Shown here one piece after another: positions 1 through 64,000 of a stretch of 64,000 nt of DNA. A model generated the notes under the pieces. It made no database searches. It had not been told where the DNA came from and worked only from the letters and a program-made list of their open reading frames with translations. Numbering within the stretch: position 1 is the stretch's first letter; each line of letters starts with the position of its first letter. The position numbers and the translations under genes are program-made. Source of the stretch: Synechococcales cyanobacterium C42_A2020_086 (lineage in GTDB: Bacteria; Cyanobacteriota; Cyanobacteriia; Elainellales; Elainellaceae); contig JACYLU010000001.1 in assembly GCA_015272325.1 (NCBI GenBank), positions 1 to 64,000 on the forward strand. Direction: 5' to 3'.

Positions 1-3000
1 GCTTGGTGTTTAATCATTCTAGCTAATCGCTCCACATTTGCCCCATCCAGGAACATGTCCACCTCGTCAAAGGCGTAGAAGGGCGACGGGCGATAGCGCT
101 GCAGGGCAAAGATAAAACTCAGAGCCGTCAGGGATTTTTCCCCCCCCGACATCGAAGCGAGCCGCCGCACGGGTTTGCCCTTGGGATGAGCCACCAGATT
201 AAGACCGCCCGCAAAGGGATCTTGAGGATCATCGAGCTGCAAATAGCCGTCTCCATCGGATAGCTCGGCAAAGATCGTTTGAAAGTTGGCGTTGACCGCG
301 TCAAAGGCTTCCTTAAACGCCCGCTGCCGCAGGGTTGTGAAATTCTCGATGCGCAGCAGCAGCTCGGTGCGTTCTTCATTTAAGGTTTCTAGCTTCTGAC
401 TCAGTTCTTCGAGGCGAGCTTGGGTGCGATCATACTCCTCTAGCGCCAGCATATTCACTGGTTCCATGGCTTGCAGGCGCTTTTGCAGGGATCGCAGCTC
501 GTGCTGTAGGGCAGGAAGCTCGGTTTCTGGCGGAATCTCGGGCAGCGGATCGGGCAGGTCTTGCCGCTGGGCATCGAGCTGGGCTTGCAGTGTCACCAGA
601 TTCTGTCGGCGCGTCTGCTGGGTTTCCGTTAGCTTTTGCTGCTGCCATTGCAACTGCTGCTGACTCGTTTGGCGATCCCGCAACTGCCGCTCGGCTCGGT
701 CGCGCTCCTGCTTTTCCGCTGCCAGGGTTTGATCGAGCGATGCCATCGCCGCCTGCGTCTGGGTAATTTGTGCTTCCAATTCGGCTGCCTGAGTAGTCAA
801 GCCTGAACGCTGATTGAGCTGCTGCGCCTGCTGCTGCCGATAATCCTGGATCTGCCGCTGGGCTTGCTCGATTCGCTCTTGCAGCCGCTGCTGCTGTAAT
901 TCTAGATCCTGCAACTGCTGCTCGGCGATTTGTAGCGCTCGCTGTCGCTGACTCACCTCGGCTTCCTGAACACGGATCGTTGCCTGCACTTGCTGCCACT
1001 CGCTGTGGGTCTGAGATTCCTCCAGGGCGGCGAGGGCTTGGCGTTGCTGCTGCAGGCTGGCTTCTTGGCGCGGCAGGGTTGTTTCTAGCGTATGCAGCCG
1101 GGCTTGCGCCGTTGCCAGCTCCTGAGTATTTTGAGCCAACTGGGTGCGAAGCTGCCCTTCTTGGGCAATCAAGCTGACGAGCTGATTCTGCAACTGCTCA
1201 ACGCGGATCTGTACCTCACGCTGCTGCTGCCGAGCTTCTACGACGGCTTGAGAGCGCTCTTTGACGGCGGCAGTACCGTCTACAATTGCCTGCTGGCAAC
1301 GCTGCAACACCTGGCCGATTTGCTGCAACCGCTCGCGCAGTGCCACCACCTCTGCCGAATCGCCTGCTGTCACGGTGCCAAAATGTAGCGCCCCCTGACG
1401 GGCTGTGATGCTACCTCCTGTCATGGCACCACTGGTTTCTAGTAGTTCGCCTTCCAAGGTGACAATGCGGTATTGCCCCATCTGGCGACGAGCAGCCGCT
1501 AGGGTGTCAAACACAACCGTGCTGCCGAAAATGTAGGCGAACACCTCGCGATAGCGGTCGTCGCAGTCGATCAGGTTGGCGGCATAGTCGATGAAGCCCT
1601 CGGGACGGTTCCACAGCGAAATTGGCGTGAAGCTCGGCGCTTTGATTTTGTTTAGGGGCAGAAAGGTGGCGCGTCCAGCTCGCTGCCGCTTCAGCAGCTC
1701 AATGCCTGCCGCCGCAATGCCGTCATCTTCGACAACTAGGTAGCTCAAGCGAGCACCCGCCGCAATTTCCAGCGCCAGCTGGTATTGGGAATCAACCCGA
1801 CCCAACTCAGCGACAAGACCGCAGATGCCCGGCAGCCCTGAATCGCGTAGCACCTGCGTGATGCCCGTGCCCTGAGTTTCTTGCATGAGCTGCGCCTGGG
1901 CTTCCAGCTTATCGAGCTGGCGCTGCTTGTCGCGCTGTTCTTGAACCAATCGCGCCAGGGTATCTTGCTGGATTTGCAACTCTCGCTCGGCGGCGGCGTG
2001 GGCCTGCTGTAGATCGGTTGCGCTCTGGATACAGACAATCAGCTCGGCTTCGGCTTGGGTGCGGGCATCCTGCTGCCGAGCAATCTCCTGAGTCAAGGCA
2101 TCGAGCGTTTGATGCTGCTCCTGGATTTTTGCCTGGAGCTGGGTGACGCGCTCTTGTAAGCGGGCCTGCTCGGTGCGTTGGGGGTCAAGGGATTGTTGCA
2201 GCGCTTCGATCTGCCGCCGCAAGGTGGTTTGCTCCTGTACCCAGGCTTCCGAGGCGGCCGCAATGGCGCTGGCGGCTTCCCGACGCTGGTCTAGCTCTTG
2301 CTGCGCCTGATCGCGAGCGGTTCTGAGCCGAGCAATTTCCTGAGCTGCCGTTTGCTGCTGTGCCTGAGTGAGCTGATCGAGCTGCTGCACATAGGTCTGG
2401 ATCTCCTGCTGAGTTCGCTCCAGATTCGCCGTCGCTTCCCGGTTGGCGGTGACTAGCTCTTGCTCTTGCCGCTGGAGTTGCCGCAGCTCCGCTTCGCGAG
2501 TCGCCAGAGTGGCTTGCAATGCCAGCAATTCGTCTTCGCCCAGCGCTTTCACCCGAGCATTAAGCTGGTCTAGTCGCTGAGTCGCCTGCTGAATCTGCTG
2601 TTGTAGGTCCGCGAGTTGGGTCGTCAGTTCGGCGGCTGTTCGTTCTCCTGCCTGAATCTGCGCCTGCAGCTCCTGCACCTGCCGCTCTTGCCCTCGCCAC
2701 AGCAGCACTGCTTCCCAGGTGCTCTTCGTTTGCAACTCAGCCTTCAACCGCTGATACTTCTCGGCTTTCAGGCGATCCTGTGCCAACCGATCGCGCTGGG
2801 CAATCAGCTCGCGTTCTACGATGCGAAAGCGCTCCTCGCGTTCTTTGACGGCGTCCAGCTTATCCTTCGCCTGGTCAATTTTGCGGTCGAAGGCGGCTAC
2901 TCCGGCCAATTCGTCGATAATTTCTCGTCGCTCTCGCGAGTTCATGGAAATAATACTGGTGACGTCACCCTGTAAGACAACGTTGTAGCCTTCCGGGTAG

Positions 3001-3617
3001 ATGCGCAACCGGTTGAGCTGCTCGTGCAGTTCGGTGAGGGTGCAGGGCTGGCCATTGATCAGGTAGCTAGAGGTGTAGGTGCCTTGCTGGGTAACGCGTA
3101 GCTTGCGGGTGACAGTCCATTCCGTGAAAGGAACCGTCGTCAGAGCCGATGAGGGAGCATGGCCATTGCCCTGACCACCGTTCATGACATCGTTCATAAC
3201 GTTTGTAGAGGGACCCAGGCGTCCATTATTGGACCCATTTCCCTCAGGGGTTCGCTCAGCACCATCAACGGCATCTGCTTCCCCGGACTCTTCTGAGGAG
3301 GGTCTTGAAGCCTCGTCCTCCTCGGAGGCAACCACTAAAGCCATGTCGCCCTCTTCTAAGGCAAAGGTGACGGTAACACTAGCCTCGACCACCGAGCGAC
3401 CGCGACTGGTCTGAGTTTGGTTCACCAAATCCGGCAGCCGTTCAGCCCGCATGCCTTTCGAGCTAGACAGCCCCAGCGCGAACAGCAGCGCGTCCAAAAT
3501 ATTCGATTTTCCGGAACCGTTCGGTCCCGAGATCACAGTAAACCCTGGCAGCAGCGGAACTTCCGTGGTGCCCCCAAAGGATTTGAAGTGAGTGAGTTCG
3601 ACGCGCTTGATATACAC
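1..3617 (-). CDS. smc: Chromosome segregation SMC protein, C-terminus cut by window edge
   Basis: SMC ATPase that organises and segregates the chromosome, normally as a dimer with ScpA/ScpB. The chosen start is the GTG at 3617, because an in-frame TAA lies seven codons upstream and the protein then begins with the family N-terminus (VYIKRVELTHFKSFGG). Walker A GPNGSGKS is at residues 31-38. Long Gln/Glu/Arg-rich coiled coils flank a hinge at roughly residues 580-745 (about 1380-1880). The signature SMSGGEKS is encoded near 150 and Walker B (DEVDMFLDGANV) near 50-70. About 1205 residues are present, so only a few tens are missing. The head contains an unusual acidic/Ser/Asn-rich insert at residues ~79-146. 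A G8A5 homopolymer inside the signature codon run keeps the frame. Confidence 0.96.
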   Translation of the reverse strand, partial: MYIKRVELTHFKSFGGTTEVPLLPGFTVISGPNGSGKSNILDALLFALGLSSSKGMRAERLPDLVNQTQTSRGRSVVEASVTVTFALEEGDMALVVASEEDEASRPSSEESGEADAVDGAERTPEGNGSNNGRLGPSTNVMNDVMNGGQGNGHAPSSALTTVPFTEWTVTRKLRVTQQGTYTSSYLINGQPCTLTELHEQLNRLRIYPEGYNVVLQGDVTSIISMNSRERREIIDELAGVAAFDRKIDQAKDKLDAVKEREERFRIVERELIAQRDRLAQDRLKAEKYQRLKAELQTKSTWEAVLLWRGQERQVQELQAQIQAGERTAAELTTQLADLQQQIQQATQRLDQLNARVKALGEDELLALQATLATREAELRQLQRQEQELVTANREATANLERTQQEIQTYVQQLDQLTQAQQQTAAQEIARLRTARDQAQQELDQRREAASAIAAASEAWVQEQTTLRRQIEALQQSLDPQRTEQARLQERVTQLQAKIQEQHQTLDALTQEIARQQDARTQAEAELIVCIQSATDLQQAHAAAERELQIQQDTLARLVQEQRDKQRQLDKLEAQAQLMQETQGTGITQVLRDSGLPGICGLVAELGRVDSQYQLALEIAAGARLSYLVVEDDGIAAAGIELLKRQRAGRATFLPLNKIKAPSFTPISLWNRPEGFIDYAANLIDCDDRYREVFAYIFGSTVVFDTLAAARRQMGQYRIVTLEGELLETSGAMTGGSITARQGALHFGTVTAGDSAEVVALRERLQQIGQVLQRCQQAIVDGTAAVKERSQAVVEARQQQREVQIRVEQLQNQLVSLIAQEGQLRTQLAQNTQELATAQARLHTLETTLPRQEASLQQQRQALAALEESQTHSEWQQVQATIRVQEAEVSQRQRALQIAEQQLQDLELQQQRLQERIEQAQRQIQDYRQQQAQQLNQRSGLTTQAAELEAQITQTQAAMASLDQTLAAEKQERDRAERQLRDRQTSQQQLQWQQQKLTETQQTRRQNLVTLQAQLDAQRQDLPDPLPEIPPETELPALQHELRSLQKRLQAMEPVNMLALEEYDRTQARLEELSQKLETLNEERTELLLRIENFTTLRQRAFKEAFDAVNANFQTIFAELSDGDGYLQLDDPQDPFAGGLNLVAHPKGKPVRRLASMSGGEKSLTALSFIFALQRYRPSPFYAFDEVDMFLDGANVERLARMIKHQ
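3179..3202. repeat. In-frame 12-bp imperfect tandem duplication in the smc insert
   Basis: Two adjacent 12-bp units (cgttcatgacat / cgttcataacgt, 9 of 12 identical) encode the doubled NVMN/DVMN in the low-complexity insert of SMC. The period is a multiple of three. Confidence 0.6.
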
Positions 3618-3938
3618 CGCAACTCGCAGATGAAATTAAGTACGATTAAGTACAAACATACTAATCGATTTTGTCTTTGAACGGTAAAGAAAAGGATAGT
3701 TGTTGGTTCGGGTAAATCTGCCCAATTTCGACAAACTGCCTTCAACTTTACTCAAAAAACCGAATTGAGATCATAAATCTTGGCAGGCAGCAGCATCTGC
3801 AAGGTGGGGGTCGGGAGTTGGGATTTGAGAGGAGAGCTATTGAAGAGGTGATAGTTCTGAAGCAACAATCGGCATTCTAACGGTAGCCATCTCCCTTCTA
3901 AATTACTGACTCCACCCCTCAGTCCAGCCTCTGCCGCT
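3618..3938. other. Intergenic region between divergent smc and the GT4 gene
   Basis: About 320 bp without a credible gene. It must hold the smc promoter (minus) and the glycosyltransferase promoter (plus). It has an AT-rich stretch near 3630-3680 and a purine-rich segment near 3800-3850. I see no convincing operator, only a 10-bp-period tandem at 3635-3653. Confidence 0.6.
3635..3653. repeat. Tandem duplication, period 10
   Basis: attaagtac occurs at 3635-3643 and again at 3645-3653, just upstream of the smc start codon. Confidence 0.7.
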
Positions 3939-5231
3939 ATGAATATCCTGATGCTGTCTTCCACTTTCCCCTATCCGCCGAGTCGGGGAGGCACCGAAAT
4001 CCGCACCTTTAATCTGCTCAAGTTTCTTTCCCAGCGCCATACAATTACCCTCGTCACCCAGCGCCACCGCGATGTTAGCGATGCCGAGGTTGAGGCGCTG
4101 CGGGCCGCCGTAGCTGAACTAGTAGTGTTTCCGCTGGCAGAACCGCCGCAGGTCGCTAACCCAATTCGCCATGTGGCTGGTCAGACGGCTCGCTGGCTGC
4201 AATCTTGGCTCAGCAGTACCCCTCCCAACGTACTGTTCCGCTACTCGCTGCCGATGCAGGCATGGATCACCACAGCCGTCAACTCGGGTCAGTACGATGT
4301 CATTACCTGCGAGCATAGCGTCAATGAGATTTATATCAATCCGCGCTGGCGGCAGCAGTTGAAAACCGTGGTGGATGTCCATAGCTCGATCTATGCCTGG
4401 ACGCGCAATCACTTAGAGATGAACGCCTCTCCTCATCCTTGGCGCGATCGCCTCTATCTGCCGCTTTTGCATCGCTATGAACAGCGCTATGCCGCCAAGT
4501 TCTCGCAGATCGTTGTTACTACCGAAGATGACCGTCAGGAGATGCAGCGCCTCTGTCCGGCTGCCGAGATTGCCGTGATTCCCAACGGCGTGGATTTGGA
4601 GCTATTTCCCTACCGTTCTAACGACCCCTGTGGTATGGATCTGGTGTTTGTGGGGGCGATGGATGCCTCTCACAATATCGACGCGGCGCGATTTTTTGTG
4701 CTGGAGGTGATGCCTCTCTTGCGGCAACGCTATCCGTCGATCACGTTTCGGATTGTGGGTGCTCGTCCGACGCCCGAGGTGCTGGCATTGCAGTCTCAGC
4801 CGGGGGTCATGGTTACCGGAAAAGTGCCCTCGATGGTTGAGCAATTGCATAAAGCGACTGTCTGCGTCGTGCCGCTGCGGACCGGCTTTGGCATCAAGAA
4901 CAAAACTCTGGAGGCCATGGCAGCAGGCGTTCCCGTTGTGGGCAGCGATCGGGGGCTGGAAGGGTTAGCCGTCGATGGCAAAGGAGTACCGCTGCGGGCA
5001 CTGCGGGCTAATTCTCCGGCCGAGTATGGGGCTGCCATCAGCCGTTTGCTGGAATCACCAGCACTGCGGACTCAGCTGTCCCAAGCGGGGCGCGATTTCG
5101 TCGAGCAGGAGTATACTTGGGAGCGTGCTGGAACAGCCTACGAGCGGGTGTTAGCACACTCTCATGACCAAGAAGCAGTCGCATCAGAAGTCGCATCAGA
5201 TTCGGGTGTGGGTAGCAGCAGGACCCCCTAA
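3939..5231 (+). CDS. Glycosyltransferase family 4 (GT-B fold)
   Basis: A 430-residue retaining glycosyltransferase that transfers a sugar from a nucleotide-sugar donor, presumably in exopolysaccharide or cell-envelope glycan synthesis; acceptor and donor are not evident. The N-terminal Rossmann half opens with MNILMLSSTFPYPPSRGG, the Gly-rich acceptor-side loop of GT4 enzymes. The linker NGVDLELF starts the second half, followed by VFVGAMDASHNIDAARFF, IVGARPTPEVL and the donor-binding region GFGIKNKTLEAMAAGVPVV with its conserved Glu. No membrane segment is seen. Its last 68 bp overlap the next gene in another frame, so the two are probably cotranscribed. Confidence 0.9.
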   Translation: MNILMLSSTFPYPPSRGGTEIRTFNLLKFLSQRHTITLVTQRHRDVSDAEVEALRAAVAELVVFPLAEPPQVANPIRHVAGQTARWLQSWLSSTPPNVLFRYSLPMQAWITTAVNSGQYDVITCEHSVNEIYINPRWRQQLKTVVDVHSSIYAWTRNHLEMNASPHPWRDRLYLPLLHRYEQRYAAKFSQIVVTTEDDRQEMQRLCPAAEIAVIPNGVDLELFPYRSNDPCGMDLVFVGAMDASHNIDAARFFVLEVMPLLRQRYPSITFRIVGARPTPEVLALQSQPGVMVTGKVPSMVEQLHKATVCVVPLRTGFGIKNKTLEAMAAGVPVVGSDRGLEGLAVDGKGVPLRALRANSPAEYGAAISRLLESPALRTQLSQAGRDFVEQEYTWERAGTAYERVLAHSHDQEAVASEVASDSGVGSSRTP

Positions 5232-7500
5232 GCACGGGTCTGGGCAACTGCGTCGTCTGAAGCTGTGGACGGCGGCGAGTCTGCTGGGGGCGGCAGCGGT
5301 CGTGGTCAGCGGTAGCTGGTTTGCCCTACGGTTAATCCTCAACCCAGCGGCAATGGGCGGATTAAGCTGGCTGCTGCCCTGGAATGGAGTACCCCTGCAG
5401 CCGCCCCTCACCTTCGAGGCAATCGCTACAGATTTGGCGAAATCAGGTTATCAGCCGGGACCGCCCCTCTATCTGAGTGCTTCTACCGAGCTATCGCCCA
5501 ATCCCGGCGTTCGAGACTGGCTGCTGCCGGTTCTGGAGCCGCAGCGCTCCTGTGGAGTCGTAGGACCGTGCCAGCCGATCGTGGAGCTTCGGGTTTATCG
5601 ACCCCTCGCCAAGCAGCCCCCGGACCGCCAAACCTATGAGCTGATAGACCGTCTGAAGATTGTGGGTCCCGAAGAATGGGCCGTGCTAGCACCGCTAGCC
5701 AAGGTGAACGCAGCGCCCCAAGGCTCGACCCGCTCACTGCCGCTCACCGTTCTGCGTCTTATGGACGGAGATGCCCCATTGCCCGGCGTCTGGCTCCAGC
5801 TCAGTGGCGAATGGCAGCAGGGCAGTCGCATCTACTACGGGCAACTTCTGCGCTATGACCCAATGCATCGGCGGCTGCAGTTGGTATATTCCTGGACGAG
5901 TCCTGTTGGCTATCCGCATTGGCAGCAGGTAACGGGCACCCCCGCAGCGGAATTGGTGATCCAGCAAACCCTAGGGCTAGAACCGCATTTTGAGGTACTG
6001 CAGATTCAGGCTCCCCGTGGGGGCATTCGCTCGCTAGAGGTCGAGGCCATTCGGCTCACGCAACCGGCACTCGATTATCCTGTCTATACTCAGGCGCTGC
6101 GGCTCGCTCGTCACGGGCTGTGGTCGCCGGCGCTGCAACAATTGCAAACCCTGAAATCCCAGCTTCCGGGGCAATGGTCAACGGCAGCTCAAGCTCAGCT
6201 CGACTTGATTGCTCTACATGCCGACGTTACCCGTACCCAAGCCGAACGGGATTGGGCCAGCCCAACGCAGCAAATCTTGGCGCAGATCATTGACGGTCGC
6301 TGGACAGTCGCCCTGAGCCTGCTGAAAACCGCTCATCGCAGCGGCTATGATGTCCAAAACTTGCTCAGCACCAATGCCGACCGCTTCTGGCAACGCATTG
6401 AAGCGGCGCTACAGGTCAATCCACGCCAGTCGGATTTGCAGCAGTGGGGAGCACTGGTTTTAGCCGTCCGGCAGAATCGGCAGCACGCTATAGATTGGTG
6501 GCAGCGTCAGCCCGTGAGTTCAGGGCCCAAGCCCTCTATCCATACCCTGCTGGCACTTCTTGATCCGTTCGATGCGATGCCCCCTATGGCCAAATCACCT
6601 GCTGCCCCGCCTGCCGCCGTATCCGTCGTTGCTGAGGAAACCGCTGCCGTTATGCAGCCAGTAACACCAGTAGCCGCTCCAGTGGCTCGCATTATTGGTA
6701 CGGCTGAGGTGCTATCCGAAATCACCGCCGACTGGCAAACCCCCAACACTGCACCCCTATCACTGCCAGCCGGTCATCGCTGGTATGGCATCGAGGTTTT
6801 GGAATTTCACGACGGTGAGCAATGGCGGCAATCGCTGGACTTAGGGGATGCGACTGGAGCCGCTCTGTGGCAAGCATTGGGGCTAGGAAATGCTCAGTTA
6901 CAGCTCATTAGCGGTGCGGGCACAACCCAACCGCAAACCCTGGAGGCAACCATCAAAGCGGTGCAGCTCCAGTCTGGACGGTTGTGGCTTTTAGCCGCAG
7001 CTAGCCCGCTGCCAAGCACCGATCAGACGCCCCTCCTGGCTCTGACCTCAGCAACTGTGCCTTGGCTCTATTCGACCGCCCTGACGCTCACCGATGTCGC
7101 TCAACAGAACTCCAATTGGGCGAGTCTTGTCAGTCCAGTCTGGCGAGAGCTGCAATCGGCTCAGTTGGTCATGGCTGCGGGAGCAAAATCGTTGCCGACC
7201 CTAGAGCAAGTGAGTCACTGGACTTTGCAGCCGCTCGATCTCGTTGCCGATCCGTCGCCTGAGGTCATTTGGACCATACCCCAACCAGGCAGATTAGCCA
7301 CAGAAAGCCGTGTTGCCTCGCTTCTGACTGTCATTACCTCCAACCAAGGTGCCGTGCTATATAGCAGCCTCTGGGATGGGGCGCAGAGCAGTGTTATTGG
7401 CGTAGTTGCTCGCCATGGAGACAGTCCAGCACTCATTTTGGCAACGGCAGCGGGCTACCGCATCAACCACTGGTCTAGCCAGGATCAACGATTTCACTAG
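5164..7500 (+). CDS. Hypothetical membrane-anchored protein, 778 aa
   Basis: I do not recognise a named family. The Lys/Arg-rich N-terminus (about 35 residues) precedes one membrane segment at ~35-58, so most of the protein should lie on the outer face of the membrane. The rest is Leu/Gln-rich, probably helical in its middle (~300-470), has a Pro/Ala linker (~475-520), and ends in a likely beta-rich domain containing GHRWYGIEVLEFHDGEQW. The start overlaps the glycosyltransferase by 68 bp. The ATG at 5164 is used, but a GTG around 5205 would shorten the overlap. The first codons contain a perfect 12-bp tandem duplication, giving QSHQKSHQ. Context suggests an envelope or polysaccharide role (inference). 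Confidence 0.75.
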   Translation: MTKKQSHQKSHQIRVWVAAGPPKHGSGQLRRLKLWTAASLLGAAAVVVSGSWFALRLILNPAAMGGLSWLLPWNGVPLQPPLTFEAIATDLAKSGYQPGPPLYLSASTELSPNPGVRDWLLPVLEPQRSCGVVGPCQPIVELRVYRPLAKQPPDRQTYELIDRLKIVGPEEWAVLAPLAKVNAAPQGSTRSLPLTVLRLMDGDAPLPGVWLQLSGEWQQGSRIYYGQLLRYDPMHRRLQLVYSWTSPVGYPHWQQVTGTPAAELVIQQTLGLEPHFEVLQIQAPRGGIRSLEVEAIRLTQPALDYPVYTQALRLARHGLWSPALQQLQTLKSQLPGQWSTAAQAQLDLIALHADVTRTQAERDWASPTQQILAQIIDGRWTVALSLLKTAHRSGYDVQNLLSTNADRFWQRIEAALQVNPRQSDLQQWGALVLAVRQNRQHAIDWWQRQPVSSGPKPSIHTLLALLDPFDAMPPMAKSPAAPPAAVSVVAEETAAVMQPVTPVAAPVARIIGTAEVLSEITADWQTPNTAPLSLPAGHRWYGIEVLEFHDGEQWRQSLDLGDATGAALWQALGLGNAQLQLISGAGTTQPQTLEATIKAVQLQSGRLWLLAAASPLPSTDQTPLLALTSATVPWLYSTALTLTDVAQQNSNWASLVSPVWRELQSAQLVMAAGAKSLPTLEQVSHWTLQPLDLVADPSPEVIWTIPQPGRLATESRVASLLTVITSNQGAVLYSSLWDGAQSSVIGVVARHGDSPALILATAAGYRINHWSSQDQRFH
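5177..5200. repeat. Perfect 12-bp tandem duplication in two overlapping genes
   Basis: agtcgcatcaga is repeated exactly at 5177-5188 and 5189-5200. It lies in the overlap between the GT4 C-terminus and the N-terminus of the 778-aa gene and keeps both frames because 12 is divisible by 3. Confidence 0.9.
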
Positions 7501-7632
7501 GACCAGGCTAAAAAAATCTTAAGTGCATAATGCGTATGGATGAGGATAGGCTGCGCCACCCGTGCCCGCAGCTGCATTGACATCGTCAGCATCCCATTTC
7601 GAACACAGTTTCAGAACCCAACCTACCGGGTG

Positions 7633-7824
7633 CTATCCATCCTGAGATTCACTAGACATCGAGATCTTGAGCACGGGCAGCCGGTCGCCGCGAAACAGTT
7701 CCTCGCTGGTTTGCCCTAGGTCCTGAAAGAATTGAGCCAGCAGGCGGCTGCCGATCAACAGCATCAATAGAGGAACCGTACTAAAACTAAGAAGGAGAGT
7801 GGTTAAGGCTTTGGAGTTCAACAT
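7633..7824 (-). CDS. Small membrane protein, 63 aa
   Basis: A short protein on the opposite strand between two large plus-strand genes. Residues 5-30 (ALTTLLLSFSTVPLLMLLIG) form a clear hydrophobic helix followed by an amphipathic segment and a charged tail (SEELFRGDRLPVLKISMSS). The composition is that of a genuine single-pass membrane protein rather than an antisense shadow, since nothing is encoded opposite it. No Shine-Dalgarno is obvious, which is common in cyanobacteria. Function unknown. Confidence 0.6.
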   Translation of the reverse strand: MLNSKALTTLLLSFSTVPLLMLLIGSRLLAQFFQDLGQTSEELFRGDRLPVLKISMSSESQDG

Positions 7825-7977
7825 GGCGTTATCGGCAGATGGGACGGGATAGTATACCCTATGCTAAAACATCGTTAAAATGGCGTGAGCATTTGGGACA
7901 GATGCGAGTATCCTGATATGCCTGAACCATTCCCAACTCAACGATAGCGATTGCTCTATGGATCGCCCGTTGATTGA

Positions 7978-10900
7978 ATGCGTGTCCTCAAACCTCAGCC
8001 GAGTGCCAGGGTTGCAATGTCTAGATCAGCTAATCGATCCATTAATCGATCCGTCGAACCGTCTGCCTCCTCTGTACCGCCTGCCGCTTCCTCGATCTCC
8101 ACGCTTGAACGGTGGATGTATCAAACGATCGCGCTTCGGGGATGGGGTGTGCAGTATCGGATTCGGGGAAATTCCCTGCATATTCTTTGTCAGGGGAATC
8201 CTGCCCCCGATCGCTCTCAAATCCTGCATGCGGTGATTCCAGCCCTGCAATCGGTGGAGTTAAATACCTTGCTGCCCGCTGACCAGCCGCCGCTGTATCA
8301 AGTTTGGCTCTATGGCTGCCCATCCGGTCAGAAGCGTCCCACTTGGACCACGACCCTCTATCTGAATCAGCTGGATCAGCATCAAGCTGCGCTGCAATCC
8401 GTAGACGCTAACCCAGCAACTCCATCCGACGAACCGCATCCCCCGCTGACTGTTCATCCCCCTGCACCCTCGGCTCCGCCGGCTGACACTGCTGCCCTGA
8501 CCCTCTCAAACCGCGCCTTAGCTAAACGTGGACAGGAAATGGCGATTGCCTGTTACCTCAGCGAAACCCTGAACGAATTAGGCGTTGCCGTTCGGGTTAG
8601 CGCCAAGGCGGTTCCCTATACGCCACCGGCTGCGGTCCAGCTTGCTAGCGATCCAATTAGCGCCACCCAGATGACGAAGCGCCTGTGGGTAGCCTGCGAA
8701 GCTGCCTACAGTCCCGAGCCATCGCTGCTGGCAGAGCCGATTACCCGCAAACTGCGCGAGCTGGAAATCGAAGGCTTCCGCGATGCCGTGATTCGGTTTC
8801 AGGTTGCTGGAGAAGCCCGTCCCGACTGGCTGCTGCGGGTCGATTTGACGCCGCCTCAAGAAATGCTGCGCGAGTGGGGCCGCTGGGGCGATGTGGAAGC
8901 CATCCGATGCTTGCTAAATCAGGATCTACAGCACTTGCGGCTGCAAATTTCTACCGCTTCGTTGAGTGAAACCACGCTGCACCTCTGCTGTAGCCCGCTG
9001 GCGGCACCGCCCAATGATGATGACCCCGATCCAGTGATTGAATACCACAAGCGAGCCAAGGCCGAAATTGCCCTGCTGCTAGAAGGCATTGCCCCGCAAG
9101 GCATCCATGCTGCGATGGTGTATGGTCATCGGCTGCACCAGGATACACCGGCTTGGGTGGAATGGCTGGATCTGCCTGCGGCTCATCATCCTGCCCTAGC
9201 GGCCTCCACCTTAGAATTGGCGCAGCAAGGCGACTGGGCAGCCTTAGCCTTTCTGCTGCATCGCCTGCTGAATCCTAACCTCAAGCAATGCCTAACTACC
9301 GGCGGTATTCGCCTGCAGCTCTTGCCGAAACAAGACCTGCTGCACATCATGACCGAAGCCTCGCAATGCCCGGAACGACAGCAGGTAGCTCCTGTGATTG
9401 CCAAGTTTCTCAAGCCGCTGCAGGTGCCAAATCTAGTGGGCGTGCGTATCTACGGACGGCGCGCCGGGCAGAAAACGCCGCTCTGGAGCTATGGCTTGGA
9501 CTTTGTGACTCGGCAACGGCTTGTACCGGAAGTCACACCCGAATTTGCCGCCACCGCTGCCCATGTTGAAGACTTAATTCCCGACGCCGGAGAGCCGGTA
9601 CTGCGCCCAGATCTGACCCCTGCCGATCTGGTTAGCGCCTGGTCGCGCCTACAGCAGCGATGGATGCACGCTACGCAGCAGCTATTACTGCGATCTCAGC
9701 TGTTTACGCCGATAGTTGACTCTCAAACCACGGCTCTGGTGCTGCCAGGTCAACACCCACCTCAAGGCATCAAAGTAGCGCTAATTTGGGGGGCAGCTGG
9801 TCTGCTGCTGATGCTGCAAGCCAACTGGCTGCTAGACAAAGCCCTGCGCACTCCACCCGACGCCCCGTCAACCCCGCCAGCGGAGGCTCGTCAGTCCATA
9901 CCTCCAGTCACCGCGGCTGCGCCTTCTCCTCAGCCCAGTCCCTTAGTTCGTTTGCCCGAATCCCCCCGGTCTGGAGCAGATGTAGGAACAGACATATTCG
10001 ATGCCAGGGGCTTTACGCGATCTCCTGAGCCGCCGGAGCCGGTCGCGGAATCTGGATCGTCGCCAGTGAAACTGCCCTACACCCAGCAAAGTGCTGAGTC
10101 GGCGCTGGTGATGGCGGCCTTTCTGGCAGAAGGTTCGCCCCTGCCAACCTTTAATAGTCGCCAGCTCGACGAGAAGTTGCAGCTCTACTATCGCTTCATT
10201 GAGGAGTACGCTGGACCACCCGATGTCATGATTGTCGGCAGCTCTCGCGCTCTGCGGGGTGTCGATCCGATGGCGCTGCAAGACTCTCTCGCCCAGCTCG
10301 GTTACCCCGACGCTACGGTGTTCAACTTTGGCATCAATGGCGCGACGGCGCAGGTTGTAAATCTGCTGGTGCAGCAAATCCTCACGCCCGAGCAGTTGCC
10401 GCGTCTGATTCTCTGGGCCGATGGTGCCCGCGCCTTCAACAGCGGCACGGTGGATGTCACTTACAACGGCATCTTAGTGTCGGAAGCTTATCGCCAGCTC
10501 CAGTCCGGCCAACTCGCCATCCCGCGATCGGCGGACGCAGAACCCGTCTCTCCGGCTCCTGGCAGTCTTAACACCACTCTCACCGAAAGCTACCAATCCC
10601 TCGATCGCTGGCTCAGCGATACTCTGGGTCGGGCAGCAGGTACCCATCCCCAGCGCGACCGCCTGAAGCGCCTAGCGCAAGACACATTGACCGCCTGGAT
10701 GCCCGATGCGCCAACGATTGTGGTGCCTTCGGGGATACCGTCAACGCCGCAAGCAAATACTCCGCAGCCGGCCCTACCCATTAGCCAGGCCATGCTTGAC
10801 GAGTACGGCTTTTTGTCACTGCCAGTCCAGTTTAACCCTGCCACCTACTACCAGAAATACGCCCGCGTTTTAGGAGAATACGACAGCGACTACGAAAACT

Positions 10901-11295
10901 TTCAGTTGACCGGACGACAGGACGAGGCGCTGCGGTCGCTGCTGCAATTTACCTCTGCCCGCCAGATCCCGGTGATTTTCGTGAACCTACCCCTCACCGA
11001 AGATTATCTCGATCCCTTCCGCCTTCAGTACGAGCAGGATTTCCGGGAATACATGGTCCGCACCAGCCTTAGCCAGCCCGGTTTCACCTTCCGTGACCTC
11101 AGCGAGGCATGGACAACCCAATACAGCTACTTCTCCGATCCCAGTCATCTTAACCGTTATGGAGCCTATGCAGTGTCTCGGCGGCTGGCGCAAGACCCCA
11201 TTATTCCGTGGTCTGAGTCAAAATCCTCCACTGCACCCAATGGCAAACGGCAATCTCAGATTTCTAGCTCTCGTTTGGAACGATCGGCCAACTGA
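7978..11295 (+). CDS. DUF1574-type protein with SGNH-like C-terminal domain
   Basis: A large cyanobacterial protein (1105 aa). The N-terminal ~520 residues hold about four divergent units of ~100 residues, each ending in a similar strand motif: VWLYGCPSGQKRPTW, RFQVAGEARPDWLL, AMVYGHRLHQDTPAW, VRIYGRRAGQKTPLW. A hydrophobic segment lies at ~597-622, then a Pro/Ser-rich linker (~625-700). The C-terminal domain has SGNH-hydrolase-like blocks: VGSSRALRG (~750), FNFGINGATAQ and DPSHLNRYGAY (~1053), with candidate Ser and Asp-x-x-His catalytic residues. An esterase or acetyltransferase-type role on envelope glycans is an inference, supported by the upstream glycosyltransferase. An alternative ATG is 13 codons in. 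Confidence 0.85.
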   Translation: MRVLKPQPSARVAMSRSANRSINRSVEPSASSVPPAASSISTLERWMYQTIALRGWGVQYRIRGNSLHILCQGNPAPDRSQILHAVIPALQSVELNTLLPADQPPLYQVWLYGCPSGQKRPTWTTTLYLNQLDQHQAALQSVDANPATPSDEPHPPLTVHPPAPSAPPADTAALTLSNRALAKRGQEMAIACYLSETLNELGVAVRVSAKAVPYTPPAAVQLASDPISATQMTKRLWVACEAAYSPEPSLLAEPITRKLRELEIEGFRDAVIRFQVAGEARPDWLLRVDLTPPQEMLREWGRWGDVEAIRCLLNQDLQHLRLQISTASLSETTLHLCCSPLAAPPNDDDPDPVIEYHKRAKAEIALLLEGIAPQGIHAAMVYGHRLHQDTPAWVEWLDLPAAHHPALAASTLELAQQGDWAALAFLLHRLLNPNLKQCLTTGGIRLQLLPKQDLLHIMTEASQCPERQQVAPVIAKFLKPLQVPNLVGVRIYGRRAGQKTPLWSYGLDFVTRQRLVPEVTPEFAATAAHVEDLIPDAGEPVLRPDLTPADLVSAWSRLQQRWMHATQQLLLRSQLFTPIVDSQTTALVLPGQHPPQGIKVALIWGAAGLLLMLQANWLLDKALRTPPDAPSTPPAEARQSIPPVTAAAPSPQPSPLVRLPESPRSGADVGTDIFDARGFTRSPEPPEPVAESGSSPVKLPYTQQSAESALVMAAFLAEGSPLPTFNSRQLDEKLQLYYRFIEEYAGPPDVMIVGSSRALRGVDPMALQDSLAQLGYPDATVFNFGINGATAQVVNLLVQQILTPEQLPRLILWADGARAFNSGTVDVTYNGILVSEAYRQLQSGQLAIPRSADAEPVSPAPGSLNTTLTESYQSLDRWLSDTLGRAAGTHPQRDRLKRLAQDTLTAWMPDAPTIVVPSGIPSTPQANTPQPALPISQAMLDEYGFLSLPVQFNPATYYQKYARVLGEYDSDYENFQLTGRQDEALRSLLQFTSARQIPVIFVNLPLTEDYLDPFRLQYEQDFREYMVRTSLSQPGFTFRDLSEAWTTQYSYFSDPSHLNRYGAYAVSRRLAQDPIIPWSESKSSTAPNGKRQSQISSSRLERSAN
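8031..8052. repeat. In-frame 12-bp-period tandem duplication
   Basis: taatcgatcc at 8031-8040 recurs at 8043-8052 (period 12), giving the repeated NRSINRS near the N-terminus of the DUF1574 protein. Confidence 0.7.
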
Positions 11296-11312
11296 ATCGG
11301 CACTGAATCGGC
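11291..11312. repeat. Perfect 11-bp tandem duplication at a stop codon
   Basis: actgaatcggc is repeated at 11291-11301 and 11302-11312. The first copy contains the TGA stop of the DUF1574 gene, so the second copy is non-coding. Confidence 0.85.
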
Positions 11313-11431
11313 GAAGTTAGGAGGGGGATGCTTCAGGTCAATCTCTTGATCCATTGCTCCATAACCTGATCACCCTGGAGACCTACCGAGTCTAGCTGTG
11401 ACAAGCTTTTCATGACAAGCCCGTTCATTGA

Positions 11432-11454
11432 TTCGCCACCCCCTTGATGGCGAA
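11432..11454 (+). promoter_or_regulatory. Hairpin upstream of the PPOX-fold gene
   Basis: ttcgcca (11432-11438) pairs perfectly with tggcgaa (11448-11454) around a 9-nt loop, 28 bp before the chosen start codon. No T-run follows, so it is more likely a leader hairpin or operator than a terminator. Confidence 0.4.
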
Positions 11455-11482
11455 ACGGTTTCGGCGCAAAGGAAGTGAATCT

Positions 11483-12076
11483 ATGGCGAAAGTGTTTGAT
11501 GGTCTCACCGAGGAGCTACAGCAGTTCATTGCCGCTCAGCAACTATTCTTTGTAGCGACGGCACCGCTCAGCGCCACAGGGCATGTTAATCTCTCGCCCA
11601 AAGGCTTGGACAGCTTGCGGATTCTGTCTCCCCATCAGGTGATGTATCTGGACTTAACGGGCAGCGGCAACGAAACTTCGGCCCATCTGCAAGAAAACGG
11701 GCGAATCACGCTGATGTTCTGTGCTTTCCAGGGTCCACCCCTGATCCTGCGGCTCTACGGTCAAGGACGCACCGTGCTGCCTGCAGATCCAGCGTGGCAG
11801 AGTCTCTATGCTCACTTCTCCCCGATCCCCGGTGTCCGACAGATAATCGTCATCCACCTCAATCGGGTCCAAACCTCCTGCGGCACGGGGGTTCCCCTCT
11901 ACGAACCCCGAGGACAGCGCCAAGAGATGATCCGCTGGGCCCTTAGAAAAGGGCAGGAGGGTCTAAAGCAGTATTGGCGGCAAAAGAATCGGGTCAGCAT
12001 TGATGGTCTGCCTACACCCCTCGGCGAGACGTTGACCCATCCATCATCTGACCACCATCTACCACCATCTAAATGA
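11483..12076 (+). CDS. Pyridoxamine 5'-phosphate oxidase-fold flavoprotein
   Basis: A 197-residue protein of the split-barrel FMN-binding superfamily. Typical features are FDGLTEELQQFIAAQQLFFVATA at the start, then HVNLSPKGLDSLRIL, the strand VMYLDLTGSGNETSAHL, and GRITLMFCAFQGPPLILRLYG. Such proteins bind flavin, F420 or haem and act as oxidoreductases; the substrate is not predictable. I start at ATG 11483 because AAAGGAAG lies 6-13 bp upstream and homologues begin at MAKVFDGL; a 13-codon longer frame from 11444 looks artefactual. The extreme C-terminus carries a 10-bp tandem duplication. It converges with the next gene. Confidence 0.88.
   Translation: MAKVFDGLTEELQQFIAAQQLFFVATAPLSATGHVNLSPKGLDSLRILSPHQVMYLDLTGSGNETSAHLQENGRITLMFCAFQGPPLILRLYGQGRTVLPADPAWQSLYAHFSPIPGVRQIIVIHLNRVQTSCGTGVPLYEPRGQRQEMIRWALRKGQEGLKQYWRQKNRVSIDGLPTPLGETLTHPSSDHHLPPSK
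12051..12070. repeat. Perfect 10-bp tandem duplication at a gene end
   Basis: accaccatct at 12051-12060 and 12061-12070. It shifts frame within the last nine codons of the PPOX-fold gene, so only the C-terminal tail is affected. Confidence 0.85.
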
Positions 12077-12126
12077 CCCAATAATGACTAAGTTTCAGTC
12101 AGATTGAAACAAGCACTCAGCCCCCT

Positions 12127-14028
12127 TTAGCGATTTGTCGCCGAGGCGGACGAAGCTCGTTGCGACGTGGAAGTATCTGAAGTATCTACAGCGAGCTGCT
12201 CTAGATTCAGCGACCGCACCAGTGCTAACGGCAGCAGCAAGTGGCTGAGGCTGCGGGCATAGGCAGCTCCCAGATAGGGGCGATAGCTGATTTGATTAGC
12301 AACATAGGTCTGAAAAAACGCCACGCTCATCGCTCGCAGGTAGTCTCGCGCCACTTCCGGATCCGGTCCGACCACTTCCGACGGTAGGGGAATCACAGCG
12401 CCTGTATCTGCATCTGGCGGCACGTCAATCGTCGAGAAGTGAGTGCCACCCTGCATCATCAGAAAATACCTGCTCGCGGTTTGCAGCCAAGTAAAGGGGC
12501 GAATTTGCTCTAGCAGGGCAGGCGCAACGGTATCGGCACTGCCGCTGACAATCATCACCGGAATCTGAATTTGGGCGATGTGCTCGGGGCCGAGCAGGCT
12601 GCTGCCAATGGGATTGAGGGCAATAATCGCTTTGATGCGCTCATCGCGTAGCCGAATGGGCACCTGGGGCAACTCTAATACGCGGCACTGCAGCAACAGC
12701 GACAGGTTGAGATTGTCCTCTTGCAGACAGTCGGTGGCGAGCTGCGGTAGGTTAATATCGGCTCCGGCCAGCGCTAACGCCGTGTAGCCACCCATGGACT
12801 GTCCAACCACGCCAACCTGCTGCAAATTGAGCCGCCCCTGAATGGCAGGATCGGTTTGGGATAGCTGCTCTAGCGCGTCGAGCAGATATTGAATATCCAG
12901 CGGACGATCGATAAATTCAACAGGCGACGTAACCTGACTCGCTGTGCCTGAAATGAGCGCCTGAAGTTGGCTGGCATTACTGCCGGGATGCTCGGGTACC
13001 GCAACGGCAAAACCATAGGAAGCCAAATGACGAGCTAGATAAGCATAAGTGGTGCGATCTGAGCCTAGCCCATGGGAGATCACAATCACCGGAGCGGCTG
13101 GCGATGGCAAGCGAGTCTGGCGAGCCACTGGCTGCGGCAGGTAGAGATCCACCGGAAAGCTGCGATTGCGGCGCGGATCGGTGAGGCGGATGGTCTGCAT
13201 TTTCCAGCCCACAGGACCCGGCTGTTGCAAATCAGGCAGGGTACTGGGATCAAGCGGCCCCTCCAGCTCAGCTTCTAGGGTGGCTTGAGCATCAATTAGA
13301 GCCGTTGCATCCTGGGTTTGGCGAATCAACCGCTGCAGATCGCCCAAAATTTTCAGCGTGCGGCTAAGGTCAATCTGAATATTAGGCAGAGGGAAGTTTT
13401 CCAGCACATTCAGGGCTGTTAGACCACCCGGATCGGCCGCTGCTAAAATCAAGGCGGAGCGAATTGCATAAAACCCAGAGAGATTAGCATCGGTTTTCAC
13501 GACTTCTCCCAGTCGCCGCAGCAAGATTTCGCCTTGGTCGGTGTAGAGAAACTGAGCCACCGCCACTGCCGACAAATCCACGCGGGCAACTAACCCTTGG
13601 CGGAACTGCTGCCGTTGCTCAGGGGTCAAGTAGCGCAGGTACGCCCGCAAATCGGGGGCAACTTCTCCGGTTTCGGCATAGGTCGCCAAGGAGCTAATCG
13701 CAATTGAGCGTTCTAGCAGACCGTAGCTGAGGGTAATGCGTTCCGCGGCCAGCCCGGCCCCCGCCTGCAATACTAGCACCACAACGCCTATCCCCAACCC
13801 TGGCTGCATCCCCCATTGCCAGAGAAAACAGCTCAAGTTTCCAGTTGAGTTGATATCCTGCGGATCTAACCTTTGAACCCTCCGCCAAACGAGCCAATGC
13901 CCTGCTAACCAGTAGGCAAGCTGATGGTAACGTTGACGCAGCGATTGCCACGCGGCATCCCAGAAGACGGCTGAAGTTGAGCAGTTCATAGCAAGCGATA
14001 CCCTTAAACCCAGAGGAGCTTTGACCAC
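12127..14028 (-). CDS. DUF1400 plus alpha/beta hydrolase (cyanobacterial PAF-AH-like)
   Basis: A 633-residue exported or membrane-bound hydrolase. A hydrophobic segment at ~75-95 (GIGVVVLVLQAGAGLAAERI) resembles a signal sequence, so translation may begin at an internal Met, for example Met14 or Met74. The DUF1400 domain follows (ITLSYGLLERSIAISSLATYA). The hydrolase domain shows VIVISHGLGSDRTTY (oxyanion-hole region), the nucleophile elbow GQSMGG (~410), an acidic residue region VSGSADTVAP, and GGTHFSTID supplying the catalytic His. Substrate unknown; lipid or ester hydrolysis is usual for the fold. The C-terminal ~40 residues are Ser/Thr/Ala-rich. Confidence 0.88.
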   Translation of the reverse strand: MVKAPLGLRVSLAMNCSTSAVFWDAAWQSLRQRYHQLAYWLAGHWLVWRRVQRLDPQDINSTGNLSCFLWQWGMQPGLGIGVVVLVLQAGAGLAAERITLSYGLLERSIAISSLATYAETGEVAPDLRAYLRYLTPEQRQQFRQGLVARVDLSAVAVAQFLYTDQGEILLRRLGEVVKTDANLSGFYAIRSALILAAADPGGLTALNVLENFPLPNIQIDLSRTLKILGDLQRLIRQTQDATALIDAQATLEAELEGPLDPSTLPDLQQPGPVGWKMQTIRLTDPRRNRSFPVDLYLPQPVARQTRLPSPAAPVIVISHGLGSDRTTYAYLARHLASYGFAVAVPEHPGSNASQLQALISGTASQVTSPVEFIDRPLDIQYLLDALEQLSQTDPAIQGRLNLQQVGVVGQSMGGYTALALAGADINLPQLATDCLQEDNLNLSLLLQCRVLELPQVPIRLRDERIKAIIALNPIGSSLLGPEHIAQIQIPVMIVSGSADTVAPALLEQIRPFTWLQTASRYFLMMQGGTHFSTIDVPPDADTGAVIPLPSEVVGPDPEVARDYLRAMSVAFFQTYVANQISYRPYLGAAYARSLSHLLLPLALVRSLNLEQLAVDTSDTSTSQRASSASATNR

Positions 14029-14083
14029 TCTAGCAAGCCAACTTTGCCACAGATTCCTCCAGATGGTTGGGAACAGCGTGCGC

Positions 14084-16276
<2,193 letters not shown>

Positions 16277-16492
16277 TCAACCTCATCAACAGCACGCAAA
16301 ATGGGCTGATCCACTCTAAGGCATTCTGGCTGCAGCCGTGATCGATTATTGCAGTTTCAGGAACCGAGTCGAGCACAGAGTTAAGCCAGCCGAAGCAAAG
16401 GGCTGCACGCAGTCCGCAACCCATATTGGCAATAAGATTTGCAATAAATGAGCAGATCGCTATGGCGATTGAGCTGTTGTATTGATTCAGCG

Positions 16493-17884
16493 CTATTGAG
16501 CGCCTAGATTGCGGAGCTGCTGTTGAGCCTCTTGCCGCAGCGTCGGATCCTGCGTGACCTGAATCGCGCTTCTGAAGTCGCTAGTCGCTTGCTCTCGGTT
16601 ACCCAAGGCTCCATAGGCTAAGCCGCGATTAAAAAAGGCCAGGGCGTAGTCGGGTTGGATAGCTAGGGCTTGGTCAAAATCAGCAATGGCGCGGTCGTAC
16701 TGCCCGAGAAAGGCTAGGGCAATACCGCGATTATTGAAAGCATCGGCCGAGTCAGGCTGCAGCAGAATCGTTTGCGTGTAATCGGCGATAGCGGCCTCGT
16801 AGTTCTGGTTGCGGCGATGGGCTAGCCCGCGATTGTAGTAAGCGTCGGCAAAGTCAGGCAAAAGCTGGATTGCCTTGGTATAGTCGGCGATGGCGGCTTC
16901 ATACTCGCCCCGATCGCTGCGAATGTTAGCGCGGTTGTAGTAAGCGTCAGGCAGGTCAGGCTGCAACTGAATCGCCCGGTTGAAATCAGCAATAGCACGG
17001 TCGGCGTCGCCTTGGCTGCCGTAGACCAGCCCTCGGTTGTTGTAGACAATGGCGTAATTGGGCTGGATTTCCAGCGCCCGGTTGTAATCGGCAATGGCCT
17101 GGTCATACTTTTGCTGACGGCTATGGGCGTTGCCGCGATTGTAGTAGGCGTCGGCTGCATCCGGCTCTAGCTCAATGACCCGATTGAAATCCGCAATGGC
17201 GCGGTCAAATTCTCCAATGGTGTTGTAGGCATTGCCGCGGTTCAGGTAAGCGTCGGCCAGGTCGGGTTGCAGCTGGATTGCCTGGTTGAAGTCAGCAATG
17301 GCCCGCTGGAAGTTGCCGCTGTAGCCGTAGACTGTACCGCGATTGTAGTAGGCGCTGGCTGTATTGGGCTGAATGCGAATAGCCTGATTAAAGTCGGCAA
17401 TAGCGCGGTCGTACTCTCCGAGATTGCTGTAGGCGTTGCCGCGGTTGATGAAGGCATCGGCTAGATCCGGCTGAATTTCCAGCGCCCGGTTGAAGTCAGA
17501 AATAGCGCGGTTGTAGTTGCCTTTGCGGCGGTAGGCGATGCCGCGATTGTTGTAGGCGTCGGCAAAGTTAGGGTCAATTTGAATAGCGCGGTTATAACTG
17601 GCGATAGCGCGGTCGTAATCTCCAGCTTCTAAATGACTGTTGCCTTCTTCCAGATGGGTCTGGGCTTCGCCGCCCTGCTGAGGTTGAGCTGGTCGCAGCG
17701 GATCTTGGGGAACCGGTTTTAGTTTCTGAGCGATCTCGAACTGGAGAACGGACTCGTCACCGGAGGCAGTGATGCGGGCAGCAATCGCAGAAGGACTGAG
17801 CACAAGGGTTAGCCCAGTAAGGCAGGTCAAACCGCCGAGGGCGACGAGGGAGGGTGCGGTTCGGAGGAAAGAGGTATTCCGCAT
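16493..17884 (-). CDS. Exported TPR-repeat protein (11 TPRs)
   Basis: A 463-residue protein with an N-terminal signal-like segment (SLVALGGLTCLTGLTLVLSP, then an AIA-A type cleavage site). Eleven consecutive 34-residue tetratricopeptide units follow from residue ~75 to ~455, each close to DAYYNRGxAYxxxGxYDRAIADF. Such arrays bind peptides or scaffold protein complexes; the partner is unknown. It stands alone, with spacers on both sides. The high similarity between units produces 102-bp periodicity in the DNA. Confidence 0.93.
   Translation of the reverse strand: MRNTSFLRTAPSLVALGGLTCLTGLTLVLSPSAIAARITASGDESVLQFEIAQKLKPVPQDPLRPAQPQQGGEAQTHLEEGNSHLEAGDYDRAIASYNRAIQIDPNFADAYNNRGIAYRRKGNYNRAISDFNRALEIQPDLADAFINRGNAYSNLGEYDRAIADFNQAIRIQPNTASAYYNRGTVYGYSGNFQRAIADFNQAIQLQPDLADAYLNRGNAYNTIGEFDRAIADFNRVIELEPDAADAYYNRGNAHSRQQKYDQAIADYNRALEIQPNYAIVYNNRGLVYGSQGDADRAIADFNRAIQLQPDLPDAYYNRANIRSDRGEYEAAIADYTKAIQLLPDFADAYYNRGLAHRRNQNYEAAIADYTQTILLQPDSADAFNNRGIALAFLGQYDRAIADFDQALAIQPDYALAFFNRGLAYGALGNREQATSDFRSAIQVTQDPTLRQEAQQQLRNLGAQ
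16530..17650 (-). repeat. 102-bp coding repeats of the TPR array
   Basis: Eleven imperfect 102-bp units, recognisable by the recurring antisense of NRG-Y/AIADFN codons (gcgcggtc, gcggttgtagtaggcgtc and variants). This is coding repetition and a likely recombination or assembly hotspot. Confidence 0.85.
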
Positions 17885-17971
17885 AGGTATGGATAGCTGT
17901 GACTAAATTCGGCAAATTAACTCGACAACCTGAAAATTACAATCGAGCGTTGGCACGTGCCAGTGAACTGA

Positions 17972-17997
17972 CTAACAACAGGGGCTAACAACAGGGA
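17972..17997. repeat. Tandem duplication, period 13
   Basis: ctaacaacagggg / ctaacaacaggga, 12 of 13 identical. Confidence 0.75.
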
Positions 17998-18036
17998 GTG
18001 GATTCGGACCTGGATCGAACGGTTGGGGGTGGGAGT

Positions 18037-18058
18037 TGCTTCTCAGATGCTTCTCAGA
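18037..18058. repeat. Perfect 11-bp tandem duplication
   Basis: tgcttctcaga twice without spacer. Confidence 0.85.
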
Positions 18059-18106
18059 TCTTTCGTTACTTTTTTGTTCCAGGGATTTGAGGTGACAGTT
18101 CGTGCG

Positions 18107-18130
18107 GTTCTCGACTAAGTTCTCGACTAA
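18107..18130. repeat. Perfect 12-bp tandem duplication
   Basis: gttctcgactaa twice without spacer, followed by a further gtt. Confidence 0.85.
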
Positions 18131-18184
18131 GTTAATGTCTCTCAAGGTTTATTTATCTAGTTTTTTCTAGTTCGCTAGTTTTTC

Positions 18185-18202
18185 AGCTAAAGAAGCTAAA
18201 GA
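18185..18202. repeat. Perfect 9-bp tandem duplication
   Basis: agctaaaga twice without spacer. Confidence 0.7.
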
Positions 18203-18292
18203 AATTGATAAGTTGTGTCATCGGTCAACATACCAGGCTGCAAGCTTCAGAGAGAGTTCTGGATGCCTGCAAGTCGATCTAAGCTTATTGCC

Positions 18293-18733
18293 ATGGGGTT
18301 TGTCTACTCACGCACGATTCGCTTTCAAGACACTGATGCAGCAGGAGTAGTGTACTTTGCGGCAGCACTGGCAATCTGTCACGAGGCCTACGAGGCATCG
18401 CTGGCGGCGGCGGGTGTAGATCTGGGTTCTTTCTTTAGCCGCTGCTTCCGCGATCCCAGCAGCGAGCAAGCCATAGCCGTTCCGATTGTCCATGCCGAGA
18501 TTGACTTTTGGCAGCCAATGATTTGTGGTGAGCCGTACCAGATCGAGCTAACGCCCACACGGCTCGCTGCCAGTCAGTTTCAAATCCGCTATCGCCTCAG
18601 TCGCCGGGATCAGCCGCACCGACCATGCAGTCAAGCAGCGACCATGCATGTCTGTATCGATCCAGAGCAGCGGACCCGGGTTAGTTTGCCGCCCTGCCTC
18701 GAACACTGGCTAGAAATGCACAGCAAATCTTGA
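18293..18733 (+). CDS. 1,4-dihydroxy-2-naphthoyl-CoA thioesterase (hotdog fold)
   Basis: A small hotdog-fold acyl-CoA thioesterase of the 4-hydroxybenzoyl-CoA thioesterase type. In cyanobacteria this family includes the DHNA-CoA hydrolase that releases DHNA for phylloquinone (photosystem I quinone) synthesis. The hallmark is FVYSRTIRFQDTDAAGVVYF, with the active-site Asp in the D-x-D-A-G-V-V-Y-F motif and HEAYEASLAA after it. I start at ATG 18293 (146 aa) because homologues begin at MGFVYSRT; a frame from 18215 and Met at 18263 are alternatives. The size and motif fit; the exact substrate is inferred from the family. Confidence 0.88.
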   Translation: MGFVYSRTIRFQDTDAAGVVYFAAALAICHEAYEASLAAAGVDLGSFFSRCFRDPSSEQAIAVPIVHAEIDFWQPMICGEPYQIELTPTRLAASQFQIRYRLSRRDQPHRPCSQAATMHVCIDPEQRTRVSLPPCLEHWLEMHSKS

Positions 18734-18866
18734 CATTTGCGGCGTTGGCTCCATCTCGAATCCATGGAGATCTCTTTATGATTGGAATAGCGTTGTGCAA
18801 AGCGATATCGGCAAAAGCCGCACCAGAGGCGACGAGGGGGCATTACCCCTCATCTCAATGATCCAT

Positions 18867-18918
18867 AAATGATCTAGATGAAATGATCTAGATGTCAGTG
18901 AATGGATGTCAGTGAATG
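18867..18918. repeat. Two adjacent perfect 14-bp tandem duplications
   Basis: aaatgatctagatg occurs at 18867-18880 and 18881-18894; gatgtcagtgaatg occurs at 18891-18904 and 18905-18918. The two duplications overlap by gatg but have different sequences, so they are two separate events. Confidence 0.9.
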
Positions 18919-19065
18919 TTAATGATGGCTGGCATTGACCTTGCGCCCGCTAGCCGAAATAGCGGAATACCCCTACACTAGGGGTTTGCTGTCGAGTTGC
19001 TACCGCCCAATTCATAGCCTGTTGTCACCATCTGTGAACCAGTGATCTCTAGCAATCGATCTATC

Positions 19066-19095
19066 TATTTGTGAGAGTTGTATTTGTGAGAGTTG
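19066..19095. repeat. Perfect 15-bp tandem duplication
   Basis: tatttgtgagagttg twice without spacer, ending 18 bp before the argD start codon. Confidence 0.9.
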
Positions 19096-19100
19096 CCCTC

Positions 19101-19107
19101 GGAGGAA
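19101..19107 (+). promoter_or_regulatory. Ribosome-binding site deciding the argD start
   Basis: GGAGGAA lies 6-7 bp before GTG 19114. This favours GTG 19114 over the upstream in-frame TTG at 19093, which would place the site inside the coding sequence. Confidence 0.8.
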
Positions 19108-19113
19108 GTGCCC

Positions 19114-20370
19114 GTGAGTCCAGAAACCCTTGTCCAGCCGTCCCTATCGATCCCTTCCTTGCCCGTTAGCACCGCTGACTTCGATCAGTATGTGATGTCA
19201 ACCTATGCCCGCTTTCCCCTGACCTTAGAGCGAGGTGCAGGCTGTCGCGTCTGGGACACGGACGGACGAGAGTATCTCGACTTTGTGGCGGGCATTGCCA
19301 CCTGCACGTTGGGTCATGCTCATCCTGTGATGATCGAGGCGGTGACGCAGCAGATTCAGACCCTGCACCATGTTTCCAACCTTTACTACACGTCAGCTCA
19401 GGGCAACTTGGCAAAGTGGCTGGTAGAGCACTCTTGTGCCGATCGAGCTTTCTTCTGCAACTCCGGCGCGGAAGCCAACGAAGGAGCCATCAAGCTGGCT
19501 CGCAAGTATGCCCACACCGTGTTGGGGATTCAGTCACCGGTGATCATTACGGCCCACGCCAGCTTCCACGGCCGCACCCTAGCCACGATTACCGCGACTG
19601 GACAACCCAAGTATCAGAAAAACTTTGACCCGCTAATGCCGGGATTCTACTACGTTCCCTACAACGATATTGCGGCGATTGAAGACGCGGTTGCCCTGTT
19701 GGATGCGGGCGAGCGGCAGGTGGCAGCCATCATGCTAGAGGCGTTACAGGGCGAAGGGGGCGTGCGTCCGGGAGATGTAGCCTATTTCCAGCGAATTCGC
19801 GACCTCTGCACCGAGAAAGGCATCCTGCTGATCCTCGACGAGGTGCAGGTCGGCATGGGGCGGACTGGGCGCTACTGGGGCTACGAGAACCTGGGCATCG
19901 AACCAGATATCTTCACCTCGGCGAAGGGGTTGGGCGGCGGCATCCCGATTGGAGCAACCCTCTGCAAGTCTTTCTGTGATGTCTTCCAGCCAGGAGACCA
20001 TGCCAGCACTTTTGGCGGAAATCCCTTTGCGTGTGCTGTGGCCCTCGCCGTTTGCCAAACCTTGGAGCAGCAAAACCTGCTGTCTAATGTGCAGGCTCGC
20101 GGTGAACAGTTGCGAACCGGTCTACGGGCCCTGGCGCAGCAGTATCCCGATGTAATCGCTGAAGTACGGGGTTGGGGGTTGATTAACGGCCTAGTGCTCC
20201 ACCCCGACGCTGCCCTCACCTCCAGCGATATCGTCCAAGCTGCCATCGCGGAGGGGGTGCTGCTGGTACCGGCTGGTCCGAAGGTGGTGCGTTTTGTGCC
20301 GCCGCTGATTGTTTCAGAGGCTGAAGTGGATCAGGTGTTGCAGGCTATGCAGCGGGCGATGGTTGGCTGA
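19114..20370 (+). CDS. argD: Acetylornithine aminotransferase (class III, PLP-dependent)
   Basis: Converts N-acetylglutamate semialdehyde to N2-acetylornithine in arginine synthesis using glutamate as amino donor. Class III motifs are all present: DGREYLDFVAGIATCTLGHA, FFCNSGAEANEGAIKLARKY (phosphate-binding), ASFHGRTLATITATGQ, the acidic LILDEVQVGMGRTG, and the Schiff-base lysine in SAKGLGGGIPIGA. GDHASTFGGNPFACAVALAV completes the cofactor site. At 418 residues from GTG it has typical length. The pathway assignment rests on family resemblance; related 4-aminobutyrate and ornithine transaminases differ in the substrate loop. Confidence 0.92.
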   Translation: MSPETLVQPSLSIPSLPVSTADFDQYVMSTYARFPLTLERGAGCRVWDTDGREYLDFVAGIATCTLGHAHPVMIEAVTQQIQTLHHVSNLYYTSAQGNLAKWLVEHSCADRAFFCNSGAEANEGAIKLARKYAHTVLGIQSPVIITAHASFHGRTLATITATGQPKYQKNFDPLMPGFYYVPYNDIAAIEDAVALLDAGERQVAAIMLEALQGEGGVRPGDVAYFQRIRDLCTEKGILLILDEVQVGMGRTGRYWGYENLGIEPDIFTSAKGLGGGIPIGATLCKSFCDVFQPGDHASTFGGNPFACAVALAVCQTLEQQNLLSNVQARGEQLRTGLRALAQQYPDVIAEVRGWGLINGLVLHPDAALTSSDIVQAAIAEGVLLVPAGPKVVRFVPPLIVSEAEVDQVLQAMQRAMVG

Positions 20371-20400
20371 GCCTGGGTGATCCTCAGCCTCACCGCGTGC

Positions 20401-23400
20401 TCACCGTGTGGCCAAAACTCCCGCCAGAGCTGAAGTTAGAGCGGCAGAGCCTAGAATGCTAAAAAGCCACCAGGCAGCAGTAGCGGCTGCTTTGCGAGTC
20501 TCTTCCAACCGCTGCTGGGTTTGCAATTTTAGACGTTCAATCCGATGCTGCATGTCATGCTGAAGCTGCTCGATTTGCCGGAGTGCCTGCCTGCGCCAGC
20601 CCTCTAGCTGATCTAGCTGATCCAGAACGCCCTGCTGGGCAGAGGAAAGCACCTGCCTCGGCAAACCAGTCTCGCGGTTGAACGACTGTAACTGCTCCCG
20701 TAGCCTCATCAGCACCGAATCGGACCACTGCTCTAGCGAATCAAACCCCTGACTAGAGACTTGTTCCACGGCGGTTTGCCAAGATTGATGGAGCTGAGAC
20801 AGATTGATTGGGGAGGAATCGAGCAACGGCTGTAGCATGGGAGATCGTTGCTGATCTGAGTCTGACTCAGCCTTGGACGACAATGCCTGCCCGAGGCGAT
20901 GGATCCAGTGCTCTAGCAGCGAGTCGGTTGTCCCGTTTGCAGTTTGCTGCTCCTGCCGGAGAGTGCTGCTTGCAGCCACCACTTGCGCTGCAATAGCCTC
21001 AACCTCGGTCGCGGTGAGATCGGCTCGTTGGGTCAGGGTGTGCGTCAGCTCGTCAATGTCCAGGGAAACCTCGGCCGCTGCCTGCGATTGAGCAAGATGA
21101 CCAGTTGGTTGATTAATTGGTTGATCAATCGGCTGCTGATGCGCCTCAGGGTTTGTCTCCTGGACACCCAACCGCCCCTCTGTCGCAGTGCCGACAAATA
21201 GATGCTGCAAATTGGAGCGAATTTGCTCTGGCGTTAGCTCAGTGAGGGGCGCATAGCGCAGGTAGGTCAAGAGCCGGTGATCAGCATCGGTCAGCGTGGC
21301 TGGGCGGCGGTGGATGAAGCGGCGTGGCACTCGCAAAAATTGCCATATCCATTGTTGTAGGGCTGGCAACGCGATCTGCAGCACAGTCTGGCTTCCCTCG
21401 GGCAACTGGCGCTGCACCTGCTGCCAGTCAATTTGACTAAGCTGCTGCCGGAGAGCTGCGGTACTCAGGCCAGAGGCAGCCACCACCTGCCCCACCTGTG
21501 ACACCAGTTCCTCGGGGGTGCGAGCATTACCCTGAGTCAGGAGATGGCGCAACGCTTCGACTATCGGTTCGATCAACGGCGTCGGGCCAGACGGCGGCGC
21601 GGCTAAGGTAACCTGCTCCCAAGTTTGCTGGAGCTGCTCCAAAATGCGCTGGCGCTGTTTTTTGCTGATGCTCTGGCGGCGGCGCAACAACTCCGTGAAC
21701 GCCCCAGCATCCCAAGCAGGCAATGTCGCCTCAATCTGACTCAACTGCACCTGCGCCTGCTCCAGCAGCGTTTTCAGCTTTCGCTCGATGCGCTTAGGCG
21801 TTAGCCGTTTGACGCTGGTATAGCGAAGATAGGACGACAAGGATTGCTGCAATTCAGTGAGGACGAGCTGCTTGTAGGCCGAGGGGTCGTGCAGCCGCGC
21901 CCAATGGCGGCGATAGAGCGGCTCTATCTGCTGGCATATCTGTGTCCGCTGCTCGTCCGTCAATGGGGTTTCGCGCAGCCAAGCAGCCAACACTTCTGGT
22001 TCACAAAGAGACAGTCTGACGGGGTCTGCCTGGTGCAGCCAGTGTTCTAGTAATTCCCGGAGGGACTCTGGCACACGGTCGGCAGATGAAACGTCCTCGC
22101 TGTCCCACAGGTCTTGGATGTGGTCTTGGATGTGTTGCCGCAGCTCTGTCGTAGCCTCTTGAATCACCGCTGCTGCCAGCTGCTCTAGCACTGCAACCCT
22201 GACGTCCTCAATCTGCGCAGTCAAGGCTTGCACCTGCTCCTCGGTTAAATCATGGCGCTGCTGGAGAATATGGCGCAGCTCTGACGCCTGAATGGCCTGC
22301 ACCTGCTGCTGCACCTGCTCAGGAGCCGCATCGGGATCCCACAATACCAAGCGGACCTGCTGTGGAAAATCTGGCGCATAAAACTCCCAGCAGGGAAGAT
22401 GCAGCAGGTAATCGGTGAGATCAGTTCGTACCAAGTTCCCGCCCCACTTTGAACGGGAGGCGTTGTCTGCAGACCAGAGCTGTTGCACCTGCTGCCACAA
22501 CTGGGATGCCTCCCAATCCGAGAGGTCTAGCCGCTGCCAAATGGTTGTTAGCAGGGGTTTCAGCTCCATCTGCCGCAGCAATTCCCACAGGCGAGTGGGC
22601 AATGAAGCCGGAACAGCCGCATCGCTGGTGTCCTGAGCAGCCTTCTCAGTTCCAGCCAGTTCGGTCTGCAGGAGCTGCATCAGATCAGTCCGCGACAGGG
22701 GCGGATGGCTGGCTGGCTTAGGCTCATCATTTGGCTCCAACTCAGCGATCCTAGTTAGTTCCCGGATCAATTCACTCCAGACTTGCTGAATTTCCGATTC
22801 GGACAGCGAGGTCTGCTGCCGCAACTGCTTGTGTACCTGCTCTTGAAGCAGAAGCGGTTCGGCGGCAATCTGCTGGGCAACGGCTCGGTACTGACTAGAA
22901 TCCTGAAACAATTCCTGGAGCACCTGTCGGACGATAGGGGCTAGGGTAGGATCTTCGCAGACAGCATCATCCGATTCAGCCGAGGGGTGGACAATGGTCT
23001 GAACAGCCTGGAGAGAGGCGGTTAGGGCTTCAATATCAATGGCGTTCAAGGCAGCTTGAACCTCTTCTCGGACGGCTGCAATCGCTGCGGCTTCTACGCT
23101 TGCTTGCGATTCTGAGCCTTTCACAAGGGCAACTAGCCCCTGCAACAGTTGGCGGAAACCACGCACGGTTGTGCCAAAAATCATTCCAGCCAGTGATGTG
23201 ACTGCCACAGAGCTGAGCCAGAGCAGCAACAGACTATAGGCAGACCAAATCACCAATCCAGTAATCGCTCCTGAGAATGGCTCCTGAACTTGACTAAAGC
23301 GGGTCGCCAAAAAACAAGCCACGAAGAGCACAGTGTTGATCAGCAGCAGCACCCCTAGTCCCGTTGCTGTACCCATTCCCAAGCGGAAACCAGCGGACTT

Positions 23401-23685
23401 AGGGGCTGCAATAGAGGATTCAGCGGACGCATCCAGTGTTACAGCCTTAGGACGCAAGACCCCTGCCAATGTCGTGATGCCCAGCGCTATTCCCAAATTG
23501 GTTAGCAGTAACTGCATGCCAAAAGCTGTCAGCAGCCCAACAATTAGAGCGGCTAGAATCTGACTTCCCACCAAACCCGAGTGCAGTGCAACGTGCGGCT
23601 CCAAAGGTTGAGCTTGCAGGAGAACTCGATCAGCCAGGAGGGGAAAAAAGCTTTGCATCGGGTTTGCTCCCAGTTTTGATTCCAA
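20401..23685 (-). CDS. Large Gln-rich helical membrane protein, unknown function
   Basis: A 1094-residue protein with 4-5 hydrophobic segments near the N-terminus (LAALIVGLLTAFGMQLLLTN, GLGVLLLINTVLFVACFLAT, GLVIWSAYSLLLLWLSSVAV) and one at the extreme C-terminus (AAWWLFSILGSAALTSALAG). About 850 residues between are helical and rich in Gln, Leu, Glu and Arg. They contain degenerate repeats around a strand-turn motif: LLTYLRYAPLTELTPEQIR, LSSYLRYTSVKRLTPKRIE, LTDYLLHLP, and LTEEQVQAL-type helices. I recognise no named domain. Met10 (23658), preceded by GGGAG at suitable spacing, is a good alternative start. It ends a minus-strand gene group with the Lys-rich protein 24 bp upstream, suggesting cotranscription. 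Confidence 0.82.
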   Translation of the reverse strand: MESKLGANPMQSFFPLLADRVLLQAQPLEPHVALHSGLVGSQILAALIVGLLTAFGMQLLLTNLGIALGITTLAGVLRPKAVTLDASAESSIAAPKSAGFRLGMGTATGLGVLLLINTVLFVACFLATRFSQVQEPFSGAITGLVIWSAYSLLLLWLSSVAVTSLAGMIFGTTVRGFRQLLQGLVALVKGSESQASVEAAAIAAVREEVQAALNAIDIEALTASLQAVQTIVHPSAESDDAVCEDPTLAPIVRQVLQELFQDSSQYRAVAQQIAAEPLLLQEQVHKQLRQQTSLSESEIQQVWSELIRELTRIAELEPNDEPKPASHPPLSRTDLMQLLQTELAGTEKAAQDTSDAAVPASLPTRLWELLRQMELKPLLTTIWQRLDLSDWEASQLWQQVQQLWSADNASRSKWGGNLVRTDLTDYLLHLPCWEFYAPDFPQQVRLVLWDPDAAPEQVQQQVQAIQASELRHILQQRHDLTEEQVQALTAQIEDVRVAVLEQLAAAVIQEATTELRQHIQDHIQDLWDSEDVSSADRVPESLRELLEHWLHQADPVRLSLCEPEVLAAWLRETPLTDEQRTQICQQIEPLYRRHWARLHDPSAYKQLVLTELQQSLSSYLRYTSVKRLTPKRIERKLKTLLEQAQVQLSQIEATLPAWDAGAFTELLRRRQSISKKQRQRILEQLQQTWEQVTLAAPPSGPTPLIEPIVEALRHLLTQGNARTPEELVSQVGQVVAASGLSTAALRQQLSQIDWQQVQRQLPEGSQTVLQIALPALQQWIWQFLRVPRRFIHRRPATLTDADHRLLTYLRYAPLTELTPEQIRSNLQHLFVGTATEGRLGVQETNPEAHQQPIDQPINQPTGHLAQSQAAAEVSLDIDELTHTLTQRADLTATEVEAIAAQVVAASSTLRQEQQTANGTTDSLLEHWIHRLGQALSSKAESDSDQQRSPMLQPLLDSSPINLSQLHQSWQTAVEQVSSQGFDSLEQWSDSVLMRLREQLQSFNRETGLPRQVLSSAQQGVLDQLDQLEGWRRQALRQIEQLQHDMQHRIERLKLQTQQRLEETRKAAATAAWWLFSILGSAALTSALAGVLATR
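21103..21126. repeat. In-frame 12-bp imperfect tandem duplication
   Basis: agttggttgatt / aattggttgatc with part of a third copy, encoding the QPIDQPINQP run in the 1094-aa protein. Confidence 0.65.
22110..22133. repeat. In-frame perfect 12-bp tandem duplication
   Basis: ggtcttggatgt twice without spacer, encoding HIQDHIQD in the 1094-aa protein. Confidence 0.85.
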
Positions 23686-23709
23686 ACGAAATCAATGAGG
23701 CGTTAGCTA

Positions 23710-24525
23710 TCATGTCTTGTTTTTCTTACTTGATTTTTTCTTTTTACCTTTTTTCTTTTTGCTTTTCTTCGCCTTCTGTTTTTCTGAGTCTGTGACGATC
23801 TCATCCGATGCTAGCTCTGCTTCCCGAAACGGAGCAGTGATTGTTTCTACTGAGCGATCAATTAGCTGTTGGGTTGCCTGCTTACCGCTCTGGGCTGCCT
23901 GTTTCACGGTATGAGCGACCGTGCCAGACACCGTATCAGTCATCTGACGGGCAGCGCTGAGATCAGCTTTTGATGTCATCCTCTCCGATGGAGCGTCTCC
24001 CCTAGCAGCCTCAATTGCTGCGGCAATGGCATCGGCAAGCGCTTGCTTAGCGGCATCCGCTGAATCTGTTGTAGTCTGCACCACGGTCGCTGCCGTGTCT
24101 TCAACCGCCTCGATGTCTGTTGCGACTTCCGCTTTCGTCGCATTCATCGCCGAGACAACTGCCGCAACGGCACTTTGGATAATCCCAGGCAGGGCTTCTG
24201 CAACCGCCTCTTTGACGGCTCCTGCTGCACCTTTCACCACATCGCCAACCTCACCTGCCTTAGCCGAAGCAGCTCCTAAGATTGCAGCGTCTTCCTCTGG
24301 ATCAGGCTGAAGCGATGCAGCTGGCTTCTCAGCGGTCTCTGCCGACTGTAACAATTTGCTGATGGCAATTTGAGCCACCTCTGTGACAACTGCACCCGCC
24401 ACAGCAGCACCAATCCGTCCAGCATCAGTTTGCAAAATTGCCTTTCCGTCCTTTCGGTCCTTCTTCGAGGCATTTTTGGGATGCTTAGATGTACCAGTGG
24501 ATGGGTGTGCCTTCTTAGCTGCCAT
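23710..24525 (-). CDS. Ala-rich protein with Lys-rich histone-like tail
   Basis: A 271-residue protein from ATG 24525, where GGAG lies about 10 bp upstream; a frame from 24555 is 10 residues longer. The N-terminal ~30 residues are basic (MAAKKAHPSTGTSKHPKNAS). The middle is Ala/Val-rich amphipathic helix (AAVAGAVVTEVAQIAISKLL, AVAEALPGIIQSAVAAVVSA) without a clear membrane span. The last ~25 residues are almost all Lys and Ser (KKSKKKKGKKKKSSKKNK). This resembles histone H1-like or LEA-like proteins, so nucleic-acid or membrane-surface binding is plausible but unproven. It sits 24 bp upstream of the 1094-aa gene on the same strand. Confidence 0.75.
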   Translation of the reverse strand: MAAKKAHPSTGTSKHPKNASKKDRKDGKAILQTDAGRIGAAVAGAVVTEVAQIAISKLLQSAETAEKPAASLQPDPEEDAAILGAASAKAGEVGDVVKGAAGAVKEAVAEALPGIIQSAVAAVVSAMNATKAEVATDIEAVEDTAATVVQTTTDSADAAKQALADAIAAAIEAARGDAPSERMTSKADLSAARQMTDTVSGTVAHTVKQAAQSGKQATQQLIDRSVETITAPFREAELASDEIVTDSEKQKAKKSKKKKGKKKKSSKKNKT

Positions 24526-24643
24526 AGATTTGCTCCGCTGCATCAACGCTCGCACTCAAGATAAAACTTCATAAAACTGAAGTTCTTTACTTTAGCGCTT
24601 CCCTAGGCTAGATACATCTCTATCCAGGATGACTTTTGGCAGA

Positions 24644-25006
24644 TTATTCTCGATCCCCAGAGGGACTAGAAACAGAGAGACTAGAAGCAGAAAGATCTAG
24701 GCTGGCGTACCACTCAGCATAGGGAGTATGGTGCACCATGCAACGGTTATAATCTGGCGATCCATCGGTCCACCATACAGCTCCTCGCTCTCCTAAAGCC
24801 ACTTTAGCAGCATGCACCTGCTGCCGAGCTTGCGCCAGAGCCTTGTCATCTTGAGTTCGCAAAGCAGCTTTCACAGCTCGACGTGCTTGCATCAGCGCTC
24901 GGACTTGCTGAGAGCGTGTTTCCGCATCAAGCTGAGGATTACTACAGCGCCAAAGCCGCCCCTTCACGACAAAGTATCGGCCGTCGGGAGTCACAGGATA
25001 GCGCAT
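24644..25006 (-). CDS. Conserved hypothetical protein, 120 aa
   Basis: Begins MRYPVTPDGRYFVVKGRLWR and contains AALRTQDDKALAQARQQVHA, LGERGAVWW and PDYNRCMVHHTPYAEWY. This resembles a conserved bacterial family of unknown function also found outside cyanobacteria, judged from recall. Charged, soluble, no membrane span. The final ~15 residues are a Ser-rich extension encoded by degenerate 15-bp repeats. It is the first gene of the minus-strand group that continues with the Lys-rich and 1094-aa proteins. Confidence 0.8.
   Translation of the reverse strand: MRYPVTPDGRYFVVKGRLWRCSNPQLDAETRSQQVRALMQARRAVKAALRTQDDKALAQARQQVHAAKVALGERGAVWWTDGSPDYNRCMVHHTPYAEWYASLDLSASSLSVSSPSGDRE
24661..24690. repeat. 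In-frame 15-bp imperfect tandem duplication
   Basis: agggactagaaacag / agagactagaagcag, 13 of 15 identical. It encodes the repeated Ser-rich tail of the 120-aa protein. Confidence 0.7.
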
Positions 25007-25020
25007 GAAGAAGCCTCAGT

Positions 25021-25046
25021 TAACCATCCATCATAACCATCCATCT
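25021..25046. repeat. Tandem duplication, period 13
   Basis: taaccatccatca / taaccatccatct, 12 of 13 identical, just upstream of the 120-aa gene. Confidence 0.8.
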
Positions 25047-25273
25047 TGCATTCACCGAACTGAATACTAAACTCAATTAAAACCATTCAATCAAGAGAGG
25101 GCACAGCAACTGCACCCTCTATCATCTTCTATCACCTGAACCTAGACCTAAATCTGCAAGCTGATGCTATTGGATATCACCCATAAATAATCCCTGTGTC
25201 ACTCATGGGGAATCAATACGTATCCACCTGCTTTTGCGAGTGTCGTTTCTTACGAGCCAATCAGATCATGAGA

Positions 25274-25804
25274 TTAGGCTTCACTCCACAATTCGGCTAC
25301 TCGTCCTTCAGGCATCCATTGGGCAATTTCCGCAATCCGTTCTGACGACAGCTCGGCCTTCGTAGCGGCAAAGATCGCTTTCACGACCTGCTCTCGATCG
25401 CGTTCGGGTGGCATTCCCGATTCATTCGCAACGCGAAACAAAAATCGATCGGAGTCAATTTTGAAGATACCTGGGCCTTGCCACGGTGGACGCACCCGGC
25501 TCAGGAAACCCACAATGGGATTCGTATCTTGCCAGAGGTCGGTGATTTCCATTTGCAGAGCCTTTTCCTGAGTGTCGAGTGCATCTTCATGCAGCTCATC
25601 GGCAACACGGTCGGCAGCTTCAGTGGTCATCAGATCCCGCATCACCCGAAACACCACTTCGGTAATGTCCCGAGCATCATAGGGATCGGGAATATTGCCT
25701 TGCACCATCACTTTTTCTAAAAATGGCATGTGCTGTTCGGCAATGGGAGCACGCTGCTGCTCTGCAGATGGAGACGGAGAGTGAACGTCCATGTCTGGTT
25801 GCAT
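25274..25804 (-). CDS. DUF2267-type protein
   Basis: A 176-residue soluble protein. After a ~25-residue Pro/Ser/Gln leader it shows ARDITEVVFRVMRDLMTTEA, EDALDTQEKALQMEITDLWQ, SRVRPPWQGPGIFKIDSDRF and a second helical half ending SERIAEIAQWMPEGRVAELW. That arrangement of two helical repeats with LP/MPEG turns matches DUF2267, a family often found with stress genes. Function unknown. It is divergent from the metal ATPase, whose promoter lies in the shared spacer. Confidence 0.8.
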   Translation of the reverse strand: MQPDMDVHSPSPSAEQQRAPIAEQHMPFLEKVMVQGNIPDPYDARDITEVVFRVMRDLMTTEAADRVADELHEDALDTQEKALQMEITDLWQDTNPIVGFLSRVRPPWQGPGIFKIDSDRFLFRVANESGMPPERDREQVVKAIFAATKAELSSERIAEIAQWMPEGRVAELWSEA

Positions 25805-25910
25805 CGGTTTTCCTTGTTGTGCTTCAAGCCGACTTTACCGAGCAAGCGAATCTAGCAACATCTGTCACAAGAGGCATTTGGCATCACCACAATCAGTGGT
25901 TGCCTCTAGG

Positions 25911-25943
25911 CTTGACGTTGACATCAATGTCAAGGTGTAGGGT
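25911..25943 (+). promoter_or_regulatory. MerR-family-type promoter/operator of the metal ATPase
   Basis: A -35 hexamer TTGACG (25912-25917) and a -10-like TAGGGT (25938-25943) are separated by 20 bp, the over-long spacer typical of MerR-activated promoters. The spacer contains a perfect dyad TTGACAT-CA-ATGTCAA (25918-25933), with an outer pair CTTGAC/GTCAAG (25911-25916, 25929-25934). The site ends 41 bp before the ATPase start codon. The Synechocystis cobalt exporter gene coaT is controlled by such a MerR-type regulator (CoaR); I see no regulator gene in this window. Confidence 0.7.
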
Positions 25944-25983
25944 GAGACTCAGGGTGATTTTGATAGAGAGAGCAACCGAACCG

Positions 25984-27939
25984 ATGGCATCACTTCCATT
26001 TCCTCGCTTGCCACTGCGGTACCCCTCGGAAGGGAAAGCGGCTGTGCTGTGTGCGCTTCTTGTAGGCTGTGGCTGGCTGCTGCTGCACATCGGCTGGATT
26101 GGTCTAGCGCTCCTGAGCTTAGCGGCTGCCTATGCCATTGGCGGCTATGAGAGTGCCAAAGAGGGACTAACCACGCTGATCCAGGAGAAAGAACTTGACG
26201 TTGACCTGCTGATGATTGTTGCTGCCTTAGGTGCGGCTGGATTGGGGCTGTGGCAGCAAGATTACTACCTGCTGATCGACGGAGCCATTTTGATTCTGAT
26301 TTTTGCCCTCAGTGGGGCACTCGAAAGCTACGCCATGCAGCGCACCGAACGCAGTATCCGCAGCCTGATGAGCCTCACCTCGGATACTGCCCGCCTGCTG
26401 CACGCTGGAACCGAAATGTTGGTGCCGATCCGCAGCTTGCAAGTGGGTGACCAGATTCGGGTGAAACCTGGCGAGCTGATTCCCACCGATGGGCGCATTG
26501 TTGAGGGAACCACCACACTAAACGAGGCGGCGATTACCGGCGAATCGCTGCCAGTTGAAAAAACCTTAGGCGATCTCGTCTATGCAGGCACACTGAATGG
26601 AGCAGGGGCGCTGACGCTACAGTTGGACCAGCCGCCCGAGAGCAGTTTGCTACAGCGGGTGATTCGTTTGGTGGAGCAGGCGCAAACCGAAAAGCCACCG
26701 TCGCAACAGTTCATCGAGCAGTTCGAGCGACTCTATGCTCGCGGCATTGTGCTCATCGGGGCACTGCTGTTGCTGCTGCCGCCCCTGCTCTGGGACTGGG
26801 ATTGGAGCACCACAATCTACCGCGCCTTAATTTTCCTGGTTGTGGCTTCGCCCTGTGCCTTGATGGCCGCCATTATGCCCACCTTGCTATCGGGCATTGC
26901 TCATGGAGCGCGGCAAGGCATTTTGTTCAAAAATGGTGCTCAGTTGGAGACCATTGGACAGGTCAAGGCCATCGCCTTCGACAAAACTGGTACCCTCACC
27001 TATGGCAAGCTGCAAGTCGTACAGGTACTGCCTGAGTCTACCGAGGGTGCCGACGGTTCTGATGCGGCCGCAAATGGGGCAGTCACAGAGTTGCTTCAGG
27101 TTGCGGCGGCACTGGAAAGTCGTTCTGAGCATCCGATTGCCACAACCATCGTCAACTACGTCAGCCAGCAGGCGCTGACTTGGCCCGACGCTCGCGACGT
27201 GCAGGCCCATATAGGGGTTGGTATTACCGGCTGGATTCAGCATCAGCGAGCTGTACTGGGCAAGGCTGATTTTGTTCAAGCGCAGACCAACACGCCACCC
27301 GCCGCCTGTGCTCGCCTGCTGGTCGCTACCCGCGAACTGGAGCAGTCTGGCAAAACGGTGGTTTGGGTGGCCTATGCCCAACGGCTGCTAGGGCTGATCG
27401 CCGTGGCCGACACCATTCGCCCGAGTGCCGCCGCGACAGTGGCTCGCCTCAAGCAGTTGGGAATTCAGCACATCGTTTTGTTGACCGGCGACAACGAACG
27501 TACTGCTACACATATCGGTGAACGCCTCGGTATCGATTGCGTCTATGCCAACTTACTACCAGAAGACAAGGTGAATTGCATCAAGCAGCTACAGCAGCAG
27601 TATGGCACAGTAGCTATGGTTGGAGATGGCATCAATGATGCACCCGCCTTGGCTCAAGCAGCCGTAGGTATCGCCATGGGAGTGGCCGGTAGTGATGTTG
27701 CCCTCGAAACAGCCGACATCGTGCTCATGAGCGATCAGCTAGAAAAACTGGAGACCGCTGTGCGGCTTGGGCGTCGTTCGCAGCGCATCATTCGCCAAAA
27801 TATCGTCTTTGCGCTCAGCTTTATTGGCATCTTGCTGCTGGCTAACTTTACTCGCCAGATCAGTCTGCCCCTCGGCGTCATCGGACACGAAGGCTCGACC
27901 GTGTTAGTCACGCTGAGCGGTTTACGGTTATTGAGATAG
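25984..27939 (+). CDS. coaT: P1B-4-type metal-exporting P-type ATPase (CoaT-like)
   Basis: A 651-residue inner-membrane pump that hydrolyses ATP to export divalent metal. The selectivity motif is SPC (residues 289-291) rather than CPC, and the C-terminal helix carries HEGST (~634), the two signatures of the P1B-4 group (cobalt and related metals). The phosphorylated Asp is Asp333 in DKTGT; TGES and GDGINDAPALAQA are also intact. There is no N-terminal HMA metal-binding domain and a reduced set of membrane helices, again as in P1B-4. The ATG at 25984 follows the MerR-type promoter; a longer in-frame extension to 25723 would run through that promoter and is rejected. Substrate Co2+ is inferred from motifs. 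Confidence 0.9.
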   Translation: MASLPFPRLPLRYPSEGKAAVLCALLVGCGWLLLHIGWIGLALLSLAAAYAIGGYESAKEGLTTLIQEKELDVDLLMIVAALGAAGLGLWQQDYYLLIDGAILILIFALSGALESYAMQRTERSIRSLMSLTSDTARLLHAGTEMLVPIRSLQVGDQIRVKPGELIPTDGRIVEGTTTLNEAAITGESLPVEKTLGDLVYAGTLNGAGALTLQLDQPPESSLLQRVIRLVEQAQTEKPPSQQFIEQFERLYARGIVLIGALLLLLPPLLWDWDWSTTIYRALIFLVVASPCALMAAIMPTLLSGIAHGARQGILFKNGAQLETIGQVKAIAFDKTGTLTYGKLQVVQVLPESTEGADGSDAAANGAVTELLQVAAALESRSEHPIATTIVNYVSQQALTWPDARDVQAHIGVGITGWIQHQRAVLGKADFVQAQTNTPPAACARLLVATRELEQSGKTVVWVAYAQRLLGLIAVADTIRPSAAATVARLKQLGIQHIVLLTGDNERTATHIGERLGIDCVYANLLPEDKVNCIKQLQQQYGTVAMVGDGINDAPALAQAAVGIAMGVAGSDVALETADIVLMSDQLEKLETAVRLGRRSQRIIRQNIVFALSFIGILLLANFTRQISLPLGVIGHEGSTVLVTLSGLRLLR

Positions 27940-28010
27940 CGGGTTAGACAGGAACTCGACCTCAATTCGCTGAAGTTGTCTTCTGCACATAATTCAGGTA
28001 CAGCAAAGCG

Positions 28011-29048
28011 ATGCCTCATATTGTGGTGGAAGACCTGCGCAAGACCTTCTGGGTAGCGGAGCATGCTCCAGGGTTGTGGGGTGCCGTCCGCGGGTTGGTG
28101 CGGCGAAACACGCGAGCCGTTGAAGCGCTGAAGGGTGTTTCGTTTTCGCTAGAGCGGGGAGAACTCGTAGGCTACATCGGTCCCAATGGAGCCGGAAAAT
28201 CAACGACGATCAAGATTTTGAGCGGCATTCTGGTGCCCTCTAGCGGCAGATGCAGGATTGACGGGCGCACACCATGGCATGACCGAATAAGCCATGTAGC
28301 GCGAATTGGCGTGGTCTTTGGGCAGCGGACGCAGCTCTGGTGGGATCTGCCGGTGATCGAGTCATTTGCGCTGCTGCGGGATATTTACCGAGTGCCGCCG
28401 GCGGTCTATCGGCAAACCTGTAGCGAGCTGATCGAGTTGCTGGAACTAGAACCCTTGCTCGTAACCCCAGTGCGGCAGCTTAGTCTGGGACAACGCATGC
28501 GCTGTGATTTTGCGGCGGCGCTGCTGCACCGTCCCGATATTTTGTTTCTCGACGAGCCGACCATCGGGTTGGATGCCGTCTCGAAGCTGGCGGTGCGGAA
28601 GTTCATCAAGGCGCTGAATCAAACCCAGCAGGTGACGACGATTCTGACCACCCACGATATGGATGATATTGAAGCTCTCTGCGACCGGGTGATTATTATC
28701 GGCGGTGGCGAAATTCTCTGCGATGGGTCGCTTGCTCAGTTGCGGTCGCAGGTGTCTTCGCGTCGCCATCTTCGCATCGATCTTCAGCCAGGGCAGTTGG
28801 GCGGTCAGTTGCTGCGGTTCCCGGTGGCAGGGGTGAATTTGCTAAATCAGGTGGGAGATTCGGTGACATTGGCGTTCGACCCACGGCAAATTTCGGCGGC
28901 AGCTTTGATCCACCGGATCACCGAGCACTACGACGTTGCCGATTTGTTTGTCGAAAATCCCCCAATCGAGGAGATCGTGGCTGAGCTATATGCCAACGAG
29001 CGAGATCCCCAAAGAGAAACCACCGGAGGTGAAAATGGAGGAGTCTAA
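28011..29048 (+). CDS. ABC-2 type exporter, ATP-binding subunit
   Basis: A 345-residue NatA-like ATPase. It shows Walker A GPNGAGKST, a Q-loop-like VFGQRTQLWWDLP, the signature LSLGQRMRCDFAAALLHRP (LSLGQ), Walker B ILFLDEPTIGLD and the switch His in LTTHDMDDIEALCDRV. The C-terminal ~90 residues form a regulatory-type domain. It starts a three-gene operon: its end overlaps the first permease by 14 bp and the second permease follows directly. Together they should form an exporter of unknown substrate; resistance or lipid/polyketide export is typical for this class. Confidence 0.93.
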   Translation: MPHIVVEDLRKTFWVAEHAPGLWGAVRGLVRRNTRAVEALKGVSFSLERGELVGYIGPNGAGKSTTIKILSGILVPSSGRCRIDGRTPWHDRISHVARIGVVFGQRTQLWWDLPVIESFALLRDIYRVPPAVYRQTCSELIELLELEPLLVTPVRQLSLGQRMRCDFAAALLHRPDILFLDEPTIGLDAVSKLAVRKFIKALNQTQQVTTILTTHDMDDIEALCDRVIIIGGGEILCDGSLAQLRSQVSSRRHLRIDLQPGQLGGQLLRFPVAGVNLLNQVGDSVTLAFDPRQISAAALIHRITEHYDVADLFVENPPIEEIVAELYANERDPQRETTGGENGGV

Positions 29049-29883
29049 GCAGCTAGCCTGCAACCTGTCCGCCTACCGCTCCCTGTTTGTGGCGCGATTT
29101 GTCCTGCTGTTGCAGTACCGAACGGCGGCGTTGGCGGGAATCGCCACACAGTTGTTTTGGGGCCTGATCAAGGTGATGGTGCTAGCGGCCTTTTTTAGCA
29201 GCAGTGCTGAAGCGCAGCCGATGACGCTGTCTCAAGCGGTGAGCTATGTGTGGCTGGGGCAGGCTTTGCTGGTGGCGGTTGTGCCTTGGTCCGGCGATCG
29301 CGAAATTCAGGCGATGATCCGCTCGGGTGCGGTGGGCTATGATTTGCTCCGCCCGACGGATTTATACAGTTTCTGGCTAACCCGTGCCCTCGCTATGCGA
29401 ACGGCTCCTGTGGTGCTGCGGGCCTTGCCACTACTGACGATATCACTGCTGCTGTTCCCGACCTTGGAACTCAACGAGTGGGCGCTAGCTGTTCCCGATT
29501 CTGCGGCGGCTTTGATTGCTTTCTTGCTGGCGTTGATCGGAGCCATTGTGTTATCGGCGGCATTGACGATGCTGTTAACCGTTTCGATGCTCTGGACGAT
29601 TTCAGGCGAAGGCATTAATCATCTCTTTCCCACTCTAATAATCGTCTTCTCTGGCATGATCATTCCTTTGCCCTTATTTCCCGACTGGATGCAGCCGCTG
29701 TTAGCGGTTCTGCCCTTCTCAGGACTGCTCGATCAGCCGTTTTGTCTGTTTGTTGGCAGTTTGCCGCCTTCGGCTCTAGGGCAAGTTTTGACCCATCAGG
29801 CGATTTGGATCAGCATCATCATTTTATTTGGGCGATGGCTGGTAAAACGTGGCGTGCAGCGATTGGTCATTCAAGGAGGTTAA
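29035..29883 (+). CDS. ABC-2 type exporter, permease subunit 1
   Basis: A 282-residue integral membrane protein with about six hydrophobic helices, e.g. GIATQLFWGLIKVMVLAAFF, VVLRALPLLTISLLLFPTL and LIAFLLALIGAIVLSAALTM. The loop QAMIRSGAVGYDLLRPTDLY is characteristic of the DUF990/ABC-2 permease group. ATG 29035 is chosen because GGAGGT lies just upstream and the overlap with the ATPase gene is then only 14 bp; an upstream ATG at 28936 would overlap 113 bp. It pairs with the second permease, with which it shares fold and loop motif. Confidence 0.88.
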   Translation: MEESKQLACNLSAYRSLFVARFVLLLQYRTAALAGIATQLFWGLIKVMVLAAFFSSSAEAQPMTLSQAVSYVWLGQALLVAVVPWSGDREIQAMIRSGAVGYDLLRPTDLYSFWLTRALAMRTAPVVLRALPLLTISLLLFPTLELNEWALAVPDSAAALIAFLLALIGAIVLSAALTMLLTVSMLWTISGEGINHLFPTLIIVFSGMIIPLPLFPDWMQPLLAVLPFSGLLDQPFCLFVGSLPPSALGQVLTHQAIWISIIILFGRWLVKRGVQRLVIQGG

Positions 29884-29885
29884 GG

Positions 29886-30686
29886 ATGAATGCGTTACAG
29901 CTCTACGGACGCTACATTGGGGTCTCTGTGCAAGCGCAAATGCAGTACAAAATCTCCTTCGGGCTACAAACGCTCGGACATTTGGGAGTTACGGCAATCG
30001 AGTTTCTAGGCATCTGGGTTTTGTTCGCTCGCTTCGGGCAGTTGGCTGACTGGAGCATCGCAGAAGTAGCGCTATTCTACGGGCTGATCAATATGGCTTT
30101 TGCTTGCGCTGATGCCTTGGGACGCGGGTTTGACAGCTTCGGGAAACTCGTGCAGAACGGCGATTTCGACCGGCTGCTGCTGCGGCCGCGCTCGACGGTG
30201 TTGCAGATCTTAGGCACGGAACTCACCCTCAAGCGCTTCGGTCGCCTGATTCAGGGCTTGGTGATCATCGGTTGGTCCTTGTCCACGCTGCAAATTGCCC
30301 TAACGCTGCCAGTGCTATGGCTACTGAGCGCGGCTTTTGTGGGTAGTGTGGCATTGTTTTGCGGCATTGTAATTTTTCAGGCGACGCTAACTTTCTGGAC
30401 CATCGAATCGCTGGAAATAATGAATATCCTCACTTATGGCGGCGTGGAAACCGCGCAATATCCGTTTTCAATCTATGGTCGCTGGTTCCAACGCTTCTTT
30501 ACCTTTATTGTGCCGCTGGCCTGCGTCAGCTATCTGCCGCTGCTTGGCGTGCTGAACCGAGCCAGCGAATTTGGCGTGCCGCTCTGGGTCTGCTTCCTCT
30601 CGCCTTGGTCCGGGATTGTGTTTCTGCTGCTGGCACTGCGGCTGTGGCGAATTGGCGAGCGCTACTATTGCTCGACTGGCAGTTAG
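29886..30686 (+). CDS. ABC-2 type exporter, permease subunit 2
   Basis: A 266-residue membrane protein starting 2 bp after the first permease stops. AGGAGGT lies about 8 bp upstream of ATG 29886. Six hydrophobic helices are visible (ALTLPVLWLLSAAFVGSVAL, FFTFIVPLACVSYLPLLGVL), and the loop LVQNGDFDRLLLRPRSTVLQ is the counterpart of the first permease's AMIRSGAVGYDLLRP. The two permeases are therefore paralogues forming a heterodimeric pore. Frames extending upstream into the first permease are not needed. Confidence 0.9.
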   Translation: MNALQLYGRYIGVSVQAQMQYKISFGLQTLGHLGVTAIEFLGIWVLFARFGQLADWSIAEVALFYGLINMAFACADALGRGFDSFGKLVQNGDFDRLLLRPRSTVLQILGTELTLKRFGRLIQGLVIIGWSLSTLQIALTLPVLWLLSAAFVGSVALFCGIVIFQATLTFWTIESLEIMNILTYGGVETAQYPFSIYGRWFQRFFTFIVPLACVSYLPLLGVLNRASEFGVPLWVCFLSPWSGIVFLLLALRLWRIGERYYCSTGS

Positions 30687-30908
30687 CTAACCGAGACTTA
30701 CCCCGTGCCTGTGCCCGTAAATGTGCCCACTGAAACTGACTGAATCTGCCCACTTGGGGGATGCCGTACTGCCAGGAAATTGCTGATCCTAGAAACAGTT
30801 CAGCGCCGAGCATCGTCTAGAGCCTGTAACGGCGTGCTTCCCTCCATGCTGGTGAGGCTACGCGACCTCTACTGGAATCGGCGCTACGAACGTTTAGGAG
30901 ATGAAATC

Positions 30909-31385
30909 ATGCAAACCCGCAACTTCAATGACTTCTCCGTTCGCGCTCTCAACCGAAATAGCGTTCTGTCAAGCAACCTGACTCGCACACGGAACCGCTT
31001 GCGCGAGGATATTGGAACTCTGAGAGGACGATTTCGGGCATCAGGTGAAGTCAATAAAGATGAACCCGATATTTACCGCTTCCGGCTGCGACGAAACACC
31101 GAATTAAAAGTAGCTCTACAAAATGAAGAGAGTCTCGGGTTTTTCGACCTTTTTGGTACCCGCAAGCGTGTACAGGCAACATTGCAAGACCGATCATCCA
31201 ACCGGATTCGCGCCACGGATCGGATTCGCCCTGAGGATGAGGATGAGTTTCGAGTGCGCCTCAGACCGGGCATCTACACGGTGCGAATAACGGGACGCAG
31301 CGAAAACGACGTCGAGTATGAGCTTCGCCTCAGCACGCGCCGTGATAACTTCGATGACGATTTTGATGATTTCGATGATGACTAG
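30909..31385 (+). CDS. PPC-like beta-sandwich protein with acidic tail
   Basis: A 158-residue protein from ATG 30909, where AGGAG sits 8 bp upstream; an in-frame extension to 30780 lacks a comparable site. Residues ~45-145 read like a prepeptidase C-terminal (PPC) type domain: SGEVNKDEPDIYRFRL, ELKVALQNEE, EDEFRVRLRPGIYTVRITG, ENDVEYELRLS. The C-terminus is Asp/Phe-rich (DDDFDDFDDD), a plausible calcium-binding or type I secretion-like tail. No signal peptide is visible. It is convergent with an RTX carboxypeptidase, another likely secreted protein; the assignment is by pattern only. Confidence 0.7.
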   Translation: MQTRNFNDFSVRALNRNSVLSSNLTRTRNRLREDIGTLRGRFRASGEVNKDEPDIYRFRLRRNTELKVALQNEESLGFFDLFGTRKRVQATLQDRSSNRIRATDRIRPEDEDEFRVRLRPGIYTVRITGRSENDVEYELRLSTRRDNFDDDFDDFDDD

Positions 31386-31507
31386 CTGCAACCAGGACGG
31401 AGTCTCTATCACGGTACGGGTGGGTTGAGCAAACTCAACCTTGATGCGGTCGCGGGCGGTCAAGATTTGGACAGCACGACCTATCTCCTGGGAAGATCAC
31501 CTAACAC

Positions 31508-34357
31508 CTAAACCGGGACAAACGCCGCTGCCGTGAGCGGTTGCGGATTCACCAGATTGAGAGTTGCTAAAATTTCGTCTCCGAAGGCAATCGCAGCTCG
31601 GCCATTGCCTTGGCGAACGGTCAACTGCTCGTAGTTCAACCCCTGCAACCCAATTTGATCGCGCCCAACGCGGAAATCCGCAATGGAGTCAGTGCCTTTG
31701 CCGGCTGCGAGGACGAATATATCTCGCCCGAAACCGCCCCGCAGTAAATCATTGCCGGCTTCCCCATACAGCATATCTTCGTTGTTGCCACCGTCCAGCA
31801 CATCGTCGCCGTCTCCACCATAGAGAATATCGTCCCCTGATTCGCCGGCCACTTGATCGGCATCCGCTCCAGCTAGAACTGTATCTGTGCCCCCTTCGAC
31901 CATGATCTGGTCATCCCCTTTGAATCCATAGATGACATCATTGCCGCGAGTCCCCCGCAGCTGGTCAGGGCGATGGCTGCCGTAGATAAAATTGGCATTC
32001 TCGGGTGCCGCCAGTACATCTAGGAATACGGCACTGGGTACACCCCAATTTCCCGCAGCATCCTGGCTTTCCACAAACACAGTGTAGCGGCCGCTGCTGA
32101 ATCCAGTCGTGTCGATTTCAGCTACCAGGGTTTCTCTGGGTCCGTCGAGCGTTCCGTCGGCCGCCGTCAGGGTCATGGTGGTTACGCCCGGAATCCACGA
32201 GGGTTCCCCAATGCTATAGCGCCCACCAGCGATTGGCTGAATCGGTTCCTCCACGTCAGAGATGGGGTCGTAGGGGCGATCGGTGACGCCATCGTCGGGA
32301 GTGCGCTCGCGGAACCCGAAGCGGGTATCGTCGGCTGTAGTGGTGAGAGTGACCGGAGTTCCCGCAACAACTTGTGGCAAATCGAGCGTTACATCCAGCG
32401 ATTCAGGACCGGCAGGGGTCTGATACGGACGACGAGCCGCTTTTGCCATGTAGAGCAGCGCCGGCAGATTTTCCGGGACAATCGTGTTCTCGAAGTACTC
32501 GCTGGGTTCAAAGAACTGATTGCCCAACTCCAGGGTGTAGGTCGCCACGCCAAAGTTGCCGTAGGCCCAGTCATCGGTGGCTCCATCGGCTGGATAGAGC
32601 TGCTCGGCTCGAATCACGTCGAACGGTTCATCGACCTGTGCTGTAAAATAGCCATACTTTCGCCCCAGCGTCCGCAAGTCGTCGTTGTTGGGCGCAATCA
32701 AATTCTGATACCAGCCCCAAGGATACAGCACTAAATTGCCAAAACTGTGGATGTCCAGATAGATGCCTGACGTATCGTCGGGAACTGCTTCATACTCAGG
32801 CCGATACACCGCTGCCGTCGGGTCACCGCTGATTCGCTTAGGACCGCTGCTGTTGGGAAATAGCGATGTGACGTAGTCTCTGAGGGCTTGGCTTTCCGGC
32901 TCCGAAAACGGAGCGACGCCTCGGTAGGAAATAGCTGCCGGATCGCCGCTAGAGGCTCCTGGGGCAAAGGTGCCGTCTGCCAAACGAGCGTTGTTCCACT
33001 CAAAACTGTAGTTGCGATTGAGATCGACGCCGTAGGTGGGAAACGGTGCCGGCTCGGGGTAGTCGGGTGGATTGGTGCTAGTGGGATTGGTATTCTTGCG
33101 CCAGGAAAAGCCCTGCTCGGCGAACTTGCGCCCATCGGGGTTGGCAATCGGGACAAGGTGGATTTCGTTGTAGTCAAGCAGCCACGTGATGTCGGGGTCG
33201 CTGCCATAGCCAGCCACTAGCTGTTCGGCGAAACGCGTCACCAGTTCAGCCGTGGTCAGTTCTCGCGCGTGCAGAGCACCCTGCATATAGAGAACCGGCT
33301 TGCCGCCGGCCGGATTGGTATTGCTATTGGTCAGCTTCAGGGCATAAATATCGTAGCCTTCGGGACCACCGGGGGTGACTTTATCGTAGGTGTCACCAAT
33401 GTCGATCCAAGCCGCGATTGCACGGTTCTCCAGCGCCAGCTTCGAGAGGTCGCTGTAGGTCTCTTCGACAGTACGATAGCTGGGAAAGCCAGGAATCCCT
33501 TGAGCAACGAGGGTCACAGGAATGTCGTCTAAGGCAAAGCCATCGTAGTTGGGATCCTCACTACTGACGCTAATCTGAATGGGGCTGATGATTTCCTCGT
33601 CGGTAATGCCACCCGGAACAGCCGTCAGCGTCACCGTTTGCGCAGTCTCCCAGTTGTCGGGGGTGAAGATGAGATCGTCTACAGGGGCAATCTTGCTGGG
33701 GTCTGTAGTGAAGCGAATCGTCACCGGGGCTGTGGGTGGTGCGGTCAATGTCACGTTCAGTGTATCGTCAACGCCGCCGGCGCTGAGTTGGGTGCTACCC
33801 ACGGTTTCGGTAATCCGGACACTGGGCAGCCGTGCCTCGCTGACGACGACATTGTCTACAAACCAGTAGAAGGACCAATCTCCGGTGTAGCGGAAGCGGA
33901 TCTGAGCGTCATCTTGCCCGGCCACAATCGACGAAATATCAATGGCTTGAAAGTCGGGATTGGGTGTGCTGCCGATGGCAGAGTAAACCTCCTGCCAATT
34001 AATCCCATCATTGGTGACTTCCACAAACACCTGGCTACCCGCCGCTTCGTAGATCTGATCAAACTGCAAGAAGGCGGTCGTGGCACCCGAAACATCGAAG
34101 ACCGGCGACACCAGTGCTACATCTTCCGGGGAGTTATTGTTGGAAAGGGCATCGCTGTCAAAAACCGCCGCCGGATCGCGCAATGGTTTCGCAAGCGGGC
34201 GGTCTCCTGGATTGTCAAATCGCCACACATCTACAGCAGGAGCACCGGCAAAGAGGAGATTGGTCCATCCTGCTGGGGGCGTGGTGCCGCTGGCTGTTGC
34301 AAAATCTTCTTCAAGAAACCGTTTGGGTGACGCCTGACTTGACACCTGATTTGACAT
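31508..34357 (-). CDS. Secreted M14 zinc carboxypeptidase with RTX repeats
   Basis: A 949-residue modular protease. Residues ~10-180 form a jelly-roll-type domain (VFVEVTNDGINWQEV, FRYTGDWSFYWFVDNVVV); ~180-290 a Calx/cadherin-like domain (FTPDNWETAQTVTLTAV). The M14 peptidase spans ~300-650, with zinc ligands in HARE (~365) and DIHSFGNLVLYPWG, substrate-binding YGVDLNRNY (~447) and the catalytic Glu in TYTLELGN (~607). An Ig-like domain follows, then calcium-binding RTX nonapeptides (GGDGDDVLDGG, GEAGNDLLRGG) at ~785-890. No Sec signal is present, so type I secretion via the C-terminus is expected. Known families, function in peptide scavenging inferred. Confidence 0.94.
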   Translation of the reverse strand: MSNQVSSQASPKRFLEEDFATASGTTPPAGWTNLLFAGAPAVDVWRFDNPGDRPLAKPLRDPAAVFDSDALSNNNSPEDVALVSPVFDVSGATTAFLQFDQIYEAAGSQVFVEVTNDGINWQEVYSAIGSTPNPDFQAIDISSIVAGQDDAQIRFRYTGDWSFYWFVDNVVVSEARLPSVRITETVGSTQLSAGGVDDTLNVTLTAPPTAPVTIRFTTDPSKIAPVDDLIFTPDNWETAQTVTLTAVPGGITDEEIISPIQISVSSEDPNYDGFALDDIPVTLVAQGIPGFPSYRTVEETYSDLSKLALENRAIAAWIDIGDTYDKVTPGGPEGYDIYALKLTNSNTNPAGGKPVLYMQGALHARELTTAELVTRFAEQLVAGYGSDPDITWLLDYNEIHLVPIANPDGRKFAEQGFSWRKNTNPTSTNPPDYPEPAPFPTYGVDLNRNYSFEWNNARLADGTFAPGASSGDPAAISYRGVAPFSEPESQALRDYVTSLFPNSSGPKRISGDPTAAVYRPEYEAVPDDTSGIYLDIHSFGNLVLYPWGWYQNLIAPNNDDLRTLGRKYGYFTAQVDEPFDVIRAEQLYPADGATDDWAYGNFGVATYTLELGNQFFEPSEYFENTIVPENLPALLYMAKAARRPYQTPAGPESLDVTLDLPQVVAGTPVTLTTTADDTRFGFRERTPDDGVTDRPYDPISDVEEPIQPIAGGRYSIGEPSWIPGVTTMTLTAADGTLDGPRETLVAEIDTTGFSSGRYTVFVESQDAAGNWGVPSAVFLDVLAAPENANFIYGSHRPDQLRGTRGNDVIYGFKGDDQIMVEGGTDTVLAGADADQVAGESGDDILYGGDGDDVLDGGNNEDMLYGEAGNDLLRGGFGRDIFVLAAGKGTDSIADFRVGRDQIGLQGLNYEQLTVRQGNGRAAIAFGDEILATLNLVNPQPLTAAAFVPV
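34333..34356. repeat. In-frame 12-bp tandem duplication at the protease start
   Basis: cctgacttgaca / cctgatttgaca, 11 of 12 identical, in the first nine codons of the M14 protease gene. Confidence 0.75.
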
Positions 34358-34681
34358 AGTTTGTGGTTTTGGGAGTGGGGTTTAGGGAAAGCAGAGGCAG
34401 TCGCCGCAGTCCATCGACAGGGTGGACCGGAAGAAAATCAAAATCAAGCTTACCACTCCCATTCCGGGAATAAGGTACGGAGGGTAGCAGCGGTCAACGA
34501 ATGTTCACACGCGTCAAGGCTTCTAAAGCATCAAAATTGGGTAGAGCATATTCTGCTTCTGATCAGGCACACCAACCCTAAGGTCTGCTGAAGATTCTGA
34601 GCAGACCGCCTCTGCCGCTACTCTCTAACTTTTTCTTGAACTCTAGTTGCGCAATCTTTAATTTTGAAACTGGTACACGTT

Positions 34682-34709
34682 TATATCTCAGATTTATTTT
34701 TGAGATATA
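34682..34709. promoter_or_regulatory. Perfect 9-bp inverted repeat
   Basis: tatatctca (34682-34690) and tgagatata (34701-34709) are exact inverted copies with a 10-nt AT-rich centre. The half-sites are about two helical turns apart, suiting a dimeric regulator; it could also form an mRNA hairpin. Confidence 0.45.
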
Positions 34710-34823
34710 CATGACAGTCAAAGGGCATCAGCCCATTTGAGAGAGCTTTTGTTGGAGCACTCAGATCTAGCAACAGCCCATTAACCAATAGCTCACAACG
34801 CTGGCTAATCTAGCTGTAGAGTT

Positions 34824-34872
34824 GTTCATTGAACATGCCATCGAACATGCAACTCTCAACTGAACGATTCAG
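34824..34872. promoter_or_regulatory. Cluster of operator-like palindromes before fruB
   Basis: GTTCATTGAAC (34824-34834) is a perfect 11-bp palindrome; CTGAACGATTCAG (34860-34872) is a 5-bp dyad with a 3-bp centre. gaacatgc is repeated at 34831-34838 and 34843-34850. The second dyad resembles LacI/FruR-type half-sites but has an odd centre, so the regulator is uncertain. Confidence 0.4.
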
Positions 34873-35106
34873 ATTGATTCAATTGATTTAGATGATCAAA
34901 CCCGATTGCTACAGGGTTAAAGATTAATACCACAACAATTCAAAGTTAATCGAACCACTCTGCTAATTCTGCAATCATGCACAAAGTTTGCCTCAGTTAA
35001 CGCTGCAACTTAATAATTTTTAATCACTTGTCAAATCATTAACGAGCAGGATGATACAGAGCTGAAGACATTAAGCTGAAATCTAATAGGCTTCGCTTCA
35101 ACAATC

Positions 35107-37563
35107 ATGCTGACGTTATCTAAAGAAAATATAAAGCTACAGGCATCGGCACGGGATAAGGAAGATGCCATTCGGCAAGTAGGGATGCTGCTGGTGCAGT
35201 CGGGGCATATGCAGTCTGGTTATGTTGCTAGCATGCTCAACCGCGAGCAGGTGGCGAATACCTATCTGGGTAATGGAATCGCGATCCCCCATGGTTTACC
35301 CGATGATCGGGATTTGATTCACCAAACTGGCATTGCAGTGTTGCAGCTTCCGAATGGCGTGGAGTGGAATCCTGGTGAGGTGGTGCGCTTGGTGGTTGGC
35401 ATTGCCGCTAAATCGGATGAGCACTTGGAGGTGTTAGCGAACTTGACCCATGTGCTGGGGGACGAGGCTGCGATTCAGAACATGGCAACTACGACCGACC
35501 CGTTGGCAATCATTCAGCGGTTAACGCAACAATCAGATTCTCTCGATCGTTCGGACTCTCAACCTGAACCGGATTTGGCTAATGCAGTTGATGTGAAACT
35601 GGCTGCAGGAGCAGGATTGCACGCTCGTCCAGCTACGGTGCTAGTGAATCTCGCAAAAGAATTCCAGGCCGAAATTCGGGTCCGCTATGGTGACCAAATA
35701 GCTAATGCGAAGAGCTTGATTTCCTTGCTGAAACTGGGAGTCGAAGGAGGGCAAACGATTCGCCTGATGGCCGAGGGTGACGATGCTACCGCCGCCTTAA
35801 CAGCCCTAAAATCTGCCGTTGCTGCTGGTCTAGAGGATGGAGCCGAAGCTACTCCTACGTTCAGCTCGAACCGCAACCTACAATTTACAACGCCAGCGAT
35901 TGCTGGGATTGCTGCTTCTCCGGGTTTGGTGGTTGGTCCCGTCTATCAACTGAAGCGTCGCCAGATTCAGTTTGCCGAAACAGCAGCCGATCCAGAAGCC
36001 GAAAAACTGCATCTAAGACAGGCAATCGAGACCGCGAAAGCCGAGCTGCACGATTTGTATGAAAACGTCAAAGCCAAAGCTGGGGCTGCTCAAGCCGCAA
36101 TCTTTCAAGCCCATCAGGAATTTCTGGCCGATCCAGAACTGCACGATGCAGCCGAGGCCTTGTTAACCAATCAGCGCAGTGCCGCATGGGCATGGCAACA
36201 GATTTACGAACAGCGGGCGGCTGCCCTGGAACAACTGAGCGATCCTCTCCTAGCCCAACGAGCTACCGATTTGCGAGATGTGGGTGAACGAGTCTTGCGT
36301 CATCTGGGCAAAACGGTAGCAGCAGAAGCCGAATTACCCAGCGAACCCGTGATTCTAATTGCTGAAGATCTGACGCCCTCAGACACAGCGGGACTAGACC
36401 CAGCCCTGACGCTGGGCTTTTGTACAGCTTACGGAGGCCCCACCTCTCACTCGGCTATCATTGCTCGCTCGCTCGATATTCCAGCAATTGTGGGGGCAGG
36501 TCCGGCAGTGCTGAATTTGGCGAACGGAACCCGCTGTATCTTGGACGGCGAAACGGGCAACCTCTATCCCAATCCCAGCGAAGCCGATCTAGCCACGGCA
36601 AGCCAAGCTCAAGCCGATCGGCAAGCGATGCGCCAAGCCGAGAAGCTGGCCTGCTACCAGCCCGCCTTAATGACCGACGGACACCGAGTAGAAGTCGTTG
36701 CCAATATCGGAGCGGTAGCCGAAGCGGAACAGGCGGTGAATGCTGGAGCTGAAGGAGTAGGGTTACTCAGGACCGAATTTCTTTTCCTCAACCGCTCCCA
36801 ACCGCCATCCGAAGCCGAGCAAGTTGATGCCTACACGCAAATGATTCAGGCCCTAAACGGTCTGCCTCTGATTATTCGCACCCTCGACATCGGTGGTGAC
36901 AAAGCCCTGCCCTACCTTAATCTACCCAAGGAAGAAAATCCGTTTCTGGGGGTGCGGGGAATTCGCCTCTGCTTTCAGCGGCAGGATCTATTCAAAACCC
37001 AATTGCGGGCCATCTTCCGGGCAGCTCAAGCTGGACCAATCAAGATCATGTTTCCGATGATCGCCACGCTAGAGGAGTTTCGCCAAGCCCGCCAGATCGC
37101 TGAAGCCATCCGCGCTGAAATAGGCGCTGATCCAATCGATTACGGCATGATGATCGAGGTGCCTTCAGCGGTTTTGATGGCAGCGGAATTTGCTCAAGAG
37201 GTAGCCTTTTTCTCGATTGGCACCAATGACTTGACCCAGTACACGCTAGCGATGGATCGAGGCCATCCGCTGCTAGCGAAACAGGCCGATGGTCTGCATC
37301 CGGCAGTACTGCGTCTGATCCACCAAACTGTACAGGCGGCCCAACATCATGGCAAATGGGTGGGCGTCTGCGGGGGCATAGCCGGAGAACCTCTAGGAGC
37401 AGCTATTTTAGTTGGGCTAGGCGTCACCGAACTGAGCGTCAGTATTCCCAGCGTGGCGGCAATCAAGGCGAAACTGCGCAGTCTCTCCCTCGCCCAAGCC
37501 CAAGACCTCGCCAAACGTGCCCTTACTTGCCCATCGGCGGCAGAAGTACGCGCCTTACGCTGA
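35107..37563 (+). CDS. fruB: Fructose PTS multiphosphoryl transfer protein (IIA-HPr-EI)
   Basis: An 818-residue fusion that carries phosphate from PEP to incoming fructose. Residues ~1-145 are EIIA-Fru with phospho-His62 (GIAIPHG). Residues ~160-245 are HPr with His172 ([10 protein letters not shown]) and Ser203 at the position of the regulatory serine. Residues ~262-818 are enzyme I with phospho-His448 ([13 protein letters not shown]), the PEP-binding [20 protein letters not shown] and the catalytic Cys in [10 protein letters not shown]. The IIA-HPr-EI order matches FruB of Rhodobacter and Xanthomonas, so no separate ptsHI is required. fruK follows after 47 bp. PTS genes are rare in cyanobacteria. 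Confidence 0.95.
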
Positions 37564-37610
37564 TCCAACTGCCCTTAGGCTCAATCCACCTTCTGACTTC
37601 TCACTCCCTT

Positions 37611-38552
37611 ATGTCTCCCCCCATTGTTACCCTCACTCTCAACCCCGCTATTGACCAAACCGCGGCAATTCCCAACTTCCAGGCTGGTGCGGTCAATCGC
37701 GTAGCTTGGGAGCAAGCTGATCCGGGTGGCAAAGGAGTAAATGTGGCCTCGTTTCTCAGCGATTTCGGCTTTGCGGTTACGGCTTCGGGATTCTTAGGCA
37801 AGGAAACTGCCGAGACGTTCCAAACCTTTTTTGAGCAGAAAAGAATTAACAATCGCTTTGTTTTGATTCCAGGTCGCACTCGCACCAATATCAAAATTAT
37901 TGACGAGGTGCAAAATCAAGTCACGGATATCAACTTTCCAGGCCAAACGCCTCTAGCGGAACATTTGACTTTGCTGCGGCGGCTGATGGAGGAACTAGCC
38001 GTGAACCACGATTGGTTTATTCTCTCTGGTAGCCTGCCGACTGGGGTTCCCGCTTCAATCTATGCTGAATTGACCCAATATCTGAAGGCCCAGGGCAAAA
38101 CAGTGATTGTAGATGCGAGCGGCGAAAGTTTGCGTCAGGCAATTCCAGCTGCTCCCTATGCCATCAAACCCAACCTGCATGAACTGCAAGAGGCGTTGGG
38201 TCGTTCTCTCAGTGGTCCCGCAGCGATTGTACAGGCAGCGCGTGAGTTGGTGCAAGGCGGCATTACCTGTGTAGTGATTTCGATGGGGGCAGAGGGGGCT
38301 ATTTTTGTCGAGGCGGATTGGGCTATATGGGCGCACCCTCCTCAGGTTGAGGTCGTGAGTACGGTAGGAGCAGGAGATGCGATGGTAGCGGGGTTGGTTA
38401 CGGGCAAGCTGCGCGGTTTGTCGCTGGCAGACTGTGCTCAATTGGCAACTGCCTTTTCAATCGGAGCCTTGAGTCAGGTTGGGCCGCGCCTGCCTCCGCC
38501 GGCAGAGGTGGATGCTGTTAGTAAACAAGTACGAATAGAAACGCTAACGTAA
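37611..38552 (+). CDS. fruK: 1-phosphofructokinase
   Basis: A 313-residue PfkB-family kinase converting fructose 1-phosphate, the product of the PTS, to fructose 1,6-bisphosphate. The PfkB signatures are [14 protein letters not shown] near the N-terminus and the catalytic Asp in [14 protein letters not shown] near the C-terminus; [11 protein letters not shown] at the start is typical of FruK and LacC. ATG 37611 is used because homologues start at this point; an open frame runs upstream through the end of fruB but is not supported. It sits between fruB and fruA, completing the pathway. Confidence 0.94.
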
Positions 38553-38572
38553 CAAGAAACAGGAACACTAAA

Positions 38573-40429
38573 ATGACATCGATTAAGAATGTTGTTGCTG
38601 TCACAGCCTGTCCAACTGGAATTGCCCATACAGTTATGGCAGCGGAAGCACTGAAGCAAACGGCCCAGCATATGGGCTATAGTATACAAGTTGAAACGCA
38701 AGGGGCAGATGGTATCAACCATGCCCTATCCGATGCAGATATTGCCGCTGCCGATTTGGTGATTGTGGCTGCCGATATTCATGTCGATCTAGAGCGGTTT
38801 CGTGGCAAGCCAGTCTATGCGGTTTCCACCAGTCGAGCGATTCGAGAAACCAAAGGCGTGATTGAGGCTGCTGTCGCCGAAGCCGAAGCCAACCCTTTGC
38901 CAACTGAGCCACAGGCTGCTACTCCATCGCTCTCACCCGAACCTGCCCCGATTCCATCCACCCCCGACACCGCCAGCCCTACGACCAATGGCTCGAAATA
39001 TTTGGTTGGCATCACCTCCTGCCCCACTGGGATTGCCCACACCTTCATGGCTGCCGAAGCGCTACGCAAAGCCGCCAACGAACTAGGACATACAATCAAG
39101 GTCGAGACCCAGGGATCGGTGGGAGCCAAAAATCAGCTGACGCCTGAAGAGATTGCCCAAGCCGATGCGGTGGTGATTGCTGCCGACACCCATGTAGATA
39201 CCTCCCGGTTTAGTGGGAAACGGCTCTACCAAACCTCTACCAAACAAGCCCTCAAGGACGGAACAGGCGTGATTCAGGCGGCGCTGGCCTTACCAGAACC
39301 TGTGGCTGGAGCAAGTGGTGCGGCTCGTGACGATTCAACCTACCTCCAGTCGGTGCAGCAGGCCAAAGCGGACCAATCCGCTCGTCGCAGTGGCCCCTAC
39401 AAGCATTTGCTCACTGGCGTTTCCTACATGCTGCCGCTGATTGTGGCCGGAGGTTTGATCATTGCTTTGTCGTTTGTATTTGGACTCAACCCACCTGAAG
39501 GCACCTTTGGCGATGCCCTGATGCAGATTGGCGGCAAGGCGGCCTTTGCCCTGATCGTGCCGGTCCTCTCCGGATTCATTGCCTTTTCGATTGCCGATCG
39601 CCCTGGATTAGCGCCTGGATTAATTGGTGGCATGTTGGCCTCGAATTTGGGCATGGGTTTCTTAGGCGGTATCTTGTCTGGCTTTCTAGCTGGGTATATT
39701 GCCCTGTTTCTACGGGAGAAAATTAACCTGCCTACCAACTTTGAGGGATTGAAGCCGGTTCTGGTGATTCCGTTACTATCTACGCTGGCGGTGGGTTTGC
39801 TGCTGGTCTATGTATTTGGTGTACCAGTGAAGGCAATTCTGGATGGTCTGACAGCATTCCTGCAAAATATGGGCCAAACCAACGCCGTCATTCTCGGTTT
39901 GATTTTGGGCGGTATGATGGCAGTCGATATGGGAGGGCCAGTGAACAAAGCTGCCTATACCTTTGCGGTAGGGCTGCTGACCAGCAACGTGTTTGAACCG
40001 ATGGCTGCTGTGATGGCTGCCGGCATGACGCCCCCCTTAGGTCTAGCCCTGGCTACCCTATTGGCTAAACGCTGCTTTACCCAGGAAGAACGGGAAGCCG
40101 GTAAAGTTGCCACTGTACTTGGTATTTCGTTTATCACTGAAGGCGCGATTCCCTTTGCGGCCAAAGATCCGTTGCGAGTTCTGCCTGCCTGTATTGTCGG
40201 TTCTGCCATAGCAGGTGCGCTATCGATGCTGTTTGGCTGCACGTTGCGCGCTCCTCACGGCGGTATTTTTGTGCTGGCAATTCCTAATGCTGTTGGTCGA
40301 GGCGGATTGTATGTAGTCGCTATTGCCTTAGGGACGCTGGTGACAGCCTTGTTGGCATCTCAACTAAAACGCTGGCAACTCAAAGCCAAAGCAGAACCCG
40401 CGCCAGAAGTCGTGTCGCCCGCGCAATAG
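38573..40429 (+). CDS. fruA: Fructose PTS permease IIB-IIB-IIC
   Basis: A 618-residue membrane permease that phosphorylates fructose to fructose 1-phosphate during uptake. Two IIB domains are present, each with the motif CPTGIAHT and a phospho-Cys (Cys13 and Cys150), joined by a Pro/Thr-rich linker. The C-terminal IIC domain (~275-605) has about nine hydrophobic helices, including [20 protein letters not shown] and the conserved [14 protein letters not shown] and [10 protein letters not shown]. Both IIB cysteines are intact, as in E. coli FruA, where the first domain is considered regulatory or degenerate. The start lies 20 bp after fruK. Confidence 0.95.
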
Positions 40430-40546
40430 ATATGCAATAGTGCACCCAGGCTCCAAAATTGTTTTGATGACCTTCTGGCATGCTAACGGTGAGGTGTTGC
40501 CCTGGTAGAAGAGGTCACGGCTGACACCGAGCACAAGAGATGAGGG

Positions 40547-41266
40547 CTAAGACAGCACCATAGACATTTGCGTTAAGTCCTCGGGCGTCAGGTGGTCGTG
40601 CAGTACTTCCCCATCGCGGAACCAGATGATGCGTCGGGTTTGACGCGCCACATCCGCTTCGTGCGTCACCACGACTACCGTAATCCCGCTAGCGTTCAGC
40701 TCCGAGAAAATATTCAGCACCTCGTGGGTGGTATGGGAGTCGAGGGCACCCGTTGGCTCGTCCGCTAGCAGCAAGACAGGATTGTTGACAATGGCGCGGG
40801 CAATCGCTACCCGCTGCTGTTGTCCACCCGAGAGCTGATTCGGACGATTGTGCAGTCGATTAGCCAACCCGACCCGCGTCAGCGCCACCACGGCCCGTTC
40901 CTTGCGCTCGTTGGAGGGCACCCCAGCATAGGTCATGGGGAGCATCACATTTTCCAGTGCAGTTAGTTGGGGCAGCAAATGAAACTGCTGAAACACAAAG
41001 CCTATCTTGCGGTTGCGGATATGGGCTAGCTCCGAGTCTGATAGTCTAGCTACGTCAACGCCATCGAGGTAGTAGCGTCCCGAAGTGGGGCGGTCGAGGC
41101 AGCCAATAACATTCATAGCGGTAGACTTGCCAGACCCTGATGGACCCATAATGGCGCAGTACTCGCCGGTTTCTACAGTCAGGCTGACATCATTCAACGC
41201 CCGGACCTCGGTATCGCCGACGCCGTAGGTCTTATAAACATGTTCCAGCCGGATAACGGGTTGCAT
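40547..41266 (-). CDS. MacB/LolD-type ABC transporter ATP-binding protein
   Basis: A 239-residue ATPase with Walker [10 protein letters not shown], the family-specific [19 protein letters not shown], signature [16 protein letters not shown], Walker [14 protein letters not shown] and switch His in VVTHEADVA. It energises the FtsX-like permease encoded 4 bp upstream. With the adaptor protein and regulator it forms a minus-strand operon: regulator, adaptor, permease, ATPase. In E. coli MacB the ATPase and permease are one chain; here they are separate. Confidence 0.94.
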
Positions 41267-41270
41267 CAGA

Positions 41271-42488
41271 TTATGCGCTCCTCAATGCCACAATTGGGTC
41301 GAGCTTCGCAGCTTGCCGGGCTGGAAACACACCAAAGAACAAACCGATGCCGCCAGAGACACCCACCGCCACCAGGATGGCCGTCGTAGAAACGCCCGCT
41401 TTCAAAGGCGTGGTTGCAGCGACCAAGGCGACGCCAGCGGTGCCAATGCCGGTGCCGATCACGCCACCAATGGCCGAGAGGATAATCGCCTCGATCATGA
41501 ACTGCACTAAAATGTCTTGCTGAGACGCCCCGATCGCTTTGCGCAGCCCAATCTCGTGGGTCCGTTCTCGCACCGACACCAGCATGATATTCATAATGCC
41601 AATGCCGCCCACGAATAGAGAGATGCCTGCAATCGCAGCCAGCATCAGTGTCAGGGCATTCGTGACGTTGCCGACAATTTCCAGGGCGTCCTTTTGGGTG
41701 CGTACGGTAAAATCATCTTCGGTGGTGACTTTGTGGCGCAGCCGTAACAGGTTGGTGATCTGGAACTGAGCCGCATTCACCGAGGCTTCGTTGCGGGCAT
41801 TCACCGAGATGAAAGTTACCTCTGTACCATAGGGAGAGGTATTGCCGGTAATTCGGCTCGACATGGTCGTGATTGGAATATAGACAGCATCATCCTGGTT
41901 GTTTCCCAAGAATGCCCCCTTTGACTCCATGACGCCAATCACCTGAAAACTCAGGTTGCGGATGCGAATTTGCTGCCCAATCGGGTCGGACTCGCCAAAA
42001 AATTTTCTCGCCACATCTGCTCCCAACGCCACAACCTGCGTCCGCCGCTGCACATCCAGTTCCGAGAAGAAGCGACCGCGCTCGACGGCAAAATCTCGCA
42101 CCGTAAGAAAATCAGGCGTCGTTCCCAAAACCAGCGACGAACTGCGGCGGTTGCGGTAGGTAATAGGCTGCTGCGTTTGGAGCTGCGGCGCTACAGCATT
42201 CACCGTTGGCACCTGCGAGGCAATGGCTTTAGCATCTTCTAGGGTCAGCGTTCGCGGCAAATCCAGAGTGCGGTTTTGGGCTTCCTCGCTACCTGGAATG
42301 ATAAACAAAACATTTGGACCAAGCGACTCAAACTGCTCGGAGGCATAGCGTTGTGCACCCTGCCCCACGCCCACCATCGTAATCACCGAAGCATTGCCAA
42401 TGATGATGCCCAACATGGTCAAGGTACTGCGTAGTTTATTGGCAGTCAGAGTTTTGACGGCCATCTTGACACTTTCAACAATATTCAT
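41271..42488 (-). CDS. MacB-type ABC permease (FtsX family)
   Basis: A 405-residue permease. One membrane helix follows the N-terminal KTLTANKLRSTLTMLGIIIG; a large extracytoplasmic MacB core domain spans ~50-260; three C-terminal helices of the FtsX fold include LMLAAIAGISLFVGGIGIMN and FFGVFPARQAAKLDPIVALR. VSVRERTHEIGLRKAIGASQ is the coupling region to the ATPase. This class works by mechanotransmission to a tripartite pump rather than membrane translocation. The adaptor is encoded just upstream. Confidence 0.94.
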   Translation of the reverse strand: MNIVESVKMAVKTLTANKLRSTLTMLGIIIGNASVITMVGVGQGAQRYASEQFESLGPNVLFIIPGSEEAQNRTLDLPRTLTLEDAKAIASQVPTVNAVAPQLQTQQPITYRNRRSSSLVLGTTPDFLTVRDFAVERGRFFSELDVQRRTQVVALGADVARKFFGESDPIGQQIRIRNLSFQVIGVMESKGAFLGNNQDDAVYIPITTMSSRITGNTSPYGTEVTFISVNARNEASVNAAQFQITNLLRLRHKVTTEDDFTVRTQKDALEIVGNVTNALTLMLAAIAGISLFVGGIGIMNIMLVSVRERTHEIGLRKAIGASQQDILVQFMIEAIILSAIGGVIGTGIGTAGVALVAATTPLKAGVSTTAILVAVGVSGGIGLFFGVFPARQAAKLDPIVALRSA

Positions 42489-42586
42489 CGCTCAAAACAC
42501 TGCAACACAATACTCGATCGCTCAAAAACTCCATACCTCAATGACATCCGGAATAATGCACCTGATGATATACCTACACAAGGCGT

Positions 42587-43924
42587 TTATTCCTGACGGG
42601 ATCTACCCCATTCCGAATTTTCGGGAATATCTGTGAACACTCGTTCTCCTGGGGTCAACCCCTCAAGAATCTGGGTTTGATTCTCCACCGCTGGACCCAG
42701 CACCACCGGGCGGAATTCCGGCTGATTCTGGGCATTGGGCACAAGTACACCCGTTTCGCCGTTCTGCGTGACAATGGCTACGGTTGGCACCACGATGGCA
42801 TTGTTAACTTCATCCCCTAGAAAGGTGACATCCACATTCATGCCCGAGAGCAGCTTGTCTAGTCCGGTTTCTAGAGCAACCCGCACCTGAAAGGACGTCA
42901 CGTTTTGCCGAACGACGGCTTCTGGCGCAATCAACCGCACTCGTCCACGAAACACTTCATTGGGGTAAGCGTCTGCCACAATCTCGACCGGTTGCCCAAC
43001 GCGGAGCTGCTGAATGTCTACTTCCGGCACTTCCGCCAGAATTTCTAGCCCTTCCGCTAGCGCCACCACAGCAGTCGAGGTAGCAGAGGTAACTTCTGAA
43101 GCCGAAGTAGTGGGCGTCACAAAGGCTCCTTCATCAGCAAACTTCTGAGTGATGATGCCGCTAAAGGGCGCATAGATGTAGGTGTCCTGATTCTGCACCT
43201 CGATTTGCCGCAAATTCCCTCGAGCTTCGGCTAGTTCAGCGGCAGCAGCAGCAATTTCTTCCTGACGGCTACCGCTGCGCTGCAGTTCTAGGCTACGCTG
43301 GGCTTCCTGCAAGCTAGCCTGCGCCTGTGCCACGTTTGCCCGTGCTGTTTCCGCCTCGCTGCGAATCTCGTCGAGCTGATCTTGGGAAATCGCACCTTCA
43401 TTGGCTAGGATCTCGTTGCGCTGCACCCGCTCTTGAGCTAGGTTGAGCCGTGCTTCTGCCTGCCTCACCTGAGCAGCAGCCTGCTGCACCCGCGCTTCCG
43501 CCTGGCTAATTTCTTCAGGGCGATTGCCGGCCCGCACTTGGGCTAATCGAGCTTCCGCCCGAGCAACCCGCGCTTGCGCCTGCTGCAACTGTGCCTGCAC
43601 CGCGTCGTTTTCCATGCGAGCAATCAGCTGACCTTGCCTGACGCGATCCCCTTGCTCGACAAGCAGCTCGACCAACACCCCTGGATTTTTGGGGCTGAGA
43701 TTGACGGTCTGCACCGGCTGCACGGTACCGCTGGCTGTAATCCGCATCCGCAGCGACTGCGACTCAACCAGTTCCGTCATCGTGGTAATATCGGGCGCAG
43801 CCGATCGCCGCTGCACTAGCGAATAGGTCACCGCACCCGTTCCAAGGAGACCGGCTGCCAGCAGCCCCAACAGCCACGGATTGGGCTGGCGACCTTTCTG
43901 AGTGAGGGGAAGTTGCATAGACAT
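42587..43924 (-). CDS. Periplasmic adaptor of a tripartite exporter (MacA/HlyD type)
   Basis: A 445-residue membrane-fusion protein. ATG 43924 is preferred over 43990 because the protein then opens MSMQLPL, with the membrane anchor WLLGLLAAGLLGTGAVTYSL at about 17-37. The lipoyl half-domains (GTVQPVQTVNLSPKNPGVLV and DTYIYAPFSGIITQKFADEG) flank a long Gln/Ala/Glu-rich coiled-coil hairpin (~95-235), as needed to reach an outer-membrane TolC-like channel. C-terminal beta-barrel and membrane-proximal domains follow (VDVTFLGDEVNNAIVVPTVA). It is the second gene of the exporter operon. Confidence 0.93.
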   Translation of the reverse strand: MSMQLPLTQKGRQPNPWLLGLLAAGLLGTGAVTYSLVQRRSAAPDITTMTELVESQSLRMRITASGTVQPVQTVNLSPKNPGVLVELLVEQGDRVRQGQLIARMENDAVQAQLQQAQARVARAEARLAQVRAGNRPEEISQAEARVQQAAAQVRQAEARLNLAQERVQRNEILANEGAISQDQLDEIRSEAETARANVAQAQASLQEAQRSLELQRSGSRQEEIAAAAAELAEARGNLRQIEVQNQDTYIYAPFSGIITQKFADEGAFVTPTTSASEVTSATSTAVVALAEGLEILAEVPEVDIQQLRVGQPVEIVADAYPNEVFRGRVRLIAPEAVVRQNVTSFQVRVALETGLDKLLSGMNVDVTFLGDEVNNAIVVPTVAIVTQNGETGVLVPNAQNQPEFRPVVLGPAVENQTQILEGLTPGERVFTDIPENSEWGRSRQE

Positions 43925-44228
43925 GGTAATAAATTCAGCAAAATAAACGGAACGATGAGTGCAACAAAGACAATAACGGGTTGAAAGCAAACTAAACCAT
44001 GTGAACCAGTCGAACCCTCAGGTGAAGAAGCCTATCCCAACTGCCGTAGCCTGTTAATCATTTAGATAGAGGTTAGAAGTTATCCGTTAAACGTTAACCA
44101 TAGTCAATTAAAAATCAGGGATGAGTCGCACTAGCAGGTATTAACCGTGCAGTTAGTAATGCAGTCGGTCTATCCAGTCGCCTGAGCCTCAACCGCTAAG
44201 AAGCCAGAGAACGATCAGACAAGATGAA
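43925..44228. other. Spacer between the regulator gene and the adaptor gene
   Basis: About 300 bp without a gene. The dyad GTTAA-ACG-TTAAC at 44086-44098 could be an operator for the adjacent MarR/GbsR-type regulator; otherwise nothing distinctive is seen. Confidence 0.5.
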
Positions 44229-44765
44229 CTACGAGAGGAACTGCTGAGAAGCCGACTGCTTTTGCTCCTGTTCCCAGCGTTCATCAAGCAGCGGTAGCTC
44301 GCGCTCCCAAAACGCATGAATGTCACGCATTTCTTGCAGCCGCTGCCGCTGTCGAGGCGATGCATCCTTCAATAGGTCTAAACCGCGCTCTGCCAACTGC
44401 CGAAAGGTTGCAATTTGCGCCATGCGTTGCTTGGTGAGCTGCGACCAGGCATTGGGCTTGATCTGGAAGTAATCGCGCCGTTCTCCTGGCAGACTCACCC
44501 GTTCGATCAGTCCAATCTGGATCAGCAGGCGAGTCATCGTGCTAATCGAGCCTTTGCTAGCCTGCAACACCTCTGCCAATTCGCTATGCGATTGATAGGG
44601 AGGATTAGAGAGCAACAGCCAGCCGAAAATCCGCCCTGACATGCGCGGCAAGCCCACCAGCTCGAACATCAGACCGACCTCTTCCACAAAATGGGTTTGC
44701 TCAAACGGTTGTTTGATCAACTCCGTAGCAGTTTCCTTAACATTATTTAACTCTAAGGCTAACAT
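44229..44765 (-). CDS. GbsR/MarR-type transcriptional regulator
   Basis: A 178-residue winged-helix protein. The DNA-binding region is PRMSGRIFGWLLLSNPPYQS, HSELAEVLQASKGSISTMTR (recognition helix) and IGLIERVSLPGERRDYFQIK (wing). The C-terminus is a charged helix probably used for dimerisation. It lies first in the minus-strand exporter group, so local control of the pump is likely. An 18-bp imperfect palindrome immediately upstream of its start codon (44775-44792) suggests autoregulation. The ligand is not predictable. Confidence 0.9.
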   Translation of the reverse strand: MLALELNNVKETATELIKQPFEQTHFVEEVGLMFELVGLPRMSGRIFGWLLLSNPPYQSHSELAEVLQASKGSISTMTRLLIQIGLIERVSLPGERRDYFQIKPNAWSQLTKQRMAQIATFRQLAERGLDLLKDASPRQRQRLQEMRDIHAFWERELPLLDERWEQEQKQSASQQFLS

Positions 44766-44774
44766 ATTCTGAAT

Positions 44775-44792
44775 GTTCAGTACTTATTGAAC
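44775..44792 (-). promoter_or_regulatory. Operator-like palindrome before the regulator gene
   Basis: gttcagtacttattgaac has matching ends GTTCA/TGAAC with a short centre and ends 10 bp from the start codon, a typical autoregulatory position for a MarR-type dimer. Confidence 0.45.
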
Positions 44793-45002
44793 GAAGCAAA
44801 CAAAAAAAGAAAGGCAGATTTACCGGGTAGTTTCAAAAGATCCAGAGCACTTCCAACTTCGCGCTTTTCTGACTTCTCCTAACTGCTTATCGATCTACTT
44901 ATTACTCTACAAATCGGCTGCAACCCTTGCCTTCCCCCAGTCGGTCGATTCTGGAACTTCCCATGCTGATCAGCCCAATCAGGAGTCCCAATCTGGTGCG
45001 AC

Positions 45003-46613
45003 TTAGCGAGTCACAACTAGGGGGCAGAGGTGAGGCTGGTTTCGGTTCTCTCCAGCGTCACAGCTCGGCTCAACCAGTTCTGCCGTTGAAACGGGAAGTT
45101 CAATCCAAACTTCGGTGCCGCCATCAGGCTGCGCGTAGCACTGCAACTCGCCGCCGTGTTGCTCTACAATCCGACGGCAACGGTCCATCATGGCGTCTGC
45201 AGCTTCGATCTCCTCGCCCCCCGAAGAAACGGGTCGATTGTCGGCAATGCAGAGCACAACTCGCGGGCTGCTGCCATAGGGATCAGGGATGAAGCGGCTA
45301 CGAAGAATGAGCTGCGGCAACGCCCAGCCCTGCTGGTAGAATGCTCTCAGCGTCTCGATAGCCCTACTTAGCAGTGTCCTGATCAGCTCATCAAGTTCGC
45401 TGCTGTAACCGACAAGCGCAGGCAGTTGCCCATACTCTTTGATCACTTTAATGCCTTGAAATTCGGGCGTGGGTTGCAGCCGATGGTTCAGCAAGACCAG
45501 CGTGCTGTCTAAGCGGTCGTGCAGATCAATCCGCTGGAGTTTGGACGGTTCTGCACAAGCGGCGCTCTGCAGCGACTGCACTAGCTGCCGAAGGCGCTCT
45601 GCCCCCAACCGAAGAGACGCTAGCAGCTTCGGAAAGTCTTGCTTGAGGAAATCTAGATTCATTTCAACTAGGGAATGGTTCAGCTCCGCCTCGGGAACTG
45701 GTTGCTGCTGATGCCGCTCAATCAACCGCAGCAGCGTTTCAGCGTAGTTCTGTGCGTGAACTAGATTGCTACAGAGGAAATTCACCGGATGGCTCATGTC
45801 TTGAGCAACCCCTCCCACCAGTTGACCGAGGCTAGACAGAGACTCCTGTTGTCGAAGCTGGATTTGGCTGCGCGAGAGCTGCTCTAGTGCCTCGTTCAAA
45901 GCTTGCGACCGCTGTTGCAACTGGGACAGCAAGGTAGCCTGTTGCAGGGCAAGGCGCACGTGTAGTCCAACTTGAGTCACCCAGGCGAGTTCATCAGCTT
46001 GCCAAGCACGAGGAGCCGTACACTGCTGAATCCAGAGCCAGCCCCAAAGCGTCTTTCCCTGAAAGAGCGGTGCTCTCAGGCTAGCGCGGACTTGCCAACG
46101 CTCTAACTGCTGGATCGAGTTGGCTGGCAACCCACTCCGGTAGATGTCGGCAATGACCTGCATCTGCTCGGGTTTCGCTGGCTCTAGGGCTGATGTGCTA
46201 AAGCAGAACGGTTGCAGCGAAGCATTCAGAATTGAGGTCACTCCAGAGGCAACAGCTTCAGCTAGACTGGTGCAGACCCATTGCCCATCGCTGGAGTCGG
46301 CGTGCTGATTTCGTTGGGCATCGAGACGAACCAAGACAACGCGATCCGCCGCTAGCTCTTGGCGAACTTCAGTGGCAACACTACTCAGAACGGTTGCTAG
46401 ATCAACTGGCTCCTGCAGCAGGGTACTGATCCGCAGCAAGACCTGATCCCGACGTCGCTGCTGCCAATCGCTCACCACCATTTGCTTCATCTGCTGAAAC
46501 GCAGCCTGATCTCGACAGCAGACTTGCACCTGATCGAGCACTTGATCGAAATGGGCAAACATCATATGCAAGAGCCAATTAAACGTGGGAGAGCAAGGAT
46601 CATGGCAGCGCAC
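45003..46613 (-). CDS. Degenerate sensor histidine kinase (GAF domain, pseudokinase)
   Basis: An intact 536-residue frame (Met17 at 46565 is a likely alternative start). A GAF domain spans ~55-225 (LAADRVVLVRLD, RASLRAPLFQGKTLWGWLWI). The dimerisation and catalytic domains follow the cyanobacterial HEINNPVNF histidine-kinase plan but have lost their chemistry. The H-box reads VAQDMSHPVNF with Gln271 in place of the phospho-acceptor His, the N-box reads LLSRAIETL with Arg for the ATP-contacting Asn, the G1 box reads ADNRPVSS, and no GxGLGL G2 box exists. It could act as a regulatory partner of an active kinase. The codon for Gln271 is CAA at 45803-45801. Confidence 0.88.
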   Translation of the reverse strand: MRCHDPCSPTFNWLLHMMFAHFDQVLDQVQVCCRDQAAFQQMKQMVVSDWQQRRRDQVLLRISTLLQEPVDLATVLSSVATEVRQELAADRVVLVRLDAQRNQHADSSDGQWVCTSLAEAVASGVTSILNASLQPFCFSTSALEPAKPEQMQVIADIYRSGLPANSIQQLERWQVRASLRAPLFQGKTLWGWLWIQQCTAPRAWQADELAWVTQVGLHVRLALQQATLLSQLQQRSQALNEALEQLSRSQIQLRQQESLSSLGQLVGGVAQDMSHPVNFLCSNLVHAQNYAETLLRLIERHQQQPVPEAELNHSLVEMNLDFLKQDFPKLLASLRLGAERLRQLVQSLQSAACAEPSKLQRIDLHDRLDSTLVLLNHRLQPTPEFQGIKVIKEYGQLPALVGYSSELDELIRTLLSRAIETLRAFYQQGWALPQLILRSRFIPDPYGSSPRVVLCIADNRPVSSGGEEIEAADAMMDRCRRIVEQHGGELQCYAQPDGGTEVWIELPVSTAELVEPSCDAGENRNQPHLCPLVVTR

Positions 46614-46717
46614 ACTGAGGTTTTAGCGCGGCTAGCGTTGAGACAAAGTATGGCAAACGTCTCAATCTCCCGTAACTGGTTAAAACCCTTAAGTTGACCT
46701 TAAGCCGCTCGATCGCG

Positions 46718-46729
46718 TTTTACGTAAAA
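46718..46729. promoter_or_regulatory. 12-bp palindrome upstream of the pseudokinase gene
   Basis: ttttacgtaaaa is a perfect palindrome about 105 bp before the likely frame start. Nearby, CTTAAG-ttgac-CTTAAG (46688-46704) is a second symmetric element. No regulator is identified. Confidence 0.3.
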
Positions 46730-46852
46730 ATGACGACGCTTTTGAGCAGTTTTTTCGCACTTTAGAGGTTGACGAACCACCGATCGAGCGAGTAGTACAC
46801 GGGGGGTAAGAGACCAGTACACGCTCGGTGTTCGGAACCGCCGACAATCGCC

Positions 46853-48193
46853 CTATTCATCTTGGGGTTGATTATTCAGCGTATTCAGCAGGTCGGGAAT
46901 GCCTTCACAGCCTCCGGGAATCGTAGCGCGGGTAGCCGCACCGCCCCAAGCACAGCAGTAATAGCGTTGTTCTTCGGACAGGCGCTGCACATTGGTGAAA
47001 TCGGCCCCTTCAATCACGGCTCCAGTGTAGGCTCCCGTCCGGTAGTCCGGAATATCGGTCCGAGTTCGAGGGGTGGCGGTTCGGGCGGAACCATAGAACA
47101 GGCGTGTGCCCATCATGTCGGATTCTGCCAGCACCGCATCGCAGAGGATAGTACGAGCCAAATTGGTTTTGACCAAATCGCAGCGGCTCAGGTTAGCACG
47201 AATGAGATTGATGTCGCTCAAGTCGGTCCAGCGCAAGTCGGTTCCAGACAGATCGGCACCAGCCAGCATGACTCCTAGATCAATCACCCGAACTCCGTAG
47301 TCGCGGTCCTCGGCGTAACCACCAGTGCCGTCTAGAATCGCCCGTCCGAGGCGACGGTCCCGCTTGAGGGGTGAGAGCAGCCGCGATCGCGACAGAAAGC
47401 GCAGCACCTTTGCTTTGCCCGAGGCATCAATGCTGCTGAGGATCGAAGCGGTACGGCCTTCAGCAATCGCCCGTTCCTGCGGCCAGTCTTCGAGCAGCCC
47501 TTCTTCATCTAGCACCAACTCGGAAATGCCCTGGAAGTAGGAGTCGATTGTCTGCTGCTGGGTGATGGTGTTTTGCTGGATCGTCAAATCTCTGGAAATC
47601 ACGTACTGTCGCCAGGCAATGTACACCGCCAAAACCGCAATTAGGATTTGCCCGATAGCACCACCAACCTCACCTGTCGCCCCAATTGCTTCCCAGTTGA
47701 GCTGACTGTACCAAGTCAAGAACCGTTGCCCCCAGCCCGAAAGCTGTAGAAATCCGACGGCGGCAGCTGTCAATCCTGCCAAACTCACCAAAATCAGCCG
47801 TTCTTGCGGTGAGATCCACTGAGTCAGCGCCACAATGGCAACACCCCACAACCCCCGCAGCGAAAGCAACAGCGCTACAAATGTTGCCGCCCCTGCCAGC
47901 CAACCATTACCGACGACAAATCCTAGAATCATCAGCCCTATAGACAGAAGAATGATCAGCTCCAGTGTTGGGCGTCTAGGGGGTGTTCGCAGGGGTGAAG
48001 CGGGTGGCATTGCGTCTGCTCTTAGCTCAGCCGGCCGGGACAGCACCGCGGTATCGTATTCCGTCGTGGTGGATGGCGGCTTCGTGCCATTGCGGCCATC
48101 CGATGGGTTTACCGCCGGATCACTTGCTGCTGGATAGGGAACGGCGGCACCGTCTTCGGATCCGGGAAAGGGAGAATTCGATTTCAGAGACAT
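46853..48193 (-). CDS. Pentapeptide-repeat membrane protein
   Basis: A 446-residue protein. The first ~75 residues are Pro/Ser/Asp-rich and disordered. Four hydrophobic segments follow (LIILLSIGLMILGFVVGNGW, LAGAATFVALLLSLRGLWGV, LILVSLAGLTAAAVGFLQLS, IGQILIAVLAVYIAWRQYVI), then a juxtamembrane helix (TIQQNTITQQQTIDSYFQGI). The C-terminal pentapeptide-repeat helix runs AGADLSGTDLRWTDLSDINL, IRANLSRCDLVKTNLARTIL. Such fusions are common in cyanobacteria and of unknown role. An 18-bp perfect palindrome lies 37 bp upstream of the start codon. Confidence 0.9.
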   Translation of the reverse strand: MSLKSNSPFPGSEDGAAVPYPAASDPAVNPSDGRNGTKPPSTTTEYDTAVLSRPAELRADAMPPASPLRTPPRRPTLELIILLSIGLMILGFVVGNGWLAGAATFVALLLSLRGLWGVAIVALTQWISPQERLILVSLAGLTAAAVGFLQLSGWGQRFLTWYSQLNWEAIGATGEVGGAIGQILIAVLAVYIAWRQYVISRDLTIQQNTITQQQTIDSYFQGISELVLDEEGLLEDWPQERAIAEGRTASILSSIDASGKAKVLRFLSRSRLLSPLKRDRRLGRAILDGTGGYAEDRDYGVRVIDLGVMLAGADLSGTDLRWTDLSDINLIRANLSRCDLVKTNLARTILCDAVLAESDMMGTRLFYGSARTATPRTRTDIPDYRTGAYTGAVIEGADFTNVQRLSEEQRYYCCAWGGAATRATIPGGCEGIPDLLNTLNNQPQDE

Positions 48194-48229
48194 AGGAACT
48201 GCTGCTTCAGGTCAACCCACGCCTTACTA

Positions 48230-48247
48230 GGATATATCGATATATCC
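48230..48247 (-). promoter_or_regulatory. Perfect 18-bp palindrome upstream of pentapeptide gene
   Basis: ggatatatcgatatatcc is fully self-complementary and sits where an operator or a -10/-35 overlapping site would be. The cognate regulator is unknown. Confidence 0.45.
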
Positions 48248-48348
48248 CGTTGACCCGCACCATAGTCAGACCCACTCCAAAAGGCATCAAAAGGCACTAA
48301 AAGTGTGATGAAGGGTGATGAATCAGGGGTGAGAAATGGCTGAGAGAT

Positions 48349-48372
48349 TCACAGAGATTGTCACAGAGATTG
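48349..48372. repeat. Perfect 12-bp tandem duplication
   Basis: tcacagagattg twice without spacer. Confidence 0.85.
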
Positions 48373-48618
48373 TGAAAAAACAGTGGAACGGTCTTCAAGA
48401 AACCATCAAGTCTCGTGTAGATTCCGTAAATCCCCCAGGATTGTTCCTAATCCAATAGGTCTTACGTGAACAAGAAGGTAGTGTGTCTTGTTGGAGAACC
48501 GTTGCTTCAAGTCCAGCTGCTGTGGGGGCAAACTATTGCTGGTGGGGAACGGCCCCTACTACTAGCCAAGATGCGGAGAACGGCGTCTCACCCCTGTTTA
48601 AAGGATTAGATCCCTGAT

Positions 48619-49026
48619 ATGAGTTGGTTCAAACAAACGAATCGATTGAAGCGTGCTGAGTTGGGTTCTGGATCGCTGTCGAAACAGGCAACGACCCAGC
48701 AAACAGAGCACTTAAAAACTATTGGAGCCTCTCTTAAGTGCGCCATTCAAGAAGCGTTGCAACGACAGAGTCTATTGCAGCATCAGTATAGTGTGATGGT
48801 GACTCAGGCGCAGGCTTTGATCCAGCGAGCGAGCTATCAGCAGCATCAGGGAGATGTGGGCACGGCCCGCTCGCTGTTGATTCAGAAAAATAAACTGCTC
48901 GTGCAAGCCACCCGTCTCAAGACACGCATCGAGTCCTGCGATGCAGAGATTCAATCGCTTCGCCAAAACCTGGCCCACATTGAAGACCAACTCGACGCCT
49001 CGCAGCAGTGGCTAGAAGCGCCATAG
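48619..49026 (+). CDS. Coiled-coil protein, 135 aa, unknown function
   Basis: A charged helical protein starting MSWFKQTNRLKRAELG. Residues ~30-130 are predicted coiled coil with heptad-like Leu/Ile/Ala spacing (LQRQSLLQHQYSVMVTQAQA, LIQKNKLLVQATRLKTRIES, RQNLAHIEDQLDASQQWL). No Cys-rich or catalytic motif. The pattern recalls short PspA-like proteins but the resemblance is weak. It converges with the kinase gene, whose stop lies 15 bp away. Confidence 0.7.
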   Translation: MSWFKQTNRLKRAELGSGSLSKQATTQQTEHLKTIGASLKCAIQEALQRQSLLQHQYSVMVTQAQALIQRASYQQHQGDVGTARSLLIQKNKLLVQATRLKTRIESCDAEIQSLRQNLAHIEDQLDASQQWLEAP

Positions 49027-49041
49027 TGGCTGTCTCTGCCC

Positions 49042-52000
49042 TCATTTGCACAGAGGGGGTTGCCCAGAGCGTTGCAGCAGGGCCAGTTCTGGATGCTGCT
49101 GACACAAATAGAGCGGCACCCAGGGAAACAGAGTTTGCCAGTCTTTTTCGAGATCGGCAGGGGTCAGAGTATCGAGGGGGCAGGTGGGCACGGCATTGCT
49201 AGTCTGCGGCTGAGCTAGGCAGGCTTCGAGCTGCGTGCGATAGGACGACACCAGGACATCGCCCGGCTGGATCTCCAGGGCTTGTTTCAAGGAATTCAGG
49301 GCATCAGAGTAGCCAGTGCGACCCAGCAGCAGCGAGGCAAATCCTTGTGCCACCCAAGCGCGATAGTTTTGCGGTTGAGCAGCTTCGGCTAGCACATCAT
49401 GACGCAAAATCCGCACGGCTTCTCGGTAGTTGCGAGCCCGAGCTTGAAACACGGCATGGTTGTACACCAGGGCAGTAGCATTGGGGCTGAGGGCGCGGGC
49501 CTTGTGAAATAGACCATCGACTTGCTCGAAGGTGGTTTGCGAATAGGCGGTGCCGCGCGTTAGAAAGCCGATTAGCTCTGCCAGAATCGGCGCGTCGGCG
49601 GGTGTTAGTTCCGCAGCATTTTTATCGAGATAGAGATCCACTGCCTTGCGATAGGCCTCGCCGTAGCTGCTGTCGTTTTGCAAGAGTTGTGTGGCTCCCT
49701 GGTAAAACACGGCTTGCGGATCGGTGGGGCGTAGTTTAGCCGCCGCCTGAAAGTCAGCTAGGGCCCGGTTGAGCATTTTCTCGGCGTCGGTGGATTCGTG
49801 CTGCCACAGCAATAGCAACGCCTTGCCCCGCTGCTTCAATGCTTCTGGCTGATCCGACTGGTGATCGAGGATCTGGCTACAGGCCTCCAGCACTCGATTT
49901 GCCGCCACTACAAGCTCCACATCGGACTGGTCAGCCGTAATGGGTGCATTGCAGGTTTCGAGCTGTCGCGCCTGTACAGTGCGGTGGTAGCCCCATAGCC
50001 CGATCAGCGCCACGGCACAGAGACCAGCGACTCCGCCCATGATCACCCGCCGATCGCCGAGCCAAGGGGTCCGAGGTTGGGGTTGCGGCGGATGGGTCAG
50101 CAGTCGCAGATCCTCCAGCGCTTCGGAGGTATCGCGGTAGCGGTTTTCGGGGCTGTGACGCACTAGCTTCGTGAGAATGCGAGCTAGTCCTTCACTGACA
50201 GGTACCATCGGCTTATCCGAGATGGCAAACCGCCAGATCAGCTCGCCGGTTTTGCGGTCAATCGTCAGGTAATTGGGATGAATGCCTGTTAGCGCCTGAA
50301 TACCGATCATGCCCACGGCGTAAAGATCGCGGCTCATTTCTGAGCGGTCTTCAATCCCCTCTGGTGGCTGATAGCTAGGAACGCCTACAACGCGATTGGG
50401 CAGGGGTTGTCCAAAGCGACCCGCTAGCTCTGGAATCCCCTGGGGAATGCCGAAGTCGATCAGAACAATTTTGCCGTCCTGCTGGCGACGCCGCAGATTC
50501 GCCGGCTTTAGGTTTAAGTGCGATAGAGCCTGCCGATGCACAAACTCCAGAATTTCCAAAATTGTGATCAGCAAGTCTACAACTTTAGATTCAGTCCAGA
50601 GCTGATTTGGCTTAATTTCTTCATTCAGATTATGCCCTTCAATGTATTCCTGAACAATATAAAATTTCTCTTCCTCCTCAAAGGACGCTAACAGTTTTGG
50701 GATTTGTCCGTGACCGTTCAATTTTTCTAGCGATTTCAGCCGATCACGCAATGAAGTATTGGTTTCTCTAGAGGCATGATTTTCATCTCGTACAGGTGTT
50801 AACTGTTTAATCACATAGTGATTCTGGCTAGGCAGATCGCGATCTTTCACCAAATAAGTCTGAATGAATTCGCTTTCTCCTAATTTCTTGATCACCTCAT
50901 ATCGTTGACGAATGAGCGGCCGCTCTCGGGCTTCTGCTAGCTCTTGCTCCACCCATTCTGAATTAAATACATGCGCATAGATTTGATTTGCCACCTGCAA
51001 CTGCCCCGTTTGATTCTCAACCAATCCCAAATTGATTAATGCTCGCAGTTCCGAGCTATCATCGGCAATCACCGTTTCTCGACGCAAAATCTTTTGATAA
51101 AGCTGCAACAGCTCAATGCATTTTTCGTCTGCCAGCAGCGCATCATGGATGGTGCGCAGGTGTTCAGCTGATACCTGAGTCTCCCAATACTGAATCAACC
51201 GCGTCTTTACTAGATGCGCTACCCAGCCGGCTTCGTCCCCTGCCGGAATGCGAGATTCCGACTCTGAGACCACTAGTTGGCAAAGCTGTTCCGTGAGGGC
51301 GGGCTGCGATCCGGCCCAGGCTTGAATTTCTTGTATCACCACTGTGGGGCGATTGGCGATCTGCCCCAGTTCTGGTGCAAAGCGGGTGAGAATTTTGGCG
51401 ACTTCTGTACGAGCTTGCTGCGAGAGCAGTTCTGAGGTTTCGCGCGTAATCCGTTCGGCTGCCGCCTGACTGCTCGCTAAAAACTGCCGGTCCTGCTCGC
51501 TCAGCTCTTTGTGTTCTGCCCAGGCTAAGGCATCCAGCAAAGCCCGACCGCGCAGCAGCCGCGATTCATCTTTGCAGCCCGAAGCAAACCAAGCCGTCAT
51601 CGCCTCTGTGTAGGGTCGCAGTTCCGCCAGTGCCTCCTGCACCCACTGCTCGTTGAATACCGCCCGGTAAATCGGGTTGTAGACGCGCAGCACACCGCCT
51701 TGTTTCACCACCAATCCTGATAGGCGCAGCTCACTCTGCTCGCGGCTGTCGTCGGCGGCGATCTCTCCGGCGTGCAGAATCTGCTGATACAGGCGCAGCA
51801 AGCGTCCCATATAGACTTTGTCTTTCTCCCGCAGCCGCCGCGAAATCGTCTTCAGGTGATCGGGGTTGTCCTGGGCTTCCCAATGGTCAATAACATGGCG
51901 GTGGACTAACTCTGCGACTGCCTCGGCTTCGCTGCCTAACGCAATTACCGCTCCGGCTTTGGCATCGGCGATGAAGCGGCAGAGCTTTTGTGTCAGGAAC

Positions 52001-52728
52001 GGCTGCCCTCCCGTCCACTGCAAAATGGCTTCCAGCACTGCCTGCGGCGACTCGGCTCGCGGCTGTAATCCGGGAATGAGCGGCTGCACCTCGGAAGGCT
52101 GAAACCCATGCAGTTCGATAGCGCGTCCTAGATTAAAAGGCGTTCGCTCTTTATCGGCAATTAAATCCGACGGTGTCGCCACTCCGATCAGCACAAAAGT
52201 CAGCCGCTGGTAGACCGACTTATGGTGGCGCTGATTATAGCAGGCGCGGATAAAGGCAAAGAAATCATCCGTAGGAAAACCAAGGCTGAGCACGCCGTCG
52301 ATCTCGTCGATCACAATCACAATCTGCTGCTCGATTTGCGTCAGCAGCACGGTTTCGATGAACTCACCCAAGCGCGCCAGCGGCGTTAACATATACCGCT
52401 CTTGCCACCAAGTAGCCAGATCGCAGGTGAGATCAAAGTTGGTTGCCAGATGATTGGCCAAGGTGGCGTACCACTGCTCAGCGCTGACCTGCTGCGTGCC
52501 GATTTGGGTCAGGTCAATCAGGGCACAGACAAAGCCCTCAGCTTCCAATCGCTTGCGGGTACGAACTTCCAGGCTGGATTTACCCATCTGGCGCGAGTTG
52601 AGCACGTAGCAAAATTCGCCAGCTTTTAACCCATCATAGAGCGCTGCATCGGCCTGCCGCTCAACATAACTCGGGGCATCGGCGGGCAGGGTTGCGCCTA
52701 CCCGATATTCATACGAGGAATCATTCAT
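49042..52728 (-). CDS. AAA-like NTPase fused to a kinase-like domain and TPR region
   Basis: A 1228-residue signalling protein. ATG 52728 is used because AAA-like family members start near [11 protein letters not shown]; the frame extends 29 codons further. Residues ~5-400 are an AAA-like (STAND-type) domain with a P-loop SRQMGKSS (45-52) and Walker [10 protein letters not shown]. Residues ~430-610 repeat only the lid/winged-helix half of that domain, without a P-loop. A protein-kinase-like domain follows: K of VIKQL and DFG are present, but the glycine loop is GESEF and the HRD motif is HLN (Asn739, codon 50514-50512), so catalysis is doubtful. A membrane helix (~880-905) and helical repeats end the protein. 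Confidence 0.9.
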
Positions 52729-52842
52729 TGCGGGGGATTCTGGAGAAAGGGGCAGTCGGAGGAGATGAACAAAGCTGCCTTCGGTGTTTCCCGAGGCGAA
52801 AAAGCCTTGCCTCAACGCAAAACGATCGCTAACTTAGACACC

Positions 52843-54222
52843 CTACAGGGCAGGCAGGGAACGACTGAAATACTGACGGTACAGCAAGCAGCGTGGCTTG
52901 ACGGTATTGCCTTCGAGATGAACCAGCCCCATGCTGTGTAGTTTGAAGGCGTGGGCGGGCTTCAGCGACAGTGGTGTTTCGGCCTGCACAACATCTTGAA
53001 AGACTTGCATGAGTTCGGGAGACTGTTCCAAATGGCTCAGCTGTTGCCGCAGGTGGTTGCTGTAGATGCCGGCTTCGGTAGCGGCGGTTTGCAAAAGCTG
53101 ATCTACTGTGATGTGCTGACGCTGGATTTGTTCCAACCCGAGCTGCAGCAAATAGGGATGCCCGCCCACAAGCCGGGTCAACTGCTCGATTTGCTGCGGC
53201 TGCCAGTCGAGCTGGTAACGCTGCACTAGCTCCTGCACTTGCTCACCGGTCAACTCCGGCAGATCCACCAACATACCGACCCCTGCCAGTGGCGAAGCAT
53301 TGATATCAAGGGCACCGTAGATCTCGGTCGCATGGACAATCACTAGCCGCAGTTTTTGCCAGATTGGGCTGTTGCGGTCGCTGCGGCGGGGCAAGTCGTG
53401 CCAGTTGCGCAGGAGCTTGCAGAAGTCGGTGGCGATTTCTTCATGCTCGAACACCAAATCAGTATTGTCTAGCGCTAGCACCAGCGGCCGGTCGATCTGG
53501 CTCAGCACATAATCCTGAAAATAGAACGTGGCGTTGTAGCTGGCAGAATAGATGTCCTTCCAGGCTCGCTCCAGCTGATCGTTGAGCCGCAGTTCCCGGC
53601 TGACCACCGCGCAGAACCACTTGAGAAAGGTGTTGAGATCCGAGAACACCGCGCGATCGGCAAGCTGAAAGCTGAGGCAAACCGTTTCGCAGCCTTGCTG
53701 ACTTGCCTGCCACAGGAGCCGTGTGAGCAGTGCTGTTTTACCCATCTGCTGAGGCGCTTTGATTCGCAGCAGTGCCCCAGGACTCATCAGCGTTTGCTGA
53801 CATACCTCTTCAATGGCCGGTCGTTCAACATAGAGGCTGAAATCCGGCTCTGCTGGTGTGGTCGTGGGGGGGCGTTCTGTTAGCTCCGCTGCTGATTGGG
53901 GCTGAGGCGGCCGCTCAACCGCTTCAACAGAGACCCCTGCCGGATCGTACCACTGATTCCACTCTTGGAATTCCACAACGTCTGTGGGCTGAAGGTCGAG
54001 AACACTGACAATATCGCGCAACGAGCTGCGATCGACCCGATCACGCCGCATTAGGCGCTTCAGGGTATCGGGTGCTACCTGCGCGGCATGGGCAAGCGCT
54101 TCTAGGGTAAGCCCCCGTTTGCGGCGTTCAATTTCAATGCGTTCAATGCCGGTTAGGGTGGCCTGAACGCTGCGGCTACGGCGTTTGGTCATAGATAAAG
54201 CCCCGATGGTGGAGTGATGCAT
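52843..54222 (-). CDS. AAA-like NTPase with N-terminal helix-turn-helix
   Basis: A 459-residue protein. An XRE-like helix-turn-helix lies at ~20-75 (GIERIEIERRKRGLTLEALA, then VAPDTLKRLM). A Pro/Thr linker leads to an AAA-like domain with P-loop APQQMGKTALL, Walker B-like LVLALDNTDLVF, and a winged-helix end (KLHSMGLVHLEGNTVKPRC). The same architecture as the adjacent 1228-aa protein's NTPase marks them as paralogues; both lie on the minus strand 114 bp apart. STAND-type NTPases of this kind act as signal-dependent switches. Met11 (54192) is a possible start. Function inferred only. Confidence 0.87.
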   Translation of the reverse strand: MHHSTIGALSMTKRRSRSVQATLTGIERIEIERRKRGLTLEALAHAAQVAPDTLKRLMRRDRVDRSSLRDIVSVLDLQPTDVVEFQEWNQWYDPAGVSVEAVERPPQPQSAAELTERPPTTTPAEPDFSLYVERPAIEEVCQQTLMSPGALLRIKAPQQMGKTALLTRLLWQASQQGCETVCLSFQLADRAVFSDLNTFLKWFCAVVSRELRLNDQLERAWKDIYSASYNATFYFQDYVLSQIDRPLVLALDNTDLVFEHEEIATDFCKLLRNWHDLPRRSDRNSPIWQKLRLVIVHATEIYGALDINASPLAGVGMLVDLPELTGEQVQELVQRYQLDWQPQQIEQLTRLVGGHPYLLQLGLEQIQRQHITVDQLLQTAATEAGIYSNHLRQQLSHLEQSPELMQVFQDVVQAETPLSLKPAHAFKLHSMGLVHLEGNTVKPRCLLYRQYFSRSLPAL

Positions 54223-54380
54223 ATCATCTCCTCTGATGGATAGATGAGTCGGACGGTTCGGGCAGTTTAGTAAACTCAGCCGATCTGCCTCGATCTGCTG
54301 CGTCTTGCCTCTATTCGACTCTCCTCCGCCTCGCCTATTCTGGAATCAACAGGGACACACCGCTCATTCGCAAGTCTCTA

Positions 54381-54418
54381 ACGGTTACGGGATACGGTTA
54401 CAGGATATGTTACAGGAT
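54381..54418. repeat. Three 13-bp imperfect tandem units
   Basis: acggttacgggat / acggttacaggat / atgttacaggat. A 13-bp period is incompatible with duplication inside a maintained reading frame, which argues that this stretch is untranslated leader rather than coding sequence of the next gene. Confidence 0.75.
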
Positions 54419-54499
54419 TTGGTGAATTTCGTTTGCACTTTGGTTATCCCAACCATCAATATGCCAAATCCCAGATTGAGTTGTTTTGCATCACCGCTT

Positions 54500-55828
54500 A
54501 TGTCCTCCTTCTTCACAAGTTTGAATCACAGTTCATCTACCGAGCATTCATCTGCAATTCCTTTGAAAACATCATCTTCATCGTCGAATAGTTCGCCTGC
54601 TCAAGTCAGTAGCTTACCAGCTAGCAGTCAACCCCAGTCGGCTCTGGTTCCAGGACTTCAGCGCCAGTTGGCTCCAGCATCGGTTCAAGCAGAGAATCGA
54701 ATGCTAGGAAATACCCACTTAAACCAGTTCCAGATTCCTGAAACCGTGCGATCGTGGGTGCGCAGTCATGCCGTTGACTACGAAACCCCTTGTCAGGAAA
54801 TCATCAGAAATTATATCCTGCAGCATGTCACCGCTCGATCCAGCCTTTCGGGTCTTCACCAATACTTTACTCAACCCGTTTCGCCCTACGTTTCGGTGGT
54901 GATTCCGATTTACAACGAGGTGGAAAGTGTACAAGTGCTGATCGGGTCGGTTGCCCAGACGCTGCAAGCTGCTTCCTTATCCTACGAAATCATCTGCGTT
55001 GACGATGGCTCCAGCGATGGCTCAGCCGAACTCCTGCAGCAGTTAGCCCACGACCGCTGCGACCTGAAGGCGGTATTGCTGCGGCGCAACTTTGGACAGA
55101 CTGCCGCCATGGCAGCCGGCTTTGACCACGCCAGCGGTCGGGTGATTGTGACCCTGGATGGAGATTTGCAGAATGATCCCAGCGACATTCCCCGCCTGCT
55201 AGACAAACTCGAAGAAGGATATGACTTAGTCAGCGGTTGGCGCAAACAGCGGCAAGATGCTGCCTTGACTCGACTGCTGCCCTCGAAAATTGCCAACTGG
55301 CTGATTGGCAAGGTTACAGGCGTCAAGCTGCACGACTATGGCTGCTCGCTGAAAGCCTATCGCGCCGAACTCGTCACCGATCTTAAGCTCTATGGCGAAC
55401 TGCATCGCTTTTTGCCCGCCCTTGCCTTTATGGAGGGAGCCAAAATCACCGAAATGCCCGTACGCCACCACGCTCGCCGCTTTGGGCAAAGCAAGTACGG
55501 TCTGGGACGAACCTTCCGCGTCCTAATGGACTTGCTGACAATCTTTTTCATGAAGAAATTCTTGACGCGCCCAATGCACGGATTTGGACTGCTGGGGCTG
55601 ATCACGACTGGTATCGGTCTGCTATTGGGGCTGTATCTCACCGCACTCAAACTGGGATTGGGCAACAGCATCACCGATCGCCCGCTGCTGATTCTGTCTG
55701 TTGTGCTGTCGTTGGCGGGCTTGCAACTGTTCTGTTTTGGAGTTGTCGCTGAACTGCTGATGCGGACCTACCACGAATCGCAGGATCGCCCGATTTATCG
55801 CGTGCGTACTGTCCTTAAAGCAGATTAA
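54500..55828 (+). CDS. GT2 polyprenyl-phosphate glycosyltransferase (DPM1/GtrB-like)
   Basis: A membrane glycosyltransferase that loads a sugar onto a polyprenyl phosphate carrier. GT-A motifs are VVIPIYNEVESV, ICVDDGSSDGS and VTLDGDLQNDPSDIP (DxD), then YDLVSGWRKQR and VKLHDYGCSLKAYR, with RRFGQSKYGLGRT before two C-terminal membrane helices (LLGLITTGIGLLLGLYLTAL, LLILSVVLSLAGLQLFCFGV). The N-terminal ~80 residues are a Ser/Gln-rich unstructured extension. The frame is open to 54305, but the upstream part holds 13-bp tandem repeats and no coding character, so ATG 54500 (442 aa) is preferred; ATG 54461 is also possible. Confidence 0.9.
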   Translation: MSSFFTSLNHSSSTEHSSAIPLKTSSSSSNSSPAQVSSLPASSQPQSALVPGLQRQLAPASVQAENRMLGNTHLNQFQIPETVRSWVRSHAVDYETPCQEIIRNYILQHVTARSSLSGLHQYFTQPVSPYVSVVIPIYNEVESVQVLIGSVAQTLQAASLSYEIICVDDGSSDGSAELLQQLAHDRCDLKAVLLRRNFGQTAAMAAGFDHASGRVIVTLDGDLQNDPSDIPRLLDKLEEGYDLVSGWRKQRQDAALTRLLPSKIANWLIGKVTGVKLHDYGCSLKAYRAELVTDLKLYGELHRFLPALAFMEGAKITEMPVRHHARRFGQSKYGLGRTFRVLMDLLTIFFMKKFLTRPMHGFGLLGLITTGIGLLLGLYLTALKLGLGNSITDRPLLILSVVLSLAGLQLFCFGVVAELLMRTYHESQDRPIYRVRTVLKAD

Positions 55829-55955
55829 ACCAACTAGCGCCCCCAAGACACTCCACGCGGACTCAGTCATCAGGAAAGCCACAACGAAACCAAAACGATT
55901 CTGCTGGCTCAGGGTGCTCAGAGCAGGAAGGACCTGAATCAGGATACGGCATCAG

Positions 55956-55975
55956 TTCTCAAGACTTCTCAAGAT
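55956..55975. repeat. Tandem duplication, period 10
   Basis: ttctcaagac / ttctcaagat, 9 of 10 identical. Confidence 0.65.
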
Positions 55976-56100
55976 TGCAACATCAGACCATTCCGGACAT
56001 TCACGGTTCATCGTCTCCCCTTCAGTTGATTGGGTTGCTCTCGTGGATCTCACCATGGATCACTCAAACTATCGAATCAGGCTATCGCGCACAACCCGTG

Positions 56101-56126
56101 TTGATTTGCATCGTTGATTTGCATCG
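56101..56126. repeat. Perfect 13-bp tandem duplication
   Basis: ttgatttgcatcg twice without spacer, followed by a partial third unit (gttgattt). Confidence 0.85.
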
Positions 56127-56201
56127 GTTGATTTGACTCGTCCATCTCACTAATTGGACTATCATTCATCACCCCTGAACCTGCCCTTTGGAGGAATACC
56201 T

Positions 56202-56750
56202 ATGACGAAACCTAGCAGTATCGCTCCTGTCCGTCCTCACTTGGCTCAACCGCCCGAGCAATCTCCCCCTACCCTAGTGACTCGCCCCGCTGCCATATCA
56301 CCGCTGGTGCTGGTTTTTCAAGGAATTGGCAAACACCTAGCCCACTGGTTGACTCCAGAAGCAACAGACCCAACCCTGGAATGGACTGACCAATGTTCAC
56401 CCAAAGCACTAGAAACGGCAGCCCGCATCAACGCCCAAGGGCTAGACATTATCAGACGCTTTGAAAAGTTTTTGCCGGATACAGAGCTAACGATCCGCGA
56501 AGCCGAGCAGGCTGTGCTGCGCCAAGTCACTGTACCGCTCAGCTCCAATCAGTTTTCTGCCCTGGTTTCCTTTACTCACAGCCTTGGGGAGGCTAATCTG
56601 CGTCGCTCTACTTTGCTGCGCCACCTCAATGCCGGACGCTATCGAGCCGCCGCCAACGAATTCGACCGCTGGGTTTATGTTGGCTCCCATCGACTTTCAG
56701 CCCTAATCGCCCGCCGCGTTGCCGAAAAAGGGTTATTTCTGAAAGGGTAA
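56202..56750 (+). CDS. GH24 lysozyme-like protein lacking the catalytic core
   Basis: A 182-residue protein from ATG 56202, where GGAGG is 7 bp upstream. The C-terminal ~105 residues match phage-type (GH24) lysozymes: GLDIIRRFEKF, VPLSSNQFSALVSFTHSLGE, STLLRHLNAGRYRAAANEFD, RWVYVG, ARRVAEKGLFLKG. In normal members FEG is followed by ~25 residues (AYLCPAGVWTIGYGHT-type) that contain the catalytic Asp/Cys and Thr. Here FEKFLPDTELTIREAEQAVL joins the halves directly, so only the Glu remains. It is probably a non-catalytic peptidoglycan-binding relic or domain. No signal peptide is evident; the N-terminal ~75 residues are Pro-rich. Confidence 0.85.
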   Translation: MTKPSSIAPVRPHLAQPPEQSPPTLVTRPAAISPLVLVFQGIGKHLAHWLTPEATDPTLEWTDQCSPKALETAARINAQGLDIIRRFEKFLPDTELTIREAEQAVLRQVTVPLSSNQFSALVSFTHSLGEANLRRSTLLRHLNAGRYRAAANEFDRWVYVGSHRLSALIARRVAEKGLFLKG

Positions 56751-56789
56751 CCGAGAAAACTATCCGAGAAAACTACCCGAGAAAACTAT
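56751..56789. repeat. Three perfect-to-near-perfect 13-bp tandem units
   Basis: ccgagaaaactat / ccgagaaaactac / ccgagaaaactat. It starts at the base after the lysozyme-like gene's stop and ends in the last codons of the convergent DUF1823 gene. Confidence 0.9.
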
Positions 56790-57157
56790 CCCTCTGCCGT
56801 CTGCTTTCGGTAGCTGAGTAACCAATTCACCGCTGTTGCACGACGGGTTTTGCGGGGCACAAGCTCATCCACCTTGTATCCTGCAAAGCCCAATTCCTCT
56901 TTTAAAAGCTGCTTGTGCTCTTTCGGAATCGAGCGAGTCAGCTTAACAATGGCGGGGCGACTGGCAATCAAATCGGGCGGTGTAGGATACTCCTTGCGCC
57001 ACTCTGCCGCCACCGCAGTTGTATCCCAAGCCGCAGTTGCTGCCTCGTAGCGGTAACCTAGGCAATGCCAAACCAACTGATTGACCGTCGTATCATCGAT
57101 CTGGTCTGTCAAGATAGCCCAGAGGGTGTCGTTAGTCAGGGGAGGCAGATCCGTCAT
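56786..57157 (-). CDS. DUF1823 family protein
   Basis: A 123-residue soluble protein of a cyanobacterial/plastid-lineage family of unknown function. Signatures include LPPLTNDTLWAILTDQIDDT, TVNQLVWHCLGYRYEA, WRKEYPTPPDLIASRPAIVK, and LGFAGYKVDELVPRKTRRAT. ATG 57157 is chosen because the family starts near DLPPLTNDTLW; the open frame to 57283 adds a non-conserved 42-residue extension. The recurrent basic C-terminus (PRKTRRATAVNWLLSYRK) could bind nucleic acid or a partner protein (speculative). Confidence 0.88.
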   Translation of the reverse strand: MTDLPPLTNDTLWAILTDQIDDTTVNQLVWHCLGYRYEAATAAWDTTAVAAEWRKEYPTPPDLIASRPAIVKLTRSIPKEHKQLLKEELGFAGYKVDELVPRKTRRATAVNWLLSYRKQTAEG

Positions 57158-57288
57158 TTCAGCAGACAAGCAGCGATCATCACAGGCAGCAACCCAAATG
57201 TCAGCATCTCTTGAACTGAACCACTCGGACAGCAGAGAAATCGTCACAACGGCAGAGGCTGTGGCTAGAAGCCGTGAGCACACTGGAG

Positions 57289-57690
57289 TTAAGCGTTTAA
57301 CTGTCCCTGCCCTGCAACCCAGTTGTGGGGCTTTTTATTGGCTGCCTGATAGCGCAGTTCCTCGGGATGGCGGCGAACATACACAACCGCAGCGCTATTG
57401 ATGATCAGGCACATTGCCCCCAGGAGCGTCAAGATATAGGTAGGAGCCATGACGACACCGATGACATACCAAGTCATGACATGCAGCACCAGCAGCAGAG
57501 CATAAACGCTAGCAATGGCAGCCATAAACTGCACGCGAATTCGAGGTTGCCGCAATCTGGCGAATAGCCCAGCGAATAGCATTGTCTGCAATGTCGCCAA
57601 CAGGTTCGTCGGCACTAGAACCGCACAGATAGCGATGCAGTGCTCTCGCGAAAATTCAAACAAAGGGTTCAGAGCAGTAAAGACAGGCAT
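57289..57690 (-). CDS. Small polytopic membrane protein, 133 aa
   Basis: Three hydrophobic helices are clear: IAICAVLVPTNLLATLQTML, FMAAIASVYALLLVLHVMTW and PTYILTLLGAMCLIINSAAV, with a basic C-terminus (RRHPEELRYQAANKKPHNW). I know no function. It ends 131 bp upstream of the DUF1823 start on the same strand, so the two may be cotranscribed. Confidence 0.75.
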   Translation of the reverse strand: MPVFTALNPLFEFSREHCIAICAVLVPTNLLATLQTMLFAGLFARLRQPRIRVQFMAAIASVYALLLVLHVMTWYVIGVVMAPTYILTLLGAMCLIINSAAVVYVRRHPEELRYQAANKKPHNWVAGQGQLNA

Positions 57691-57961
57691 ACCCTAATCT
57701 CAAAGCAATTGCTCTCTAGAATAAGGGGTATTGCTAAGATTTGCGGGCTTGAGCCAGAGCCAACACTCTAAGAATCATGAAGCAAATTCATAATTCCCGC
57801 CAGATTCAGGAGCAGTCTGGGTTTCGCGAGTTCCTCTACTATCTGGTTTTCTAGAAAAACTGTTACTAAACTGTTACATAATTTACACATCACTTAGAAC
57901 GCCTTGAGAAAAGATAGCACGGGGATTACTCCCCACTCCTCACACGTGCTCAGTCGGCGTG

Positions 57962-58002
57962 CTCTACTTGCCACCATCTCTACTTGCTCTACTTGCCACC
58001 AT
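57962..58002. repeat. Tandem duplication with truncated middle unit
   Basis: ctctacttgccaccat (57962-57977), ctctacttg (57978-57986), ctctacttgccaccat (57987-58002). The last unit encodes the C-terminal residues and stop of the 110-aa gene. Confidence 0.85.
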
Positions 58003-58321
58003 AGTAAAAGGCGATCTCTTTCTCTTTAAGAGGGGCAAAGTCGGCTGCGATCAGCATTTGATCAAGCTCAGCCTGCGGGATGTGTTTGGCTCCAATTCGG
58101 ACAATCCGAGAACGCATCGTATTGGACACACCGCTACGCTGCCGCCCAGCCTCAAGCGCCATCACCCGCCGATACAAGTCGAGTTTGGCAGCCGGGATCG
58201 GGGAGCCGTCGAAATCGATGCCGCGCTCGATGGCTTGATCAACCGCATCTGCGCCTTTCGTATCTGCGTTCAGGTTACTATCCGCCACCATAGGGTTACC
58301 TAAATTCAAACTAATGGGCAT
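57989..58321 (-). CDS. Conserved cyanobacterial protein, 110 aa (possibly DUF4090)
   Basis: A soluble protein with the conserved core KGADAVDQAIERGIDFDGSP, IPAAKLDLYRRVMALEAGRQ, RSGVSNTMRSRIVRIGAKHI, PQAELDQMLIAADFAPLKEK and a terminal EIAFYYGGK. The density of conserved-looking charged residues and lack of low complexity mark a real, constrained gene. I believe it is the DUF4090 family, but this is from recall and not certain. Function unknown. It is divergent from the histidine kinase gene. Confidence 0.8.
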   Translation of the reverse strand: MPISLNLGNPMVADSNLNADTKGADAVDQAIERGIDFDGSPIPAAKLDLYRRVMALEAGRQRSGVSNTMRSRIVRIGAKHIPQAELDQMLIAADFAPLKEKEIAFYYGGK

Positions 58322-58532
58322 TCGCTTCTAAGATGTATCACATTCTGAGAGCACCTCAGCAGTCCGTCGTATAGAACTCCGCTATTCGCCGGAATCTGGA
58401 CTATTTCTGTGGTTGAGCGGGTCGCGATCGGGCATATTACAGATGCCCGCTTCCTCATCATTAGGTGATGATTCTGAAATTGTTTCCGTCTGCTTCAGCC
58501 CTTGCCCGCCCTCCTCATGAGGCTCTCTGCTG

Positions 58533-60404
58533 ATGATGTCTTTTCGTCGTGTGTCCTTGATTTTGCTTGGCACTTTGATGGGAACCATTGGGATCCTTTA
58601 CGGCGTCTCCTCCACAATTTTGCTGAGTAGCTTTGAAGCCGTGGAGCGTCAGAAAACTGAACAGGATGTCGAGCGGGTTATGGAAGCCATCACGACCCGC
58701 CAGACCACGCTCCAAGCCAATGCCATTGACTACGCAGTGTGGGATGCCACCTACGACTTCGTGCAGGGGAAAAAGCCGGATTATCCCACAACCGATATCG
58801 GCATCGGCACCTTCAACACGGCACGCATTGACCTGATTGTGATTCGCGATGCTCAGCAGCAAATTGTTCACAGTGTTAACTACGATCGACCAACGGGCAA
58901 ACATCTGCCGCTGCCGCCCGAACTCCAGGCTGACTTGAGCCGTTCCTCCTATTCATCGCTCCTAAACCAGCAGCAGACCGGCTTCCTCCAGTTTGGCCAT
59001 ACCCTAGCCTTGGTGGCCTCTCATCCCATCCTTACGAGCGAGGGGCAAGGTCCCAGCGTCGGTAGCTTGATTCTTGCCCAATATTTGACTCCCGCGGCAG
59101 TGCAGCAGTTGGGCCAAGTGACGCAGCTCACGATTGGGCTATATCCGCTGTCTGGCGCACTGCCTTTGGATGTGCAGCAGGCATCAGCAACTTTGTCCGA
59201 CAGCGCTTCACGGGTAATACAGCCCCTCGACCGCCAGACTATTGCCGGTTATGTCTTGATCCCAGACATTCGCAATCAGCCGATCGCGGTGCTGAAAATT
59301 AGCAAGCCTCGAACGGTTTACCAGCAGGGCTTACTGAGCCTGCGCTATCTCGCGATGTCGCTCTTGATTGTCGGTGGCTTTGCAGGAATTGTCATGTGGC
59401 GGCTCGTCCAACAGGCAGCTCTCTTGCTGGCTGAGCGAAATCAAATCAAACAGGCGCTGCGGCAAGAAACGGCCCTGCGACAAGCGGATTTGAAGTATCG
59501 CCAGAAGGCTCAAGAGCTAGAGCAAACCCTGCGCGAACTGCAACACACCCAAGCTCGGCTCGTGCAGAGCGAAAAAATGTCGAGTTTGGGTCGTCTGGTG
59601 GCTGGTATTGCCCACGAAATCAACAACCCAGTGAATTTTATCTCGGGCAATGTGACCTACGCAGCAGACTATGTCCAGGTATTGCTGCAACTGGTGAACG
59701 CCTACCAGCAGCACTATCCTATACCACCTGAGGTGCAATCAGAATTTGAAGATCTGGATCTGGATTTTTTGAAAGAGGACCTGCTGAAACTGCTGAACTC
59801 GATGGCAGTGGGCAGCGAGCGAATTCAGCAGATTGTGCTGTCGCTGCGCAGCTTTTCTCGCCTCGACGAGACCGCCATCAAAACGGTCGATTTGCACGCC
59901 GGCATCGAGAGCACGCTACTGCTGTTGCAACATCGGCTGCAGCCGGATGCGCTCCCCTCGAGATTGCCCTGTTCTCCAAGCATTCGGGTGATCCGCGCCT
60001 ACGGCGATCTGCCGCCTGTGGAGTGCTATCCCAGCCAGCTCAACCAGGTATTCATGAATGTGTTGACGAACGCTATCGAAGCGCTGCAAAGGCAGCCCAT
60101 GGATGCAGCACCGCCCACCATCTGGATTGAAACCGAGCTGCAGGGAGACCATGTCATCGCTCGATTCGGCAATAACGGTCCCAGCATTCCAGAAACGATT
60201 CAGAACCAGGTGTTTGATCCGTTTTTCACAACTAAACCGGTTGGTCAAGGAACTGGATTAGGCTTGGCAATCAGCTACCAAATTGTGGTCGAGAATCATC
60301 ACGGGCAGATCTATTGCCAAAATTGCAACAATCGGGTGGAATTTGTGATGCACATTCCGCTGCGATTACGGTCGGCGGCTCCCGCTGTTTTGCAATCTGC
60401 CTAA
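58533..60404 (+). CDS. CHASE4-domain sensor histidine kinase
   Basis: A 623-residue membrane sensor. TM1 (~8-30) and TM2 (~268-290) bracket an extracytoplasmic CHASE4 domain with its hallmark DYAVWDATYDFVQG. A coiled-coil linker leads to the H-box with phospho-acceptor His361 (GIAHEINNPVNF), the N-box (FMNVLTNAIEAL) and the G2 region (FFTTKPVGQGTGLGLAISYQ). The G1 box reads FGNNGPSIP, i.e. Asn where Asp is usual. No receiver domain is attached and no response regulator is adjacent, so the partner is unknown. It aligns in order with the degenerate kinase at 45-46.6 kb and serves as its intact reference. Confidence 0.92.
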   Translation: MMSFRRVSLILLGTLMGTIGILYGVSSTILLSSFEAVERQKTEQDVERVMEAITTRQTTLQANAIDYAVWDATYDFVQGKKPDYPTTDIGIGTFNTARIDLIVIRDAQQQIVHSVNYDRPTGKHLPLPPELQADLSRSSYSSLLNQQQTGFLQFGHTLALVASHPILTSEGQGPSVGSLILAQYLTPAAVQQLGQVTQLTIGLYPLSGALPLDVQQASATLSDSASRVIQPLDRQTIAGYVLIPDIRNQPIAVLKISKPRTVYQQGLLSLRYLAMSLLIVGGFAGIVMWRLVQQAALLLAERNQIKQALRQETALRQADLKYRQKAQELEQTLRELQHTQARLVQSEKMSSLGRLVAGIAHEINNPVNFISGNVTYAADYVQVLLQLVNAYQQHYPIPPEVQSEFEDLDLDFLKEDLLKLLNSMAVGSERIQQIVLSLRSFSRLDETAIKTVDLHAGIESTLLLLQHRLQPDALPSRLPCSPSIRVIRAYGDLPPVECYPSQLNQVFMNVLTNAIEALQRQPMDAAPPTIWIETELQGDHVIARFGNNGPSIPETIQNQVFDPFFTTKPVGQGTGLGLAISYQIVVENHHGQIYCQNCNNRVEFVMHIPLRLRSAAPAVLQSA

Positions 60405-60663
60405 TGCAATGGCAGCCAGTTGAAACGGAAAGCAGAGCGGAATTTGTAGTGTATATGACAGTCTCTACCCATTGATAGAGCTATTTCTCAGCCAGTCATA
60501 AAGAAAATCTTTCGCTCAGCCTGTCTTTCAGGAACAATTGTCTACTCTGGTAGGTGCAAACCTAATCAGTAATGAGTAGCCTGTACAGGTGCAAATCCTA
60601 GCGTAACGGGTCCACTTTGGATTCCGATGCGTTGTCCAGAGTAAGCGGAGAAAGCAGAGTCCT

Positions 60664-62079
<1,416 letters not shown>

Positions 62080-62110
62080 CACCAGACCAAAACGTTGCTT
62101 CGGTTCAGCA

Positions 62111-62146
62111 AGAGGATGGTGTTCTGCGGAATACTGTCCTCTTTTT
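62111..62146 (+). terminator. Intrinsic terminator of gnd
   Basis: A 14-bp stem (62111-62124 with 62129-62142, three G-U pairs) is closed by C-G on a TGCG loop, a UNCG-class tetraloop, and is followed by five Ts (62142-62146). It begins 32 bp after the gnd stop codon. Confidence 0.85.
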
Positions 62147-62174
62147 CTGTAAGAACCTGTTCTGTAAGAACCTG
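62145..62174. repeat. Perfect 15-bp tandem duplication after the terminator
   Basis: ttctgtaagaacctg twice without spacer, beginning in the T-tract of the gnd terminator. Confidence 0.9.
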
Positions 62175-62220
62175 GTCTTCAACGACCGGAGTCCTAATAA
62201 TCAATTTCCTACTAACCAAT

Positions 62221-62240
62221 TAATGCCCGGTAATGCCCAG
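62221..62240. repeat. Tandem duplication, period 10
   Basis: taatgcccgg / taatgcccag, 9 of 10 identical. Confidence 0.7.
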
Positions 62241-62300
62241 TGAGAGAATGGGTTGAACCCCTGAAAGCCGCTTATCGGACCTTAAGGTTAAAAGGTTAAT

Positions 62301-62373
<73 letters not shown>

Positions 62374-62812
62374 GAACAGTCTTTTAAAATAGCACACTAT
62401 TAGGCAAAACCGCAATTTAGAGTTTCAAACTATCAAATCGTTTAGGAGGTTCAGCTACCTCTAGGTTCAGAAACTGTATTGATGGGTGGCTCTTTTTTCA
62501 GCAAAAAGATGAGGATATCGGACTCGCAATCATATTTAACTTTCATTGGTCGCCAACATCTGTTTGCATTAGCTCAAAGCGATTTATTCATGATTTATTC
62601 ATCATTAGAATCATTGTCCTTGCCCCAGTCATTTTTCTGCTCTCGCCAGACTTTTCTCTAAACCGGCGATTTCTTTGTGCCAGTAGTTGATTCAGTTTGT
62701 ATCTGGAACACGGTGGCAAATCCTCGACGGCAATAAACGGCAATATGGCACTGCGATACGCCCAATTGCGAGACGGCGTCGAAGGAGCCCACGCCAGTCT
62801 TGAAGGTTGGCA
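62374..62812. other. AT-rich intergenic region
   Basis: About 440 bp without a convincing gene; the short frames present lack coding character. It includes a weak stem (gaggt/acctc near 62446) and an 11-bp tandem duplication at 62581-62602. Confidence 0.55.
62581..62602. repeat. Perfect 11-bp tandem duplication
   Basis: gatttattcat twice without spacer. Confidence 0.85.
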
Positions 62813-63712
62813 CTATTCGATGGCGTAAGCTTGGCGGATGTCGTTGAGGGCGTGTTGCAGGTCTTGGGCGTGCAGCCAGCCGACAAAGCCCGCATACAGG
62901 CAGGTTCCTTGCGGACCGGCGACAAACACATGGTTTACGCCGAGGGGGTTTCGCCAGCCGCGAATCGTGCCGCCGTTGTCGAGGTGCATCAACACTTTGG
63001 CTTCCGCAAAATCACGGCGGTGGCCGTCGGTCATGCCCGGTACGGCGTGGAGGCGGCGGATGATGTGGTCGATTTCGATCGATTCACCGATATTGTGGTC
63101 TTGCCAGAAGTCTTGAATGGTGGCAATTACCATTGCATGATGGCGCGAGGCCGGATGGGAGACACCCGGCAAGCAGACAAAGTGGGCATTCGCGAATTTG
63201 GTGCAGTCGATCGTCACGGTGCCATCGCTGCCGTTGTCGTAGTCGCCGGCGATCACGAGGGTAGGAATTTCGGCGGCAATCGCTTCGGCAATGGGCTTGC
63301 GGTTGATGCCCAGATCGCGAGCAATGCCGATGCCCAGCCCCAACGGGTCGATCAGCCGCCCTAAGTCCGAGCCACCCACCGGCGACCCAATCAGGACCAA
63401 GGAGTGAATTTGCAACCACCAGTCGGGATGGCGATGCAGCACCTCCAGCCAGATCAAGCCGCCCATCGAATGACCGACAATCCGCAGCGGCACGTTGGGA
63501 TAGGTGGCAATCTGCTGACTGGCTACCTGCTCCACGATTTTAATTAGCGGCTCGATCCACAGCCAGGTGTTTAGATAGCCGAGGTTGGGCGCGACGATCA
63601 GTGTTTGCTCGGTGGCTAGGCTTTTGGCCAGGGTGGTCATGGCGCGGTTGTCATCAGCCCAGCCATGCTGAGTGAACAAAATAAAGTCGGGTGAGTTAGA
63701 AAGATCCTGCAT
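62813..63712 (-). CDS. Alpha/beta hydrolase
   Basis: A 299-residue soluble alpha/beta hydrolase. The oxyanion-hole region is FTQHGWADDNRAM, the nucleophile elbow RIVGHSMGGLIWLEV (Ser ~86), an acid candidate lies in VIAGDYDNGSDGTV, and the His in LPGVSHPASRHHAM or nearby. No signal peptide. Beyond the hydrolase core there is a C-terminal extension of ~70 residues (FAEAKVLMHLDNGGTIRGWR, FVAGPQGTCLYAGFVGWLHA). Substrate unknown; lysophospholipase or lipase-like activity is typical of the fold. It lies 37 bp downstream of the antiporter gene on the same strand, so cotranscription is possible. Confidence 0.88.
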   Translation of the reverse strand: MQDLSNSPDFILFTQHGWADDNRAMTTLAKSLATEQTLIVAPNLGYLNTWLWIEPLIKIVEQVASQQIATYPNVPLRIVGHSMGGLIWLEVLHRHPDWWLQIHSLVLIGSPVGGSDLGRLIDPLGLGIGIARDLGINRKPIAEAIAAEIPTLVIAGDYDNGSDGTVTIDCTKFANAHFVCLPGVSHPASRHHAMVIATIQDFWQDHNIGESIEIDHIIRRLHAVPGMTDGHRRDFAEAKVLMHLDNGGTIRGWRNPLGVNHVFVAGPQGTCLYAGFVGWLHAQDLQHALNDIRQAYAIE

Positions 63713-63750
63713 TCAGTTAGTTTGAACTCGGTCAACTTGAACAACATGGC

Positions 63751-64000
63751 TCAGTTGGGAACCGCATCAGAAACCGCTTCACTTTGTTCTAGGAGGGGTG
63801 CCAGCTCGCGACTTAGACGGCCAGCGCGCACAAACTCAGCGTAGGTATCTGCTTCCACCGACAGCAACTCTTCTTTGACCTGCTCGGTAATAAAGCGGCG
63901 CAAATTGGGATGCTCGTCTTGCAACGTATCAATTTCTTCTTCGAGGCGGGCAATTTCTCCTTTCAGCAGAGAAGTTTGATAGCGAAAAAACTCAGGCTCA
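63751..64000 (-). CDS. Cation:proton antiporter, C-terminal end (partial)
   Basis: Only the last 82 residues are inside the window. They read as a charged cytoplasmic helix (YQTSLLKGEIARLEEEIDTL, FITEQVKEELLSVEADTYAE, FVRAGRLSRELAPLLEQS), which matches the regulatory tail I associate with cyanobacterial CPA1/NhaP-type Na+/H+ antiporters. No membrane part is visible here, so the assignment depends on the tail pattern alone and must be confirmed with the upstream sequence. Confidence 0.6.
   Translation of the reverse strand, partial: EPEFFRYQTSLLKGEIARLEEEIDTLQDEHPNLRRFITEQVKEELLSVEADTYAEFVRAGRLSRELAPLLEQSEAVSDAVPN

Follow-up and report, generated by a model that had tools for sequence, protein, structure and literature searches.

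The gene at 45003-46613 on the reverse strand of the window (the whole stretch of 64,000 nucleotides analysed here, from contig JACYLU010000001.1 of Synechococcales cyanobacterium C42_A2020_086) goes back to a histidine kinase of the DXCF cyanobacteriochrome type, and it is best explained, with a probability of about one half, as a pseudo-histidine kinase that has been retained under relaxed but continuing constraint and would act by binding. As judged by the residues that were compared, the protein fits a pseudo-histidine kinase, having homology to the DHp and CA domains without the catalytic residues, and it fails as an active histidine kinase and as a cyanobacteriochrome. The cyanobacteriochrome identity of its GAF domain and the loss of the chromophore site are additions to the preliminary description of this locus. 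The features are collected in Table 1.

Table 1. Positions of the features discussed, in the window unless a locus is named.
Feature	Position	Strand	Remarks
Pseudo-histidine kinase gene	45003..46565	-	Degenerate cyanobacteriochrome GAF + DHp + lid-less CA; start ATG 46565 likely
GAF domain	45945..46403	-	Residues 71-223; folded like a cyanobacteriochrome GAF, without the chromophore Cys-His; Pfam, PDB sequence and fold matches
PFCF replacing DHCF (DXCF motif)	46200..46211	-	Residues 135-138; alignment
N165-S166 replacing canonical chromophore Cys-His	46116..46121	-	Alignment
DHp domain	45564..45926	-	Residues about 230-350; alignment, AlphaFold2 model
Gln271 replacing phospho-accepting His	45801..45803	-	Alignment
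CA domain remnant	45084..45461	-	Residues 385-510, without ATP lid
N-box Thr413 and Arg417 replacing two Asn	45363..45377	-	Alignment
In-frame deletion site, most of G1 + F box + G2	45204..45239	-	Between N459 and about residue 470; alignment
Promoter-like element GGGTTTTRACNNNTTAC-N14-TTTGNCATACT	46647..46688	-	Conserved 5' of the gene in six genomes
Pentapeptide-repeat protein gene, syntenic anchor upstream	46853..48193	-	Synteny
Free-standing dead CA-domain proteins of G022/G035, about 200 aa	L093:5570-6175; L191:827-1414	-; +	From the same kinase gene

The open frame has 536 codons from GTG 46613 and contains no stop. The likely true start is ATG 46565 (M17/M18, 519-520 aa), as indicated by alignment with the orthologues, whose N-termini read MN...CCRDQxAFExM. 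Pfam recognises the GAF domain with an E-value of 2.4e-12, and its HATPase_c match covers residues 479-509 alone, corresponding to the C-terminal strands, with a score under the cut-off. The AlphaFold2 model (mean pLDDT 79, pTM 0.51) is an ordered GAF-DHp-CA chain, in which the GAF domain, a long helix, the DHp hairpin and a lid-less CA core follow each other, and the GAF domain is folded with high confidence across most of its length. The GC3 value of the gene (0.60) is similar to that of the neighbouring genes, and it shows little codon preference (0.024 per codon, the second lowest among 16 scored genes).

When the protein is aligned against 38 relatives, none of the features of an active histidine kinase (the phospho-accepting His, the N-box Asn and complete G1, F and G2 boxes) is found. 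The H-box AHEINNP reads AQDMSHP, so that Q271 stands where the phospho-accepting His should be. For the N-box MNLLSNAID the protein has RTLLSRAIE, and both Mg-ATP asparagines are gone (T413, R417). The G1 sequence IADNGxGIP is shortened to IADNRP, which keeps D458 and N459 without the glycines, and the F box and the GxGLGL G2 box (the ATP lid) are deleted in frame; the last C-terminal strands, HGGELQCYAQPDGGTEVWIELPV, are retained. This is in agreement with the preliminary description, which reported a frame of 536 codons without stops or frameshifts, Gln at the phospho-His, Arg at the N-box Asn, a broken G1 box and a missing G2 box, and it adds to these the loss of the second Asn and of the F box. 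Judging from these residues, the protein cannot bind ATP in the normal way or autophosphorylate. In a profile scan that gave 157 related kinase-core hits, some of them being the same gene in overlapping loci, three dead genes are present (the window gene, the G022 copy and one in G002), the G035 copy having been found later; because so few other dead genes occur among the hits scanned, the catalytic loss in the window gene is not a chance observation. The G002 gene (L011:1444-3057, minus strand) is non-syntenic; it keeps the His, has YLLTY as N-box, has lost the F box and G2, and is dead, on a long branch.

The GAF domain is related to those of cyanobacteriochromes. The orthologue L004 matches 6oap at 7.7e-47, together with further cyanobacteriochromes, and these PDB entries are matched by the window protein too (phmmer, 1.3e-20 for 6oap); the top Foldseek matches of the window protein are also cyanobacteriochromes, in agreement with the sequence matches. 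The DXCF histidine kinases of this type (6oap; PixJ, 3vv4 and 4glq; miRFP670nano, 6mgh) share with it the GAF fold and family and the soluble GAF-DHp-CA order, whereas the window protein is without the canonical Cys-His, the DXCF Asp and functional kinase boxes. In the alignment, nearly all single-GAF orthologues have DHCF as DXCF motif as well as the canonical Cys-His; in the window protein Cys-His has become N165-S166 and DHCF has become PFCF, in which the Asp is lost and Cys137-Phe138 is kept. In cyanobacteriochromes of this kind the bilin is bound at C3-1 by the canonical Cys and at C10 by the Cys of the DXCF motif (PMC11284453). With neither the canonical Cys-His nor the Asp of DXCF left, the window protein should be light-blind besides being kinase-dead, and the usual attachment of bilin should not be expected. 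A search of the PMC literature for degenerate DXCF cyanobacteriochrome kinases gave no match.

The history of the gene can be followed from its genomic position. The pentapeptide-repeat protein encoded upstream is well conserved and occurs in almost every genome of the family, and in the sister genus (g5, a GTDB genus separate from that of the window genome) an equivalent pentapeptide-repeat gene precedes the orthologous kinase. The syntenic orthologues of G004 and G033 encode the full protein, with DXCF, the canonical Cys-His and all kinase boxes. In G030 the syntenic copy (L092:5257-6351, minus strand; 364 aa) has its GAF domain deleted in frame and its kinase motifs intact. The syntenic copies of G022 (201 aa, N-box FTALIAQAIEAV, G2 absent) and G035 (195 aa, N-box FTSLIAQAIAAL, catalytically dead) are CA-only proteins. 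One locus thus displays the ancestor and several reduced forms. The downstream genes differ, being MarR and an HlyD/MacB efflux set in the window and, as named from sequence, a DUF72-like protein and an ABC transporter in g5, and no response regulator (REC domain) is found near the gene in the window or in the sister-genus loci. The protein search of the GTDB r220 contigs, a set in which the genus of the window copy consists of one species, gave no close relatives of this copy.

Between the stop of the pentapeptide gene and the kinase start, the element GGGTTTTRACNNNTTAC-N14-TTTGNCATACT is found in six of six genomes, with fixed spacing and few departures. A single exact copy, AGTTACG...TTTGCCATACT, is present in each of G000, G004, G022 and G035, and none in the reversed control. 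A simple scan for the sigma-70 consensus gave no match at this element, and Rfam gave no match around the window gene or its sister loci. The element looks like a promoter, and the window protein is probably made in the cell.

The window copy has changed much faster than its orthologues. Its GAF domain is 36-42% identical to theirs, compared with mostly 55-76% among the orthologues themselves, and its end branch in the tree is 1.36, compared with 0.22-0.33 for the nearest orthologues, or about 3.7 times their path. The acceleration spans every domain and not the catalytic site alone, and the neighbouring pentapeptide gene is not accelerated (0.23 versus about 0.16-0.18 plus inner branches). 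In the codon maximum likelihood analysis, omega = 1 is rejected for the window branch (2dlnL 63), and omega is below 1 in each domain. The branch value is 0.46-0.33 at 3-4.1 neutral changes per codon (clock-like), with a background of 0.13; it varies with the assumed branch length because the synonymous sites are saturated, and it averages the time before and after the loss because the exact lesions occur in no relative. With fixed branch lengths, omega is 0.54-0.39 for the GAF domain, 0.39-0.28 for DHp and 0.40-0.29 for CA, the GAF domain being the least constrained. Invariant residues are kept at 39 of 59 positions in DHp (residues 230-384), 38 of 68 in GAF and 16 of 42 in CA. New residues at hydrophobic positions are still hydrophobic in 38 of 52 cases (0.51 expected, p=0.001), and in the GAF domain such positions remain hydrophobic in 22 of 27 cases (p=0.001). 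When a neutral phase of about 0.2 changes per site is simulated, as estimated by us from the drop in identity from about 63% to 40%, 7-9 stops are expected and the probability of zero is below about 0.003, whereas no stop is observed and the frame is unbroken; for a very recent loss of function (d <=0.05), zero stops has a probability of about 0.04-0.12 or more. The best reading of these data is that the gene is relaxed yet constrained, with purifying selection that is reduced but real.

The two CA-only proteins provide a more direct test of selection, because both are without catalytic residues. Their CA parts share 73% identity, and the differences fall at 79 third positions, compared with 26 first and 23 second positions. 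For this pair, omega is 0.13 (CI 0.08-0.21; LRT against 1 = 77), and the indels across the conserved CA part are all in frame. The exact value is soft, owing to the high synonymous change; the excess at third positions is plain nonetheless. Part of the interval between the two could predate the last catalytic loss; the DHp domain, the N-box Asn and G2 are already absent from both. Clearly, at the locus of the window gene, purifying selection has acted on a protein that has no kinase function.

A dead gene that is kept intact, together with dead, cut-down copies in two relatives, suggests that the job of the remaining shell is probably non-enzymatic. This shell, presumably folded, would consist of the N-terminal segment, the long signalling helix, the DHp hairpin and the CA core. 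Its DHp/CA part may form a pair with, or compete against, an active member of this large kinase family or, alternatively, may dock the response regulator of such a kinase. Since the input and the output chemistry are both gone, a binding role of the DHp/CA part is the best-supported function; we infer both the binding mechanism and the partner. The heterodimerisation proposed in the preliminary description is plausible in this respect, as the DHp domain retains a larger share of invariant residues (39/59) than the other domains, but the kinase at 58.5-60.4 kb, which had been named for a test of heterodimer formation, is not singled out. Its domain order is not shared either, since it has a CHASE4 domain and no GAF domain. 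Sensing of a GAF ligand, the other suggested role, is weakened by the loss of the bilin-anchoring Cys-His and the DXCF Asp and by the GAF domain being the least constrained. For retention by selection speak omega below 1, the unbroken frame, the conserved upstream element and the purifying selection on the CA-only copies; the saturated branch and the occurrence of the lesion in no relative limit how far this can be taken. Against retention, the preliminary description would have counted orthologues that keep the His and GxGLGL combined with neutral decay in this strain: the syntenic orthologues of G004 and G033 do keep both motifs, but the decay is not neutral.

The main rival is slow decay, in which selection on the locus is relaxed in the clade and the window gene is dispensable, having simply not yet acquired a stop. 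That the lineages have lost different parts (the GAF domain in G030, both GAF and DHp in G022 and G035, catalysis and the chromophore site in the window copy) is what such decay would produce, as are the acceleration of every domain of the window copy, the disappearance of both its input and its output motifs and its weak codon preference. This explanation is nevertheless considered somewhat unlikely; it has to account for a frame without stops or frameshifts when neutral excess divergence would be expected to give 7-9 stops, for omega below 1 in each domain, for the omega of 0.13 and the exclusively in-frame indels across the conserved CA part of the CA-only copies, and for the conservation of the upstream element. 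Another possibility, which is improbable by comparison, is that the GAF domain has acquired a new sensing function, either for another ligand or for bilin held by Cys137 alone, in an allosteric, non-catalytic half of a heterodimer. The mostly confident fold of the GAF domain in the model, the retained Cys137-Phe138 of the DXCF motif and the conserved character of its hydrophobic positions (22/27, p=0.001) are compatible with such a sensor, but the canonical Cys and His are gone, as is the Asp of DXCF, the GAF domain is the fastest domain at fixed branch length, and the sister copies have dropped it entirely.

A separate question is how often catalysis was lost at this locus, and its answer fits retention as well as decay. 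If the window, G022 and G035 genes descended from one dead ancestor, the dead CA domain would be old and conserved across two genera. The replacements that they have in common (ExD/S for QxN ahead of the N-box, and Cys for Ser behind the lid) and the gnd DNA tree, which places G000 beside G022 and G035 (80/84), agree with this history, as did the first CA tree, calculated without G035, which joined the window and G022 copies (57/88). With G035 included, the support for the window and G022 copies as one dead clade is gone: the CA tree joins G022 and G035 to the intact g5 copies (85/85 and 91/86), leaving the window copy outside, which favours two losses. In addition, the deletions in the window copy are not like those in G022 and G035, and the sister genus is separated at the GTDB genus level. 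A single loss is not rejected by the AU test (p-AU 0.23-0.29), and on balance it is regarded as unlikely. It is tentatively suggested, as one step beyond the retained pseudo-histidine kinase preferred here, that blind and kinase-dead proteins were selected twice or more, independently, as the full-length shell in the window and as free-standing CA domains in G022 and G035, the DHp/CA scaffold being a two-component regulator that acts in trans.

A binding role of this kind can be compared with known systems. DivL of Caulobacter is active neither as a kinase nor as a phosphatase, and it binds DivK~P (PMC4211667); like the window protein, it is a histidine kinase scaffold without phospho-His and autokinase activity, and it acts by binding. 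DivL differs in that it has a Tyr, its ATP lid is ordered, its sensors are PAS domains and its place in a pathway is known (PMC4211667), whereas the window protein has Gln271, a deleted lid and a cyanobacteriochrome GAF domain, such that the DivL combination of Tyr and lid is not found in it. In C. glutamicum, CA-damaged ChrS promotes the signalling of a paralogous kinase (PMC9491836). Here also a histidine kinase is inactivated by damage to its CA domain, its presence does more than its deletion, and a paralogous kinase is linked to it, but it is a laboratory mutant of a heme-responsive sensor in which the His is kept, and not a natural lineage (PMC9491836). As far as the account of RetS and GacS in PMC9491836 goes, one histidine kinase modulates another by hetero-oligomerisation, the mode that is proposed for the window protein; the domain architecture is unlike that of the window protein, for which the pairing is a proposal. 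Taken as analogies, DivL and ChrS show that non-catalytic roles of histidine kinases exist.

Four forms of the gene are traced at a single syntenic locus: the intact ancestor, a kinase that has lost its sensor domain, a dead copy of full length, and a dead CA protein that stands alone and is under purifying selection. With this set of forms, it becomes testable which part of a kinase scaffold can be of use once catalysis is gone. Should the gene be decaying instead, the locus is a clear case of a photoreceptor kinase being lost stepwise. Pseudo-histidine kinases are recognised, and natural ones with a traced history are, to our knowledge, few.

Two further kinases are recorded here. The CHASE4 histidine kinase at 58533-60404 (plus strand) of the window has NNGPSI as its own G1 sequence, with Asp changed to Asn, and its other boxes are intact. 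As the special partner or closest paralogue of the window protein it is rejected: several other paralogues have a kinase core at least as close, and it is one of about ten at a similar distance. In G016, a related GAF kinase (L019:1024-2727, minus strand) has lost both chromophore Cys positions and keeps its kinase motifs.
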